A stretch of DNA of 64,000 nucleotides from Rhodococcus erythropolis NBRC 15567 (GTDB taxonomy: Bacteria > Actinomycetota > Actinomycetes > Mycobacteriales > Mycobacteriaceae): NCBI RefSeq assembly GCF_001552595.1, contig NZ_BCRM01000022.1, positions 62,001-126,000 of the forward strand. Direction: 5' to 3'. Numbering within the stretch: position 1 is the stretch's first letter; each line of letters begins with the position of its first letter. The translations under genes and the position numbers were made by a program. Positions 1 through 64,000 of this stretch are shown here, piece after piece. The notes beneath the pieces were generated by a model. The model did not search any database and was not told the DNA's origin. It saw only the letters and a list, made by a program, of their open reading frames with translations.

Positions 1-238
1 CGGGATCGAACGGCGGCGCACCGTCAATCGCCGTCAACTCGACTGTGAAGGGAGAAGCGGACTCTCCCTCGGCTGCCAATCGAACATCCGACTGCATCGG
101 TAGCGCACCGAGCGCAGCTGCGCCGACAAGTAACACTCCTGTCACCACGACTACGCCTCGCACTCTTCGGGCGCACGCTCTCGGTCGGAGTCGGACCGTA
201 ACCGCCTTCGACCACACCACTGACAGACGAGTTCTCAC
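1..238 (-). CDS. N-terminal part of a secreted or membrane protein, cut by the window edge
   Basis: Reading from a GTG at 238 the frame stays open to the left edge. The start is chosen because AAGGAG lies four bases upstream. The visible 79 residues have an arginine-rich N-terminus (six or more Arg), a hydrophobic stretch with VVVVTGVLLVGAAALGAL at about residues 35-52, and then a polar extracytoplasmic part that begins a domain (SPFTVELTAIDGAPPFDP). This is a signal peptide or signal anchor. I do not recognise the family from this fragment. It is divergent from the regulator that begins at 529. Confidence 0.6.
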   Translation of the reverse strand, partial: MRTRLSVVWSKAVTVRLRPRACARRVRGVVVVTGVLLVGAAALGALPMQSDVRLAAEGESASPFTVELTAIDGAPPFDP

Positions 239-528
239 GACACTCCTTCGATGGCCGACCCTCGGGGCCCGGTCGGGCACTCTCGACCAGATTTGGCGAA
301 TCCCGAGCTACGTTCAATAGAAGTCGCTCGAGGGACTCGAAAGCCAATGGTGACGGCATGATTATGTGGGTGAACTTCTCTCACCCGGGGTGAAGTCGCG
401 GGTGAATTGCCCGGGATGACACGCTCTGGATTCGCACCAGCTACGCTCCTCCCTGTAGATAGATGGATCGAGACAATCCGCCCAAATCCGCCAATTAGCG
501 TGGGGCGTGAAAGCAGAAAGGGTCCGCG
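239..528. other. Divergent intergenic region with repeated GGGTGAA
   Basis: This 290-base stretch separates the secreted protein from the LuxR-type regulator. It has no convincing gene. GGGTGAA occurs three times on the plus strand (368-374, 388-394, 400-406), with an inverted copy at 380-386 (CTCACCC). Such clustered short repeats 120 bases before a regulator gene could be an operator, but spacing (20 and 12 bases) is not regular. Confidence 0.3.
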
Positions 529-3150
529 TTGATGTTCGGGAGGGACGGCCACGACTGGGCAGCTATTCCCGAAAGGCGCACTCTCACCGAGTCGATTCCT
601 CGGCAAGCACTGTTCGCGAAACTGGATCGACGCGCCGCTCTGACCGTCGTCCGTGCACCGAACGGCCACGGGAAATCGTCGTTGATCGCATCGTGGCTGC
701 GCGCCCATCTGGCATCCGAACGAATACTCGTCTGGGTCTCGGCCCCACAGCCCTCGTCGACACTCGAAGATTTCTGGGCCGTTGTCCTCGATCGAATCCA
801 CGCTGCCGGAATCGCACTGCCCGACGTCGACGATCTCGCCGATCCTTTCACCGCTGCCGCCAAATCCCTGAACGCCCTCAGCCGCCCCGTACTGCTCGTG
901 CTGATCAGGCCGGATCTGATATCGGAACCAGAGTTGGACGATCAGTTGATCGATCTCCTCACCCTCTGCCACAACCTGGACCTCGTGGTCACGCTCTCGG
1001 GATTCGGCATGTTCGCCGAGCCATACCTTCTCGACACGGATCACGAGGTCATCGGCGCCGATGAGCTGTTGTTCACGACATCCGATACCGCCCAATTGCT
1101 GGAACAGGCGGGGGTGCGCACGGCCGAAGGTGATGCAGAACAAATCACATCCCTGACGGGTGGGCTGCCCGCATTGGTTCGCGCCGCAGTCGCCGCCGTC
1201 AGGGACTCACGTAACAGCAACCGTGAGCGAGAGATCAAAACGAACACCGCGCAAGCGATAGACGATTACGTGACTGATTCCGTTCTCGCCACCGCTGAGC
1301 GCCTAAAGCAACATGAGTTCCTACTCGCGACCGCCTTTGGTCGATCGATCACCGTCGGCGTCGCCACAATGCTGTTCGAGTCCCAGCGCCCTGACACTGC
1401 CGAAACCGTTCATGAGATCCGCTCGCGGCTGGTGACGCTGGAGACAGCCGGCTTGTTGTCGCGCGTCGAGGCCGAAGCCGACGAAACATGGGAATTGCCT
1501 CCCGCCATTCGACGATCGCTACTCGCGCACCACACTCGCGTGGGAATCGATCCGTCGCAACGTCTTTCATTCCTCGCTCACAATCGACTCGACAACGGTC
1601 ATCACGCGTCGGCGCTGGACTATGCGGTCGAGGCACAGAACTGGACCCTGGCAGTAGACATCGTCGAACAACATTGGGTGACGATGATCGTGCATAACCT
1701 GGACTCGGTTCGCTCCGCCCTCCAACGGATTCCGGCGGAAGCTGCCGACAAGCACTCTGCCGTTGAGGCCGGGCGTGCCTTGTTCACGATGCATCCGAGC
1801 AAGCGATCCACGTCAATCGACTTGCTACCCGAATCGCCGGCCGAACTGTGGGAACTCGGCGCCCAACCCAGCGCGAAGGACGCCTTGAGCATCGCCTGCG
1901 TTCAATCGATCATGCTCAGGATGGCCGGTGAATACGGGCTCTCGGCAGAGACCACCAGGCGGCTGTCTCACCTCAGCCGCAGTGCGCTGGAAAACAATCC
2001 GGAAGCGGTCAGCGCACAACTCCCCCTGATGCGACTTCAATGGGCGATCAATTTCCAATTGAGCGGCAGGTTCACCGAATCCACGATCAAGGCTCGAATG
2101 GCATACCACGGCGCCCTGTCTCACGGAGTCGACTTCATCGCTCGCAACTCTGCGGGTAGTGCCGCCCTGAATTGGGCTTTGGCAGGTGAGCCGCGGCAGG
2201 CCAGACACTGGTTCGAACTCGAACAGAAGCATCCTGACCCCGGGGGTTGGCTCGAACCTGTAGTCAAGATCGCCGGCTTGACGGCACGGGCTCTCGCCGC
2301 TCTCGACACACTCGACTTCGGTGACGCACGTATCGCACTGACCGAACTCGGCGTTCCGTCCGACACCGAGGAGCTATGGGCGTTCGTCGTCTATGCGCAC
2401 AGCCAATTTGCCCTGACTCAGAGCAGTGCATCTTCCGCTCTGTCCTTGCTCCACAACGCGATTGGAGTGCATTCCAAGCAGTACACGGCCACGTCTTTCG
2501 CGCTTCCTCTGCTGCAATCCGCAGAAATCGATCTCCTGCTCGCACTCGGCGAGGGAAACAAGGCGACGGCTCTGGCCAAGGAAATTGCCGATCCTGCAGC
2601 CAACCCGTGGACGCTCGCGTCGGTGGCGCGTTTACGTCAGCGAATCGGCCAGAACGAGGCCGCTGTGGCGCTGTGCCATCAGTTCGACTGGTCTGGCGAA
2701 TCCTATCCGCGGGCACAGATGGAATCGCTTCTGGTGCAAGCGGTTGCACACTCCGAGCTGGGTGAGCCACGCCTCGCCTCTCAGGAGTGGTCCAGAGCGT
2801 GCAGTATCGCGGACCAAACCGGACTTCTGCGTCCGTTCGCGACCATTGGATCGGCGGACGTCGAGAAACTCGAATCGATGGCAGTAACAAAATCGCGTGC
2901 ACTCGCCGAGTTCTCGAAAAGGGCTCCTGCGGAATCATTTCCGGGATTCGTACGTATCGTGGAGCTGACCGAACGCGAACAGAAGGTCCTCTCACTCCTG
3001 GCGCTCGGCATGGGATCGGCCGCGATGGCCGACAAACTCTACGTGTCCGTCAACACCGTCAAGACTCAACTGCGCACTCTCTACAAGAAGCTCGACGTGC
3101 ACAATCGAAACGAAGCGATCACGAAGGCACGTCAGCTGCGCCTGCTGTAG
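529..3150 (+). CDS. LuxR-family (LAL/MalT-like) ATPase transcriptional regulator
   Basis: This 873-residue protein has the layout of large ATP-binding LuxR regulators. A P-loop, APNGHGKS, is at residues 43-50. The long middle is helical and repeat-like, as in the MalT/TPR-type sensor region. The last 62 residues form a LuxR HTH with LTEREQKVLSLLA and NTVKTQLRTLYKKL. MalT-type proteins bind a small effector with the middle region and activate transcription; the effector here cannot be read from the sequence. The start could be TTG 529 or ATG 532, both near an AAAGG at 517-521. No catabolic operon lies next to it, so the target is unknown. It may act on the divergent secreted protein. Confidence 0.88.
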   Translation: MMFGRDGHDWAAIPERRTLTESIPRQALFAKLDRRAALTVVRAPNGHGKSSLIASWLRAHLASERILVWVSAPQPSSTLEDFWAVVLDRIHAAGIALPDVDDLADPFTAAAKSLNALSRPVLLVLIRPDLISEPELDDQLIDLLTLCHNLDLVVTLSGFGMFAEPYLLDTDHEVIGADELLFTTSDTAQLLEQAGVRTAEGDAEQITSLTGGLPALVRAAVAAVRDSRNSNREREIKTNTAQAIDDYVTDSVLATAERLKQHEFLLATAFGRSITVGVATMLFESQRPDTAETVHEIRSRLVTLETAGLLSRVEAEADETWELPPAIRRSLLAHHTRVGIDPSQRLSFLAHNRLDNGHHASALDYAVEAQNWTLAVDIVEQHWVTMIVHNLDSVRSALQRIPAEAADKHSAVEAGRALFTMHPSKRSTSIDLLPESPAELWELGAQPSAKDALSIACVQSIMLRMAGEYGLSAETTRRLSHLSRSALENNPEAVSAQLPLMRLQWAINFQLSGRFTESTIKARMAYHGALSHGVDFIARNSAGSAALNWALAGEPRQARHWFELEQKHPDPGGWLEPVVKIAGLTARALAALDTLDFGDARIALTELGVPSDTEELWAFVVYAHSQFALTQSSASSALSLLHNAIGVHSKQYTATSFALPLLQSAEIDLLLALGEGNKATALAKEIADPAANPWTLASVARLRQRIGQNEAAVALCHQFDWSGESYPRAQMESLLVQAVAHSELGEPRLASQEWSRACSIADQTGLLRPFATIGSADVEKLESMAVTKSRALAEFSKRAPAESFPGFVRIVELTEREQKVLSLLALGMGSAAMADKLYVSVNTVKTQLRTLYKKLDVHNRNEAITKARQLRLL

Positions 3151-3188
3151 TCCCGGGTCGGATCTGATTCGGACTACATTCTGTAGGC

Positions 3189-3614
3189 ATGAGCACCGAT
3201 ACCTGTGTCTTCTGCAAGATCGTCGCGCTGACCGAGCCGGCGATTCTCGTCCACGAGAGCGAGACGACTCTTGCATTTCTCGACGCCCGACCGGTGAGTC
3301 GCGGACACACCCTGGTGGTCCCCAAGCGTCATGCAGAAAACCTCGATGCTCTCGAAAGCCACGAGGGCGCAGAGATGTTCCGCGTCGGCACGCTCATCGC
3401 CGGAGCTCTACGCCGCTGCGACATCACCGCTGACGGAGTCAACTTTCTGGTCAACGACGGGCGTGCCGCGGGGCAAACCGTGTTCCACTCGCACCTCCAC
3501 GTCGTCCCCCGCCATCGCGGCGACAAGGCGAAGTTCGCTGCCGGACTCCTGGCCAGGCGAGCCGTCGAACTGGAGCAGGTGGGCGCGTCGATCCGCAGTC
3601 AGCTCACCGTCTGA
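3189..3614 (+). CDS. HIT-family nucleotide-binding hydrolase
   Basis: The 141-residue protein is full length for a HIT protein. It starts with a CVFCKIV motif (possible metal-binding CxxC), carries the family block GRAAGQTVFHSHLHVVPR at about residues 94-111, and thus the HxHxH triad that gives the family its name. Known members hydrolyse or transfer nucleotidyl groups (for example Ap4A or adenosine phosphoramidate). The exact substrate is not predictable. It overlaps the end of the convergent hydrolase gene by 16 bases, so the two transcripts share 3' ends. Confidence 0.9.
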   Translation: MSTDTCVFCKIVALTEPAILVHESETTLAFLDARPVSRGHTLVVPKRHAENLDALESHEGAEMFRVGTLIAGALRRCDITADGVNFLVNDGRAAGQTVFHSHLHVVPRHRGDKAKFAAGLLARRAVELEQVGASIRSQLTV

Positions 3615-4345
3615 AGGAATTCCGTCACCACTTCGCGATAGCGCTGCGGTTGATCGTCGTGAACCAGGTGGCCTGCGTCGGCAATACGTACGTACCGAGT
3701 TCCCGGCCTCTCGGCCATCTCTCGCATCTGTCCCTCGGGGGTGATGGTGAACTCTCCCTCGATCAGCAAGGTCGGCACGTCGATCGCCTTCCACTGATCC
3801 CAGAAATGCCTCGTGCCCCACTCCTCCGAGATGTCGCGGAAGGTCGACACCTCGCCGTGCAGGTACCACCCGTCGTCGCGGCGGTCGAAAGAGTCGAGAA
3901 AGTACTGGCCGGCGACGGGCCCGAAGAATTCCTTCATCGCGTCCTCGGAAGCAAACGGCTGCGGCCACGCCGAGATCATCTGAGCCCAATCCGCGGCGGT
4001 GCGTCCGCGAAAATCCGGAGCCATGTCTTCGAGGACCAGTGCACAAACCTTTTCGGGATGCGATGCGGCGAAGCACCACGCGTGCAGAGCCCCCATCGAA
4101 TGGCCGATCACGATCATCGGCTCCTCGATGGACGCAACGGCAGATGCCAGGTCGTCGACGAATGCCTCGGTGGTCAGCTCTGACGGCGCGGGCCGGCCGT
4201 GACCGGCGGCGTCGAACGTGTAGACGTGGCCGAACTCGCGGATCCACGGCACCTGGCGTCGCCACGTCCTCGAGCTGCCCATGAGGCCGTGCAACAACAG
4301 AATCGGTTGTCCTGTTCCACCTTCGTCATGCAACACGAGTGTCAC
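3599..4345 (-). CDS. Alpha/beta-hydrolase fold protein
   Basis: The chosen GTG start at 4345 gives 248 residues. The oxyanion segment LLLHGLMGSSRTW is near the N-terminus, the nucleophile elbow is GHSMGA (Ser about residue 94), and the C-terminal GHLVHDD supplies the catalytic His. The substrate is unknown. A homologue of the same kind (Rv3591c) sits beside mhuD in Mycobacterium tuberculosis, as this gene does here, divergent from mhuD with 36 bases between starts. The longer open frame upstream of 4345 lies antisense to mhuD and is not likely to be coding. Confidence 0.85.
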   Translation of the reverse strand: MTLVLHDEGGTGQPILLLHGLMGSSRTWRRQVPWIREFGHVYTFDAAGHGRPAPSELTTEAFVDDLASAVASIEEPMIVIGHSMGALHAWCFAASHPEKVCALVLEDMAPDFRGRTAADWAQMISAWPQPFASEDAMKEFFGPVAGQYFLDSFDRRDDGWYLHGEVSTFRDISEEWGTRHFWDQWKAIDVPTLLIEGEFTITPEGQMREMAERPGTRYVRIADAGHLVHDDQPQRYREVVTEFLQTVS

Positions 4346-4381
4346 GGTACGCGGTGAAGGTGCGCGGGTAATGTCGCTTGC

Positions 4382-4690
4382 ATGGCAGTCGTGAAGATCA
4401 ATGCAATCGAGGTCCCCGAGGGCGCCGGCCCCGAACTGGAGAAGCGCTTCGCAGCACGCGCTCATGCAGTCGAGAACTCCCCGGGCTTTCTCGGATTCCA
4501 ACTCCTCCGCCCCACCGCAGGTGAGAGCCGCTACTTCGTGGTGACGCAGTGGGAGTCCGAGCAGGCGTTCGCCGATTGGCGTGACGGCCCTGCCCGCGAA
4601 GCCCATTCCGGCGAGCGTGCGAAGCCCGTCGCTTCGGGTGCGTCGTTGCTCGAGTTCGAAGTTGTCCTGGACGTCGCCGCAAAGAGCTGA
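4382..4690 (+). CDS. mhuD: Haem-degrading monooxygenase, MhuD type
   Basis: This 102-residue ABM-fold protein matches the mycobacterial MhuD over nearly its whole length (VVKINAIEVP, ENSPGFLGFQLLRP and GASLLEFEVVLDV are shared). The known functional residues are present at the same positions: Asn7, Trp66 and the haem-ligating His75. MhuD opens haem to release iron without carbon monoxide, giving mycobilins, in the cytosol. The neighbouring hydrolase is the same as in M. tuberculosis. No iron-box was recognised in the 36 bases between the two starts. Confidence 0.93.
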   Translation: MAVVKINAIEVPEGAGPELEKRFAARAHAVENSPGFLGFQLLRPTAGESRYFVVTQWESEQAFADWRDGPAREAHSGERAKPVASGASLLEFEVVLDVAAKS

Positions 4691-4697
4691 TCTAGAA

Positions 4698-4727
4698 CGA
4701 TTGTGCCCGCCTTGGCGGGCACAATCG
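4698..4727 (+). terminator. Hairpin terminator after mhuD
   Basis: CGATTGTGCCCGCC and its reverse complement flank a short TT loop just after the mhuD stop. The stem is 14 bp and GC-rich; no clear T-run follows. It separates mhuD from the riboswitch-controlled operon. Confidence 0.7.
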
Positions 4728-4790
4728 ACGGTCATCTCGGCTTACGCGTTGACACGGTGCGGGCAGTAGTGCAAAAGTTCGCATGTAAAC

Positions 4791-4904
4791 GCGATGGTCC
4801 GACAGGAATCCGGTGAAAGCCCGGAGCGGTCGCGCCACTGTAATTCGAGGTGAAGTGCCTTTTTCGGCACGACTATTTCGACAGCCAGACACTTCGGCCA
4901 TCGC
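4791..4904 (+). promoter_or_regulatory. Cobalamin (adenosylcobalamin) riboswitch
   Basis: The core has the family signature: GGAATCCGGTGAAAGCC at about 4804-4820, GGTCGCGCCACTGTAA at about 4828-4843, a variable hairpin AAGTGCC...GGCAC, and a B12-box region GCCAGACAC near 4884. The closing stem pairs GCGATGG (4791-4797) with CCATCGC (4898-4904). It ends about 26 bases before the AGGAGG of cbtB, so it probably hides that ribosome binding site when cobalamin is bound. A TTGACA at 4749-4754 is a possible -35 box. Confidence 0.9.
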
Positions 4905-4941
4905 ATGGACCTAGGGGACGCGAAAATCCCAGGAGGCTTCG

Positions 4942-5136
4942 ATGGCTCTCGCCTATTCTCCCGATACGTCGATCGATTCGACTCGTCTTGCTTTCCTCGC
5001 CGCTGCAGTAGTTCTGTTCGCGATGCTCGCTCTCTACCTGGTCGGATTCGACCAGGGCGCTATCTCTCGCACCGGCATGTACATGCATGAATTGATGCAC
5101 GACGGTCGACACTTGATGGGCCTGCCGTGCCACTAG
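4942..5136 (+). CDS. cbtB: CbtB, small subunit of a predicted cobalt transporter
   Basis: The 64-residue protein has one membrane helix (about residues 20-41) and a histidine-rich C-terminus with MHELMHDGRH and a final PCH. This is the usual CbtB layout, in which the C-terminal histidines are thought to bind cobalt. AGGAGG lies five bases before the ATG. It is the first gene after the cobalamin riboswitch and overlaps cbtA by 10 bases, so uptake should rise when cobalamin is scarce. Confidence 0.92.
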   Translation: MALAYSPDTSIDSTRLAFLAAAVVLFAMLALYLVGFDQGAISRTGMYMHELMHDGRHLMGLPCH

Positions 5137-5903
5137 TCGACAATTTCACGAAGCTTCTCATTCGTGGTTTGTTGGCTGGTTTGATCGCAGGCATCCTTGC
5201 CGGCGGAGTTGCATTCGTGCTGGGTGAACCGCACGTCAATGCCGCCATTGCGATCGAAGAAGCCAACAGCGCCACCGGTGAGGTTGCCGGCGAAGCCGCT
5301 GGGCATTCGCACGGTGACGAAGAAGAACCACTGGTGAGCCGCGACGGGCAGCGCGCCGGGCTGTTCCTGGCCACAGCGCTGGCCGGACTGGCACTCGGGG
5401 CAATCTTCTCGGTCGTTGCCAATTACGCTCGACGACTCACCGGAATGTCCGGGCCGTTGTTGGCGATCACCATCGCCGTCGGTGGTTGGCTGGCCATCGA
5501 GGCCGTGCCCTTCTTCAAGTACCCGGCCAATCCGCCGGCCGTCGGAGATCCCGACACCATCAACCAGCGCACACTGCTGTGGCTGGCCGCCGTGATTCTC
5601 GGGCTACTGTCCGTCACCGCGGCAGCAGCGGCGGCAAAGGCAGTTTCCGGGCACGAGTTCCTCAGCGTGCGCATCGCTGCTCCGGTGGCTGCGTTCCTGG
5701 TGATCGCCACGATCGGTTACGTCTCGCTTCCCGGCATCAACGAGGTGGGCGAGGACTTCCCGGCAACTCTGCTGTGGGAGTTCCGACTTTCCTCGCTCGC
5801 TACGCAGGCGACGCTCTGGCTCGTGCTCGGGTTGGCATTCGCCTTCCTCACCGAGCGCGCGACCAAGAACACCGAAGTAGCAAAAAAGTACGCCCTTCGC
5901 TGA
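5127..5903 (+). CDS. cbtA: CbtA, membrane subunit of a predicted cobalt transporter
   Basis: The 258-residue protein has about six membrane helices and a histidine-containing loop HSHGDEEE after the first helix, as usual for CbtA. The GTG start lies inside the end of cbtB, which suggests translational coupling. Together with cbtB it is predicted to bring cobalt in for B12 synthesis; this role is known from comparative genomics of riboswitch regulons rather than from this sequence. Transcription would end in the palindrome at 5906-5955. Confidence 0.9.
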   Translation: MPLVDNFTKLLIRGLLAGLIAGILAGGVAFVLGEPHVNAAIAIEEANSATGEVAGEAAGHSHGDEEEPLVSRDGQRAGLFLATALAGLALGAIFSVVANYARRLTGMSGPLLAITIAVGGWLAIEAVPFFKYPANPPAVGDPDTINQRTLLWLAAVILGLLSVTAAAAAAKAVSGHEFLSVRIAAPVAAFLVIATIGYVSLPGINEVGEDFPATLLWEFRLSSLATQATLWLVLGLAFAFLTERATKNTEVAKKYALR

Positions 5904-5905
5904 AC

Positions 5906-5955
5906 CTGCTGTGCGCCTTTATTAACCGCGGGCGGTTAATAAAGGCGCACAGCAG
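5906..5955. repeat. Long perfect palindrome, copy 1 (bidirectional terminator)
   Basis: Two 23-base arms (5906-5928 and 5933-5955) are exact reverse complements around the loop CGGG. The core arm reads CTGTGCGCCTTTATTAACCG. It lies three bases after the cbtA stop and eight bases before the end of the convergent monooxygenase gene, so it can end both transcripts. A second copy with the loop inverted (CCCG) is at 31045-31090. Confidence 0.9.
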
Positions 5956-5962
5956 TTCTATT

Positions 5963-7798
5963 TCAGCTCAGGTGATGCACTTCCTGCAGTCCGTACACCG
6001 GCGTCGGGATGCCCTCGTAGCGCGCCTTCAACTGCAACGCCAAGTACAGCGAGTAGTGGCGCGACTGGTGCAGATTGCCTCCGTGGAACCACAGCGCTTC
6101 CTGCTGCGTCGGCTTCCACATGTTGCGCTGCTCGCCTTCCCACGGTCCCGGATCCTTGGTGGTATTCGAGCCCAGGCCCCACACCTTGCCGACCTTGTCG
6201 GCGGTGTCCTGACCGATCAGATCCGCCACCCAGCCGTTCATCGAGCCGTAGCCGGTCGCGTAGACCACCACGTCGGCAGGCAATTCCGTACCGTCTTCGA
6301 GGATCACGCTGTTCTCGGTCAGCTCACGAATGTTGCCGTGCGCGAGCTTGATGTCTCCATTGGCAACCAGTTCGGCCGCGCCGACGTCGATGTAGTACCC
6401 CGAACCGCGGCGTAGGTACTTCATGAACAGACCTGAACCGTCGTCGCCCCAGTCGTGCTCGAAGCCCGCCTTCTCGAGGCGATCGTAGAAATCCTTGTCG
6501 CGCTCACGGATTGCGTCGTACACCGGGATCTGGAACTCGTGCATGATCCGGTACGGCAGCGAACCGAACGTGAGGTCCGCCTTGTGCGTCGTCATGCCTG
6601 CGGCCAGTGCACGCTCCGAGTACAGATCGCCCAAGCCCAAATCCATCAGCGAATCCGACTTCACGATGTGCGTCGAGCTGCGCTGCACCATCGTGACGTC
6701 GATGCCGTTCTCCCACAGTGCACCGCAGATGTCGTGCGAGGAGTTATTGGCCCCGATCACGACGACCTTCTTGCCCACGTACTGATCCGGGCCGGGGTGC
6801 TTGCTCGAGTGGTGCTGATCGCCGAGGAACTTGTCCTGCCCGGGGAACGTCGGAATGTTGGCCTTGCCGGACATACCCGTCGCCATCACCAACTGCTTGG
6901 GACGCAACGTCAGCTTCTCGCCGTTGCGGTTGACCTCGACGGTCCATTCCTGGGTCTTCTCGTCGAACGACGCGGAGGTGCAGGTCGTGGAACTCCAGTA
7001 CGGAACCTCCATGACCTTGGTGTACATCTCGAGCCAGTCGCCGATCTTGTCCTTGGGCGCGAACACCGGCCAGTTGTCGGGGAACGGCATGTATGGCAGG
7101 TGGTCGTACCAAACCGGATCGTGCAGGCACAGGGACTTGTAGCGTCCGCGCCACTGGTCGCCCGGCCGCTCGTGGCTGTCGATCACGATGGCCGGAACTC
7201 CGAGTTGGCGCATCCGGGCACCGAGGGCGATGCCTCCCTGGCCGCCGCCGACGATCACGACGTAAGGCTGTGTGGTGTAACCCAGTTCGCGATCCTCGAT
7301 CTCCTTCTGCTCGGCCCACGTGATGCGGTTCGGGTCCGCTCCGTGCTTCGCTCCACGAGGCCGGCGAGTGCCCTTACCTTCTTCGTGTCCCTTCAATTCC
7401 TGCAACGACGTCAGCAGGGTCCAACCTTCATCTCCTTTCAAACGAAGGTGCCCGTGCGCGCGACCGGTTGCAGTCTCGAATTCGATCCAGGCCGACGTGA
7501 CGCCGTCGGCTTCGTCGGGTGTCTCGGTGGTCCGGAATCCCGAAGGATCGGTGTCGTCGAGACGCTCGGAGAGCATGTCGGCAATCTGCTCGCGACCTTC
7601 GACGGTCTTGATGTTCCAGGTGAACGACACCAAGTCTCGCCAGAAGCTGTCGAGTGCAAATTTGCCTGCCACACGCTCGATGTCACGAGCCGCGAGGGCC
7701 GACTCGAAATCCGCCAGCCAGGCGTCGACGCGTTCCTGAGGTGTCACCGCCGTCAACTTCACCTCGGGGGTGACTGCGGAATCGATGGTTTGCGTCAT
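5963..7798 (-). CDS. Flavin-containing monooxygenase with an N-terminal NTF2-like domain
   Basis: The ATG at 7798 follows AAGGAG and gives 611 residues. Residues 20-140 look like an NTF2/SnoaL-type domain. An FAD-binding Rossmann motif VVIVGGGQGG is at about 179-188, and a second, degenerate dinucleotide motif VVIGANNSSHD at about 345-355. Between them is FLGDQHHSSKHP (324-335), which resembles the Baeyer-Villiger fingerprint FxGxxxHxxxW(P/D) but has His where Trp is usual. An ATGYG motif is near the C-terminus. The enzyme should use NADPH and oxygen on a ketone, amine or other small organic substrate. The nearby SDR and GAF regulator suggest an alcohol/ketone pathway. An operator-like repeat is 62 bases upstream. 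Confidence 0.87.
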   Translation of the reverse strand: MTQTIDSAVTPEVKLTAVTPQERVDAWLADFESALAARDIERVAGKFALDSFWRDLVSFTWNIKTVEGREQIADMLSERLDDTDPSGFRTTETPDEADGVTSAWIEFETATGRAHGHLRLKGDEGWTLLTSLQELKGHEEGKGTRRPRGAKHGADPNRITWAEQKEIEDRELGYTTQPYVVIVGGGQGGIALGARMRQLGVPAIVIDSHERPGDQWRGRYKSLCLHDPVWYDHLPYMPFPDNWPVFAPKDKIGDWLEMYTKVMEVPYWSSTTCTSASFDEKTQEWTVEVNRNGEKLTLRPKQLVMATGMSGKANIPTFPGQDKFLGDQHHSSKHPGPDQYVGKKVVVIGANNSSHDICGALWENGIDVTMVQRSSTHIVKSDSLMDLGLGDLYSERALAAGMTTHKADLTFGSLPYRIMHEFQIPVYDAIRERDKDFYDRLEKAGFEHDWGDDGSGLFMKYLRRGSGYYIDVGAAELVANGDIKLAHGNIRELTENSVILEDGTELPADVVVYATGYGSMNGWVADLIGQDTADKVGKVWGLGSNTTKDPGPWEGEQRNMWKPTQQEALWFHGGNLHQSRHYSLYLALQLKARYEGIPTPVYGLQEVHHLS

Positions 7799-7860
7799 CA
7801 CTTCTCCTTGTTTGTGAATGTGACACACAGCACATCCCATAAGTGGCCCCGGTCACAAGC

Positions 7861-7876
7861 GTTGCAGTCTGTTGCA
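7861..7876 (-). promoter_or_regulatory. TGCAAC-N4-TGCAAC site before the monooxygenase
   Basis: On the minus strand the site reads TGCAACAGACTGCAAC, a perfect 10-base-period direct repeat, 62 bases before the monooxygenase start. The same repeat in the same orientation precedes the SDR gene and, with one change, the membrane gene. It is probably bound by the GAF-domain regulator encoded at 10089-11447. Confidence 0.6.
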
Positions 7877-7906
7877 ATCAGCGGGCGCGGTGCCGCCGCC
7901 CGATAC

Positions 7907-7936
7907 CGGTTACCCGCACCGATGTGCGGGCAACCG
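7907..7936 (-). terminator. Hairpin after the membrane protein gene
   Basis: CGGTTACCCGCAC and GTGCGGGCAACCG pair at 12 of 13 positions around CGAT. It starts two bases after the stop of the membrane gene and lies before the monooxygenase promoter region, so the two minus-strand genes are likely separate units. Confidence 0.6.
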
Positions 7937-7938
7937 AC

Positions 7939-9084
7939 TCACCCCTCAGTAGGCTTGAATTTGCCGAGTCCCAGCGACTGAAATCCCACGACGTAGAACA
8001 GCGTCCACAACACGGCCCAGTCCACGAAACCCAGTGCATTGCCGTGTAATCCGTCGACAACTGCCGGCTCGTGAAGAATGTGCTCTGCCGCAAAGCGGTA
8101 ATAGAACAAGAATGTGACCACCGCGAGCGCAAACGTGAGCAGCGCGCGGATCGCCAGGTTGACCCCGTCCGCAAAGCCCGTGGGCTTGTTACCGAAGGCG
8201 TTGGCCCAGAAGATCATCCAGAAGGCCCAGCACACACCGAGCTGCGCCGGGAACTGATGGACCACACCACCCAACTCGGCAACGGCATCGCTTCCCACCA
8301 ACACCTTCACGACCGGAAGTGCCACGAAGTACAAGCCGGTTCCGACGGCGAAGTTACCGATCGTGGCTGCGAGCGCCGTCTTACCGCCGCCGCCGAACAG
8401 TCGCCACGGCCAGTTGTCGAGCGTCTGGCCAGTCAGGATCACGACCACCACGACGCAGTAGAACCATCCGAGTGCGGTGTCGACGGTCATCAACGGATCC
8501 GTGGCAGACAGCGACACGGACGGCAGACCGAACACGAAGTACAGCGCCAGCGTCGGGACGGCGACAAACGCGATCTCACACAAACCCACCAACGGCTGCT
8601 TCATCCCGAGGGAAGTCCACGGCCAATGCTGCCAGTTCAGGACCACCATCACCCAGGTCCCGAAGCCGAAGAGCACGAACAGCGCACCCGCGAAATATCC
8701 GAGGCCGCCCTCACGATCGGCCGCGAAATCCGGGTACAAACTCCCCAAGCCGTTTGCCAGGAGCCACGTCACCACGACGGCGAAGACCGCGGTCGCGACC
8801 ATGATCGCCAAGCCTTTCGCCGGCTGTGGGAGTCGATCGAAGCCGGCGAACTCGCAATTGAAGCCGATGAACACAACAAAAAGGATTGCCCAGAAAAGCG
8901 CCGCGTTGAACGGCAGAGGATAGAAACTCCAGGGACTGGTGGTCGGATCGGCCAGAAGGTACCAACTCGCCACGGCCAGCACGAGAACGATCACGAGGTT
9001 CGCGATCCCGAACCCGATCCAGCGGCGTGACGGTTGTCGGCTCGGCGTGGCCGGTTCCGTGGGTGTGTCGACTGTAGCGGTCAT
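7939..9084 (-). CDS. Multi-pass membrane protein of unknown family
   Basis: The ATG at 9084 (GGGAGAGGG upstream) gives 381 residues. A polar N-terminus of about 20 residues is followed by some ten hydrophobic helices with many Trp, and Phe-rich segments (for example FPAQLGVCWAFWMIFWANAFGN). I do not recognise a transporter signature. Its site TGCAACCCTCGGCAAC, 82 bases upstream, mirrors the site before the SDR gene, so it is probably co-regulated with the SDR and monooxygenase. It may move or shelter the substrate of those enzymes; this is inference. Confidence 0.75.
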   Translation of the reverse strand: MTATVDTPTEPATPSRQPSRRWIGFGIANLVIVLVLAVASWYLLADPTTSPWSFYPLPFNAALFWAILFVVFIGFNCEFAGFDRLPQPAKGLAIMVATAVFAVVVTWLLANGLGSLYPDFAADREGGLGYFAGALFVLFGFGTWVMVVLNWQHWPWTSLGMKQPLVGLCEIAFVAVPTLALYFVFGLPSVSLSATDPLMTVDTALGWFYCVVVVVILTGQTLDNWPWRLFGGGGKTALAATIGNFAVGTGLYFVALPVVKVLVGSDAVAELGGVVHQFPAQLGVCWAFWMIFWANAFGNKPTGFADGVNLAIRALLTFALAVVTFLFYYRFAAEHILHEPAVVDGLHGNALGFVDWAVLWTLFYVVGFQSLGLGKFKPTEG

Positions 9085-9166
9085 GTGCCCTCTCCCAGAT
9101 TGTCTCGCAAGATGATTCGCGAAGTGGTGGCGCAACTATGGAACCGTCGCGCGGGGTACCGGGAGG

Positions 9167-9182
9167 GTTGCCGAGGGTTGCA
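9167..9182 (-). promoter_or_regulatory. TGCAAC-N4-GGCAAC site before the membrane gene
   Basis: The minus strand reads TGCAACCCTCGGCAAC, one mismatch from the sites before the monooxygenase and SDR. It is 82 bases from the membrane gene start, the same distance as the plus-strand site is from the SDR start. Confidence 0.5.
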
Positions 9183-9205
9183 ACTGCTGTCCGATTTTCC
9201 GGAAT

Positions 9206-9221
9206 TGCAACACGGTGCAAC
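9206..9221 (+). promoter_or_regulatory. TGCAAC-N4-TGCAAC site before the SDR gene
   Basis: The plus strand reads TGCAACACGGTGCAAC, 82 bases before the ATG of the SDR gene. It lies back to back with the site at 9167-9182 in the divergent promoter region. Confidence 0.6.
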
Positions 9222-9303
9222 CCTTCCGCATTGTGGTCGCCGTCACATACAAATCACTCACCGGTTCACAACCGACTGGTTCACTGCTTACGAGGAGATC
9301 TGC

Positions 9304-10083
9304 ATGAGCATCACGGGCAAGGTAGTACTGGTCACCGGCGCCGGCCAAGGAATCGGACGCGGAATCGCTCTCCGCCTCGCCCACGACGGCGCCGACATCG
9401 CGTTGGTCGACCTCGACCAGACCAAGCTGGATGCGGTTGCCGACGAGATCAGACAGATCGGTCGTCGTGCGACGACGTTTATCTCCGATGTCAGCGATCG
9501 CGCGCAGGTTCACGCCGCAGTCGAACACGCGCACAGTGAGTTGAGCGGATTCGACGTCATCGTCAACAACGCGGGAATCGCTCTCGTCGGCCCGATCTCC
9601 GATGCGACGCCGGAAGAGGTCTCCAAGATCTGGAGCGTCAACGTCGACGGTGTCCTGTGGGGAATTCAAGCCGCAGCGGCAAAGTTCCAGGCGCTCGGTC
9701 AGCGCGGAAAGATCATCAACGCGTCGTCCATCGCCGGTCATGACGGGTTCGCCATGTTAGGTGTTTACAGCGCAACAAAATTCGCGGTCAGGGCCCTCAC
9801 TCAGGCTGCGGCCAAGGAATACGCGTCCGACGGAATCACCGTCAACGCGTACTGCCCCGGCGTCGTGGGCACCGACATGTGGGTGACGATCGACAAGAGG
9901 TTCGCCGAGTTGACCGGTGCGCCAGAGGGCGCCACCTACGAGAAGTTCGTCGGCGGAATTGCGCTGGGTCGAGCTGAAACCCCCGACGACGTAGCCGGTT
10001 TCGTCTCTTACCTCGCTGGGCCCGATTCCGACTACATGACCGGGCAGGCCGGTCTCATCGACGGCGGTCTCGTCTACCGCTGA
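9304..10083 (+). CDS. Short-chain dehydrogenase, acetoin reductase/2,3-butanediol dehydrogenase type
   Basis: The 259-residue SDR has TGAGQGIGRG at 11-20 for NAD(H) binding, NNAG in the middle, and the catalytic Ser...YSATK pair (Tyr about 152, Lys about 156). The segment GKIINASSIAGHDGFAMLGVYSATKFAVR and the C-terminal DYMTGQAGLIDGGLVYR are typical of meso-2,3-butanediol dehydrogenase/diacetyl reductase (BudC) proteins. GAGGAG precedes the ATG. It likely interconverts a secondary alcohol and a ketone. It is followed after five bases by the GAF regulator, so both are on one transcript. Confidence 0.85.
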   Translation: MSITGKVVLVTGAGQGIGRGIALRLAHDGADIALVDLDQTKLDAVADEIRQIGRRATTFISDVSDRAQVHAAVEHAHSELSGFDVIVNNAGIALVGPISDATPEEVSKIWSVNVDGVLWGIQAAAAKFQALGQRGKIINASSIAGHDGFAMLGVYSATKFAVRALTQAAAKEYASDGITVNAYCPGVVGTDMWVTIDKRFAELTGAPEGATYEKFVGGIALGRAETPDDVAGFVSYLAGPDSDYMTGQAGLIDGGLVYR

Positions 10084-10088
10084 CCGAG

Positions 10089-11447
10089 GTGTCTTCACTG
10101 AAAGCGGCGTCTTCGCCGAAAGCGGCGTCTTCGCCGAAAGCGGTGTCTTCACTGAAAAAGCGGTTGCCAGAGCCTGCGATGCCGCCCGGCGAGGATCCTC
10201 GCGACTACGCGAGGACCCTCGCCGCGGTGTACGACGCGACGATGGCCGGAGACCGCGCACCGGCCCGCCCAAGGGACGTGGTGCGCCAATCGTGGCAGCG
10301 CCTGCGCGAACTCGGTATCGATCCCGAGCACAGCCGGGTCGAACCGTCGATGGACGTCGCCGAACTCGATCTCCGTCGTCGTGAGTCCGGACTGTACGAC
10401 GTACTCGACGACGTGACACGCGGACTCGAATCGGTCACCGCGAGCGGTGAGAACATCATGGTCGTCGCAGATCTTCGCGGAACTGTACTGTGGCGCAGCG
10501 GTTCCCATCGCGTACTGGACCAAGCTGCGCGTCTGGGATTTGTCGAAGGGGCGAACTGGGCGGAGGACAGCGTCGGCACCAATGCCATCGGAACGGCATT
10601 GGTGTCACGACAGGCGGTTCAGATCTTCTCGGCGGAACACTATGCGCGCAGCCATCATCCGTGGACGTGTGCGGGGGCGCCCATCCGCGATCCGCGGGAC
10701 GACCGTGTCATCGGCGTCGTCGACATCAGTGGTCCTGCCAAGACCGTCCATCCCACGACGCTCGCTCTGGTCGACGCCGTCGCACGCCTCGCTCAATCAC
10801 ACCTGCGCGACAAGCATCGGGACAATCTCGATCAACTACGTTCTGTTGCAGGGCCGATGCTTGCACGAAGCGGATCACCCGCATTGGTGATCGACACCCA
10901 CGGATGGGTCGCAGCGGTCGACGCGTTACCTCATCGCTCGCGCGTGCTGCTCCCCGCAGCTTTGGCTCCCGGCAGGACATGGTTCCCGGCCCTGGGCCTG
11001 TGCGAACTGGATCCGCTTCCCGGCGGGTGGCTGGTTAGACCGATCACCACCGGCGAGAGAATCAGCGCGCCCACGGTGCATATTGATCTGCGCGATTCCG
11101 AGAACATGTCGGTGACAGTCACGTCGGGTTTCGGCGAATGGGCATACGCCCCCACCCAACGACATGCGGAGATTCTGTTCCTCCTCGGATCCGAGAGACG
11201 GGGACTGACTGCATCGCGGTTGGCGCAAGATCTGTTCGGCGACCCGGCCCGCACGGTGACCGCGCGGGCCGAGATGTCGCGTCTGCGAAAGAACCTCGCC
11301 GGAGTTGTTGCAGCGCAGCCGTACCGGTTCGTCGATGCAGCGCACGTGACCTTGTCCTGCCCTGTGAACGGCGCACATCTGTTGCCGTTTTCGAACGCCC
11401 CGGCTGTGCGTGCCGCTCGCCTTTCTCAGGCCGGTTCGGAGGCCTGA
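10089..11447 (+). CDS. GAF-domain transcriptional regulator (AcoR-like, without AAA+ domain)
   Basis: The protein is up to 452 residues. The core begins near EDPRDYARTLAAVYDATM, continues with the acetoin-regulator-like N-terminal block (VRQSWQRLRELGIDPEHS), then a GAF domain with WAEDSVGTNAIGTAL and HPWTCAGAPIRDP, and ends in a DNA-binding domain (RHAEILFLLGSERRGLTASRLAQDLF...RAEMSRLRKNL). There is no sigma-54 AAA+ module. Such regulators in actinobacteria activate alcohol, ketone or acetoin catabolism. GTG 10089 has a poor ribosome site; ATG 10179 is an alternative that would drop the repetitive leader. It is the likely reader of the TGCAAC-N4-TGCAAC sites. Confidence 0.83.
   Translation: MSSLKAASSPKAASSPKAVSSLKKRLPEPAMPPGEDPRDYARTLAAVYDATMAGDRAPARPRDVVRQSWQRLRELGIDPEHSRVEPSMDVAELDLRRRESGLYDVLDDVTRGLESVTASGENIMVVADLRGTVLWRSGSHRVLDQAARLGFVEGANWAEDSVGTNAIGTALVSRQAVQIFSAEHYARSHHPWTCAGAPIRDPRDDRVIGVVDISGPAKTVHPTTLALVDAVARLAQSHLRDKHRDNLDQLRSVAGPMLARSGSPALVIDTHGWVAAVDALPHRSRVLLPAALAPGRTWFPALGLCELDPLPGGWLVRPITTGERISAPTVHIDLRDSENMSVTVTSGFGEWAYAPTQRHAEILFLLGSERRGLTASRLAQDLFGDPARTVTARAEMSRLRKNLAGVVAAQPYRFVDAAHVTLSCPVNGAHLLPFSNAPAVRAARLSQAGSEA
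10092..10163 (+). repeat. Four 18-bp tandem repeats in the regulator leader
   Basis: Four units of 18 bases follow one another; the two middle ones read TCTTCGCCGAAAGCGGCG or differ at one base, and the outer ones have ACT in place of GCC. Each unit holds a small palindrome TTC-N3-GAA. If translated they give SS(L/P)KA(A/V) repeats, unlike the rest of the protein, so they may be either a low-complexity N-terminus or untranslated regulatory sequence before ATG 10179. Confidence 0.8.
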
Positions 11448-12085
11448 GTGAGCAACTGCAGAAACACCTCTTCGGGCTGAGCGCCGGACACGGCAACCGC
11501 ACGGTTGGCGACAAAGAACGGAACGCCGCTGACCTGCAGTTGGCGGGCCATGGACAGATCTTCGCGGACAGCCTCCGCTGCGGCATCGGAGCCCAGTTGC
11601 TCGCGCACGACATCGGCGTCGAGGCCGACGCTCACGGCCAGCTCGACCAGCACCTCACGGTCGTCGATCACCAAGCCGTCGCTGAAGTGCGCTTTGAACA
11701 GCGCTTCGAGGAGTTCGTTCTGCCGCTCACCCGCGAGATGCAGCAACCTGTGCGCATCAAAGGTATTGGCGGCGATCACGGTTTCGAAGTCCAAGGTCAA
11801 CCCGACCTCGGCGGCCGTCGCGCTGACGTGGGCGAACATCTGACGTACCTGATCAGGCGCCATCCCCTTCATTTCGACCAAGGCGTCGAGTTCGGTTCGG
11901 CCCTCTCCCACCGGGGTCTCCGGAGCGAGCTGGTACGAGCGCCAGATGACGTTGACGCGGTCCTTGTTCTCGAAACGATCCAGCGCCGAGAGGAACCTGG
12001 TCTTTCCGATGTAGCACCACGGACAAGCGACGTCCGACCACACTTCGATGGTCACGTCTTGGTCAATCACGATTTGATCAGTCAC
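11426..12085 (-). CDS. DsbA-family oxidoreductase, FrnE-like
   Basis: The 219-residue protein has no signal peptide and starts with a beta strand followed by SDVACPWCYIG, the CxxC active site of a thioredoxin fold (Cys about residue 21 and 24). The helical insertion with FDAHRLLHLA and the C-terminal GVPFFVANR (cis-Pro loop) are typical of FrnE/2-hydroxychromene-2-carboxylate isomerase-like DsbA proteins. It probably does thiol-disulfide exchange in the cytosol. It overlaps the 3' end of the convergent GAF regulator by 22 bases. Confidence 0.9.
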   Translation of the reverse strand: MTDQIVIDQDVTIEVWSDVACPWCYIGKTRFLSALDRFENKDRVNVIWRSYQLAPETPVGEGRTELDALVEMKGMAPDQVRQMFAHVSATAAEVGLTLDFETVIAANTFDAHRLLHLAGERQNELLEALFKAHFSDGLVIDDREVLVELAVSVGLDADVVREQLGSDAAAEAVREDLSMARQLQVSGVPFFVANRAVAVSGAQPEEVFLQLLTQASEPA

Positions 12086-12125
12086 CGAAGGTGCAACAAC
12101 GAACAGGGTCGGGATTAGTCCCGAG

Positions 12126-12785
12126 TCACGTCACAAGGCCACACCGGAACGCGATCAACGACGCACTCACGCGGTTGGGCACACCCAGCTTGGCGAACAG
12201 CGAAGAGATATGCGTCTTGACGGTGGTCTCACCGAGGTACAGCCGCTCCGCGATAACGCTGTTGGCCGCGCCTGTCGCCAGGATTGTCAGCACTTCGCGC
12301 TCCCGATCGGTGAGCGAAGCGAGCGGAGTCTGATCGGGCGCTTGCCGACGCGGCGACGAGGCCACGATGGCGCGCAGAGAATCGCAACTGAACAACGAGT
12401 GGTCCGACGCCACTACCCGCACTGCCTGCTGGAACGCCTGCGGAGCTGCGTCCTTGCTCAGGAAACTGTGCGCGCCCGCCTCGACTGCCTGCACAACCAT
12501 GTCGTCGACGTCGAAGGCGGTCATGGCAATGACCTTCGGTGGATTGCTCATGGTCATCAATTCACGCGTGGCCTCCAAGCCACCGACCCGTGCCATTTTC
12601 AGATCCATCAGCACCACGTGGGGACGAAAACGAGTGACCTTGGCTGCGACCTGATCGCCGTCCTCGGCCTCGGCCTCGGCAACCACCACGATGTCCGGCG
12701 CTGCTTCCAGGATGTCCTTCATCCCGCGCCGAACCCACGCGTCGTTGTCGACGATCAAAACTGTGATGCGCGAGTCAGCGTCCAT
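12126..12785 (-). CDS. NarL/LuxR-family response regulator
   Basis: The 219-residue protein has a receiver domain with acidic pocket VDND, phospho-acceptor Asp in VVLMDLKM (about residue 59) and the Lys of SFLSKDA, then a LuxR HTH with LTDREREVLTILATG and GETTVKTHISSLFAKLGV. It is encoded 48 bases after the sensor kinase and should be its partner. Targets are unknown, but the exported protein and membrane gene on the other side of the kinase are obvious candidates. Confidence 0.93.
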   Translation of the reverse strand: MDADSRITVLIVDNDAWVRRGMKDILEAAPDIVVVAEAEAEDGDQVAAKVTRFRPHVVLMDLKMARVGGLEATRELMTMSNPPKVIAMTAFDVDDMVVQAVEAGAHSFLSKDAAPQAFQQAVRVVASDHSLFSCDSLRAIVASSPRRQAPDQTPLASLTDREREVLTILATGAANSVIAERLYLGETTVKTHISSLFAKLGVPNRVSASLIAFRCGLVT

Positions 12786-12833
12786 AGTGCGCTCAGATTA
12801 CCCAGAGCCCCCGACAGTTGGAGGGTGGGAGGG

Positions 12834-14024
12834 CTACGACGACCAGGGCACCCAGCAACTGACGAGGAAATCGTCCCCCAACGCGCCTGCCTCCACCTTG
12901 CCGCCGATCTCTCGCGCCTGTTCGGCCAACCCGCGTAGGCCGGATCGAGAACCGATCGACGTCATGGGTGCAAGCTCGCTCAGCTTGTTGCGTGCGAGGA
13001 TGCGGATTCCGTCGTGCGGCGACCCGGTCACGGAAATGACGAGCATCTGGTCGCTCGCGTACTTCTGGACGTTGGTCAACGATTCCTGAACGACGCGATA
13101 ACAGACATGCCCCGCCAACATTCCGACATCACCCGGGAGCAACTCGGATTCGAGACGGCAGTGGATGCCTGCCGCGCGTGCACTGTTGACCAGGTCACCG
13201 ATCGCGTCGATCCCCTGGTGCCCACCGTGTTCGCGGCGATCACCGCTTCCCCTGAGCACTCCGACGATTCCCTTCAATTCGTCCAAAGCCTCGTGTGCGG
13301 TGGTTCTGATCATCGCTGCGGTGTTGACGACCTTCTCGGGATTGTCTGCCGCGCTGACCTGCAACCCGCCGGCGAACAACGAGATCCGGCTCAGACTGGC
13401 CGCGATCGTGTCGTGCATGTCTCGAGCGATCCGCGTTCGTTCCTCGGTGCGAATCATCTCGTCGCGCATCACGTCGGTTTTCTCGGTGGCCAGATCCCGT
13501 ACGTGCTCGGCCTCGACGAGTTCGGTTCTGGTCCGAATCAGGAGCGAGAGCGCCACGACAATGCCGACCATGACGGCTGCGACGAGCCACGGGATCCAGA
13601 TGGCGACGTCGTATTGAACAACCACCGAACCGTCTTTGGGTTTCGCGGTGCCCATCGTGAGAACGGAGTACTCACGATTTCGAAAAGCGTCGTAGGTCAA
13701 CGAAATTCCGCACACGACGAAGACAGCTGCCGCGGCTACTGCAAGCCGAGGCCCACGCGCGATCCGAGCAACGGCGAACAACGCGATGAGCGCCGCCGTC
13801 GCATCGGTGGGGAAGAACAGCGGGCCGACCAGCGTGATCGCCAGAACCACCCAGGGATGTTGATGGCGCCAGACAAGCGATATCCCACCGGCCACGCCCA
13901 GGACGAACCCGATCCCGACCAATGCCGGTGGCATATTTCCCGACGCGCCTGCGATGCCCACCGTCATGAAGGAACAGAAAAGGCTGAACGCGACGGCGGC
14001 GGTAGTCCATACGCGTCGTCGCAC
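12834..14024 (-). CDS. Sensor histidine kinase, HisKA_3 type
   Basis: The GTG at 14024 is chosen because AAAGGA lies six bases upstream; it gives 396 residues and puts the first membrane helix close to the N-terminus. About six hydrophobic segments span residues 10-195. The dimerisation box ERTRIARDMHDTIAASLSRI holds the phospho-His. The ATPase part has a variant N-box (QESLTNVQKYA) and the G-box GSRSGLRGLAEQA. The signal is unknown; there is no large extracellular domain, so it may sense a membrane state. It forms a two-component pair with the downstream regulator. Confidence 0.88.
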   Translation of the reverse strand: MRRRVWTTAAVAFSLFCSFMTVGIAGASGNMPPALVGIGFVLGVAGGISLVWRHQHPWVVLAITLVGPLFFPTDATAALIALFAVARIARGPRLAVAAAAVFVVCGISLTYDAFRNREYSVLTMGTAKPKDGSVVVQYDVAIWIPWLVAAVMVGIVVALSLLIRTRTELVEAEHVRDLATEKTDVMRDEMIRTEERTRIARDMHDTIAASLSRISLFAGGLQVSAADNPEKVVNTAAMIRTTAHEALDELKGIVGVLRGSGDRREHGGHQGIDAIGDLVNSARAAGIHCRLESELLPGDVGMLAGHVCYRVVQESLTNVQKYASDQMLVISVTGSPHDGIRILARNKLSELAPMTSIGSRSGLRGLAEQAREIGGKVEAGALGDDFLVSCWVPWSS

Positions 14025-14213
14025 AACGGTTCCTTTGGTGGTGATCACCGAGCAAGCGTATCCACCGCCACCGACGCCTCGAATCAGCCGAACGGGTGGA
14101 CGAACCGTCAAGCTCCGACCGAAAGGATGAGGCTCCCCGATCTTTCGACCGAAGCGGTGAGCGGTCCCCACATCGTTGACTTGTGCCATACCAACTCTCG
14201 AAAGGCGCACATC

Positions 14214-14729
14214 ATGCGATCACTCCGTACTCCCCTCGCCCTCCTCGCCGTCGGCGCAGCCCTGTTCGCAACCATCGCCTCGGGCGAGACCGACGAAGCG
14301 AAGAAGGTCGACGACAACGGTTCTTCCGCCGCACCCGCGGCTGCCTTCGGCATCGGTGACGTCGTCGAACTGGGCGACTGGCGCGTCCAGGTACACGGCG
14401 TTGTCGATCCCTATGTCTCGACCAATCAGTTCATCACCGCGGATCCCGGAAACCGCTACGTCGTGGTCGACACCGAGGTCACCAACAACAGCGACAAGCC
14501 GTCGACTGTGTCATCGATGATGTGCTTCGAACTGCAGGACTCGACCAACAAGTCGTACAACATCACGTTCACCGACAGCAGCACGTCGAGTGTCGACGGA
14601 GAGCTTGCGCCGGGTGCAGCCAAGCGAGGCGAATTGGCGTACGAGGTCCCCGAAGCCGCCACCGGTCTTCGCCTTCAGTTCAAGTGCGACCTGTTCTCGT
14701 CCGGCTCGGCAACCATCAACCTGTCGTGA
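14214..14729 (+). CDS. Exported DUF4352-like protein
   Basis: The ATG at 14214 (AAAGG upstream) gives 171 residues. It has a signal peptide (RSLRTPLALLAVGAALFATIAS) and then an acidic linker and a beta-rich domain with GDWRVQVHGV, NRYVVVDTEVTNNSDKP and FELQDSTNKSY, the pattern of DUF4352/telomeric-repeat-like immunoglobulin domains that are usually lipoproteins. The expected lipobox Cys is not there: the sequence is ATIASGETDE. So it is probably released or anchored by its helix. It is divergent from the sensor kinase and overlaps the next gene. Confidence 0.8.
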   Translation: MRSLRTPLALLAVGAALFATIASGETDEAKKVDDNGSSAAPAAAFGIGDVVELGDWRVQVHGVVDPYVSTNQFITADPGNRYVVVDTEVTNNSDKPSTVSSMMCFELQDSTNKSYNITFTDSSTSSVDGELAPGAAKRGELAYEVPEAATGLRLQFKCDLFSSGSATINLS

Positions 14730-15208
14730 ACCGCCCGGGCGATCTGCTGCTGAGTCCGTGGGCGCTGGTCTCGGTGGCCGTCATCTTGGTCAACGACCAC
14801 GTACTCAAAGGGGCATTCGGGAACACGATGACGGGCAAGCTGTCCGACGTCGCCGGCGTGTTCCTGTTTCCCTTGCTCCTGCTCTCGGTTCTCGAGGTGC
14901 TCAGACGAAAGCTGGCGGGGCGAGCAGCGATCGCCTGGTCCATCGCGGTCACGGGCATCGGCTTCGCCGCGGTGAAGACGGTCTCGCCGATCGGCGACGC
15001 GTACGAGTGGGTGATCGGGTTTTTCCGCTGGACCGCAGGAGGATTCCGCGGCGAGCTCTTGCCGATCGTGGTCTTTCGTGATCCATCGGATCTGTGGGTG
15101 CTCCCGATATTGTTCGCAAGCTACCTGGTCGTCACACACAACCGCACTCGGGCGCCGCAGGGGGCGCCCGAGCACGAGGTGATCAGTCCAGTGCCGCATC
15201 CAACGTGA
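14726..15208 (+). CDS. Small multi-pass membrane protein
   Basis: A GTG that overlaps the stop of the previous gene (GTGA) starts a 160-residue protein with four hydrophobic helices. It begins NRPGDLLLSPWALVSVAVILVND and has LSDVAGVFLFPLLLL. I know similar unnamed membrane proteins but no function. Its coupling to the exported DUF4352-like protein suggests that they work together. The C-terminal tail is encoded across a hairpin at 15147-15172. Confidence 0.75.
   Translation: MNRPGDLLLSPWALVSVAVILVNDHVLKGAFGNTMTGKLSDVAGVFLFPLLLLSVLEVLRRKLAGRAAIAWSIAVTGIGFAAVKTVSPIGDAYEWVIGFFRWTAGGFRGELLPIVVFRDPSDLWVLPILFASYLVVTHNRTRAPQGAPEHEVISPVPHPT
15147..15172. terminator. Hairpin shared by convergent genes
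   Basis: CTCGGGCGCC and GGCGCCCGAG form a 10-bp stem with a six-base loop. It lies inside the end of the plus-strand membrane gene and 10 bases after the end of the minus-strand osmC gene, so it mainly serves the latter. Confidence 0.5.
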
Positions 15209-15617
15209 TGTCGACGCCGGTCAGCGCCTTGCTGATCGGGCACGTTTCCTTGGCCGCCTGGGCAACCTTGGCAAAACCGTCGGCGTCGAGGCCGTCGACC
15301 TCGGCGCGAACGGTGAGCTTGATTCCGGTGAGCTTGAAGCCGACCGTGTCGGGGCCCAGCGACACGTCTGCGGTGATGTCGAGGCTCTGCGGAGTTCCGC
15401 CGGCCTCGGCGATCAGTGCCGACAACTGCATCGCGTAGCAGGACGAATGTGCCGCGGCGATCAGTTCTTCGGGGCTGGTGGTTCCGCCGGCTTCCTCAGC
15501 TGCGCGCTTGGGGAACGACACATCGAAGGTCGCGACACCCGAGCTGGTGAGTTCGACCTGTCCCGACCCGGCTTCGAGGGTGCCGTTCCAGGCGGTGCGT
15601 GCGGTACGAGTTGGCAT
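15183..15617 (-). CDS. OsmC-family peroxiredoxin
   Basis: The 144-residue protein is of normal OsmC length and starts MPTRTARTAWNGTLEAGSG. The two redox cysteines of the family are present in AHSSCYAMQLS (about residue 60) and ETCPISKAL (about residue 126). OsmC proteins reduce organic hydroperoxides in the cytosol, using lipoylated or other thiol partners. It overlaps the convergent membrane gene by 26 bases and is followed upstream by the double-TetR regulator on the same strand. Confidence 0.93.
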   Translation of the reverse strand: MPTRTARTAWNGTLEAGSGQVELTSSGVATFDVSFPKRAAEEAGGTTSPEELIAAAHSSCYAMQLSALIAEAGGTPQSLDITADVSLGPDTVGFKLTGIKLTVRAEVDGLDADGFAKVAQAAKETCPISKALTGVDITLDAALD

Positions 15618-15715
15618 TGCTGTCCCTACTTCCGTCTTCACATGATTCGGTGAACGCCTTGCGATCACGAACCTACCCGCGATACGTGAAGTCACACCTA
15701 CTGTTTCGGACTGCG

Positions 15716-16939
15716 CTACCCCAGGAGAGTCGCGGTCAGCAATTTCTCGACGCGCGCCTGCGCGGAGTTCTCCGAGGAAAAGTGCACGATCCTGCCGATG
15801 TCGAAGACCAGACCGAGCGCCGCGTGGACGAGGAACCGCGCTTGGACGATCGTCAACTCCGGCCGCGCCTCGACGCACAAGTGCGCCCACTCCTCCACGT
15901 TGAGCCGCTGGATGTTCCGCAACTCGGTCCGCGACCGGTCCGGCAAGCTGCCGATCTCGGCGAAATAGACTGCCAACAGTTCGCTTCTGCCGAACGACAC
16001 CTCGACGTACATCTTGGCCAATGTCTCTACGGCCGCGAGTGGTGTCTCCGACTCCGCCAACGCCGAACCCAACGTCATCGTCAGGCGATCGGACGCCCGA
16101 TAGAAAGCCGCGGCGAGTAGATCGGCTTTGCTCGCGAAGTGCCGGTACACGCTCGACGCGTTGATACCCGCTGCAGCGCCGATCTCCTCGATACTCACGT
16201 CGTGATAGCCGCGCTGATCGAACAGCAATACGGCTTCCTGAAGCAGCACTTCACGTTTCGATGTCCGAGCAAGACCGGGTTTGCGTTCGGGCGCCGCTTT
16301 CTTCCCGCTGTCCTTCGCACCAACGGGCAACTCGACGCCGATGACCGACCAACAAGCTGTGAGAATCAACGATTCGATCTGCTTGGCGGACAACGCCGAT
16401 CGATGACCGGTGATACTGGCGATCACGCTGAGCACAGCCGGTGCGATCAGCTCGACGTCGGCCGGGTCCAGTTCCGGGCGCACTGCGGCCAACGGCTCGG
16501 CAATCCGAAGATTGAGCGTGCGCATTCCCTCCCGCAATTGCTCACGATCCTCGTCGACCAGGTACCGGCCCTCCCAACGGTAGAGCCCTCCCCTACGCCG
16601 ATTCTCGATCGTCGCGCGGATGACCCCCACCATGGTGGAGTTCAACTGCTCGCGTGGATCGTCGTTTCCGTGTACCGCGGGATCGCTGGCATCCAGCAAC
16701 GCCTGGGTCAGGTTGTTCACGGTGTAGACGAACAGCGCGTATTTCGTGGGGAAATGACGATAGAGGGCCGGCCCGGAGATTCCGACCTTCGCTGCGATCT
16801 CGTCGATGCCGACCGCGTGGTAGCCACGTTCACTGAATGCCTCCGCGGCAGCGGCCGCGATTTGGGCCTTCCGATTCTTCGGACGCGTTCGTGGTGCAGA
16901 GCCACTGCCGCTCACGGAGACGCGTGTCTGTCCGGGCAC
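15716..16939 (-). CDS. Double-domain TetR/AcrR regulator
   Basis: From GTG 16939 (GGAGG five bases upstream) the 407-residue protein holds two complete TetR units in one chain. The first HTH is at about residues 20-65 (AFSERGYHAVGIDEIAAKVGISGPALYRHFPTK) and the second at about 220-265 (LFDQRGYHDVSIEEIGAAAGINASSVYRHFASK); each is followed by its own ligand-type helical domain. A single-chain pseudo-dimer of this kind is known among actinobacterial regulators but rare. It is divergent from the nitronate monooxygenase, hydratase and acyl-CoA synthetase genes and probably represses them. Confidence 0.9.
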   Translation of the reverse strand: MPGQTRVSVSGSGSAPRTRPKNRKAQIAAAAAEAFSERGYHAVGIDEIAAKVGISGPALYRHFPTKYALFVYTVNNLTQALLDASDPAVHGNDDPREQLNSTMVGVIRATIENRRRGGLYRWEGRYLVDEDREQLREGMRTLNLRIAEPLAAVRPELDPADVELIAPAVLSVIASITGHRSALSAKQIESLILTACWSVIGVELPVGAKDSGKKAAPERKPGLARTSKREVLLQEAVLLFDQRGYHDVSIEEIGAAAGINASSVYRHFASKADLLAAAFYRASDRLTMTLGSALAESETPLAAVETLAKMYVEVSFGRSELLAVYFAEIGSLPDRSRTELRNIQRLNVEEWAHLCVEARPELTIVQARFLVHAALGLVFDIGRIVHFSSENSAQARVEKLLTATLLG

Positions 16940-19043
<2,104 letters not shown>

Positions 19044-19138
19044 CCGTTGCGAATTTTCGTTAACAAAACCACTGTGAGAATCGACGGCTCACTGTAGCCT
19101 GAGTCACACAATCACCCACGCATGAGAGGAACCCATCG

Positions 19139-20728
19139 ATGGCCTCCACCGATGCAGTCTCCGAGGCGCAGCGTTCACGCCGCACCAACTGGAACAATCA
19201 GATCGCCAGGCATGCGCAGATGATTCCCGATCGCACCGCGCTGCGATTCTTGGGCGATTCCATCACCTGGAGCACCCTCGACGCACGCGTCGAGAAGCTG
19301 GCAGACGCTCTAGCCCGACGCGGCGTCAGCTTCGGCGACCGCGTGCTCATCCTGATGCTCAATCGCCCCGAATACCTCGAGATCGTGCTCGCGACCAACG
19401 CACTGGGCGCGATAGCTGTTCCGGTGAACTTCCGTCTCACGCCACCCGAGGTCGCTTACCTGGTCAACGACTCCGGCTCCAAAGTCATTGTCGCCGAAGG
19501 ACCATTGGCTCCACTGGCCGGAGCGGCGCGTGCCGTGTCAGAGGGTATCGACATCTCCATCACCGTAGGCGCCCCCGCCGAGGGTGACAGCCTGAACTAC
19601 GAGGACCTGATCAGCGAGGCGGGCGAGCCGCACGCGTTCGTCGACATCCCGGACGACACTCCTGCACTCATCATGTACACCTCGGGAACCACCGGTCGCC
19701 CCAAGGGTTCGGTGCTCTCCCACTCCAACCTGTCTTCGCAAGCATTGACCTGTATCAGGGCCTTCCATCTGTTCAATGCCGATTCCATCGGCTTCTGCGC
19801 GTCGCCCATGTTCCACATCGCGGCCCTCGGTTCCATCGCGCCGAGCCTGCAACTCGGCACGACCACGGTGATCCATCCGGTCGGCGCATTCGACCCTGGT
19901 CAACTACTCGACATTCTCGAAGCCGAGAAGGTCACCAGCTTGTTCCTCGTGCCCGTGCAATGGCAGGCCGTGTGCGCAGTGCAGAAGGCGCAACCTCGAG
20001 CACTGTCGCTGAAGAACATCTCGTGGGGCGCCGCACCATCGTCCGATACCATCCTGCGGGCAATGGCCGAAACCTTCCCGGACGCATTCAATGTCGCAGT
20101 CTTCGGTCAGACCGAGATGTCGCCCATCACTTGCGTTCTCGACGGTGAGGATGCGATTCGCAAGCTCGGATCCGTCGGTCGGGTCATCCCGACCATTTCG
20201 GCCAGGGTCGTCGACGAGAACATGGACGACGTGGCGCCCGGTGAAATCGGTGAAATCGTCTACCGCGGGCCCACGATGATGAGCGAGTACTGGAACAACC
20301 CCACCGCCACCGCTGACGCCTTCCACGGTGGATGGTTCCACTCCGGCGATCTCGTTCGAGTCGACGACGAAGGCTTTGTCTACGTCGTCGATCGCAAGAA
20401 GGACATGATCATCTCCGGCGGAGAGAACATCTACTGCGCCGAGGTGGAAAACGTTCTCTACGAACACGAATTGATCGTCGAAGCGGCCGTCGTCGGTCGC
20501 CCCGACGCCAAGTGGGGTGAGGTGCCGGTAGCGATCGTCGCGATGGCGCCAGGTTCAGCCGTGGACCTGACCATCGAGGAACTGAGCAGCTTCCTCAATG
20601 ATCGTCTCGCGCGCTACAAGCACCCGAAGGACATCGTCGTCGTGGAAGCTCTGCCGCGCAATGCAAGCGGCAAGGTCGTCAAGGGCGAACTGCGAGAGAA
20701 GGTCCGAGCGGTCGACGCAGTTTCCTGA
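19139..20728 (+). CDS. Acyl-CoA synthetase (FadD-like, AMP-forming)
   Basis: The 529-residue enzyme has the adenylation motifs in order: MYTSGTTGRPKGSVLSHSNL (about 178-197), the FGQTEMSP motif (about 322-329), YRGPTMMSEYWNNP, the HSGDLVRVDDEGFVYVVDRKKDMIISGGENI hinge block and the catalytic Lys in NASGKVVKGELR. It activates a carboxylic acid to its CoA ester. GAGAGGAA precedes the ATG. It follows the hydratase after 95 bases and probably starts the pathway of this set; the chain length cannot be told. Confidence 0.92.
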   Translation: MASTDAVSEAQRSRRTNWNNQIARHAQMIPDRTALRFLGDSITWSTLDARVEKLADALARRGVSFGDRVLILMLNRPEYLEIVLATNALGAIAVPVNFRLTPPEVAYLVNDSGSKVIVAEGPLAPLAGAARAVSEGIDISITVGAPAEGDSLNYEDLISEAGEPHAFVDIPDDTPALIMYTSGTTGRPKGSVLSHSNLSSQALTCIRAFHLFNADSIGFCASPMFHIAALGSIAPSLQLGTTTVIHPVGAFDPGQLLDILEAEKVTSLFLVPVQWQAVCAVQKAQPRALSLKNISWGAAPSSDTILRAMAETFPDAFNVAVFGQTEMSPITCVLDGEDAIRKLGSVGRVIPTISARVVDENMDDVAPGEIGEIVYRGPTMMSEYWNNPTATADAFHGGWFHSGDLVRVDDEGFVYVVDRKKDMIISGGENIYCAEVENVLYEHELIVEAAVVGRPDAKWGEVPVAIVAMAPGSAVDLTIEELSSFLNDRLARYKHPKDIVVVEALPRNASGKVVKGELREKVRAVDAVS

Positions 20729-20739
20729 CTCCACACGCA

Positions 20740-20773
20740 AACGGGCGGCACCTCCACCGAGGTGCCGCCCGTT
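20740..20773. terminator. Bidirectional hairpin terminator
   Basis: AACGGGCGGCACCT and AGGTGCCGCCCGTT form a perfect 14-bp stem around CCACCG. It lies between the convergent acyl-CoA synthetase and deaminase genes. Thirteen bases of each arm are the same as in the hairpin at 21293-21323. Confidence 0.85.
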
Positions 20774-20785
20774 AACCTGTGCCTT

Positions 20786-21265
20786 TCAAGCACTCTGCGA
20801 ATGCAACTTCCGATGCAGTTCTCGCACCAACGGAACCAACTCCGGCACCGGACCTTCGACCGGGACGTTCGGCGCAACCTCGTTGACGGACAGAGACTTC
20901 ACCGGCGCCGGGGCCGCACCCCACTCCGCGAGCCAGTCGCCGAGTTGAGCCGAAGAGCAGATGTAGACGATACGTCCGAGGCCCACCCATGCGTGCGCAG
21001 CCGAACACATCGCGCAGTGCTCTCCCGAGGTGAATACCGTTGCCGTCGAACGCTCTTCCGGCGTCAGATACTGAACCGCCCACCGAGCCAGCTCGAACTC
21101 GGGGTGGCGAGTGTTGTCGCCGCCCGCGATCCTGTTTCGATCTTCCGCCAGAAATGTTCCGTCGGCCGCTGCCAGGACGGAACCGAAAGGTTCGTCGCCG
21201 GCATCCAATGCTTCCGTTGCCAATTCGACGCAACGACGCAGGTGACCCAGTTCGATGTCGTTCAT
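20786..21265 (-). CDS. Nucleoside/guanine deaminase-type zinc enzyme
   Basis: The ATG at 21265 with GGAGAGGG upstream gives 159 residues. The cytidine-deaminase-fold motifs are HPEFELA (HxE, about residue 55) and SGEHCAMCSAA (CxxC, about 83-90), which bind one zinc. The usual Pro before the first Cys is His here. Members of this group deaminate guanine or related bases and nucleosides. The gene is isolated between two near-identical hairpins. Confidence 0.86.
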   Translation of the reverse strand: MNDIELGHLRRCVELATEALDAGDEPFGSVLAAADGTFLAEDRNRIAGGDNTRHPEFELARWAVQYLTPEERSTATVFTSGEHCAMCSAAHAWVGLGRIVYICSSAQLGDWLAEWGAAPAPVKSLSVNEVAPNVPVEGPVPELVPLVRELHRKLHSQSA

Positions 21266-21292
21266 GTGTACGCCCTCTCCCGTGATACACGA

Positions 21293-21323
21293 AACGGGCG
21301 GCACCGGTGAGGTGCCGCCCGTT
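21293..21323 (-). terminator. Hairpin terminator after clpC
   Basis: AACGGGCGGCACC and GGTGCCGCCCGTT form a 13-bp stem with loop GGTGA, 19 bases after the clpC stop and 27 bases before the deaminase start. Its arms repeat those of the 20740-20773 hairpin. Confidence 0.8.
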
Positions 21324-21342
21324 CGTTAATTACTCTGCTGTA

Positions 21343-23886
<2,544 letters not shown>

Positions 23887-24183
23887 CGCTCTCCCTCACA
23901 CTCTCCGGCGGGCAGGTTCGAGACCGGATGTCTCGTCCCTGGTCGCCGCGTTTCGCTCCGGCACTACAGACTGATCGCCTCGCCGGTCAGCGGACTGACG
24001 TCCACGAATCGACAAAGGTTGCACGACCCCACTTATTACTCTAGAGGGCGCGAAGTCCACCTGCTGCTCCTCCACCCGATTGGCGGCGGAAGCCGGACTG
24101 CTTACCGTTCACAACGTCGCAGCTGAGGGAATCGTTTCCCGGTTCCTGTACGCCTGAAGCGAACAGCGATTTTCGACGCCTGA
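23887..24183. other. Upstream region of clpC
   Basis: These 297 bases lie between the clpC start and the end of lipase 2. No gene is convincing. CGCCGCGTTTCGC at about 23943-23955 is only a loose fit to the ClgR box known for clp genes in this group, and no clear -10/-35 pair stands out. Confidence 0.3.
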
Positions 24184-25074
24184 TCAGCCGAATATCGGGA
24201 GTACCCGAGTGCACGGCACCTCACGCGGATTCGACGGATCAAGCGCGTTGAGCGTCAGAGTCGCCGTTCGCTGCGACGCCACCAGCGCGATGTGATCCGA
24301 CAGGTCCTGCTCGCAACCGTCCTGAACAACTATGTTCGACGCGTTCGACGCGGCCAGTATTCCGCTGCTGTACGGAACGACCACTTGATCGAACCGAGTC
24401 ACGATGTTGGTGTACTCGACGTCATCGGAGTAGACGCCCGCGTCGCGCAGTTCGGTCACGAAGGTGGCGTTGTCGAAATCCGGTCCCCCGACGCCTTCCG
24501 GCGGCCCGACCTCCGAGCCGTCCCACAACGGAGCGATGGAGACGATCTTGGAAACCTTCGCGTCGCCGCCGAGAAACTTGGCGTAGTACGCACTGACCGT
24601 CGTCCCCTGAGAGTGTCCGATCAGGTCGACCTTCGAGGCACCCGTCGCAGAGAGAACGTCATCGACGAAGTCCGACAGCTGCCCTGCGCTGTCTCCGAGT
24701 GGTGCGAGACCGCCGGCTGCGGAAATCGGCCACGGCTGGTCCGTTCGATTCCCGAAGGTGAGCGCGAAAACGCAGTACCCGTCGTTGGCCAGTACGGGTG
24801 CGAGTACGCCCCAATTGGTCTGACGGTTGGCCGCCGTCCCGTGCACCAGGACGACTGGATCAGGATGAGCAGCGGAAGGCGTGCACGAGAAGTCGTTGGT
24901 GCCAGGGGCCGATCCGCCCGGGTTGGTCGCTTCGAGGGCGATTCCGCTGAAGAAACCGGACGGAACGGGAAGAGGTTCGTTCGCCGACGCAAGAGGTGCG
25001 GCGGTCGCGGCCACGGCACCCGCCAGAGCGAGCGCACCCACGCATGTTCGAATCCCCACCGAAGGCCTCCACAT
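24184..25074 (-). CDS. Secreted lipase/esterase, paralogue 2
   Basis: The ATG at 25074 gives 296 residues with a signal peptide ending near APLASANE. The alpha/beta-hydrolase motifs are VVLVHGTAANRQTNW (oxyanion region) and LIGHSQGT with the nucleophile Ser, and Asp and His are available in DQVVVPYSSG and DLSDHIALV. This is the layout of actinobacterial secreted triacylglycerol lipases. It is very close in sequence pattern to the gene just upstream and starts five bases after it, so the pair arose by duplication and is one operon. Confidence 0.87.
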   Translation of the reverse strand: MWRPSVGIRTCVGALALAGAVAATAAPLASANEPLPVPSGFFSGIALEATNPGGSAPGTNDFSCTPSAAHPDPVVLVHGTAANRQTNWGVLAPVLANDGYCVFALTFGNRTDQPWPISAAGGLAPLGDSAGQLSDFVDDVLSATGASKVDLIGHSQGTTVSAYYAKFLGGDAKVSKIVSIAPLWDGSEVGPPEGVGGPDFDNATFVTELRDAGVYSDDVEYTNIVTRFDQVVVPYSSGILAASNASNIVVQDGCEQDLSDHIALVASQRTATLTLNALDPSNPREVPCTRVLPIFG

Positions 25075-25079
25075 ATTGA

Positions 25080-26021
25080 TCAACCCACGACGGGCAATAC
25101 CGAGTTGCACGGTACCGGCCGCTGATGCGCGGGATCGAGTGCATTGAGAGCAAAAGTCGCCGCGCGCAGCGACGCCGCGATGGCGAGATGATCGGAGATG
25201 TCTTGCTCACAACCGTCCTGGACGACGATGTTGGTTGCGTTCGGCCCGGGCTCCAGCCCATTTGTATACGGCAGCACCAGTTCGTCGTAGCGCGTCGTGA
25301 TGTTCGTGTAGTGAACGCCCGGCGCGTAAACGCCTCCCGCACGGAGATTTTCGATGAACTCCGAACCGGCCCCCATGTTCAGGCACGCCTTGCAGATCGG
25401 GAATCCTGCCTGTGCCGCCTCGGATACCCCGAGTTCGCGAAGGCTGCGGCCGATACTTGCCTGCTCGTTTCCGAGGGTTCCCTTCCACAGCGATGCCACC
25501 GAGACGATGTTGTCCACTTTGTCGGCACCGCCGAGGAACTTCGCGTAGTACCCGTTGATGATCGTGCCTTGCGAATGCCCGACGAGATCCACCGACGTTG
25601 CGCCCGTAGCGCTCAGAACTTGATCGACGAAATTCGACAATTGTGCTGCGCTGGAAGGAATTTCCTGCATTCCACCGATGGCCGACAACGGCCACGGCTG
25701 CTCGGGGAAGTTTCCGTACGTCAGCGCGAAGACGCAGTAGCCCTCGTTGGCGAGCAACGGCGCATAGGTGGCCCAGTTGGTCTGCCTGTTTCCACCCGTT
25801 CCGTGAACGAGCACAACCGGATTGGGATGTTCGGCAGTAGGTTTACACAAAAAGTCATTGGATCCAGGAGCTGAACCGCCTGGATTTCCCAACTCCTGAG
25901 GAACACCGGCAAGGAAGGCATTGGGCACGGGCAACGCGGCCTGAGCCGAAGCCACGGAGGTGAACCCGACAAGCATCAGAGCGGCAAGAACCACGCCCCC
26001 GAACAACCCGATTCTGTGCAC
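25080..26021 (-). CDS. Secreted lipase/esterase, paralogue 1
   Basis: GTG 26021 follows GAGGAG by six bases and gives 313 residues. The signal peptide runs to about ASAQAAL. Motifs are VVLVHGTGGNRQTNW and LVGHSQGT, and the C-terminal Cys pair (DGCEQDISDH, VPCNSVLPVVG) is shared with paralogue 2, probably as a disulfide. An extra segment with CKACLN lies in the cap region (about residues 205-225) and is absent from paralogue 2. A KstR-like palindrome is 47 bases upstream. Confidence 0.88.
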   Translation of the reverse strand: MHRIGLFGGVVLAALMLVGFTSVASAQAALPVPNAFLAGVPQELGNPGGSAPGSNDFLCKPTAEHPNPVVLVHGTGGNRQTNWATYAPLLANEGYCVFALTYGNFPEQPWPLSAIGGMQEIPSSAAQLSNFVDQVLSATGATSVDLVGHSQGTIINGYYAKFLGGADKVDNIVSVASLWKGTLGNEQASIGRSLRELGVSEAAQAGFPICKACLNMGAGSEFIENLRAGGVYAPGVHYTNITTRYDELVLPYTNGLEPGPNATNIVVQDGCEQDISDHLAIAASLRAATFALNALDPAHQRPVPCNSVLPVVG

Positions 26022-26068
26022 GACCGACTCCTCTACGAGAGATGCGAACCGTGCAGACGCTAACAAAC

Positions 26069-26082
26069 TAGAACGCGTTATC
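26069..26082 (-). promoter_or_regulatory. KstR-like operator candidate before the lipase operon
   Basis: TAGAACGCGTTATC fits the known KstR half-site pattern TNNAACNNGTTNNA at all but the last fixed base. KstR represses cholesterol and lipid catabolism genes in mycolata. The site is 47 bases before the lipase 1 start, a place fit for repression. Confidence 0.35.
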
Positions 26083-26126
26083 AATCCGTTTCGGCAAAAT
26101 GCGCCCGAATCCATTCGCGATCCATT

Positions 26127-26465
26127 TCAGACGGCCTTTTCGTAGGCTCGGCGCACCTCCGTGGAAATACGACCGCGGGCCGAAATCTCGAAGCCCGCAC
26201 CCTTGGCCCATTCGCGGATGGCGGCACTCTGATCGCGGTCCGCAACGGGACGGGATTTGGTCACCGCTCCGTTGACCGATTTGGCGGAATTCGACTTTCT
26301 CGCATGAGGAATCCACTTTTTCAGTGCATCGCGCAGTTCCGCGGCGTGGGCGGCGGTCAGATCGATTTCGTAAGCAACTCCGTCGACGGAAAACTCCACA
26401 GTTTCGTCCGCGGGCGATTTTTTGTCCAGATCGTCAACCATCGTGACAACAACCTTTTTCACCAC
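26127..26465 (-). CDS. lsr2: Lsr2, nucleoid-associated DNA-bridging protein
   Basis: The GTG at 26465 lies seven bases after GGAGG and gives 112 residues, the usual Lsr2 length. The N-terminal dimer domain has KKVVVTMVDDLDKKSPADETVEFSVDGVAYEIDL, and the C-terminal DNA-binding domain has DQSAAIREWAKGAGFEISARGRIS with the RGR that enters the minor groove of AT-rich DNA. Lsr2 is an H-NS-like silencer of acquired genes. An ATG at 26471 is too close to the Shine-Dalgarno. Its place between lysS and clpC is conserved in mycobacteria. Confidence 0.95.
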   Translation of the reverse strand: MVKKVVVTMVDDLDKKSPADETVEFSVDGVAYEIDLTAAHAAELRDALKKWIPHARKSNSAKSVNGAVTKSRPVADRDQSAAIREWAKGAGFEISARGRISTEVRRAYEKAV

Positions 26466-26566
26466 GACCATTCCTCCCCAGATCCTTCGATAAGCAGCGA
26501 CAATAGCACCTGGACAAACGTCCTGTCTTGGCTCGTCCGGATGATTGGGACTGATCTCCGCCGGGT

Positions 26567-26953
26567 ATGCCAGTCGGCTTGTCTTGCGACAAAGACAGAC
26601 GGGGGAATCATGACAGACGACGGCTCGAGAAAAGACTACCGAGCGCAATCTTCGCCTCCAAGAACGGCACTCTCGCCAGCATCGCTTACAGCGGACCCAC
26701 GAATTTCACCATCTCCGGACGCCCTGCGATCCGGTACACCGCAACCGTCACAAATATCCCGGCGGACAACGAATGCGATCCGCCCTCAGCACAATTCGAT
26801 GTCGTCACCACACCCGGATACTCCACAGCCGAGGTCATGGTCTTCCTTGTCCAGTCGGATCAGGGACTACCTGACGCACTCAACCAGGGCACGATCGACC
26901 AAATCATCGCAACAATTCGAAAGTCCGAAACTCAGGCGACCGCGCATGGATGA
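26567..26953 (+). pseudogene. 3' remnant of an exported-type protein gene
   Basis: The plausible coding part starts near 26650 (LPSAIFASKNGTLASIAYSGPTNFTISGRPAIRYTA, split here only for naming) and runs to 26953 with a good protein pattern: TATVTNIPADNECD, VMVFLVQSDQGLPDALNQGTID and IIATIRKSE. It looks like the C-terminal half of a small secreted or lipoprotein domain of actinobacteria. The first 28 residues of the frame are arginine-rich and unlike it, and no signal peptide or ribosome site is seen. I infer that the 5' end was lost, perhaps with the join near 26640. Confidence 0.5.
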
Positions 26954-27131
26954 ATCCTTTGCCGCAGGCGAATGTCGTTGGGAACAAATCGAATCCCAAC
27001 TACGAGCGCTCCCCGCTGAGCTGATCGAGCTGAAGAATTCACCCAGATTCATCTGGTTTTCGGCACCGCCGATAGCCGACGACGACGCCGACTGTGAACC
27101 GTATCGAATACCTTGGGAGTGCCCCAACTGA
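26946..27131 (+). CDS. Small acidic protein of unknown function
   Basis: A 61-residue frame begins with ATG 26946, overlapping the end of the remnant by eight bases. It reads as a normal small protein: acidic, Trp-containing, with CRWEQIESQLRALPAELIELKNSP and a C-terminal IPWECPN. No family is recognised. Coupling to the remnant suggests that it once was the second gene of an operon. It ends three bases before the lysS terminator hairpin. Confidence 0.5.
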   Translation: MDESFAAGECRWEQIESQLRALPAELIELKNSPRFIWFSAPPIADDDADCEPYRIPWECPN

Positions 27132-27133
27132 AA

Positions 27134-27166
27134 AAGGTTCGGCCGCAACATGTGCGGCCGAACCTT
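27134..27166 (-). terminator. Intrinsic terminator of lysS
   Basis: AAGGTTCGGCCGCA and TGCGGCCGAACCTT form a perfect 14-bp stem around ACATG, 14 bases after the lysS stop. On the minus strand the hairpin is followed by a T-run (plus-strand AAAAA at 27131-27135), so it is a classic terminator for lysS; it can also stop plus-strand transcripts. Confidence 0.85.
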
Positions 27167-27179
27167 GATCGAAGTAAAG

Positions 27180-28691
27180 CTAGCGAGCGGACGGACGAAC
27201 GATCGGGAAGAGAATCGTCTCGCGAATACCGAGACCCGTCAAAGCCATCAGCAGTCGATCGATTCCCATGCCGGTGCCGGTGGTCGGCGGCATGCCCTGT
27301 TCCATCGCGGCGAGGAACTCCTCGTCCAGCACCATCGCTTCGTCGTCGCCTGCCGACGCGAGGCGCGCCTGGTCGACAAAGCGCTCACGCTGGATGACGG
27401 GGTCGACAAGTTCGGAGTAGCCGGTCGCCAACTCGAATCCGCGGATGTACAGGTCCCACTTCTCGGTGACACCCTTCTTGCTGCGGTGATCACGAGTCAG
27501 GGGCGACGTCTCGACCGGGAAGTCACGGACGAACGTCGGCACGTACAGCTGATCGCCGCACTGGTGCTCCCACAACTCCTCGACGAGCTTGCCGTGGCCG
27601 TAGCCCTTGTCCTTGGGAACCTCGAGGCCTACCTTCTCCGCCAGAGCGAGAAGCTCGTCGACCGTCGTATCCGGCGTGACCTCGGTGCCGATGGCAGCCG
27701 ACAGCGACGGGTACATCTCGAGAACCTGCCACTCGCCACTGACGTCGTACTCGGAACCGTCGGCGAGGGTGAGGACCTGCGTGCCGAATGCTTCCTGCGC
27801 AACTTCCTGGACGAGCTCACGAATCATCTTCGCGGAATCGTCGTACGTGCCGTAGGCCTCGTACGTCTCGAGCATCGCGAACTCGGGCGAGTGAGTGGAG
27901 TCGACGCCCTCGTTGCGGAAGTTGCGGTTGATCTCGAAGACCTTCTCGATACCGCCGACGACGCAACGCTTGAGGAACAGTTCCGGCGCGATACGCAGGT
28001 ACAGGTCGATGTCGAGGGCGTTGGAGTGCGTGACGAACGGGCGAGCTGCCGCGCCGCCGTGCAGCGTCTGCAGCATCGGCGTCTCGACCTCGAGGAAGCC
28101 GCGGCTCTCGAGCGCATTACGCAGCGCACGGACAACAGCGACGCGCTTGCGGGCGTTGTCGCGAGCCTCGGGGCGAACGATCAGATCCGCGTAGCGCTGA
28201 CGCACCCGGGACTCTTCGCTCATCTCCTTGTGAGCAACCGGCAGGGGGCGCAGCGACTTGGATGCGATCTGCCACGCGTCGGCCATCACGCTGAGCTCAC
28301 CCCGACGGGAGCTGATGACCTCACCGTGGATGAAGACGAAGTCGCCGAGGTCGACGTCGGACTTCCAGGCAGCCAGTGCCTCTTCGCCGACGCCGGCGAG
28401 GCTGATCATGGCCTGCAGCTGGGTACCGTCGCCCTCCTGCAAAGTCGCGAAGCACAACTTGCCGGTGTTGCGCATGAAGATGACGCGGCCGACGACGCCG
28501 ACCAGCACGCCAGTCGCCGTGTCCGGCTCGAGTTCCGGGTACTCCGCGCGGATCTGCGCGAGCGTGTGGGTGCGATCGACCGAAACCGGGTACGCCTCCT
28601 GCCCCTGCGCGAGGATCCGTTCACGCTTCTCGCGCCGGATACGGAGCTGCTCGGGGGTGTCGTCGACTGGCTGGGCTTCTACATCACTCAC
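27180..28691 (-). CDS. lysS: Lysyl-tRNA synthetase, class II
   Basis: GTG 28691 gives 503 residues, the usual length. The N-terminal OB-fold anticodon domain has [26 protein letters not shown], and the class II motifs follow: motif 2 with [18 protein letters not shown] and motif 3 with [15 protein letters not shown] near the C-terminus. It charges tRNA-Lys in the cytosol. It follows the DUF1772 gene by 11 bases on the same strand. The longer open frame upstream of 28691 overlaps that gene and is not coding. Confidence 0.97.
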
Positions 28692-28702
28692 GGGGTACAA
28701 GA

Positions 28703-29206
28703 CTACTGGGCCGTGTCCACCGCGTTTGTTGCTGGTAGCACCGCGGCGACCGCGAGCACGATTCCCGACAGGAAGTACAGCGCAACCCTGACGTGATTCC
28801 ACACCGTCCAACCCACCTCGTACGACGCCCATGCGGCTGCATCGGTAGCGCTGACCGAGGCAAAAGCGTCGTTGCGGGGGACGTGGTAGATCGCTGTCAC
28901 CGCGAAGGACGCGAGCACCCCGACACAACCGACAACGGCAAGGACCCAGCCGTCCGGTCTGGAGATCGCTGCCCAGATTCCGGCGGCGATCGCGGTGAGC
29001 GCCGATCCGACGAGTGGCAGCATCAAGGCGCTCCGCGGTGCTTCGACGTTGATCGCCTGCATCGACGTGATCGCGGCGTGTGCGTCGACCGACCGCAGGG
29101 CGGGCATTACGAAGGACGAGAACGCGAACAACGCGCCACCGGCAACGAGCGCGCCGAGCGCAGTCACGCCGACGAGCAACTCCAAGAAGATCTCGGATTT
29201 CTTCAC
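28703..29206 (-). CDS. DUF1772 (anthrone-oxygenase-like) membrane protein
   Basis: The 167-residue protein has four membrane helices and the family landmarks FVMPAL in helix 1, a middle AIYHVPRND and the WNHVRV motif before the last helix. DUF1772 proteins are often found with NmrA-type or quinone-modifying enzymes. It overlaps the NmrA-like gene by four bases (ATGA) and probably shares its AraC control. Confidence 0.85.
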
Positions 29207-30036
29207 GACCAGACCCCCGTTCGAGCAGCCTCGGCGGCAAAAGTGGTGAAATCTCGAGCGGGTCGTTCCAGGACCTCTTCGACGACGCCGGTCACACTTT
29301 GATTTCGTCCGTCGAGAACCTCGGCAAACAAGTAAGTGAGCAACTCCACGACATCACTCGGGACGCCAACTTCTGCCATGCCGCCGGAAAACTGTTGCAG
29401 TCCAATTCTTTCGAATGACACCGCACGCCCCGACACCGCCGAAATCGCCTCAACGGCCTCCGCGAAGGTGAGCAACTCCGGACCCGTCACCTCGAGAACT
29501 CGGCCGAGGAGGTCGGTTCGAGTCAATGCGGCCACCGCCACGTCAGCTAGATCGTCGACGTCGATGAACGGCTCCCCCACCTCTCCGACCGGAAGTTCCA
29601 GGCGGCCTTCCCGAATCGGATCGAGTAGATACCCCTCACTGAAGTTCTGGGCAAACCAGCTGGCCCGCACCACAGCCCATTCCAGACCGGTGTCGGCCAG
29701 AACCTGCTCGGCTTTCTGCGCCGCCGGTTCACCGCGCCCGGACAGGAGCACCATGCGACGAACTCCTTCGCGGTACGCAAGCTCAGCGAGTTCCTCGATG
29801 TGGGTGCTCGATTCCGGCACTGCGAGGTCCGGCGCATACGTCACATATGCCACGTCGACGCCGGACACTGCAGGCTGCCACGTCGTCTGATCGTTCCAGT
29901 CGAAACGCGTCCCGGATGTTCTCGACGCGATTCTGGTACGGATTCCCACCGCCGTCAGCCTCTGCGCAACGCGCGCACCGGTCTTACCGGTACCACCGAT
30001 CACTACTGCCGATTGAATGTCGCTTGTTGTCGTCAT
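29203..30036 (-). CDS. NmrA-like NAD(P)-binding protein
   Basis: From ATG 30036 the 277-residue protein has a Rossmann motif [17 protein letters not shown] at about residues 11-27 and follows the atypical SDR (NmrA/quinone oxidoreductase 2) pattern, with [10 protein letters not shown] in place of the normal SDR Tyr-Lys pair. Members are redox sensors or quinone/azo reductases. It is divergent from the AraC regulator (80 bases between starts), which is the usual arrangement for such a pair. Confidence 0.86.
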
Positions 30037-30116
30037 GTACTCATTCGACCGCGGAGCGTCAATACGATCCATAGCCGAAGGTCGCAAAAACATACGTCAG
30101 CGTCTACCGTCGAAAC

Positions 30117-31076
30117 ATGGATGCATTGTCGATGATGCTGGCCGGGTCGCGGGCGGAGGGCGCTTTTCTGCTGCGCTCGCTGCTCGATCCACCGTGGTCA
30201 TTACGTATCGAGGACCACGCACCGATCACCGTGCTGGTTCTGGTTCGCGGCACCGCAGTTGTCGTGTCCGACACCGGACAGACAGAAGATCTCGAGGCCG
30301 GCGACATTGCACTCCTGCGCGGCCCCGATCCCTATACGGTCGCCGATCACCCGGACACCCCGGTCCACGTACTCATCGACGAGGCACAAAACTGCGCCGC
30401 GGTCGACGGATCGCCACTCGAGGACATGTCGGTTCTCGGCGTTCGCACCTGGGGCAACTCGACCAGTGGCCAGACCGTCATGCTCACGGGCACATACCGT
30501 TTGGACTCCTATGTCAGCCGTCAGATCCTTGACAGCCTGACACCCGTCGCGGTAGTCCGTCGCAGCATCGAAACCGCGCCGATGACAAAGCTTCTGGAAC
30601 AACAGATCGCCGCCGACGGACCAGGACAAGAAGTGTTGTTGGACAGGCTCCTGGACCTGGTCCTGATCTCGGCGGTCCGTACATGGTTCGCCGAGAACCA
30701 GAATCGATCACCGCGATGGATCAAGGCCTACGAGGATCCCGTCATCGGGCATGCCTTGCGGCTCATACACAATCGGCCGGAACATCCCTGGACGGTCGCG
30801 AGCCTGGCCCAGGAGTCCGGCAGCTCACGAGCGGCCTTCGCACGCCGGTTCACCGGTCTCATGGGGATCGGACCCGTCGGCTATCTGACCGAGTGGCGCT
30901 TGTCGGTGGCGGCGGATCTACTCGCAGACCCGGCACGAACGGTGTCCTCGATCGCGCGAGAAGTGGGCTACTCGAGCCCCTTTGCGCTCACGACGGCCTT
31001 CACCCGCCATCACGGAATGAGCCCGAAGATTTACCGCCAGACCCGCTGTGCGCCTTTATTAACCGCCCGCGGTTAA
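30117..31076 (+). CDS. AraC-family transcriptional regulator
   Basis: The 319-residue protein has an N-terminal cupin (AraC_binding_2-type, with LEAGDIALLRGPDPYTVADHP) and a C-terminal double HTH: WTVASLAQESGSSRAAFARRFTGLMGIGPVGYLTEWRL and VSSIAREVGYSSPFALTTAFTRHHGMSPKIYRQ. It probably controls the divergent NmrA-DUF1772 genes. The last nine residues (CAPLLTARG) are encoded by the left arm and loop of the palindrome at 31045-31090, so the natural C-terminus was probably changed when the element landed. Confidence 0.92.
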   Translation: MDALSMMLAGSRAEGAFLLRSLLDPPWSLRIEDHAPITVLVLVRGTAVVVSDTGQTEDLEAGDIALLRGPDPYTVADHPDTPVHVLIDEAQNCAAVDGSPLEDMSVLGVRTWGNSTSGQTVMLTGTYRLDSYVSRQILDSLTPVAVVRRSIETAPMTKLLEQQIAADGPGQEVLLDRLLDLVLISAVRTWFAENQNRSPRWIKAYEDPVIGHALRLIHNRPEHPWTVASLAQESGSSRAAFARRFTGLMGIGPVGYLTEWRLSVAADLLADPARTVSSIAREVGYSSPFALTTAFTRHHGMSPKIYRQTRCAPLLTARG

Positions 31077-31090
31077 TAAAGGCGCACAGC
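31045..31090. repeat. Long perfect palindrome, copy 2 (bidirectional terminator)
   Basis: Two 21-base arms (31045-31065 and 31070-31090) are exact reverse complements with loop CCCG. The arms are the same as the inner 21 bases of the copy at 5906-5955, and the loop is that copy's loop inverted, so the whole unit is in the other orientation. It lies at the end of the AraC gene and seven bases after the end of the convergent rhodanese gene. Confidence 0.9.
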
Positions 31091-31097
31091 AAATACC

Positions 31098-31520
31098 TCA
31101 ATGAGCCGAAACCGCCGCCAACTCGCGGGAGCAATGACGCACTCCGCTGAGCGCACCGAGCAGTCCGGCGGCCTTGATCGCCTGGTACCCGCCCACGAGA
31201 TCGGTGGCCTTGTGCAGACCCAACTGCTGCAACGACGCTGCGGCCAGGCTCGAGGTGTAGCCCTCGGAGCAGACGATTACCCACTCGACGTCGTGGTCGG
31301 TGGCCAACGCGAGGTGTGCGCTGCTGGTGGGGTCGAGTCGCCACTCGAGAACGTTTCGCTCGATCGCGAGTGCACCGGGGAGGGTTCCCTCGATGGCGCG
31401 CTGCGCCTGCGGGCGAATGTCGACGAAGATCGCGCCGCGATGGAAGGCTTCGGTGAGCTGGAAGACGTACATACGATCGATCTGTGCGCGAGCGTCGTCG
31501 AGCATTTGGTCGATGGTCAT
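31098..31520 (-). CDS. Rhodanese-domain protein
   Basis: The 140-residue single rhodanese domain has FVDIRPQAQRAIEGTLPGALAIERNVLEWRL and the active-site loop VCSEGYTSSLAAASL with the persulfide-forming Cys (about residue 83). It starts inside the end of the cysteine dioxygenase gene (ATGA), so the two are translated together. It may take up sulfane sulfur or sulfite made from cysteine breakdown; that pairing is the main clue. Confidence 0.92.
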   Translation of the reverse strand: MTIDQMLDDARAQIDRMYVFQLTEAFHRGAIFVDIRPQAQRAIEGTLPGALAIERNVLEWRLDPTSSAHLALATDHDVEWVIVCSEGYTSSLAAASLQQLGLHKATDLVGGYQAIKAAGLLGALSGVRHCSRELAAVSAH

Positions 31521-32158
31521 TTGGTGCCCCCCTCGGGCAGGTCGGTCAGCTCGGTACGGGTGCGACGAAGAGTCCGGTGATCCGTCACTTCGTAGAAGGA
31601 CATTGCCGTCAGCGGCGGTGAGTAGGCGTGAACACTCAGAGTCGGTGCATCAGAGCTGATTTCGATCGGAGCACCAGGAACATCCGTCGAACGCACGACA
31701 TCGTGAACCCAGCCGAGCGGGAAAGAAGCCTGATCGCCGGCGTCGAGCTGGCGTTCCACCAGGGCGTCACCGGCCCAACGGAATTCGGTCAGAGAACCAC
31801 TGAGGACGGTCAATGCGCCGAACGAACCTGCGTGGTCGTGCAATTCGGTGTTGCGTTCGGGTACCCAGCTGATGAGCCACACATCGACGTCGTCGTCCGC
31901 ATGCAGGCGAGTGGACCAACGATCGAGCGTCGGGAAGGCGTCGGGAATGAGGTGGTCGAAACGGCCGTCGAGCACGCCGTTCGCTCCCTCGTCGGTCAGT
32001 CGCAGCAAATCGGCCGGGCGAAGGCGGGTAGGCAACGACGCACCACTCGGACGGCGTCCGGACGCCCCACGATTAGCGCTACGACCTGCGGAAACAGCAC
32101 GATCAGCAGCGAGAGTAGGGGTCAAAACAGAGAGATCTGCAGAATATGTGGATAGCAC
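31517..32158 (-). CDS. Cysteine dioxygenase-type cupin protein
   Basis: GTG 32158 with GGAG seven bases upstream gives 213 residues. The iron-binding motif is ERNTELHDHAGSFGALTVLSGSLTEF (HxH about residues 106-108) with a third His in GWVHDVV; the C-terminal SVHAYSPPLTAMSFYEV is typical of actinobacterial CDO. The enzyme oxidises cysteine to cysteine sulfinate with oxygen and iron(II). About 40 N-terminal residues, Arg/Ser-rich, precede the domain. The next gene is a rhodanese. Confidence 0.9.
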   Translation of the reverse strand: MLSTYSADLSVLTPTLAADRAVSAGRSANRGASGRRPSGASLPTRLRPADLLRLTDEGANGVLDGRFDHLIPDAFPTLDRWSTRLHADDDVDVWLISWVPERNTELHDHAGSFGALTVLSGSLTEFRWAGDALVERQLDAGDQASFPLGWVHDVVRSTDVPGAPIEISSDAPTLSVHAYSPPLTAMSFYEVTDHRTLRRTRTELTDLPEGGTK

Positions 32159-32296
32159 GAGCTAGCTCCAAGGAATGTGAATTGGTCAAGGCAGCGGTCA
32201 GCCTCGACAACACTCCTGAGCACCCATGCAGCGATTCACGAGCACCATTGTGGCATAACTTTTGCAATCGCGAAACTGCTGGAACGAAACCATCGA

Positions 32297-33112
32297 TCAG
32301 GCGACCGGTCGTCGACCGGATCCACGACGCGCCTGATTGCGCTCGAAGACCAACCTCAGCCCCTCGAGAGTGAGGTCCCGTTCGAGGTGGTCGATAGTGT
32401 CGGATTCGGGAATGATCAGCGGTGCGCTGTCCCCGGTTGCGATCACGGAGACGTCGTCACCACCGAACTCCGGCAGTTCGTCGCGTACGCGGTTGACCAA
32501 TCCGTCAACGAGGCCGGCAAAGCCGAATACCGCACCGGACTGCATGCATTCGACGGTGTTCTTGCCGACCACCGAACGCGGGCGCACCAATTCGACCTTG
32601 CGCAGCGCAGCGGACTGCGACGCCAAGGCATCGGTCGAGATCTCGAGTCCGGGCGCGATGCAGCCGCCCAGAAACTCACCCTTGGCGGAAACGACGTCGA
32701 CACAGGTCGACGTACCGAAGTCCACGACAATGCACGGACCCTCGTAAAGATGGTGAGCGGCAAGACTGTTGACGATCCGGTCGGCTCCCACCTCTTTGGG
32801 GTTGTCCACCAACAGTGGCACACCGGTGCGAATACCCGGTTCGACCACCACGTGGGGAACGTGACCCCAGTACCGCTCCAGCATCACGCGGATTTCACGC
32901 AAGACGGACGGCACTGTCGACAGCGCCGCAACGCCGGTGATCTCATCGACATGAGTACCCAACAGCCCACGGAAGGTCAACGCCAACTCGTCGGCAGTCA
33001 TCCGAGGGTCGGTTCGCATTCGCCAGTCCTGCAACAGCTTCGAATACTCACCAGTCCCGGAAAACAACCCCAGAACGATATTGGTGTTCCGCACGTCGAC
33101 CGTGAGCAGCAT
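32297..33112 (-). CDS. coaX: Type III pantothenate kinase
   Basis: The 271-residue ASKHA-fold kinase begins [17 protein letters not shown] (phosphate-binding loop), then has [19 protein letters not shown] and [30 protein letters not shown] with the second phosphate loop. It phosphorylates pantothenate, the first step of CoA synthesis. It is the last gene of the folE-to-coaX block, three bases after panD, so pantothenate production and use are on one transcript. Confidence 0.96.
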
Positions 33113-33115
33113 GGA

Positions 33116-33562
33116 TTACACCAGGCTGGATTCGCGCGAGGCCTCGAGTGTCGACAGCATGCGCGGGGTGATCAGACCCGAACCCTCCGGCGCGTGAGCC
33201 GGGTCTGAGCCGAGTTCGATCTGCTTGTTGTCGGCATCGACGAAGACGACGCGCGGGGAGTATTCCTTGACTTCCTGCTCGTTCATCACGCCGTAGGCGA
33301 TGAGGATGACCAGATCGCCCGGCTTGACCAGATGCGCTGCCGCACCGTTGATTCCGATAACACCAGTTCCGCGCTCGCCGGCGATGACGTACGTCTCGAG
33401 ACGCGCACCGTTGTCGATGTCGACGATGCACACCTGTTCGCCTTCGAGGAGGTCTGCGGCGTCCATCAGATCCTGGTCGACGGTGACGGAGCCGACGTAA
33501 TGCAGGTCGGCGTGAGTCACGGTGGCGCGGTGGATCTTCGACTTCATCATTGTGCGAAACAT
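33116..33562 (-). CDS. panD: Aspartate 1-decarboxylase precursor
   Basis: The 148-residue proenzyme starts [27 protein letters not shown]. The self-cleavage site is Gly24-Ser25, where Ser25 becomes the pyruvoyl group. Tyr and Asn of the active site lie in [17 protein letters not shown]. The enzyme makes beta-alanine from aspartate for pantothenate. It lies between panC and coaX. Confidence 0.97.
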
Positions 33563-33589
33563 ATCCAGGTCCTTACTCGTGAAAAGTGC

Positions 33590-34531
33590 TCAGTGAGACA
33601 GCAGGTCGTCGATGGCGTCGGCGGATGGGTCAGTGTCACGCTCGAGGAACCCGGTTCCCACCGCGACACCGACGTTGTCGATCAAACGGGTGGTTCCGAG
33701 CTTGGCGGCCACTAACAGTCGGCCGTCACCTCGCTCGGGCGCGGGGCCCAGATCGACGCCCCGAACCTCGAGGTAGTCGACCTCGATTTCCGGAACAGCT
33801 GCCAGAACAGCGCGTGCGGTTTCCAGAATTGCTTCCGCTCCCCCGGACGCCGCGTGTGCACCGGCGATCAGAGCAGCGGAAAGCGCGACCGCTGCAGCGC
33901 GCTGGCCCTCGTCGAGGTAGCGATTGCGAGAGGACAACGCGAGGCCGTCGAACTCGCGGACCGTCGGAACTCCGATGATCTGTACATCGAAGTTGAGATC
34001 CCACACCATCTGACGGATGAGTGTCAGCTGCTGGTAATCCTTCTCACCGAAGTAGGCGTGATTGGGTGCCGCGATCTGCAGCAGCTTCGCCACAACCGTC
34101 AACATTCCCGCGAAGTGAGTGGGGCGCGCTCCGCCTTCGAGTTCGCTACCCAACGGGCCCGGCACGATGGTGGTGCGCTGGCCCCGCGGGTACATCGTCT
34201 TGGCGCTCGGCGCGAACACCAATTCGACGCCCTCGGCGCGAAGCAGGTCGAGATCCGCATCGAGAGTGCGCGGGTACGCGTCCAGGTCTTCGCCCGCACC
34301 GAACTGGAGCGGGTTCACGAAGATGGAAACGATCACGACGGCGCCGGTGACCTTGGCCTGACGAACCAATTCGATGTGGCCGGCATGCAACGCACCCATC
34401 GTCGGAACGAGCGCCACCTGACGCCCGACACCTCGCAGTGCCCGCGAGACGCGCCGAAGCTTGTCCGGATCGTGGTGCACCGTCAGTTCGCCGCGCTTGT
34501 ATCCGCCCTGCAGATCACTCACGACGGTCAC
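33590..34531 (-). CDS. panC: Pantothenate synthetase
   Basis: The 313-residue enzyme has [19 protein letters not shown] (HxGH nucleotide-binding motif, about residues 44-62), [32 protein letters not shown] and the late [12 protein letters not shown]. It joins pantoate and beta-alanine with ATP. The start overlaps the DUF2520-type gene by 17 bases; GTG 34522 (VSDLQGG) is another possible start. Confidence 0.96.
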
Positions 34532-35456
34532 CTCCCGTTTCAGTCAAGATGTCGAACAATTCGGTGGGGGCGCCCACCCGCTGGGCCGATCGCAAGGACA
34601 TCGCCCGATAGCCGGCAGCGAGCTCCGGATCCAGTTCTGTCAGTACGCGCAAATGTGTGTCGACGGCAGCAGCGTCGCCGCGTGCCACCGGACCGGTCAA
34701 CGCCGAGGGACCGCGTCGTAGCGCGTTGTCCAAGGCTGCCGACAGCAGCGGCTGCAGGACACGCTCGGCCACTCCACCCGGATCTCCGTCGACCAACTGT
34801 TGACCGAGCAGCTCGTCACCTTGCAACGACGCTCGCAGCGCCTCGACGGCGTCGACCACGAGCGTGACCAGGTGATTACTGCCGTGAGCCAGTGCGGCGT
34901 GGTAGAGCGCGCGGTTCTCCTCGCGCACTCGGACGGGCTCGCCGCCGATCTCGAGGACCAGTGACTGCGCGATCGCGTAACCGATGTCGTCGGCAGCAGT
35001 GATTCCGAAGCATGCCGACGACAGCCGTGCGGTGTCCTCGTCGTGACCGGTGAACGTCATCGCCGGATGGATAGCCAAGGGCAGCGCGCCGAGTTCGGTG
35101 AGCGGAGTCAGGATCGCGATGCCGTTGGCACCGGACGTGTGGGCGACGAGCGTGCCCGGCTTGACGGCTTGGGTGGCCGCGAGACCTCGCACAAGATCCG
35201 CAAGCTGGTCGTCAGGAACGGCAAGAATCAGCAGTTCGGAGCGAGCTGCGACGTCGGCAGCCGGAAGAATTTCGGTATCGGGAAGCCGCTTCACAGCGCG
35301 GGCGACCGAGGCACTAGAGACGGCGGAGCAAGCGCTCACAACATGACCGGCTCGCTCCAATGCGGCACCGACAGCTGTTCCGACCCGTCCTGCTGAGACA
35401 ATTCCTACCGTCAATCGCGCAGGTGCAGGCCCATTAGTGATCCCGAAGGAAGTCAC
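34515..35456 (-). CDS. Rossmann-fold/DUF2520 conserved protein (Rv3603c-like)
   Basis: The 313-residue protein has an N-terminal NADP-type Rossmann fold ([22 protein letters not shown], about residues 17-38) and a C-terminal helical DUF2520 domain with IHPAMTFTG at the junction and [18 protein letters not shown]. It resembles ketopantoate reductase-like dehydrogenases. Its constant place just before panC in actinobacteria suggests it could be a pantoate pathway reductase, but this is inference; no separate panE is seen here. Confidence 0.88.
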
Positions 35457-35566
35457 CGGATTCCTCTCGTTCGTTCCAGTCCCGCTCGGCGGGTACCAGA
35501 CGTTCTGCGTCCGAGGATATCCTTCGCCCGAACCGTCATGCCATGGCCGGGCGAGTGATCTGCGAC

Positions 35567-36691
35567 TCAGTCCTCTCGGCGACGACGTCGACCGGAGCCT
35601 TCGGACGGGTTGCTCGAACTCAGGTTCGCCATTATTTCGGCGACGGTCAATCCGTTGGAATGAGCACCGCTCGCGGCATCTTCCGGAGCGGCACGGCGAC
35701 GACGGCGAGGCTCTGCGTCAGGCTCCGCAGCGGGTTCAGCTTCCGCGACAATCTCGGGAACAACCTCGGGCGCCTCTTCGACGACAGCGTCTTCGATGAC
35801 GGCGTCTTCGATGTTCGGGGCCTGGGCGGGAGCCTTGACTTCAGGCTCGACCGGCGCTACCGGTTCCGGATCCTTCTCCACCGGAACGTCTTTCACCGTT
35901 CGTGTCGGCGAGGAACTCACAGTGGAACTCGCTGGGGAACTCTTCGGTGCCTGGTTCCCGCTCTGATTCTGTGGCTTCTGCGTCTCTTGTGGCTTCTGCG
36001 TCTCTTGTGGCTTCTGCGTCGGGATGACGCGCGGCGCCACGAAGCTGCTGTCACGCCACGACGTCTCCGCGAACACGACGGTCGTCTCAGCAGTCACCGG
36101 ATCGTCGTTGGGCGATGCCAAGCCGCCGACGTTCGGTGCCGGTTGGCTGGGTCCGTTCTGGCCGGCGCCGGGAACGTACAACCCCGACGGTGCCGGCTGG
36201 TACGCGCCGTACGAACTACCGCCAAGTTCCGGTACTCGCGTGGAATCGGTCTTGAGCGCGGTCTGTTCGGGCAGCAGTCCACCTTCGAACAGTGCTTCGA
36301 GGTTTCGGCGCAGCGCCACCAATTCGGCGCGCAGCCCGGCCAGTTCCTCAGCGTCCGCGGTCACCTCACGTCGCACGCGACCTTCGACGCTCAGTTCGTA
36401 CTCACGTCGAGCCGAAATTTCACGTTCGAGCTGCAGTTCGTACACGGTCTGCAGATCGGCAACCTTGGCTTTGTCCAGTGCCGACTCACGCCGATACTTG
36501 GTCATGGCGATAGCGCCGAGGGTGGCTGCCCACAGAGCGACGACCAGTCCCACCCGAAGAAGCTGAACGCTGTTGCTGAAGATCAGAAACAGCGAAGCAA
36601 TGACAGCAAGTGCCAGAAGAGCAGCAATGATCATCTGGCTCGCGCTGCGCTTGCTTCGGCGCGCAGACTTCGATCGACCAGAATTTGTCAT
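35567..36691 (-). CDS. DUF6779-type membrane protein with disordered C-terminus (Rv3604c-like)
   Basis: ATG 36691 gives 374 residues; GTG 36727 is also possible. Two membrane helices are near residues 20-63 with a short basic N-terminus. A coiled-coil region (about 70-150) follows, with many Glu/Arg heptads. From about 160 to the end it is low-complexity: Pro/Gln/Ser-rich, then Ala/Pro/Glu-rich with RRRRRAA, and a last helix GLTVAEIMANL. The function is unknown; a division or envelope scaffold role would fit. Confidence 0.8.
   Translation of the reverse strand: MTNSGRSKSARRSKRSASQMIIAALLALAVIASLFLIFSNSVQLLRVGLVVALWAATLGAIAMTKYRRESALDKAKVADLQTVYELQLEREISARREYELSVEGRVRREVTADAEELAGLRAELVALRRNLEALFEGGLLPEQTALKTDSTRVPELGGSSYGAYQPAPSGLYVPGAGQNGPSQPAPNVGGLASPNDDPVTAETTVVFAETSWRDSSFVAPRVIPTQKPQETQKPQETQKPQNQSGNQAPKSSPASSTVSSSPTRTVKDVPVEKDPEPVAPVEPEVKAPAQAPNIEDAVIEDAVVEEAPEVVPEIVAEAEPAAEPDAEPRRRRRAAPEDAASGAHSNGLTVAEIMANLSSSNPSEGSGRRRRRED
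35970..36020 (-). repeat. 18-bp coding repeats (QKPQET)
   Basis: Nearly three copies of an 18-base unit (plus strand TGTGGCTTCTGCGTCTCT) lie in frame and code for QKPQET repeats in the disordered part of the DUF6779-type protein. The number probably varies between strains. Confidence 0.8.
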
Positions 36692-36759
36692 GGTTGCCAG
36701 GGTACTTGCCGAGACCGGGGTCGCCACGTACCTCGGTGGGTGATTTGCCGACCAGGCTG

Positions 36760-37248
36760 TCAGTGCGCGGGCTCGTCAGGTGTATCTTCCGGCGTCTTGC
36801 AACAATGTTCGAGCCACAGAGCTGCCGCTACCAGCGCAATTGCGGCGCCCAACCCCACCCACGCGCCCGGCGTGTCGGAGGCTGCGGCCTGCAGAACCGA
36901 GCGCTGTGGGATGAGATACACCAGCACTCCGACCCAGACACCGACGGTAGCTGAACCGACCAAAGCGGATGCTTTGGCCAATGCCAGCGCTCGGGCGGCA
37001 GTGATGGGATGAAGCTGTCTGAGCCCGTCTCCGACCTGACGGTTCTTGACGCGTGAACGAATGACAAAAGCGAAGACGGCCTCGGCAACGGCCACGAAGT
37101 ACAGCGACGCTCCCGCATAAACGGGGATGGGCGGCATCGAACCGTAGAACACGCGAATCAGAATCCAGGTCGCCACAGCAGCAACCGCAGCCAGAACCGC
37201 GAGTTCACTGATCCGGGTCGGCTTCAAACCCTTGCCTTCTTCGGTCAC
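36760..37248 (-). CDS. DUF3180 membrane protein (Rv3605c-like)
   Basis: The 162-residue protein has four membrane helices, beginning after GLKPTRISELAVLAAVAA and including AARALALAKASALVGSATVGVWVGVLVYLI, the conserved DUF3180 segment. The function is unknown. It overlaps folK by four bases and is a constant part of the actinobacterial fol-pan block. Confidence 0.9.
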   Translation of the reverse strand: MTEEGKGLKPTRISELAVLAAVAAVATWILIRVFYGSMPPIPVYAGASLYFVAVAEAVFAFVIRSRVKNRQVGDGLRQLHPITAARALALAKASALVGSATVGVWVGVLVYLIPQRSVLQAAASDTPGAWVGLGAAIALVAAALWLEHCCKTPEDTPDEPAH

Positions 37249-37748
37249 CGCGCAAGCACCACATCGGTAGTGCGCACACCTTCACGCTCAGTGCGATCGA
37301 GGCCGTCGAGAATTTGTGCCACCGACAACTTCTGGCCGTCGACGATCAGCGTCGCGTCAGGCTCGACGTCCAGCCAGGGAACGAGCACGAATGCCCGTAG
37401 ATGCGCTCGCGGATGGGGAAGGGTGAGCACGGGATCGGAACTGACGACGCCTTCGCAGTCGACCACGTCCACGTCCAGGCTCCGGGGTCCCCAACGCTGT
37501 TCGCGCACCCGGTCTGCAGCTTCCTCGAGAGCTTGCGACCGGCGAAGCCACTCAGCGGCGTCGGCCTCGGGATCGTCGACCACCACCACCGCGTTGAAGA
37601 AATCCTGCTGCTCGACGCCACCCCACGGCGCCGTCGAGTAGACCGGTGAGACAGCAACGACGGCGCTGCCCAACCCGTCGACGACGGACTGCAGGTGAGC
37701 CACGCTGTCGCCGATGTTGGAACCGATCGACAGAACAGCGCGCGTCAT
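37245..37748 (-). CDS. folK: 2-amino-4-hydroxy-6-hydroxymethyldihydropteridine pyrophosphokinase
   Basis: The 167-residue enzyme has [21 protein letters not shown] at the N-terminus, [17 protein letters not shown] (metal-binding DxD, about 90-105) and [19 protein letters not shown]. It transfers pyrophosphate from ATP to the pterin in folate synthesis. It overlaps folB and DUF3180 by four bases each. Confidence 0.96.
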
Positions 37749-38110
37749 GCCGATCTGGTCCGATGTGCGACGACGGCGACGTCCGCAAAAACCAGCGGAA
37801 TCGGTGCCGACGGTTTGTGGACCACGACCTCGACGCTCTCGACTCGCGAATCTTTCATGACGTCGTCGGCGATCTCAGCGGCGACGGTCTCGATGAGATC
37901 GCGCGACGGGCCGGCGACGATGGCTGCGGCGGCTTCCGCCAACTCGCCGTAGTGCAGGGTATGGGTCAGATCGTCCGACGCCGCGGCGGGAGCCAAGTCC
38001 ATCCACACGGTGATGTCGATGAAGAAGTCCTGACCGTCACGCTTCTCGTGGTCGAACACTCCGTGATTACCGCGAACCTTCAGCCCGCGCAATTCGATTC
38101 GGTCCCCCAT
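37745..38110 (-). CDS. folB: Dihydroneopterin aldolase
   Basis: ATG 38110 gives 121 residues, the normal length. The N-terminal [25 protein letters not shown] holds the active-site Glu, and the later [16 protein letters not shown] and [12 protein letters not shown] (catalytic Lys) follow the family. It makes the pterin used by FolK. The start is one base after the folP stop. Confidence 0.96.
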
Positions 38111-38111
38111 G

Positions 38112-38981
38112 TCAGGCCCTTTCTCGTCCACGGTTCCAGGCGTCGACCACGGCAATGGCGTCGAGCGAGGCTTGTGCGTCGTGCACCCGAACTCCCCAGG
38201 CACCCTCACGTGCTGCAAGGGCCGAGACCACGGCCGTCGCAGTCTCGCGGCCACCAGGCGGACGGGGATTGCCGTCGGGATCGCTGAGCAGAGACCCGAG
38301 GAACCGCTTTCGGGAAGCGCCGACCAGTACCGGGAATCCGGTCGCGTTGAACTCGGGTAGTGCACGCAACAGTGCCCAGTTGTGGTCGGCGTTCTTCGCG
38401 AACCCGAGGCCGGGGTCGAGGATGATCGACGACGAATCGACCCCTGCTTTCAACGCCAGATCGACCTGCGACAGCAGTTCGTCACGGACGTCGCGGACCA
38501 CGTCGTCGTAGTGATCGGCGCTGCCACGATGGACGTAGTCACCGGCCGAGCGCCAATGCATGAGGATCCAGGGCACTCCGGCGTCTGCCACAACGGATGC
38601 CATGTCGGGGTCTGCGCGACCACCCGACACGTCGTTGACGATGCCTGCGCCCGCTTCGATCGCGGCGGCGGCGACGGAAGCACGCATCGTGTCGACGCTG
38701 ACGCGAATTCCGGCTGCCACGAGTTCTTCGATCACCGGGGCAATACGATCCGCCTCGAGTTTCGGATCGACGCGGGTGGCTCCGGGGCGCGTCGACTCGC
38801 CGCCGACGTCGACGATGTCGACGCCTATGCGTTGCAGTTCGAGCCCGCGAGCGATCGCCGCGTCACGATCGAGAAATTGACCACCGTCGGAAAACGAATC
38901 GGCGGTGACGTTCAGAATCCCCATCACGACCATCCGGGCCGGATCGCTACCTGCAACGGGAGCCGCGGACATCTCGCTCAC
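38112..38981 (-). CDS. folP: Dihydropteroate synthase
   Basis: The 289-residue TIM barrel has [58 protein letters not shown] and [11 protein letters not shown] in the usual order, all pterin or pABA binding segments. It is the sulfonamide target enzyme. The GTG start overlaps the folE stop (GTGA); an ATG at 38972 is an alternative. Confidence 0.97.
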
Positions 38982-39595
38982 TTACGAAGGATGAGGTCCA
39001 GCGCTTCGGACCGTGAGGCCGCGCTGGATTGCAGGAGCCCACGAACCGCTGACGTGGTCGTGCTGGCTCCAGGCTTGCGGATACCGCGCATCGCCATGCA
39101 GAGGTGCTCGGCTTCGATGACGACGATGGCTCCACGCGGGTCGAGCTTGCGCATCAAAGCATCCGCGATCTGGCTGGTCAGGCGTTCTTGAACCTGCGGA
39201 CGCTTGGCGTACAGATCGACGACGCGCGCGAGCTTCGACAAACCGGTGACCTTCCCCGACTTTCCCGGGATGTAGCCAACGTGAGCAACACCGTGGAAGG
39301 ACACCAGGTGGTGCTCGCACGTCGAGAACATCGGAATGTCTCGCACGAGCACCAATTCCTGGTGACCCTCGTCGAAAGTTGTATTCAACGCGTCGTCGGG
39401 CTCGGAGTACAGACCCGCGAAGATCTCCTTGTACGAGCGCGCAACCCTGGCCGGCGTATCGAGCAGACCTGGGCGCTCCGGATCTTCACCGACCGCGATC
39501 AACAATTCCCGTACGGCAGCCTCTGCCCGCGCCTGATCGAACGGGCGGCCCGTTCCGAGCGACACCAGTTCACTGGCCACATCATTCACCGACAA
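38978..39595 (-). CDS. folE: GTP cyclohydrolase I
   Basis: The 205-residue enzyme has the zinc-site sequences [22 protein letters not shown] (Cys and His) and [21 protein letters not shown] (second Cys). It opens GTP to dihydroneopterin triphosphate, the first folate step. The TTG at 39595 has GAGGAG seven bases upstream; GTG 39589 is the other choice. It begins the folate/pantothenate block 59 bases after ftsH. Confidence 0.96.
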
Positions 39596-39654
39596 CCGAA
39601 CTCTCCTCGAGAATTGTTCACAGGTCCCCCGCCGCAGAGCCTAGTGGCGCAAGG

Positions 39655-42219
39655 TCAGCGGGATCCGTCCGGTCCGTCCCAGCGAGCGGTGCTCGGGCCG
39701 TCGTCCTCAGCCGAATGATGCGGCGGCGGAGTCTGCGGCTGTTCCGGTGCGGGGCTCTGCCACTGGTTTTCGCCGGTCGGGTTTCCCCGGTTCGGATCGG
39801 CGAAGGGTCCACCGTCCGGGTACTGCACCGGGTAATCGGGCTGCGCGGGGTAACGGCGGCCGGGGTGCGGCTGCTCGGGGTACGCCTGCTGTCCCGGGTG
39901 CGGCTGACCGTACTGCCCCTGATCGGGCTGGGGCTGACCGTGTTGGGGCTGACCGTACTGGCCCTGCGACTGGTTCGGCGGGGTCGGATTCTGTCCACCG
40001 GTGTACCCACCCGACTGCTGTCCGGGGTACGTCGGCGACGGGTTCTCACGCGGAGGCCAACCCGGTGCCGACCATCCGGCGGGCGCTCCGTAGTCGGGTG
40101 TTCCCGGTTGCGGAGTCTGCTGCGGAGCACTCGGCTGCGGGTACGAGGGCTGTGCGTAGCCGTTGGAAGGTCCCTGGTTGCCGTTGTTGGGAAGACCACC
40201 ATTGTTGGGGACACCGCCGTTGGGGACACCGCTGTTGGGTGCGCCTGCCTTGACGAGAACAGGTGCAGCAGCGGGCTCCGGCCACGTTTCGCCGCGCTCG
40301 ATCGCGAGTTCGCGCGGAGTCTTCACCGGCGGACGATCCGAAGGCGTGCGCCCACCGAAATCGTTGAAAGCCGTGATACGCGGACGCTTTTCGACGCCGG
40401 CAAGGATCTTCTCGAGGTCCTTGCGAGTCAACGTCTCACGCTCGAGCAGTTCGGTAGCGATGAGGTCGAGCGCATCGCGGTACTCGTTGAGGATTGCCCA
40501 CGCTTCGGTGTGCGCCGCCTCGATGAGGTTGCGCACCTCCTCGTCGATTTCGCGGGCGATCTCGTGCGAGTAGTCGGACTGAACGCCCATCGAACGGCCG
40601 AGGAACGGATCCCCGCCCTCCTGTCCGTAGCGAACCGCGCCGAGCTTGGCACTCATGCCGTATTCGGTGACCATCGCGCGTGCGATCTTGGTCGCCATGT
40701 CGATATCGGACGACGCTCCGGTGGTGGGCTCGTGGAACACCAGCTCCTCGGCGGCGCGTCCACCCATTGCCATGACGAGACGAGCGATCATCTCCGAACG
40801 CGTCATCAAACCCTTGTCGTCTTCGGGCACGGTCATCGCGTGACCGCCGGTGCGACCGCGAGCGAGGATCGTGACCTTGTAGACCGGCTCGATGTCAGGC
40901 ATTGCCCAAGCAGCCAGCGTGTGACCGCCCTCGTGGTACGCCGTGATCTTCTTCTCGTGCTCGCTGATGATGCGACTCTTACGCCGCGGTCCACCGACAA
41001 CACGGTCCACCGATTCCTCGAGCGAGGCTTCGGTGATGACGGTTCCGTTTTCGCGTGCGGTGAGCAGCGCAGCCTCGTTGATGACGTTGGCAAGATCGGC
41101 GCCCGACATTCCGACGGTCCGCTTCGCGAGGCCTTCGAGATCGGCGTTGGGATCGATCGGCTTGCCCTGCGAGTGCACTCGCAGGATCGCACGGCGACCG
41201 GCGAGGTCGGGGGCGCCAACCGGAATCTGGCGATCGAAGCGTCCCGGACGCAGCAGTGCGGGGTCGAGGATGTCTGGGCGGTTGGTTGCGGCGATCAAGA
41301 TGATGCCGGTGCGATCACCGAAGCCGTCCATCTCGACGAGCAGCTGGTTGAGCGTCTGCTCGCGCTCGTCGTGTCCGCCGCCCAGTCCTGCGCCGCGCTG
41401 ACGACCGACTGCGTCGATCTCGTCGACGAAGATGATGCAGGGGCTGTTCTGCTTGGCCTGCTCGAACATGTCGCGAACACGCGAAGCACCGACACCGACG
41501 AACATCTCGACGAAGTCCGAACCGGAGATGGTGAAGAACGGGACGCCGGCTTCGCCTGCGACAGCGCGAGCGAGCAGCGTCTTACCGGTTCCGGGAGGGC
41601 CGTACAGCAGCACACCGCGCGGAATCTTGGCGCCGAGCGCCTGGTAGCGAGCCGGGTTCTGCAGGAAGTCCTTGATCTCGTACAGCTCTTCGACAGCCTC
41701 GTCCGCACCGGCGACGTCGGCGAACGTGGTTTTCGGCATGTCCTTGGTGAGCTGCTTGGCCTTCGACTTACCGAATCCCATGACTCCGCCGCGACCACCG
41801 CCGCCCTGCATCCGGTTCATGACGAAGAAGAAGATGCCGAACAGAATGATCATCGGCAGCACGAACAGAAGGATCGACGTCAGCCAACTCTCCTGAGTGA
41901 CCGTCGTGTTGAACTTGTCCGCTCCGGCGCCTTCGACCTTGTCGAAGATCTGCTCCGACGCACTCGCGGGGTACTTCGCCAGGATCTGCGTCTTACCGTC
42001 GGTGGCGTCGTTGCCGTTCTTGAGCCACAGACGAACCTGCTGCTCACGGTCGTCGATCTGCGCCGACTCAACGTTCTTGGCGTCGAGTTGGGAGATCGCG
42101 ACCGAGGTGTCGACGGTCTTGAAGTCGCGGGTGTCGTTGCTGAAGTAGCTGAAGGCATAGATCACCAACAGCACGACGGCTACGAGTAGCACGTTACGGA
42201 ACACAGTCTTACGGTTCAT
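39655..42219 (-). CDS. ftsH: FtsH, membrane AAA+ zinc metalloprotease
   Basis: ATG 42219 gives 854 residues. Two membrane helices (about 8-25 and 103-122) bracket a periplasmic domain. The AAA+ module has [16 protein letters not shown], the Walker [12 protein letters not shown] and the second region of homology [11 protein letters not shown]; the protease site is [12 protein letters not shown] (HExxH). From about residue 630 a 220-residue tail, rich in Pro, Gln, Gly and Tyr (QPHPGQ-like repeats), extends past the usual end. FtsH degrades membrane and short-lived cytosolic proteins. It is upstream of folE on the same strand. Confidence 0.97.
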
Positions 42220-42486
42220 ACAGGTCGGCCGATGTGGCCGGTCCTTTCGAGAGTGCGGGTCTGCCAGGTCGCCTTCCGGCTGCCAACCGGACACCTGCAG
42301 GTTACCGCGATCGGCCCCATCGATGCCCGCCAGCGGCCGTGCCGCTTGGTTGGAACGGTCGTCACTGTGTTCAACGTGCGCATTGCCGATCAGGTTCCCG
42401 GGCTACGTCGCAGCACAGTTTCCTGTGAGCGAACATGCTCATAGTGGTTATCGTGCGCTTTTCCGACGCTCGTCCGTCGTTATTCG

Positions 42487-43134
42487 TCAGGCCGTTTCGG
42501 AGAGGATTCCCGCAACAACGTCAGCGGCGCCCGATTGGTCACCGTCGATGATCCGGTGCGCGAGCTGATCGAGTCGCGCAGACAGTCGCGCCGAGGACTC
42601 GGGCACGTCCGCCTGCTTGGCGATGGTGTCGTCGAGATCAGCCAATAAGCCGCCACCGGCCAGGTGCCTGACGCAGCGCCATGTCTCGGCGAAGTTTCTC
42701 GCGGTCCCGTCGTCGGTCAACATCGCGACCCGAAGCGCAGCGTTGGGATTCGACGCCGCCGCCCGAGCCAGGCCGGCCATGATCGCTTCCCTGGCAGCAG
42801 TCAGTTCGTCGACGGTTCGGTCTTGCAACCGCACTCCCGAGTCTGCAGACCTACCCGCGTCGGGCGTCGGAGCTTCGCGAATCACCGCTCCGTTACCGTG
42901 CTGGATTTCGACTCTGCCCCGAATCTCGAGGGCCACGAGCGCTTGAGCCAGCGACGCTCGACTCACGCCGAGTTCGGCAGCCAGGCTGCGTTCGGGAGGA
43001 AGCCGATCGCCGGGCGAAAGGCCTTGAGCCTCGATGAAATTCGAAATGTGCTCGGCCAACTGCTCATACAGACGCGGACGCTTCAATCGTCCGGGCAGGC
43101 CCGAGCGCGAGCCGGGCGATGACGTCGAATTCAT
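42487..43134 (-). CDS. matR: GntR/FadR-family regulator of malonate genes
   Basis: ATG 43134 gives 215 residues. The winged helix has LYEQLAEHISNFIEAQGLSPGDRLPPERSLAAELGVSRASLAQALVALEIRGRVEI (about 20-75) and the C-terminal helical FCD-type ligand domain follows. It is divergent from the malonate carrier and malonyl-CoA synthetase genes, the arrangement of MatR in rhizobia, so I take it as their regulator. The name rests on context. Confidence 0.8.
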   Translation of the reverse strand: MNSTSSPGSRSGLPGRLKRPRLYEQLAEHISNFIEAQGLSPGDRLPPERSLAAELGVSRASLAQALVALEIRGRVEIQHGNGAVIREAPTPDAGRSADSGVRLQDRTVDELTAAREAIMAGLARAAASNPNAALRVAMLTDDGTARNFAETWRCVRHLAGGGLLADLDDTIAKQADVPESSARLSARLDQLAHRIIDGDQSGAADVVAGILSETA

Positions 43135-43143
43135 GCCTCGGAG

Positions 43144-43154
43144 TGTACTTGACA
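43144..43154. promoter_or_regulatory. Possible MatR operator over a -35 box
   Basis: TGTACTTGACA has TGT/ACA half-sites five bases apart, as in FadR-type operators, and overlaps a TTGACA (43149-43154) that could serve matC. It is 10 bases upstream of the matR start. No good -10 box was found, so this is weak. Confidence 0.3.
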
Positions 43155-43233
43155 AATGGAGCAGTGGCAGAGAGGCTAGGCCAATTCCAAGTGATGCAGA
43201 CCACAAGCTGGTCGCGAACGGATTGAGAGTTCG

Positions 43234-44574
43234 ATGGCAAATGTCATAGCCCTGTCAGTACTTGTCCTGGTGTTCGTCATATCCACCGTGAGGTCGGTGA
43301 ACATGGGTGCGCTTGCCCTGGTGGCTGCCTTCGTCGTCGGAACACTGGTCTTCACTGTCGATACCAGCGAGATCCTCGACGGCTTCCCGGCCAGCCTCTT
43401 CGTCATCCTGGTCGGCGTCACCTACCTGTTCGCGCTGGCCAGAAACAACGGCACGGTCGATTGGATCATTCACGCGGCGGTCCGTGCGGTCAGAGGACGA
43501 GTGGCCCTCGTGCCGTGGGCGATGTTCGCGGTGTGCGCGGCCGTCACCGCCATGGGCGCGGTCAGTCCCGCTGCCGTTGCCATCATCGCGCCCGTGGCGA
43601 TGGGCTTCGCCACCCGCTACCGGATCCACCCCATGCTGATGGGCTTCATGGTCGTCCAGGGCGCAACGGCGGGCAGCTTCTCCCCTATCGGAATCTTCGG
43701 TGTGATCACCAACGACGTCATGCGCCAGAACGGCCTCCCGTCCAGCCCGGCCTTGCTGTTCGTCTCGACCTTCGCGGCCGCGGCCGTAGTTGCCGCAATC
43801 GCGTACGTCTCGTTCGGCGGTCGCGCATTGATTGCACGCGGCGCCTCGGAGCGCGTGCTTGTCAGCGCAGTCGGCAACGCGTCGGGCGGTGGCGACACCA
43901 TCACCGGTTCGGGTGCCGGCGACAGCTCGAAGGGTGGCGGCAAGTCCTCGGTTGGGACCGCTCCGCACGAGGGAGCACTCAATCTCGAGCGGCGACTCAC
44001 CCTGCTCGGACTGGCGTCGCTTGCACTCGGCGCCTTGGTCTTCGACCTCGACGTCGGATTCACCGCACTGACCGTCGCGGTACTTCTCACCCTGATCTTC
44101 CCGGCCTCCGCCCGCGGGGCCGTCGACAAGATCAGCTGGGGCACCGTGCTCCTCATCGGCGGAATCGTCACCTACGTGGCCCTATTGCAGAACCAAAACA
44201 CCGTCCAGTGGCTCGGGGATTCGGTAGCTCACGTGGGCATTCCACTTCTCGCGGCGTTCCTGATCTGTCTGATCGGCGCGATCGTGTCGGCGTTTGCATC
44301 CACCACCGGAATCCTCGGTGCACTCATCCCTTTGGCAATTCCCTTCCTCATGACCGGCCAGGTCAATGCAACCGGCCTGGTTATCGCACTGGCAATCTCG
44401 TCGTCTCTGGTCGATTGCAGTCCGTTCTCGACCAACGGCGCGCTGGTGGTGGCGAACGCCGCTCCGGAAGAACGCGACGTGGTGTTCGGGCTGACGATGC
44501 GGTGGGGCATGACCATCATGGTCGTGACGCCGATCCTCGCCTGGCTGCTGTTCGTTGTTCCCTGGTCCGTCTGA
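43234..44574 (+). CDS. matC: MatC-type dicarboxylate (malonate) carrier
   Basis: The 446-residue protein has about twelve membrane helices in two halves, with the MatC N-terminal pattern (LVFVISTVRSVNMGALALVAAFVVGTL) and the conserved GATAGSFSPIGIFGVITNDVM re-entrant region; a matching VDCSPFSTNGALVVANA is in the second half. A Gly/Ser-rich loop (about 215-245) joins the halves. It should bring malonate in for the synthetase encoded next. Confidence 0.86.
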   Translation: MANVIALSVLVLVFVISTVRSVNMGALALVAAFVVGTLVFTVDTSEILDGFPASLFVILVGVTYLFALARNNGTVDWIIHAAVRAVRGRVALVPWAMFAVCAAVTAMGAVSPAAVAIIAPVAMGFATRYRIHPMLMGFMVVQGATAGSFSPIGIFGVITNDVMRQNGLPSSPALLFVSTFAAAAVVAAIAYVSFGGRALIARGASERVLVSAVGNASGGGDTITGSGAGDSSKGGGKSSVGTAPHEGALNLERRLTLLGLASLALGALVFDLDVGFTALTVAVLLTLIFPASARGAVDKISWGTVLLIGGIVTYVALLQNQNTVQWLGDSVAHVGIPLLAAFLICLIGAIVSAFASTTGILGALIPLAIPFLMTGQVNATGLVIALAISSSLVDCSPFSTNGALVVANAAPEERDVVFGLTMRWGMTIMVVTPILAWLLFVVPWSV

Positions 44575-44602
44575 ATCTTCGTTTGAAGAAAGGAAACTCG
44601 CG

Positions 44603-46012
44603 ATGAACAGCGAATCCACACTTTTACGCTCCCTCGACCCCCACACATTCGACGATCATGGAGCGGCGGTCAGTTTCGGCGAAGGCGCAACCCTCTCTCG
44701 CGCCGACCTGTTGGCCGCCGCCACCGCGGTCGCCGATCGAATCCACGGTGCACAGCGCGTGGCAGTACAAGCCGCCGCCGGCCTCGAGACAGTGGTCGCC
44801 GTCGCCGGCGCGCTGATCGCCGGTGTTGCCGTGGTCCCGATCCCACCGGACTCCGGCCCGCTCGAACGTCAGCACATCATCGCCGATTCCCAGGCCGAAC
44901 TGATACTCGGGGACGGACCGTCGGATTCGATTATCCCGTTGATTCCCATCGATATTCACGCGCGATCTGCGACGTCCTATCCCGAACCGAGCGCGGCAGC
45001 TACCGCACTGATCATGTACACCTCAGGAACCACCGGAGCGCCGAAAGGCGTCGTCCTCTCGCGAGCAGCGATCGCAACAGATCTCGACGCACTTGCCCAC
45101 GTGTGGAATTGGACTCCAGAGGACACACTCGTCCACGGACTTCCCCTCTTCCACGTCCATGGGTTGATTCTCGGCGTGTTGGGCGCCTTGCGCGTCGGTT
45201 CACCGCTGATTCATACCGTCAGACCAACTCCGGATTCGTATGCCGCAGCGGGCGGCTCGTTGTACTTCGGTGTTCCGACCGTCTGGTCACGCATGTGCGG
45301 TGATCCCTCGGCGGCGGCAGCATTGCGATCCGCGCGCTTGCTCGTGTCCGGAAGTGCACCACTTCCGGTTCCATTGTTCGAGCGGATGAAATCGCTGACC
45401 GGGTTGGCTCCCGTCGAGCGCTACGGAATGAGTGAAACCCTCATCACCGTCAGCACGACGCACGACGGCGAACGTCGCCCGGGTTGGGTCGGGCACGCTG
45501 TTCCCGGAGTCAGGACGAGGTTGCGCGGCGAGAACGGCGAATTGTCGGCGCACGACGGAGAGCAGCTTGGGCAACTGGAAGTTGCGGGAGCCGTGCTCTT
45601 CGACGAGTACCTCGGGAACCCCTCGAAGACAGCGGAATCCATGACCGAGGACGGCTGGTTCCGCACCGGCGACATCGCGGTGATCGACGACAGCGGATTC
45701 CACCGCATCGTCGGCCGCGAGTCGGTCGACATGATCAAGTCCGGTGGATACCGCATCGGTGCAGGCGAGGTGGAACAGGCACTTCTGGCATACCCCGGCG
45801 TTCGCGAGGCCGCCGTCGTCGGTGTGCCGGACGACGATCTCGGCCAGCGCATAGTCGCATTCATCGTCGGGGACGTAGCTGACTGCGCGGTGGTTTCGGA
45901 CTTCGTCGCCGAATCGCTGTCGATCCACAAGCGGCCTCGTCAGGTTTGTCTGGTGGACAGCTTGCCCCGCAACGCTATGGGCAAAGTCCAGAAGAAGCTG
46001 CTGACGCTCTGA
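44603..46012 (+). CDS. matB: Malonyl-CoA synthetase (MatB-like)
   Basis: ATG 44603 follows AAAGGA and gives 469 residues. The adenylation motifs are MYTSGTTGAPKGVVLS (about 138-153), YGMSETL, WFRTGDIAVIDDSGFHRIVGRESVDMIKSGGYRIG and NAMGKVQKKLL with the catalytic Lys. The short length and FGVPTVWSRMC segment fit malonyl-CoA synthetases. It starts 28 bases after matC. No malonyl-CoA decarboxylase gene (matA) is beside it, so the product may feed lipid synthesis. Confidence 0.85.
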   Translation: MNSESTLLRSLDPHTFDDHGAAVSFGEGATLSRADLLAAATAVADRIHGAQRVAVQAAAGLETVVAVAGALIAGVAVVPIPPDSGPLERQHIIADSQAELILGDGPSDSIIPLIPIDIHARSATSYPEPSAAATALIMYTSGTTGAPKGVVLSRAAIATDLDALAHVWNWTPEDTLVHGLPLFHVHGLILGVLGALRVGSPLIHTVRPTPDSYAAAGGSLYFGVPTVWSRMCGDPSAAAALRSARLLVSGSAPLPVPLFERMKSLTGLAPVERYGMSETLITVSTTHDGERRPGWVGHAVPGVRTRLRGENGELSAHDGEQLGQLEVAGAVLFDEYLGNPSKTAESMTEDGWFRTGDIAVIDDSGFHRIVGRESVDMIKSGGYRIGAGEVEQALLAYPGVREAAVVGVPDDDLGQRIVAFIVGDVADCAVVSDFVAESLSIHKRPRQVCLVDSLPRNAMGKVQKKLLTL

Positions 46013-46043
46013 AGGCAAGCCTCTTCCATCGAAGCGTGCTCGG

Positions 46044-48419
46044 TCACTGTCGGGTCACCACGACGGCGGCGTCAGCCATCCGATCGTGGAAGCCGCGGAC
46101 GTCCGGTGCGCTACTGATCGAAACGATGATCGCGATCGAAATAGCGACTGTTACAAGAGAACCGAGAATGCTCGCGACACTGCCCAACGACATCGAATTC
46201 AGCATGCCGACGAGCTCGTCACCACTACCGAGCATGGCCAACGCCGAAACAGCCGATCCGAAGTACATGGGGATCACGAATGCATTCCGTTTGAAGGACT
46301 GCGCCAAGGCCGGACGTGCACCTCCTACCGAGCGAACCCCTATTCCGAGGGCGAGTTTGCCCAGGGTTACCCCGAATGCCGACTCTCCCCATACGAAGTA
46401 CACGATCGAACCGATCCCGATCAGCAGGCCGATCAGACCCGAACTTGTCCGGTAGGAATCGAAGTCGAATCCGTTTCCGAGCGTCGCGGTGGAGATCATT
46501 CCGCCGACGACCGACACAACTGCGAGAATGGCAAAATCGATGAACCGCGCGGCAACTCGTATCCCGGCGCCGGCCGGCCGAAACCCACCAGGCAGGAGTG
46601 GAACGCCGGTCGGCCCATACCCCGGGTTCGGTTGCGGCACGGCAAATTGCGGCACGGCCGGTCGCGGTGCGGACGGTTGCACAAGGTCGCCACTGGAGCG
46701 GGCCTCCGGTCCGCTCGAAATGAACGTCTCGGTCGCAGGTTCGGGTTCGGGTTCGGGTCCGAGTAGACCGAATTGCCCAGCAGCCCTTCGGTCCAACGCT
46801 GCATCCACGGCAGGATCACCCAGCGCTTCGAGCCACGTCACAAGATCGTCGTACGTCGACGGATTCGCAGCGATCGCCGGCCGCAACTCCGGCGAACTCG
46901 ATGCGATCTCGAACAGCACCGCCGCCGGAGTCCGCGGATCCGCAGCCTCGAGAGCACGCCTCGAAGGCTGAACGGGCTGTCCGAGATTCGGTACCGCAGC
47001 TGTAACCGTGGTGGCCGACGCGAACAGTTGCACCCCCGCATACAAATTCCGAACAGCCGGTGAGACTGTGAGAGCGAGAGCAACCAGAACCACCAGCACC
47101 GCCATGGCGAGATCGAATATCCATGCACTGTAATATATTTCGCCATGCATGGCCGACTGCACCACGAGACGAGCGATCATCAGGACGAGCAAGCCGACAC
47201 AGACTCCAAGACCACCCTCGCGTGACGGGCGAGGGTCGAGCGAAGAATACCGAAGCGACAGTGATCTGACTCCGACGACGGCAAGAATCCCGAAGAGTAT
47301 CGCGAGAACAGCGAGCACCAACGCATCTCCCCACGGCACGATGCCAAATTGCGTTGCTGCCATTGCGATCTGAGAGAATCCAACACCGAAGCTCCACACC
47401 GCGATCAACAGCATGCCGTTTCGTGCCGCTGCGAGCCAGACGTATCCGGGGTGCGTCCCGTCGCCGACGGATGCAACACCGAATGGAATGAATGTAATTG
47501 CAGCTGCGGCAATCAAGAACGTGATGCCGTAGTACGGACTAGCCGTGACCGTGTGGAACAGCTCGACACTTGTGCCCTCGCTGATCGAGTGGAGTAATCC
47601 GGCTGCGAGGAGAGCGATGCCGAGCGCGGCGATGGTGAGGCGCCAGGACGCAAACCGTCTGGCGACACCGACTGCCGCAACACCCACCACGACGATCGGA
47701 ACGGCCGACGACACGAAGAGAACGATCAGGCTCTCGAATGTCTGCGGCCCGTCGTAATATCGGTAGCGACTGGCGGAGACCAGGATGTAGATCAGCGCGA
47801 GTAGCGCCGAGGCCACTGACGACCCCCAAGCCACAAACACAAGCGGCTTCACCAACGCCAACCATCGCGGCGCGGTTCGAGGGTCGATGCGAATTTCGGC
47901 CGCTCGCGGTTGAGCTGCGAGCAGGGCGCCGGCAAGCCCGAACCACGCTCCAGCGCCGACCCCGTTGCCGGTGAAAACACTCGAGCTCTCACTGAATCGG
48001 AACATTCCACGAATGACGTCGTAGACGACAAGACCCACGACAGTGGCAATGAGGGGTCCGTTGGCCACCAGACGCAGCACACGTATCTGCCCGACATTCC
48101 AATTCGGCCCGAGCATTCCGAGTCGCGCCACGTACGGCAGAGACAGGGACACCAGCGACAGCAGTGTCGGCAAAACCAGAAGCACCACAAGAGCACTCGA
48201 ACCGACGCGGGTTATTGCGACGGTCGCACTCCACGGCAAGAAGAACGACACGAACAGTAGTACCGCGGCTGTCCCGTCGCGGGTGTAGTCACCGATCCGA
48301 ATATCCTCGAACGCAGATCGCGCCGGTGAATAGCCCTGCGCCGGTGGGTACACGCCGTGTGGCTGGGGCAAACCGTCTATTGATGATTCGCTGTGTTGAC
48401 GCGAGTTGTCTTCGGTCAT
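46044..48419 (-). CDS. Large membrane protein with LRV and RDD domains
   Basis: The 791-residue protein has three parts. Residues 45-470 hold about twelve membrane helices (DUF7937-like in my memory). Residues about 485-540 are a variant leucine-rich-repeat (LRV) segment: ADPRTPAAVLFEIASSSPEL and AIAANPSTYDDLVTWL. After a Pro-rich linker with a (PE)n run, the C-terminal 190 residues are an RDD membrane domain (IRVAARFIDFAILAVVSVVGG...GFHDRMADAAVV). Function is unknown. It is the last of three adjacent envelope genes, 46 bases after the beta-propeller gene. Confidence 0.82.
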   Translation of the reverse strand: MTEDNSRQHSESSIDGLPQPHGVYPPAQGYSPARSAFEDIRIGDYTRDGTAAVLLFVSFFLPWSATVAITRVGSSALVVLLVLPTLLSLVSLSLPYVARLGMLGPNWNVGQIRVLRLVANGPLIATVVGLVVYDVIRGMFRFSESSSVFTGNGVGAGAWFGLAGALLAAQPRAAEIRIDPRTAPRWLALVKPLVFVAWGSSVASALLALIYILVSASRYRYYDGPQTFESLIVLFVSSAVPIVVVGVAAVGVARRFASWRLTIAALGIALLAAGLLHSISEGTSVELFHTVTASPYYGITFLIAAAAITFIPFGVASVGDGTHPGYVWLAAARNGMLLIAVWSFGVGFSQIAMAATQFGIVPWGDALVLAVLAILFGILAVVGVRSLSLRYSSLDPRPSREGGLGVCVGLLVLMIARLVVQSAMHGEIYYSAWIFDLAMAVLVVLVALALTVSPAVRNLYAGVQLFASATTVTAAVPNLGQPVQPSRRALEAADPRTPAAVLFEIASSSPELRPAIAANPSTYDDLVTWLEALGDPAVDAALDRRAAGQFGLLGPEPEPEPATETFISSGPEARSSGDLVQPSAPRPAVPQFAVPQPNPGYGPTGVPLLPGGFRPAGAGIRVAARFIDFAILAVVSVVGGMISTATLGNGFDFDSYRTSSGLIGLLIGIGSIVYFVWGESAFGVTLGKLALGIGVRSVGGARPALAQSFKRNAFVIPMYFGSAVSALAMLGSGDELVGMLNSMSLGSVASILGSLVTVAISIAIIVSISSAPDVRGFHDRMADAAVVVTRQ

Positions 48420-48465
48420 TCGCCAAGCTCCTCAGATGTGGGAAGTGCGCCGAACGGCTCAGGCA

Positions 48466-50787
48466 CTATCGCCGATATTTGGTGGTCCCCGACGAATCGC
48501 GATCGTTGCTGACGATCTTGGCGAAGCATTGATCGTTGGCAATCCGCTTCGAATCGCACCACCCGTTTGCCGCATCCGCATCCGCAAACGTCAAGCCTGC
48601 GACGGTTATCCACCAACCCCGGAGATCGAAGGTCCGCCATTCGTCACTCCAGAGCAGACGCACCTCCGGATACATGAGACGAAGTTCGAGATGCTGTCGC
48701 AGGATCTGGGCAGCAGTCCAATGCACCTGAGCGCCATTGATATCCGCCGCATCGAGTCCGACCCGCTTGGAGGAGATCTGAGCCACCCACCTGTTCGCGA
48801 GGTCACCGATCACAAAGGGGCGATCGGCGTCGGCCTGAGCCCGGAGGGCGTCAAGACTCGCAGATTCGACGTCGCCCGTTGTCGGCTGCGCGCTACGTGT
48901 GGGTCGGATCGGCGTATTGGTGTCACTTCGCGATGCCGGCCCGGATGTCAGGCTGGTATCACTCGTCCCCTCGTCCTCGCATTCGACGAGTTGAGCACCT
49001 GACGCTCTCGAATTGGTCAGACTCGAAGACTCACCGAGAGTGTTCGGCAGCCTCCAGAAGCTACCGAGGTCGTACAGGAACTCGCGCTGGATCGAGTTCG
49101 TCGTGTTCGTCCCATCGGTTCGGGGAAGATAGATCGGCGCATCGGAGAAGTCGAACACCGCCGATGCAACGCTGTGGCCGGTGTCGGTGATCGACACACG
49201 AAGCGCGTCGGTGGAGACGATGTCTCCGCCGGGACATGATGCTTTCATTTCCATTAGAACGACGAGACCCTCTGCCTGCGTGCGGTATTCAACCGGCGTC
49301 AGGGTCGGTGTCCGTCCGCATTTCGTGACGTACTCGTTGCCTCCGTCGAATTCAGGGACAGCGGGCAGCCTGCCCGGTGTCCCTGACGGTCCGCCGGTCG
49401 GTGGGTAGTAGAGGAATTCGTCATTGGAGATCGAGGCGAGTCCGTCGTGGGCCTTCGACCAAGACCAGTGGTTGGTGTGGGAATCGAGTGACCAGCTGAT
49501 GGAGCCGTCGTCGAGTTCAACGGCTAGTACCCTGCCGTCGTTAGGATGGACGAGAATTCGCTCACCGTCCGAGACCGAGTAAGAGAAGTAGTCACCGATC
49601 TTGGTCGACCACAACTGTTCCCCGGTGTCGATTCGGTAGGCCGAGAGCGTGTCCGAGTCGTTGCCCAACACGATGTCGCCGACGATCCGGCGTAGCGAGA
49701 AGTGGTCTCCGCCGATGACCGACCACAACTCGGTGCCGTCGTTCATGTCGTAGGCACCGTGCGAGCCGATGTACGGACGAGAGTTCGATGCCGAGACAAG
49801 CCACGGTGATGCCGGTGCGTCTTCGTCAACTCTAAATCTCTCCGCACCGTTACGGTCGGACACGATGCTGGAGTATCCGTCCGACGGAAATGGCATCGCG
49901 CAGAGGACGCCGGCAAAACCTTGTCCTGGAAGTGCCTCGTAGCCACCCAGATTCGGATTCGAAAGCAGTGCGCCATCGACCGCGTTGAGCGCCGTAGATC
50001 CGATGCTCGAGTAATAGACGATGCCGTCCACGATCTCGAACGAATGCGAATCGCCGGATCCGACGCAGTCGGTTTCCGGTGGAGTTGTCGTTGTCCACGC
50101 CGCGTCGAGATCGTTAGGCGTACCGCGCGAAATCACCAGCCCGGACTGGCTACCGCCGACAGTGAAGACCGCTCCGTCGGAAACCTCGACCAAGGTGGCT
50201 GTATCGGCGTCGACACTCGAACGAATCGCCCCCGAGTCGAGCGAGAAGGAAACGACTCGAGCTGTTCCACCAGGGTTCCTGACGACACAAGGTAGGGCTG
50301 CATCGATCGCGGCGGTCGCACACGACACCGTGCCGGCGACCGGCGTTTGCCATCGAATGGATCCGCTCTCGGCGTCGACTGCTACAAGTTGGGACTGCTG
50401 GCCCTGCTGTGGACCGACCGTAGTGATCAGAGTCTGTCCCACGTCGATGAATCTCGCCGTTCCATAGCTCGCACCGAGCGAATCCGGCCACAGAAATCTT
50501 CCGCCCGGCAGAACCTCGTCAACGTCCAACGACCACCCTGGCGTCGGCTGCGTGGGGTAAGTGTTGACCAGCTGGCCTGCAACCGGTCCATCGGTGTCTC
50601 CCGACCGGAGAATCGTGACAACGGTGACGGCGCCTGCGGCGAGGACCGCGACGGCGGTAAGGGATGCAACGGCAAGAATCCATCCTCGGCCACGAGATTG
50701 AGAGGGCGGAGGATGTCCGGCAACCGGAGCCTGCGGTGGTGAAGGCGGGGGTGGTGGGGGTGGTGGGGGCGGGGGCGGCAACGTCAT
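48466..50787 (-). CDS. Membrane-anchored PQQ-type beta-propeller protein
   Basis: The 773-residue protein begins MTLPPPPPPPPPPPP, then a single membrane helix (about 37-60, ILAVASLTAVAVLAAGAVTVVTIL), then an extracytoplasmic beta-propeller with PQQ-like repeats (for example ESGSIRWQTPV, DGTELWSVIGG, DTGEQLWSTKIG, DDGSISWSLDS). The C-terminal 250 residues include paired cysteines and a second domain ending in a WCDSKRIANDQCFAKIV segment. Such propellers act as protein-binding scaffolds; enzyme use of PQQ is not implied. Function is unknown. Confidence 0.83.
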   Translation of the reverse strand: MTLPPPPPPPPPPPPSPPQAPVAGHPPPSQSRGRGWILAVASLTAVAVLAAGAVTVVTILRSGDTDGPVAGQLVNTYPTQPTPGWSLDVDEVLPGGRFLWPDSLGASYGTARFIDVGQTLITTVGPQQGQQSQLVAVDAESGSIRWQTPVAGTVSCATAAIDAALPCVVRNPGGTARVVSFSLDSGAIRSSVDADTATLVEVSDGAVFTVGGSQSGLVISRGTPNDLDAAWTTTTPPETDCVGSGDSHSFEIVDGIVYYSSIGSTALNAVDGALLSNPNLGGYEALPGQGFAGVLCAMPFPSDGYSSIVSDRNGAERFRVDEDAPASPWLVSASNSRPYIGSHGAYDMNDGTELWSVIGGDHFSLRRIVGDIVLGNDSDTLSAYRIDTGEQLWSTKIGDYFSYSVSDGERILVHPNDGRVLAVELDDGSISWSLDSHTNHWSWSKAHDGLASISNDEFLYYPPTGGPSGTPGRLPAVPEFDGGNEYVTKCGRTPTLTPVEYRTQAEGLVVLMEMKASCPGGDIVSTDALRVSITDTGHSVASAVFDFSDAPIYLPRTDGTNTTNSIQREFLYDLGSFWRLPNTLGESSSLTNSRASGAQLVECEDEGTSDTSLTSGPASRSDTNTPIRPTRSAQPTTGDVESASLDALRAQADADRPFVIGDLANRWVAQISSKRVGLDAADINGAQVHWTAAQILRQHLELRLMYPEVRLLWSDEWRTFDLRGWWITVAGLTFADADAANGWCDSKRIANDQCFAKIVSNDRDSSGTTKYRR

Positions 50788-50809
50788 CGGTTGTGTCTCC
50801 CTCTGTCGA

Positions 50810-51475
50810 TCATTCGTCCGCTAGGCAAAGCACTACGACAGGACTCTCTTTGCGAACCCAATCGGCGGTACACGAAGATGTGGACGTGCCGCGGCTGACT
50901 ACCCGGTGAGTGGCGCTGCTCGAGCTGCATGAGACCGGACTGACGTATGTCTCGCTGGTCCCGTCGCCCTTGTCTGCCCCGAGCCTTCGTACGATGCAGT
51001 CACCTACCGAGGCATTGGCGATGACCGACGCCGTGTCGCTTCCGCTGTACGTCGGCGCCACCGTCCGGGATGTGGTGGTCGCATACGTCGGATAAGTCGT
51101 ACTCGACGATTCAGATGTGTAGTAGAGAGAAGACGCGCTGTCGTAGTCGTCGAACGCGCGGGTGACTGCATTGGCAATGAGAAACATCCACACAATCGAC
51201 AGCACCAGAAGCGCGGTGAAGATGTAGCCGATGACCAGACCGGCGATTGCAAGTCCTCGCCCCTGCTCACCGGTTCGTTTGATCTGCGCCAGCGAAATGT
51301 GGCCGAGCACAATGCCGACCGGCGCCAGCACGAGCGCCCCGACCAGGGCGGCAATTGCGAGGCCGTTCGTGGTCGGAGGTTGGTACAGAACGCCCTGCGG
51401 TTGGGCACTCCAGTACTGCTGCTCCCCACCAGGCGGGGGCGGTGGTGGCGGTGGCGGTGGTGGCGGAAGGGTCAC
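50810..51475 (-). CDS. DUF4190-type membrane protein with exported Cys-rich domain
   Basis: From GTG 51475 the 221-residue protein starts with the same MTLPPPPPPPPPPPP as the next gene, then two membrane helices with NGLAIAALVGALVLAPVGIVLGHISLAQIKRTGEQGRGLAIAGLVIGYI, the DUF4190 pattern. A Ser/Thr/Tyr-rich linker leads to a C-terminal domain with four cysteines (VGDCIVRRL, VSCSSSS, SSCTADW, VVLCLADE) as in septum-formation-like domains. It is the first gene of the three-gene group, 22 bases before the propeller gene. Confidence 0.82.
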   Translation of the reverse strand: MTLPPPPPPPPPPPPGGEQQYWSAQPQGVLYQPPTTNGLAIAALVGALVLAPVGIVLGHISLAQIKRTGEQGRGLAIAGLVIGYIFTALLVLSIVWMFLIANAVTRAFDDYDSASSLYYTSESSSTTYPTYATTTSRTVAPTYSGSDTASVIANASVGDCIVRRLGADKGDGTSETYVSPVSCSSSSATHRVVSRGTSTSSCTADWVRKESPVVVLCLADE

Positions 51476-51597
51476 CGAATAAGCCGTCGATAGCGCATTC
51501 CGTGAATCTAGCGACGCCTCGGAGACCTGTCTGTCGTCCGTTCGGCGGACTGATGCAGAGGTGCCGAAATGTGAAGAGTTCTAACCGGCGAGCAGGC

Positions 51598-52152
51598 TCA
51601 GCCGCCGTAGACCTCAGGGTCCAGGGTGCCGATGTACGGCAGATCGCGGTACCGCTCGGCGTAGTCGAGGCCGTAACCGACGACGAACTCGTTGGGGATG
51701 TCGAAGCCCACGTCGCGGACGTCGACGTCGATCTTGACCGCGTCCGGCTTGCGGAGCAGGGTGACGACCTCGAGCGAAGCGGGATTACGCGTCTTGAGGT
51801 TGCGCATCAACCACGACAACGTCAGGCCCGAGTCGATGATGTCCTCGACGATCAGCACGTGGCGACCGGCAATGTCCTTGTCGAGGTCCTTGAGGATGCG
51901 GACGACGCCCGAAGACGAGGTCGAGGATCCGTAGGAGCTCACGGCCATGAATTCCATCTGCGACGGGATCGGCAGGGCGCGGGCGAAGTCGGTCATGAAG
52001 AAGACCGCTCCCTTGAGGACGCCGATCAGCAGCAGATCCCCTTCGGGGGCGCCTGCCGGGTAACGCTTGGCGATTTCCTCAGCTAGTTCCGCCGTTCGTG
52101 CACGGATCTGTTCTTCGGAGATCAGTACCGATGCGATGTCGCCCTCGTACAC
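51598..52152 (-). CDS. hpt: Hypoxanthine-guanine phosphoribosyltransferase
   Basis: The 184-residue enzyme has the PRPP-binding loop [18 protein letters not shown] (about 95-112), [19 protein letters not shown] and the C-terminal [22 protein letters not shown]. It salvages hypoxanthine and guanine. The GTG start is three bases after the tilS stop, the usual tilS-hpt coupling. This gene resumes the conserved order after the accessory 42-51.5 kb stretch. Confidence 0.96.
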
Positions 52153-52155
52153 GCG

Positions 52156-53133
52156 TCAAACCCTTCGTCGGTCTTCGAATCCGAGGATCAGCCTGCCACG
52201 TCGCCGGGCCGCCACCAACCTCGCCTCCGGTGTTCCGCCCCCGATCGCGACGCCGCCTTGCCCCCGCCAGTCGATCAACAAGGCGTCGACCGCCCGTAAC
52301 TGTTTGTCCGTCAATGCTTTTGCGCCGCCCTGCAGCAGCCAGGCCCGGAGAGCGCGTCGGCGGATTGCGGTGGGCGCTTCGGCAAGTGTGTCCACTTCCA
52401 CTTCCCCGTCGACGACAGCCCGTAGAAGTAGGGCCTCGGCGTACTCGTCGAGCGCCTCGCCGTCCTCACGCAACTGCGTCGCGGTTCGGGCCAACGCCTC
52501 GGCAACTCCCCCGCCGAGAATTTCTTCGAGCAGCGGCAACGCCTCGTGCCGCAGACGCACGCGAGTGAACTCGGGATTGTTGTTGTGCGGGTCCTCCCAC
52601 GGCGTGATGCCCAGGTCGACGCAGGCCGCCCTGGTCACCGACCGACGGATGCCGAGTAGCGGCCGTCCCCAGGGGGCGTCGAATGCAGCCATACCCTGAA
52701 TCGATCGCCCACCGGACCCGCGGGACAGTCCGAGAAGGACGGTCTCTGCTTGATCGTCGAGCGTGTGTCCGAGCAGAACCGGGAGGTCAGTCCTGGCGTC
52801 GCGCAGAGCGCTGTACCGAGCCTCACGCGCAGCGGCTTCGAGACTCCCACCTTCGGCTACGTCGACGGTCAGCACCGTCGCGGTCCGGCAACCCAGCGCC
52901 AGCGCCTGGTCTGCGGCCGAGCGCGCGACGGCATCAGAACCAGGCTGCAGCCGATGGTCCACGATCAACGCGTCGACAGAATCGGTTTCCGCCACCGCTG
53001 CTGCGGTCAACGCCAATGAATCGGCGCCCCCGGACAGGGCGACGACCACACGGCGTCGTGGCTCGAATGCGACCGTCCATGCCCGCACGGCCTGTCGCAG
53101 CGCCAGGAGGGCAGGCGTCTCAGGCAGCAGCAT
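52156..53133 (-). CDS. tilS: tRNA(Ile)-lysidine synthetase
   Basis: The 325-residue enzyme has the PP-loop VVVALSGGADSLALTAAA (about 29-46), then LIVDHRLQPGSD and LLGHTLDDQAETVLLGLSRGSG. It attaches lysine to C34 of tRNA-Ile(CAU) so that the tRNA reads AUA. The C-terminal half is the shorter actinobacterial form with SGGAKAL-like QGGAKALTDKQL. It begins right at the stop of the metalloprotease gene. Confidence 0.95.
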   Translation of the reverse strand: MLLPETPALLALRQAVRAWTVAFEPRRRVVVALSGGADSLALTAAAVAETDSVDALIVDHRLQPGSDAVARSAADQALALGCRTATVLTVDVAEGGSLEAAAREARYSALRDARTDLPVLLGHTLDDQAETVLLGLSRGSGGRSIQGMAAFDAPWGRPLLGIRRSVTRAACVDLGITPWEDPHNNNPEFTRVRLRHEALPLLEEILGGGVAEALARTATQLREDGEALDEYAEALLLRAVVDGEVEVDTLAEAPTAIRRRALRAWLLQGGAKALTDKQLRAVDALLIDWRGQGGVAIGGGTPEARLVAARRRGRLILGFEDRRRV

Positions 53134-54216
53134 CTAGCCGAGAACGCGCTTTACCCACGCGTCGGGATTGTCGATCTCGTCGAGCAACGGCAAGGTCTCG
53201 GGCCCGGTCCAGATGGTGTTGAACTGCTCCATGCCGACCTTGAGAACCACCGCGTCGACGAAGGCCTTGCCGCGTACGTACTGCGCCATCTTGGCGTCCA
53301 TGCCGAGAAGCATCTTGATGATCCGCTGCACGGGGTTGGACTTGCGCTGCCGACGCTTGTCGAAGGCCGCGCGGATAGTTGCCACCGACGGCACCACGGC
53401 GGGGCCGACGGCGTCCATCACGTGGTCTGCATGCCCTTCGAGGAGGGTGCCGAGTACGAGCATCCGATCCAGCGCGTCACGCTGAGGTTCTGCCTGCGAA
53501 GCACGCAGCAGGCCGATGATCCCGCCCGCCGTCGCACCGTCACTGGAGTCGGGTTCCTTCCGCGAGCGCAGCTCTGCAGCAAGGCGCCCGACAACGTCGG
53601 TCATCGACTCGTCCACCGTCGCACCAAGCGTTTCGACGGATTCCTTCATGTACTCCGCTAGCCACGGCGAGGACGAGAACTGAACCCGGTGGGTGACCTC
53701 GTGCAGGCAGACCCACAACCGGAAGTCACTCGGGTTCAGCCGAAGGGACCGTTCGACGGAGACGATGTTCGGTGTGACCAGAAGCAGGGTGCCGTGCTCG
53801 CCGGTGAACGGGTCGTACTGCCCGAGAATCGCCGAAGACAGGTACGCCAGCATGGCGCCGGCCTGCAAGCCCGCCGGCTTTCCGACGATGAGATTGCCAC
53901 TGCCGTCAGGGTCGGCGCCGGTGAGATGCGCCATCGACCGCGAGGCCGCCGTGATCCACCCGGCCCGGTCAAGCACGTCAGCGGCCGGGACCGGTAGACC
54001 GTCGGCCAAACCGGTCACTTCACGAACCGGCAGTTCTGCACGCTTGGATGCCTCGGCGAGTTCTGCGGTTGCCGTCTCGGCCGTGTAGCGAGACATCGCG
54101 GGGCCGCCGCGCGCCAGTTTTATCCCGGCTTTGGCGGCAAGACTCCAGTCGACGGCACCACCGAGCGGAGCCGAGGCTTCATCATCTTGTGGAGTCTTTT
54201 CGGCCACTATTGGCAC
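53134..54216 (-). CDS. DUF2342 zinc-dependent metalloprotease-like protein (Rv3626c-like)
   Basis: GTG 54216 has GAGGA seven bases upstream and gives 360 residues. The protein has VDWSLAAKAGIKLARGGP at the N-terminus and the metal site LHEVTHRVQFSSSPWLAEYM (HExxH, about 198-217), with a later LLEGHADHVMDAVGP that can give the third ligand. It is wrongly named an F420-biosynthesis protein in some databases. Substrate is unknown. It overlaps dacB by 10 bases and tilS follows at once. Confidence 0.9.
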   Translation of the reverse strand: MPIVAEKTPQDDEASAPLGGAVDWSLAAKAGIKLARGGPAMSRYTAETATAELAEASKRAELPVREVTGLADGLPVPAADVLDRAGWITAASRSMAHLTGADPDGSGNLIVGKPAGLQAGAMLAYLSSAILGQYDPFTGEHGTLLLVTPNIVSVERSLRLNPSDFRLWVCLHEVTHRVQFSSSPWLAEYMKESVETLGATVDESMTDVVGRLAAELRSRKEPDSSDGATAGGIIGLLRASQAEPQRDALDRMLVLGTLLEGHADHVMDAVGPAVVPSVATIRAAFDKRRQRKSNPVQRIIKMLLGMDAKMAQYVRGKAFVDAVVLKVGMEQFNTIWTGPETLPLLDEIDNPDAWVKRVLG

Positions 54217-55616
54217 CCGCAATTCCTCAATGCTCCGGCAATCGCGTCCAGGGCAGGACGGCTCACTTCTGGCGGCCGGTCATTGGACATCAGTGCGAAG
54301 GTGAGCACTCGCCCGTTCTGATCGACCACGAACCCTGACAACGCGCTGGCCGTCGAGAGAGTTCCCGTCTTGGCCCGCACCCAACCCGCACCGGTTCGGT
54401 TTCCGGACGCGTAGCGGTCGGACAAACTTCCTGTTCCGCCGGCCACCGGAAGGTAGTCCAGCAAGGGGCGCAGTTTCGGATCACCGTCACCGGCCGCAGC
54501 CGTCATGACGCGATCGAGTACCTGAGCGGGAATGAGATCGTCGACGGACAACCCGCTGGAATCGTGCAGCGAAACTCCGGTGTAGTCGAACCCGGCGGCC
54601 TGCAGGGTCTTGCCGGTCGCGTCGACGGCTCCGGTGAACGAGGCTTCGATTCCGGAGGCAATCGCGACCTCACGCCCGATGGTCTCGGCGAGCACGTTGT
54701 CGGAATGTTCCATCATCTGCAGCAGCCGGTCGCTCAGCGGCGCCGACTGCACGGTGGCGATCGGCTTGGCACCGGCAGGCGCCGCGCCGAGACTCACGTT
54801 GGCGGGATCGACACCGAGTGCCTGAGCGAGCACCTTGCCCGCGTCCAACGCGGGCGTTTCCGAACGCGGCGACTCGTCTTGAGTGCCGTCGTACCGACCG
54901 CCTTCGATCATCACCGATTCGATCGGGGTGATGTAACCGGCCGCGATGTCAGCGGGGAACCACCCGGTGGCCATGTTGTCGCCCTTGAACAAACTCGAGT
55001 CCACCACGACGCTGGTCACCGGCGTACCGGCAGCCTTGATCTGGTCGACGAGATCCGCGATGTGCGCTGCGTTGGCGTAGTACCCGCTCTGCCCCTTCGG
55101 CGTCGCCGTCAGCGTCGGGTCACCACCGCCGACCAGAACGACCTGCCCGGGGCTCGCTCCGGGGACCACCGTCGTGGCCAGCCTGTGGTCGAGCGGCAGC
55201 TTCAGCAGTGCCGCCGATGCGGTCAGCACCTTCGTCGTGGACGCAGGCGTCATCGGCGTCGACGGGTCTGCGCTCCACAGAATGTTTCCGGTGAGCGCAT
55301 CAGCGACAACTCCGGTGAACTTCCCCAGATCCGGGTTGGCCACGGCCGGGCCGATCGCCGCTGCGATTCCCGACGCGCTCGGGATCGGTGCGTCCGTCGG
55401 GACGGGCACCACCTGAGGTGACGGCGTCACGAGCGCAGGCTGCGGCGACGTAGTCACGGTCGCGCTGCCGGCTGTGTCGTTCGACGTACCGAGTTTCACG
55501 ACGACAACTCCGGCGACGGCCAGTACAACCACTGCACCGACCGCCAGAAGGATGCGGAAGTTACGCCGTCGACTCTCTTCCAACGAGCCGATCTTCTTCT
55601 TTCCTTGGCCCGCCAA
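54207..55616 (-). CDS. dacB: D-alanyl-D-alanine carboxypeptidase, PBP4 (DacB) class
   Basis: The 469-residue protein starts at TTG 55616 (GGAGG four bases upstream). A membrane helix is at about 23-46. The penicillin-binding motifs are [17 protein letters not shown] (SxxK), EHSDNVLAE (SxN) and [16 protein letters not shown] (KTG). It trims the pentapeptide of peptidoglycan outside the membrane. It is divergent from ppa, the order known from M. tuberculosis Rv3627c-Rv3628. Confidence 0.94.
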
Positions 55617-55719
55617 CGCCCCTCCGTCTGTGCTCTGCCTACTGGGTGGTCAGGCAACCTTATCCTTGACCCGATATCCTTCCGACGAATCATTACCGAC
55701 ACGACAGCGAGGAATCGGC

Positions 55720-56211
55720 GTGGAGTTCGACGTCACCATCGAGATCCCCAAGGGTCAGCGCAACAAGTACGAGGTCGACCACGTAACCGGTCGCGTCAAA
55801 CTCGATCGCTACCTCTACACAGCTTTCGGCTACCCGGCCGACTACGGCTTCATCGAAAACACCCTGGGTGAGGACGGCGATCCGCTCGACGCCATGGTCC
55901 TGCTCCCCGAGTCGGTCTTCCCCGGCGTCATCGTCGAGGCTCGCGCAGTCGCGATGTTCAAGATGGTCGACGAGGCCGGCGGAGACGACAAGGTCCTCTG
56001 CGTTCCGGCCGGTGACCCCCGCTGGGATCACATCCAGGATCTGGGTGACATCTCACAGTTCGAGCTCGATGCGATCAAGCACTTCTTCGTCCACTACAAG
56101 GACCTCGAGCCGAACAAGCACGTCGAGGCAGCCAACTGGGTCGGCCGCGCCGAGGCAGAGGCCGAGATCGAGGCTTCGATCAAGCGTCTCGCTGCCAACG
56201 GCGGTCACTGA
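55720..56211 (+). CDS. ppa: Inorganic pyrophosphatase, family I
   Basis: GTG 55720 follows GAGGA and gives 163 residues. The protein has [42 protein letters not shown] (metal-binding Asp residues of the DGDPLD signature) and [15 protein letters not shown]. It hydrolyses pyrophosphate in the cytosol and drives biosynthetic reactions. A strong terminator follows at 56234-56270. Confidence 0.97.
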
Positions 56212-56233
56212 GCTCGAGTTCTCAGGCCTAACG

Positions 56234-56270
56234 AAAATCCCCGCACATCGGAAGATGTGCGGGGATTTTT
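56234..56270 (+). terminator. Intrinsic terminator of ppa
   Basis: AAAATCCCCGCACATC and GATGTGCGGGGATTTT form a perfect 16-bp stem with a GGAA tetraloop and a T-run. It is symmetric enough to end the convergent hydratase transcript too. Confidence 0.92.
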
Positions 56271-56280
56271 GTGCTGTTTT

Positions 56281-56330
56281 TACTCGCCCTTGCAGTTCCT
56301 ACTCACCCTTGCAGTTTCTACTCACCCTGG
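56281..56330 (-). repeat. 19-bp tandem repeats at the end of the hydratase gene
   Basis: Two full 19-base units (plus strand TACTCRCCCTTGCAGTTYC) and a 12-base third copy lie head to tail. The third contains the last codons of the hydratase gene (Gly-Glu-stop, minus strand). So the stop codon region was tandemly copied downstream of itself. Confidence 0.8.
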
Positions 56331-57148
56331 AAGACCGGCGGGCGCTTCTGGAAGACGGCGGTGATGGCCTCGGTCAGATCCTGCGAAGGCAGGAACGCCG
56401 CGTTCCAGGCTGCGACGTAGCGAAGGCTGTCGTTCACGCACGCGCTGCGGGTGTGATCGAGCACGTCCTTGATCCCGTGGACCACGAGCGGCGGATTGAG
56501 CGCAATCTCCTTGGCGGTCGCGCGCGCCGCGGCCAGTACCGCGTCGGCATCTTCGAAAACGTCGTTGACGAGGCCGATCTTCTCGGCGCGCGCTGCGTCG
56601 ATGTCCTTGCCGGTCAGAGCCAACTCACGCAGGTGTCCGTCGCCGATGATCGCAGGCAGACGCGCGAGGCTGCCCATGTCTGCGACGATCGCGACCTTGA
56701 CCTCGCGGATGCTGAACTTGGCATCGGCACTTGCGTAGCGGATGTCCGCCGCCGTGATCAGGTCGACGCCGCCGCCGATGCACCAGCCCTGCACAGCTGC
56801 GACGACGGGCTTGCGGCAATCTGCGACGGCATTGATGCCCGACTGCATGCGCTTGATCATGTCGTGGAACTTGGTGCGCGGGCCCGCCTGAGCCTTGTCC
56901 GCGAGGACGGCACCGAATTCACCGCTCATCGCCGGCAGGTCCAGGCCGAACGAGAAGTGCTTGCCGGAACCGGCGATGACGATTGCACGCACCTCGGGAT
57001 CGGCGTCGAGGTCGGCGAAGATTTCGGGGAGTTCATTCCAGAAATCCGGCCCCATCGCGTTGCCCTTGCTCGGCCCGATCAGCGTCACCTGGGCGATGTT
57101 GTCTTCGCGCTCGACGGTGAACGCATTCCAGCTCTTCTGTTCAGTCAT
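56318..57148 (-). CDS. Enoyl-CoA hydratase/isomerase family protein
   Basis: The 276-residue crotonase has GSGKHFSFGLDLPAM (first oxyanion region, about 60-74) and AVQGWCIGGGVDLITAADIRYAS (second, about 118-140), followed by VKVAIVADMGSLARLPAIIGDGHLRELALTG. The Glu/Asp pattern (DMGSLARLP) is that of dienoyl-CoA isomerase-like members. Its neighbours do not define a pathway. It ends inside the tandem repeat at 56281-56330. Confidence 0.9.
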   Translation of the reverse strand: MTEQKSWNAFTVEREDNIAQVTLIGPSKGNAMGPDFWNELPEIFADLDADPEVRAIVIAGSGKHFSFGLDLPAMSGEFGAVLADKAQAGPRTKFHDMIKRMQSGINAVADCRKPVVAAVQGWCIGGGVDLITAADIRYASADAKFSIREVKVAIVADMGSLARLPAIIGDGHLRELALTGKDIDAARAEKIGLVNDVFEDADAVLAAARATAKEIALNPPLVVHGIKDVLDHTRSACVNDSLRYVAAWNAAFLPSQDLTEAITAVFQKRPPVFQGE

Positions 57149-57194
57149 TACTCAAGAGTAACTAAAGGTCGGGCTCAGCCGAAGACCGCTGCCT

Positions 57195-57401
57195 TCATCC
57201 GAAGATTCCTGCCTCGTCAAGTACCAGTACGACGAGGGTGACGGCCATCAGGGCGAACATGATGAGCATCGCCATCCTGGCCGCCCGCTCACTCGTGGGC
57301 GGGAAAACGCGCTGCGCCGGATGCTCTGCCACGTACTCGGACAAGGACATGGTCCTGGCACGTGAGCGTGTCGGATTCTGTACCGCTGCTGTTGTAGCCA
57401 T
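57195..57401 (-). CDS. Small single-span membrane protein
   Basis: The 68-residue protein has a basic, cytoplasmic-looking N-terminus (about 42 residues, with SLSEYVAEHPAQRVFPPTSERAARM) and one membrane helix (MAMLIMFALMAVTLVVLVLD). AAGGATC lies upstream of the ATG. Function is unknown. It lies between the LCP gene and the hydratase on the same strand. Confidence 0.65.
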   Translation of the reverse strand: MATTAAVQNPTRSRARTMSLSEYVAEHPAQRVFPPTSERAARMAMLIMFALMAVTLVVLVLDEAGIFG

Positions 57402-57427
57402 GTCGGTGATCCTTTCAACTACGCAAT

Positions 57428-57465
57428 CTCAGTCAGGTACCCCAAAGGTGAAGTACCCGACTGAG
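57428..57465 (-). terminator. Hairpin downstream of the LCP gene
   Basis: CTCAGTCAGGTAC and GTACCCGACTGAG pair at 12 of 13 positions around a 12-base loop, 70 bases after the LCP stop. It is likely the terminator of that gene. Confidence 0.5.
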
Positions 57466-57534
57466 TTCGACTTCTCCAATGTAGACCCGCAGACCGAAGA
57501 AGTCAGCGTGAGTTTCGTGCGAATTACCTGAGAG

Positions 57535-59115
57535 TTAGTCCACACAGGGAATGCCGCCATTCGCGTCCGCTCGGATAGGTGATCCCTGCGCTCCCGTGTC
57601 GGGAACTGTGCCGGCGGATACCGAGGAGTCCGACTGCGCCGGAGCGGCCGAGAACACGGTCTGCGCATTGTCCTCACCGATCAGTACAGACACTGATTCG
57701 GCCGCTGCCTGCTCGTTCGGCACTGCGGCCACGCCCAACTGCTCGGCCAGCGCCTCTGCGACGACTTTGGCGCCGACTCCATAGCTGACCACCGACTTTG
57801 CCGTCGCAGCTGCGGTGCTCACCTCTCCGACTTCGACTCCCGACGCTTTCATCGCCGCTGCCAACGCGGCGCCCAACCCGTCCGTCGCGGTTCCGTTGCG
57901 GATGTCCACAACTTCGTTCCCGGTCGAGATCGCGGTGTCCATCGCAGGTGCAGATGCCGAGTCACCTCCCGCGAAGATCCGCGACACTTCACTACGCAGA
58001 CGCGCCGGATCGACCATGTTGACGTCCTGGCCGTCGACGGTCTCGTATCCCTCGATGGGCAGGGTGTAGAAGTCGATGTTCCCACCCGCGAGAGCGCTTG
58101 CCTGAGAAGCGAATCGGACGGGATCCATGGCGGAATCGATCACCACGTCCTTCTTCACCACGTCGGCCAGTGCCGTCATCTTCGGAATGTTTCCGATGAC
58201 GCCGGAGCTCTTCAAGTTGGCGATCACCGCGCTGATGAAAGCCTGCTGCCGGTGGGTGCGATCCAAGTCCCCGTTGTCCAGGCCGTGGCGTTGACGGACA
58301 AACGAAAGTGCCTGTGACGCATCGAGAGTCTGAACCCCCGCCGGGAAGTTGGCGCCCGAGAAGTCATCCTGCACCGGATTGTTGAGGCACACCTGAACAG
58401 TGCCGATAGCCGAGACGACGTCATAGAAGCCCATCAGGTTCACTTCGGCAAAGTGATCGATCGGAACCTTGAGCAGATTCTGCACGGTGGTCAGTGTCGA
58501 CCGCCGACCGACTTCACGCGCTTGTTGTTCTCGTGCAGCAGGATCCGTCACACCGTCCGCTACGAGTTTGGCGTCCGCATCAGCCTTCGCCATTCCGTAG
58601 GCTTCCTTGATCTTGGCCATTCCATAGCCGGGTACCGCGACGTAATCGTCGCGTGGAATTGCCACCGCACTGGCCTTGCCACCATCGCCCGGAACATGGA
58701 GCAGGATAAGCGTGTTCGTGTTGTACCCACCCACATCACTGTCCCCTGCGTGCAACTTGTCGGTGACGAACTCTGCCGGCAGGTCACTGCCGTCCATCGC
58801 CTTGCGACTGTCGAGCCCGATCAACAAGATGTTGGTATCCCCGTCGAGAGAACTTCCGGCGTCGTCACCGAGGGCGGAGAGCGCATCCGACCGGTACATC
58901 CCCGACGTCAGATCCGACTGCACATACCACCCGATTCCGACGCCCACCAGAATCGTCGTCGACAGGGACGCCGCCGCCAGCTTGCGCCCTACCGAGAGCG
59001 TCGACCGCTGCGGTTGACGCCTACGCCTGTGCCTGGTTGCCGAGTGTCGAGGTCGCGGTTCCACGGCCGACACGCTATCCACCGTTCCTGAGTAGAACCT
59101 GTCGATACCGGACAC
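57535..59115 (-). CDS. LytR-CpsA-Psr (LCP) cell-wall glycopolymer ligase
   Basis: The 526-residue protein has a basic N-terminus, one membrane helix (about 48-66) and an LCP domain with NILLIGLDSRKAM, SAVAIPRDDYVAVPGYGMAKIKEAYG and ASQALSFVRQRHGLDNGDLDRTHRQQAFI, which hold the Arg/Asp that bind the lipid pyrophosphate. The C-terminal 130 residues have the LytR_C pattern (VVDIRNGTATDGLGAALAAAMKASG). It should join arabinogalactan or another polymer to peptidoglycan. Confidence 0.93.
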   Translation of the reverse strand: MSGIDRFYSGTVDSVSAVEPRPRHSATRHRRRRQPQRSTLSVGRKLAAASLSTTILVGVGIGWYVQSDLTSGMYRSDALSALGDDAGSSLDGDTNILLIGLDSRKAMDGSDLPAEFVTDKLHAGDSDVGGYNTNTLILLHVPGDGGKASAVAIPRDDYVAVPGYGMAKIKEAYGMAKADADAKLVADGVTDPAAREQQAREVGRRSTLTTVQNLLKVPIDHFAEVNLMGFYDVVSAIGTVQVCLNNPVQDDFSGANFPAGVQTLDASQALSFVRQRHGLDNGDLDRTHRQQAFISAVIANLKSSGVIGNIPKMTALADVVKKDVVIDSAMDPVRFASQASALAGGNIDFYTLPIEGYETVDGQDVNMVDPARLRSEVSRIFAGGDSASAPAMDTAISTGNEVVDIRNGTATDGLGAALAAAMKASGVEVGEVSTAAATAKSVVSYGVGAKVVAEALAEQLGVAAVPNEQAAAESVSVLIGEDNAQTVFSAAPAQSDSSVSAGTVPDTGAQGSPIRADANGGIPCVD

Positions 59116-59186
59116 AGCTGGTCATTCGCTGAAAGAACGCTGAGAATGAAGTCCGAATTGGGCAAATCTGCTCTAGGCTCCGCCCT

Positions 59187-60005
59187 GTGGACCGCCGACG
59201 CTTCCTCAGTGCCCTCGCAGCAGCAACTCTGACCGGAACCGCCGCAGTGACCATGGGAACCGCTTGTTCGTCACGTTCCGTCGGGACGGCCGTCGCCGCA
59301 GCCGACGAGCCAGCAGACCCCGCCGCTGTTCCGAATCTCCCGCCTGCCTTGCTGCCGCCTCCACCGCCGTCTGCCCGGGTGCCGCTGCCCGCCGGCGGAT
59401 CGTTGACCGCCCTGCCCGGCGGCGGGGATCTGTTGGCCCTGACGGTTGACGACGGAGCCAGCTCCGAAGTCGTGCGCCTCTACACACAGTTCGCAAAAGA
59501 CACCGGCATCCGTTTGACGTACTTCGTCAACGGGCAATACAACTCGTGGACCGAAAACGCCGGACTTCTCAGACCTCTTGTCGAGAGCGGACAAATTCAG
59601 CTCGGCAATCACACCTACTCGCACCCGGATCTGACGTCAGTGTCGAAGCAGCAGATCGCCGACGAGCTGACGAAGAACGGCACGTTCCTGCGCAACACCT
59701 ACGGCGTGGATGCGGCGCCGTACTTTCGGCCGCCGTATGGAAGGCACAACGCGACAGTCGATTCCGTGGCCGCGAGCGTCGGCTACACCGTACCCACCCT
59801 CTGGTACGGGTCGCTGTCGGATTCTTCGTTGATCACCGAGGAGTACATCCTGCAGATGGCGAACCAGTACTTCAATCCGGGGGCCATAGTGATCGGACAC
59901 CTCAACTATCTGCCCGTGACCCACGTGTATCCGCAACTGGTGGACATCATCCGAAGCCGGAACCTGCGGACGGTCACGCTCAACGATGTCTATCTGAAGC
60001 CGTGA
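59187..60005 (+). CDS. Exported polysaccharide deacetylase (NodB-fold) lipoprotein
   Basis: The 272-residue protein begins [16 protein letters not shown], a Tat-like signal, with a lipobox-like GTAC (Cys about 27). After a Pro-rich linker the NodB motifs follow: LTVDDGAS (TxDD), [11 protein letters not shown] (HxxxH metal ligands) and [10 protein letters not shown]. It probably removes acetyl groups from cell-wall or capsule glycans. It is divergent from the LCP gene, which fits a cell-envelope role. Confidence 0.9.
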
Positions 60006-60009
60006 CGCC

Positions 60010-61989
60010 GTGGTGACCGCAGCCGACAACGAGGTTCCGGCCGACAACAGGGCTCCGTCTGTGAAACAACGCACCGAGGCCTGGCTGCTCGCGGACATCA
60101 CCGAGGAACCCGCCGGACATCTGGGGCCACACCGGATGGCGCCGAAGAAGGAGAAGCGCCACCCGTGGTGGAAGGTGATGTGCCTGACGGGTGTCGATTA
60201 CTTCTCCACTCTCGGTTACCAACCCGGTATCGCGGCACTGGCGGCCGGCACGTTGGCTCCCATCGCGACAGTCGTGTTGATTCTGCTGACGCTGTTCGGT
60301 GCGCTCCCGGTCTACCGGCGAGTGGCTCGCGAGAGTCCGCATGGCGAGGGGTCGATCGCCATGCTCGAGAAGCTGCTGCCCAAGTGGCGCGGCAAGATCT
60401 TCGTTCTCGTGCTTCTCGGATTCGCGGCCACCGATTTCCTCATCACTATGACGCTCTCGGCTGCCGATGCCACGGCGCACCTCGTCGAGAATCCTTTTGC
60501 TCCAACCTTTCTCTCCGGACACACCGTCGCCGTCACCCTTGTTCTGCTCGCGCTCCTCGCTGCGGTATTCCTCCGCGGATTCACCGAAGCGATCGGTATC
60601 GCGGTCGGATTGGTCGCCGTCTACCTCGCCTTGAACGTGGTGGTCATCTCCGTAGGTTTGTGGCACATCGCGACCGCGCCGTCGTTGGTCACCGACTGGA
60701 CGCGCGCCATGACCACCGAGCACGGAAACCCGGCGATGATGATCCTGATCGCGCTGATCGTCTTCCCGAAGTTGGCTCTCGGTCTGTCCGGCTTCGAAAC
60801 CGGCGTCGCGGTCATGCCGCAGATCAAGGGCGATCCGCACGACACGGAACAGAATCCACGTGGCCGAATCAAAGGCGCACGGCGCCTGCTCACCACTGCG
60901 GCGCTGATCATGAGCGGATTCCTGCTGACGTCGAGCCTGGTCACCACCATCCTGATCCCAGAAAACGAGTTCCAACCCGGAGGCGCTGCCAACGGTCGCG
61001 CGCTTGCCTTCCTCGCGCACGACTATCTGGGTGAGATCTTCGGAACCGTCTACGATCTCAGCACGATCCTCATCCTTTGGTTTGCCGGTGCGTCGGCAAT
61101 GGCAGGGTTGCTCAATCTTGTTCCGAGGTATCTCCCCCGCTACGGTATGGCGCCGTCGTGGGCCCGCGCCGTGCGTCCGCTGGTCCTCGTGTTCAGCGTC
61201 ATCGCCATCACCGTCACGATCTACTTCGACGCCGGTGTCGACGCTCAGAGTTCCGCGTACGCAACCGGTGTCCTCGTGCTCATCTCGTCGGCGACCGTCG
61301 CCGTTGCCCTGTCCGCTCGCAAGCACGGTCAGCGAAAACTGTTCGTGGGGTTCAGTTTTGTTGCAGTTTTGTTCGTCTACACGACGATCGCGAACATCTT
61401 CGAACGTCCAGACGGTGTGAAAGTCGCATCGTTCTTCATCGCCGCGATCATGGTGGTGTCCTTCCTTTCCCGGATCTCGCGAGCCTTCGAACTACGGGCA
61501 ACCTCCGTCGAATTCGACGAGACTGCACTGCAATTCATCGCCGAGGCAGCCGAGAAGGGTTACCTCGCGATGGTGGCGCACGACGTCGATCGTCTCGACG
61601 AGGACGAGTATCGGCAGAAGGAATCGCAGCAGCGCGCCGAAAGCAACATCCCGGAGGCGGAGTCGATCATCTTCATCGAAGTCAACGTCACGGACTCCTC
61701 CGAATTCAGCACCGACCTCCTCGTCCACGGCCGACAGCGCGGTGAGCACCGGATCCTCTGGGTCGACAGCCCTGCCGTCCCCAACACCATTGCGGCGGTT
61801 CTCCTGCGGACGAGAGACATCACCGGCGTGATTCCCAACGTCTACTTCGAGTGGACCGAGGGAAACCCGATCATGTACCTGCTCCGATTCCTCTTCATCG
61901 GTGAGGGCGAAACCGCTCCCGTGACCCGTGAGGTTCTCCGCCGAGCCGAACCCGACCAGTCCCGACGGCCACACGTCCACGTCGGTTGA
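60010..61989 (+). CDS. APC-superfamily amino acid permease-like transporter
   Basis: The 659-residue protein has some twelve membrane helices between about residues 55 and 500, with [21 protein letters not shown] at the first and [25 protein letters not shown] in the middle, then a soluble C-terminal domain of about 150 residues (from [29 protein letters not shown]). This layout is of the APC/KUP-like permeases of actinobacteria. Substrate is unknown. The GTG start is four bases after the deacetylase stop, so the two share a transcript. Confidence 0.85.
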
Positions 61990-62246
61990 CGCGGCACTCC
62001 CACCGACCGCTCACGCGGGTACAGGTGCGCCGTTGCTCGCACAGCCAGCTTTGTTTATTGCTTCGGGCACAACCGACCTCGGCCACGAGGTTCGAGCATC
62101 CTGCGAGAACGCATCCGGTGAACATCTGCACCCTCAGAAGTCGGCGAACATCAGTGACAAGCAGTTGGGAGCAGGACGGGCTTACCGGGGCGGGGAGTGG
62201 TTGAACGCGATTCTTCGTTCGATCTATGGTCCGGAGGAGACACTTA

Positions 62247-62624
62247 GTGGACAATGCGAGCATGACGACCGGCGCGCCTGCTCAAACCGTGCACTTTGAT
62301 CAGAAGCATTACACGGCAGTGGTTTCTGGCGCGAAAGTTTCCACCGTCCGCTGGCGCGAAGACATTCACGAAGGGCCGGCAATTTTCATCTTCGATAATC
62401 ACCCGACCGCCCGCCCCCCTGCAGGACAGGTCACCGCTGTAGAAACGTACGATCTCGCTCATCTGTCGCCGCTAGCAGCCCGCCAGCCACCCGGCACCGA
62501 CATGACGAATTTCGCAAGACAACTCCGGGTCAACTACTACCCCGAGATGCCTGAAGACGCTGTTGTTCAGGTGGTAGTCATAGCCACTGGTGACCGTGGG
62601 GATTCGTCACTACCCACGACGTAG
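62247..62624 (+). CDS. ASCH-domain protein
   Basis: GTG 62247 with AGGAG seven bases upstream gives 125 residues. The ASCH-fold pattern is FDQKHYTAVVSGAKVSTVRWREDIHEGPAIFIFDN, with the Lys/Thr/Arg cluster that in this family binds RNA or modified nucleosides, then a strand with AGQVTAVETYDLAHLSPLAA. Related proteins include N4-acetylcytidine amidohydrolases, but assignment here is open. The 257 bases upstream hold no gene. Confidence 0.75.
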   Translation: MDNASMTTGAPAQTVHFDQKHYTAVVSGAKVSTVRWREDIHEGPAIFIFDNHPTARPPAGQVTAVETYDLAHLSPLAARQPPGTDMTNFARQLRVNYYPEMPEDAVVQVVVIATGDRGDSSLPTT

Positions 62625-62804
62625 TGTGACCGAACTCAGCCGTCGAAAACGTCTGTTGTATTTCCGTGTGCGTCGAGGTCTGCGCTGCCGGCGCCGACCC
62701 ACTGACCGGAGTCAGTGTGGGTCCGGCTTTGAGAAGCCGATCAGGTCGTTGCGGCCCATTCTGGCTGGGTTGATCGGTCCAGGCGCTCTGGCACTCGTCC
62801 GAGG

Positions 62805-62945
62805 TCAGCGTTGTCGTGGATCCTCTGCGACAGGACCGCCTTCGTTTTCCCACCGATCCAGTGCGCGTTTTTCCTGCTTGGCGGCGGTGTCTTTGCGTGA
62901 TCCGAGCGATTTTACGGACTTGAGTAGTTCTGTGAGTCGGCCCAT
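62805..62945 (-). CDS. Small charged protein, uncertain
   Basis: ATG 62945 opens a 46-residue frame GRLTELLKSVKSLGSRKDTAAKQEKRALDRWENEGG..., amphipathic and highly charged, which looks more like a real protein than its surroundings. The ribosome binding site is poor. No family is recognised. Confidence 0.4.
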   Translation of the reverse strand: MGRLTELLKSVKSLGSRKDTAAKQEKRALDRWENEGGPVAEDPRQR

Positions 62946-63036
62946 GACCGGACCATACTCGACTTTCCGGCGATGCTGACCCAGGGTTGGACGTATCTCC
63001 ATCGGAGATGCCATAGGAGACTTCGACGGCGTCGAC

Positions 63037-63078
63037 AACCACGAAACCCTCCGCCCAAACCACGAAACCCTCCGCCCA
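63037..63078. repeat. Perfect 21-bp tandem duplication
   Basis: The unit AACCACGAAACCCTCCGCCC plus A is present twice without a change. It joins the end of the gene remnant to unrelated sequence and keeps frame. Confidence 0.9.
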
Positions 63079-63400
63079 GCCCTGCTTGCATGTGGTGATC
63101 GGCATCGGGGCGCCAGTGGATGTGAAACTTGGTGGTGTCGAGGTCGGCTAGTTTTCGCTCCGGAGCGCCCAGCTTGGGAGTCGGCCGAATCTCGACTGGC
63201 GTCGGGTTTTGTTGTGGCGCCTTAGTTTTTATCCAATTTGCCCACGTGTAGGTCTGTTCGGGCGTGGTCTCGTGGTGCTCGATCATGGCCTGCCAGTGCT
63301 GCGGAAAGGTCATCGCGGAGCGCAGCGAATTTCTCTTCGCGTGGACACCGCAGGTGGCCGGACCGCCGAGCAGGCGAATGCAGTAGATGATCCAACTGAC
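63077..63400 (-). pseudogene. Internal remnant of an unidentified gene
   Basis: About 107 codons on the minus strand read like a true protein: SWIIYCIRLLGGPATCGVHAKR, SLRSAMTFPQHWQAMIEHHE, TPEQTYTWANWIKTKAPQQ, LADLDTTKFHIHWRPDADHH. Both sides lose this character: upstream the frame turns Arg-rich with no start, downstream it runs into the 21-bp repeat. It is probably the middle or end of a lost gene. I could not name the family. Confidence 0.5.
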
Positions 63401-63585
63401 AACGGTTCCTGGTCTATGACTCGTCCGACAGACAGGTGCCCTGACCGAGCCCGTCCACGACCGCAGACGGCGACCCCATCGCGACGGGACGATGTGACGG
63501 AGATCGGGAATGACCGCGACATACAATCGCGGTCAGAGCGAAGCGCCAGGCCGAGATTCCGGCACCGAGGTGAGGGAGGGGCAGG

Positions 63586-64000
63586 ATGTTCGGTTGGAAG
63601 AAGAAGCGCCACGATTCGAAGATGACGCTCGACGATGTGATGTCAAAGCTCCGGCCTGACCTGAGTCGGGAATCGCTCGGCGTCGGGCCCGACTTTCCTG
63701 GCGTCGCCCCGAACCCGCTCATGAGCAGTGATGCACGCAAGCGCAGTGCGGAACTACGTACGGGGGCGCTTGCGCTCGGCGTTCTCGTCGACTGGCGGGA
63801 GGTCAACAGCAATCCACGCGCGGTCCTGATGTTCGACGTGGAGACCTCCGACGGCATCTCGTTCCGCGGTATCGCAGACGAAGACCTCACGATCACCGAA
63901 CTGACACGACTCGCCCCGGGACAGACGTTGCCCGTGCGCTACCGGCCGGCCGTCATGGACCACTACGTCGCCCTTGCCAGGGACGCGGACCCCGCCCACG
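63586..64000 (+). CDS. Hypothetical protein, cut by the right edge
   Basis: ATG 63586 follows GGGAGGGG and the frame stays open to the window end (138 residues seen). It begins FGWKKKRHDSKMTLDDVMSKL and later has ALALGVLVDWREVNSNPRAVLMFDVE and LTRLAPGQTLPVRYRPAVMDHYVALA. This is the pattern of small beta-strand domains found in actinobacterial proteins that respond to effectors, but I cannot name it. No membrane helix is seen in the visible part. Confidence 0.75.
   Translation, partial: MFGWKKKRHDSKMTLDDVMSKLRPDLSRESLGVGPDFPGVAPNPLMSSDARKRSAELRTGALALGVLVDWREVNSNPRAVLMFDVETSDGISFRGIADEDLTITELTRLAPGQTLPVRYRPAVMDHYVALARDADPAH

Follow-up and report, generated by a model that had tools for sequence, protein, structure and literature searches.

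Gene organization and direct repeats in the window

The window, which is the whole stretch of 64,000 nucleotides of DNA that was analyzed, harbors genes for a type II flavin monooxygenase (FMO), an apparent membrane protein, an SDR and a GAF-domain regulator. Direct repeats of the form TGCAAC-N4-TGCAAC, which we treat as putative operators, and boxes resembling CRP/GlxR sites lie upstream of these genes as follows:

5963-7798, minus strand: type II FMO with an N-terminal extension, 611 aa, predicted to be capable of Baeyer-Villiger oxidation (matches to JsFMO, PDB 8acs, and to the Pfam FMO-like family)
7819-7834, minus strand: CRP/GlxR-like box TGTGCTGTGTGTCACA, downstream of operator 1
7861-7876, minus strand: putative operator 1, TGCAACAGACTGCAAC, an exact copy upstream of the monooxygenase gene, followed by the conserved NCT at 7858-7860
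7939-9084, minus strand: hydrophobic, apparently membrane-located protein, 381 aa, whose Rhodococcus orthologues carry the site
9167-9182, minus strand: putative operator 3, TGCAACCCTCGGCAAC, with one mismatch, upstream of the membrane protein gene and followed by CCT at 9164-9166
9206-9221, plus strand: putative operator 2, TGCAACACGGTGCAAC, an exact copy upstream of the SDR gene and of the regulator gene behind it, followed by CCT at 9222-9224
9232-9247, plus strand: CRP/GlxR-like box TGTGGTCGCCGTCACA, flanked by operator 2 on one side and an AT-rich -10-like stretch on the other
9304-10083, plus strand: SDR of the acetoin reductase/2,3-butanediol dehydrogenase family (TIGR02415)
10089-11447, plus strand: GAF regulator, 452 aa, with a winged-helix-like C-terminus (GAF PF01590, E 9e-13), candidate binder of the three operators

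The three sequences claimed in a preliminary description of this DNA are present at these coordinates and on these strands. They had been presented as three matching sites, which holds for operators 1 and 2, whereas operator 3 deviates from the motif by one mismatch. The gaps of 62, 82 and 82 bases reported between operators 1, 2 and 3 and their start codons (7798, 9304 and 9084) were reproduced. Two exact matches to TGCAAC-N4-TGCAAC were found in the window, compared with none in 100 dinucleotide shuffles. When two mismatches were allowed, eight matches were obtained against a shuffle mean of 3.7, and 4 of the 100 shuffles reached eight. The positions of operators 1 and 2 are conserved before orthologues of the monooxygenase and the SDR, respectively. 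Operator 3 was accepted despite its mismatch because it is conserved before orthologues of the membrane protein gene: all 14 labelled sites keep TGCAAC-N5-GCAAC, the first base of the second half-site being G, A or C in each of them and never T. The window repeats are thus real and part of a conserved operator, at which regulator binding is predicted from the sequence.

Occurrence of the motif in the genome

Exact copies of TGCAAC-N4-TGCAAC occur four times in the 6.59-Mb draft genome; the reversed pattern, used as control, gave no match, and about 0.5 exact sites per genome are expected by chance from base composition (G+C content assumed to be 62.5%). Downstream of the four sites lie the genes for the monooxygenase and the SDR, acs, and the gene for a second GAF regulator that adjoins aco-like genes. 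Outside the window, the genome scan thus yielded these sites:

Contig 17: exact site before acs
Contig 1: exact site between lpd of an acetoin-dehydrogenase-like operon and the second GAF regulator
Contig 1: one-mismatch site before acoA of the aco operon, where four copies of GCAAC stand in 10-base phase

The regulon had been called local in the preliminary description. It is genome-wide rather than local, as exact sites 5' of acs and of the aco-linked GAF regulator and a one-mismatch site 5' of the aco operon lie elsewhere in the same genome, and targets are scattered in other genomes. When one mismatch was allowed genome-wide, 31 matches barely exceeded the 23 of the control, and therefore one-mismatch matches were trusted only in conserved positions.

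Conservation of the motif in related genomes

A motif scan of related genomes, which had been suggested as a check, showed that the motif recurs near GAF-regulator genes. Homologues of the regulator were found at 42 loci of named genomes; these loci contain 46 exact matches at the N4 spacing, whereas the other 15 spacings (0-3 and 5-15) gave three in all. In 12 of the 42 loci, those of the Streptomyces violaceusniger group among them, no N4 site with up to one mismatch was detected. A search upstream of nine homologues of the violaceusniger group for exact 6-mer repeats with a period of 9-12 revealed none common to the group, and one GC-rich repeat was common to the upstream regions of two of the nine.

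Across a genus set of 28 genomes, 73 exact matches were obtained, compared with six for the reversed pattern, and 43 of the 73 were inspected in 40 fetched stretches. Thirty-eight of the inspected sites lie 5' of a regulon-type gene (monooxygenase 9, SDR 4, zinc ADH of two kinds 8, acs 13, GAF regulator 4), and five look like chance hits with no such gene (L125, L126, L128, L129 and L133). Extension of the motif by the 3' flank NCT resulted in 36 matches in 26 of 200 genomes of the order, representing 5 of its 16 families, and in none for the control. All but one of these 36 matches, two of them in the window and the remainder in 34 fetched loci, precede an FMO, SDR, ADH, acoX-like gene or regulator. 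In 33 of the 34 fetched loci the closest homologue downstream on the same strand is one of these genes, two of the matches being weaker (L181, SDR 48%; L180, ADH2 54%), and the same-strand homology check found no such homologue downstream of the extended match in L160. The acoX-like gene is the downstream gene at nine extended-motif loci and is followed in each by acoA or a regulator. The acs sites carry GGT where other sites have the NCT extension, and control of acs may therefore differ.

It is extremely improbable that the repeat is a chance or structural feature without function. Such a reading could draw on the one-mismatch counts given above and on the five random-looking hits among the 43 inspected ones. 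It is contradicted by the excess of exact (73 against 6) and extended matches (36 against 0), by the specificity for the N4 spacing and by the recurrence of the same genes across families.

Shape and direction of the site

For an analysis of site shape and position, 108 sites were labelled and 102 were used. Those left unused were L066, which reads toward the regulator, L067, L068, L069, L080 and L081. No labels were given to L056 (a near copy of the window), L154, the five chance-like hits, L045 (located within an SDR gene and deviating by one mismatch) and accompanying matches with one mismatch on the other strand. Sites were assigned to genes by orientation and gene, and a subsequent homology check upheld 101 of the 102 labels. 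The exception, L060, had been labelled ADH and actually precedes an SDR, so that promoter and gap figures for ADH and SDR are off by one row.

Both half-sites are nearly invariant over the 102 assigned sites. The flank 3' of the site reads N-C-T, with C in 89 and T in 99 of them, whereas the base 5' of the site varies, T being present in just 48 of the 102. The site is therefore an asymmetric direct repeat and not a palindrome. The palindrome TTGCA-N6-TGCAA, which can be seen in the window sites, was considered as general form and rejected on account of the preceding T in 48 of 102 sites. Independently of this, the acs sites of erythropolis-like genomes were observed to be palindromic too.

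That each site reads toward its gene, as had been stated for the window, was upheld as directional operator behavior: downstream of all 102 assigned sites a regulon-gene homologue is found on the same strand. Where target genes diverge, as in the window and in mycobacterial loci, each has a separate site. At five Streptomyces loci the site points away from the regulator and toward no identifiable gene; open frames in L068 and L069 before Streptomyces sites gave no match in Pfam.

Position relative to the promoter

The gap between site and start codon spans 38-82 bases for the monooxygenase (30 of 31 measured sites), 67-83 for the SDR (11 labelled sites) and 68-83 for the membrane protein gene. 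Because these gaps are not conserved among orthologues, the argument that the 20-base difference in the window reflects two helix turns fails. Judged by eye, the roughly 24-26 bases that separate the end of the site from a -10-like stretch appear steadier than the start-codon gap. TACCCT forms this stretch in 13 of 13 acs promoters. A strict TANNNT at an offset of 24-26 was found in all 13 acs and all 7 ADH2 promoters and in none of the other groups, and for this reason only the term -10-like is used here.

Position alone is compatible with either sign of regulation, and the short distance by which the site precedes the -10-like stretch in promoters of the SDR and ADH groups might suit a repressor that is released by its effector. 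We regard a repressor site as unlikely. The sites point toward the promoter, with roughly 24-26 bases between their ends and the -10-like stretch, an arrangement expected of an activator, and AfsR, which provides the nearest solved DNA-binding domain (a weak match), activates on direct repeats. Activation is thus the preferred sign.

A CRP/GlxR-like second box

The CRP/GlxR operator consensus is a TGTGA-N6-TCACA-like palindrome of 16 bases. An exact TGTG-N8-CACA follows the site at a distance of up to 60 bases in 60 of the 102 promoters, namely those of FMO (25/31), SDR (9/11), ADH (12/17), acs (13/13) and the L144 regulator (1/1). No exact copy was found in the promoters of the membrane protein gene (0/14, seven having one with one mismatch), ADH2 (0/7), the aco operon (0/4) or the aco-linked regulator (0/4). 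The same box was present in 0.06% of shuffled promoters and in 0.66% of random 60-mers from the same loci, real sites included. Pfam Crp (PF00325) has one match in the genome. Since many targets carry this CRP/GlxR-like box, carbon-status control is likely.

The GAF regulator family and its co-occurrence with the motif

The sensor region of the regulator is of the DhaR type, as its family profile matches the DhaR GAF region (4lrx) with E 1.6e-16. AAA+ sigma54-interaction and Fis HTH domains gave no match, GAF being the sole Pfam family at E ≤ 0.001. The BTA domain of SARPs gave no Pfam match either, and the winged-helix-like region is followed by little further sequence. The C-terminal 80 residues are conserved. 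In the family, the commonest weak match of the C-terminus is Trans_reg_C (PF00486), obtained for 24 of 32 members at E up to 1 with a best value of 0.00097; the C-terminus of the window regulator itself did not match this model, and the intact aco paralogue reached 17.3 bits, below the cut-off of 26.2. The best PDB match of the C-terminus is the SARP AfsR (E 0.0085), the best single stretch having a non-significant i-Evalue of 1.2. Alignment of the C-terminus to one response regulator by hhalign gave 1.6%, which is not significant, and a LuxR-type comparison was weaker still. A C-terminal OmpR/SARP-like winged helix is thus a weak assignment for the regulator family.

Regulators with 96% identity, the closest among named organisms, are found in Rhodococcus sp. 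P-2, Rhodococcus sp. IEGM 1409 and R. qingshengii IEGM 1359, so that the window probably derives from an organism of the R. erythropolis/qingshengii type. Besides the window regulator, the genome contains two other closely related GAF paralogues, C36 and an aco-linked one on C1, with identities of 53% and 46% and a similar C-terminal segment. The aco-linked paralogue reads in two frames and is apparently frame-split.

Co-occurrence was analyzed in the 200 genomes of the order, 88 of which encode a homologue of the regulator (E ≤ 1e-60). The extended motif was found in 26 of these 88 and in none of the 112 genomes without homologue (Fisher p 4.8e-11, kinship ignored). Weak cases among the 26 are G043, which has only a partial homologue, and G119, whose sole site is the chance-like L160. 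As 62 of the 88 genomes lack the extended motif, the presence of a homologue does not ensure the motif, which is also missing from 16 of the 40 best-scoring genomes. With full-length matches at 1e-60 the motif occurred in 25 of 57 genomes versus 1 of 143, and with a cut-off of 1e-116, chosen after the lists were seen and leaving 40 genomes, in 24 of 40 versus 2 of 160. In the genus, where homologues were called at E 1e-40, 20 of the 21 homologue-bearing genomes carried the motif, as did 3 of the 7 lacking a homologue. One of these three, G016 (74% complete), has proper sites, and the other two have chance-like ones only. In G025 the regulator adjoins the FMO gene, yet only a degenerate site is present.

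RamA, RamB and PrpR-like proteins recognize TTGCAA-like sites. If such a regulator, perhaps a global one of C2-carbon metabolism, bound the repeat, the GAF gene would merely be a target; the site is found at acs, which is a general C2 gene, and TTGCAA is contained within the window sites. We consider this improbable, since the motif is confined to genomes with a GAF homologue, TTGCAA is not conserved given the varying base before TGCAAC, and the FMO, SDR and aco sites adjoin GAF genes in several genera.

Based on the co-occurrence of motif and regulator and on their shared neighborhoods, a regulator of the GAF family is the best candidate binder. The preliminary description had named the gene at the end of the SDR transcript as the obvious binder; this stands for the family, but the two close paralogues could bind too. 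That C36 or the aco-linked C1 copy controls the window genes instead of the gene at 10089, or that all of them share the sites, is a possibility of some weight, albeit not the one we favor. The identities and the similar C-terminal segment speak for it, as do C36-type homologues from other genera that face the FMO gene across the same kind of site in L155, L156, L159, L171, L177, L186 and L187. On the other hand, the sequence of the aco-linked copy is distributed over two reading frames in this genome, and the window copy directly follows the SDR gene, a position retained by its close orthologues. We retain the window copy as a candidate regulator of the window genes.

Products of the target genes

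JsFMO (8acs) was aligned over residues 27-611 of the window FMO with E 2.5e-288, and the class feature, an N-terminal extension of about 160 residues joined to an FMO core, is present as in JsFMO. In the window FMO the motif FxGxxxHxxx[YF][KR], as given in PMC10028610, reads FLGDQHHSSKH with H in place of Y/F, and 8acs also has H at the aligned place. Type II FMOs with N-terminal extension perform Baeyer-Villiger oxidations (PMC10028610); the accessible part of that paper names no natural substrates for them, and the word acetoin does not appear in its main text. A link between mammalian FMO5 and butanediol (PMC9393927) was considered as evidence and dropped, as acetoin is not shown as a substrate in the accessible part of that paper.

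The SDR scored 353.2 bits with the acetoin reductase model TIGR02415, above the cut-off of 304.35, and 312.6 bits with NF006394 ((S)-acetoin-forming diacetyl reductase), below the cut-off of 381. It is close to solved acetoin reductases and butanediol dehydrogenases. Among solved structures, both zinc ADH types have their best match in (R,R)-butanediol dehydrogenase 6ie0 (E 6.5e-72 and 5.3e-89), and no NCBIfam model was matched above its cut-off. The membrane protein gave no match in Pfam or NCBIfam. The acs product is an acetate-CoA ligase (TIGR02188). ExaC is encoded behind the regulator in the mycobacterial loci L060 (NF050026) and L063, with its start in L059, and is absent from this place in L061 and L062.

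acoX genes encode proteins with an NAD-kinase domain, and this domain was found in the acoX-like protein, above the Pfam cut-off in L161 and just below it in L173. None of the aco gene products reached an acetoin-specific model, E1-alpha scoring below and E1-beta above the cut-off of a pyruvate dehydrogenase model. We infer acetoin as the substrate from the gene context.

Proposed mechanism

In our interpretation TGCAAC-N4-TGCAAC-N-C-T is likely to be the operator of an actinobacterial family of GAF plus winged-helix regulators that would control 2,3-butanediol, acetoin and C2 metabolism. Binding is probably by two regulator subunits in head-to-tail arrangement, each on one TGCAAC and spaced by ten bases, or one helical turn. 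The regulator would sit upstream of the promoter, facing it, and activate by recruiting RNA polymerase once its GAF region has detected acetoin or a related metabolite of the C4/C2 type. Butanediol dehydrogenases, namely the SDR and the zinc ADH, would produce acetoin, which would then enter an acetoin-dehydrogenase-like complex encoded by acoA-B-C-lpd, with an acoX-like gene in some genera. By an alternative route, the type II FMO may cleave acetoin in a Baeyer-Villiger reaction to acetate and acetaldehyde, and the acetaldehyde dehydrogenase ExaC and acetyl-CoA synthetase (acs) would complete the way to acetyl-CoA. CRP/GlxR would add carbon-status control on top of the regulator.

A wider reading, which we offer tentatively, is that the AcoR system was re-engineered in Actinobacteria, by fusion of the acetoin-sensing GAF region to a winged helix that acts on a 10-base-phased repeat, and an O2-dependent FMO route for acetoin, parallel to acetoin dehydrogenase, that would feed acetyl-CoA synthetase.

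The analysis provides an operator, a regulator family and a gene set for the use of 2,3-butanediol and acetoin that are testable across several actinobacterial families. It also proposes a natural role for type II FMOs.

Comparison with known systems

The preliminary description knew of no operator of this exact form, in agreement with the open-access papers listed, among which there is no description of a TGCAAC-N4-TGCAAC operator. The Rhodococcus enzymes FMO-E, -F and -G and JsFMO belong to the same type II class as the window FMO, for which the role in acetoin cleavage is a proposed one.

A regulator termed 'AcoR; CadC1 HTH domain' near the alkane monooxygenase genes smoXYB1C1Z of Mycolicibacterium chubuense NBB4, for which the review PMC8784404 reports no experimental proof and, in its accessible part, names no operator, possibly has the same architecture, the likeness being one of description only. 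AfsR binds tandem direct repeats and activates transcription (PMC10936776). The system described here resembles SARP/OmpR-PhoB regulators such as AfsR in its promoter-proximal operator of tandem direct repeats spaced by about one turn, and in the weak matches of the C-terminus to the AfsR and Trans_reg_C profiles. It differs in its 10-base period, compared with 11 bases for AfsR, in the lack of a matched BTA domain and in the distance between repeat and -10-like stretch, which is about 25 bases here and 8 for AfsR.

AcoR/DhaR-type proteins, the activators of acetoin and dihydroxyacetone operons, act from a distant sigma54 enhancer. The window-type regulator is like them in its DhaR-type GAF sensor and in its place beside butanediol/acetoin-type genes, in some genomes aco genes. 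It is unlike them in that no AAA+ or Fis domain was found, in its winged-helix-like C-terminus and in an operator close to the promoter. This suggests a partner for the AcoR-type GAF sensor where the sigma54 module is missing, and the conserved operator is a variant of the AcoR kind of control rather than a new principle.

Regulator homologues and start of the regulator gene

In genome G015 (locus L144, 2538-6062), the operator, a TGCAAC-N4-TGCAAC direct repeat, leads straight into the GAF-domain regulator gene, and an SDR homologue was not found within the fetched stretch. Near the regulator homologues of the Streptomyces violaceusniger group (L070, L073, L077, L078 and L079), the motif was not found. 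The C-terminal domain of these homologues reads RAAMSRLR, and most of the others aligned carry RAEMSRLR; the DNA preference of the group is possibly altered.

Since the N-terminus of the regulator varies between relatives, the true start of the window gene may lie further downstream. A tandem repeat (18-base unit, 3.7 copies) occupies 10091-10157, at the start of this gene.

Cobalamin riboswitch

Elsewhere in the window, a riboswitch was detected upstream of a transporter gene:
4778-4916, cobalamin riboswitch (34.6 bits; gathering threshold 31.5)
5127-5903, CbtA cobalt-transporter gene

Related sites and regulators in the source genome

On contig C1, the promoter of the acetoin-dehydrogenase-like aco genes (L038, 5779-5814) harbors four GCAAC copies in a 10-base phase, an array resembling a tandem pair of operators. 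The aco-linked GAF regulator (L038, about 10951-12250) is spread across two reading frames and is whole in the relatives L141, L151 and L152; the two-frame form is either a pseudogene or an assembly error.

Upstream of the acetaldehyde dehydrogenase gene exaC, the minus strand of contig C12 (L040, about 17386-17399) carries TGCAACGTTGCAAC. The identical 14-mer also occurs, as a sequence occurrence alone, in genomes G001, G002, G011, G012, G017 and G022. Next to the exaC stretch in L040 lies a GAF regulator of the ExaC type, in which a similar RAEMSRLRK segment occurs. TGCAACGTTGCAAC comprises two half-sites with a spacing of 2, compared with 4 in the operator.
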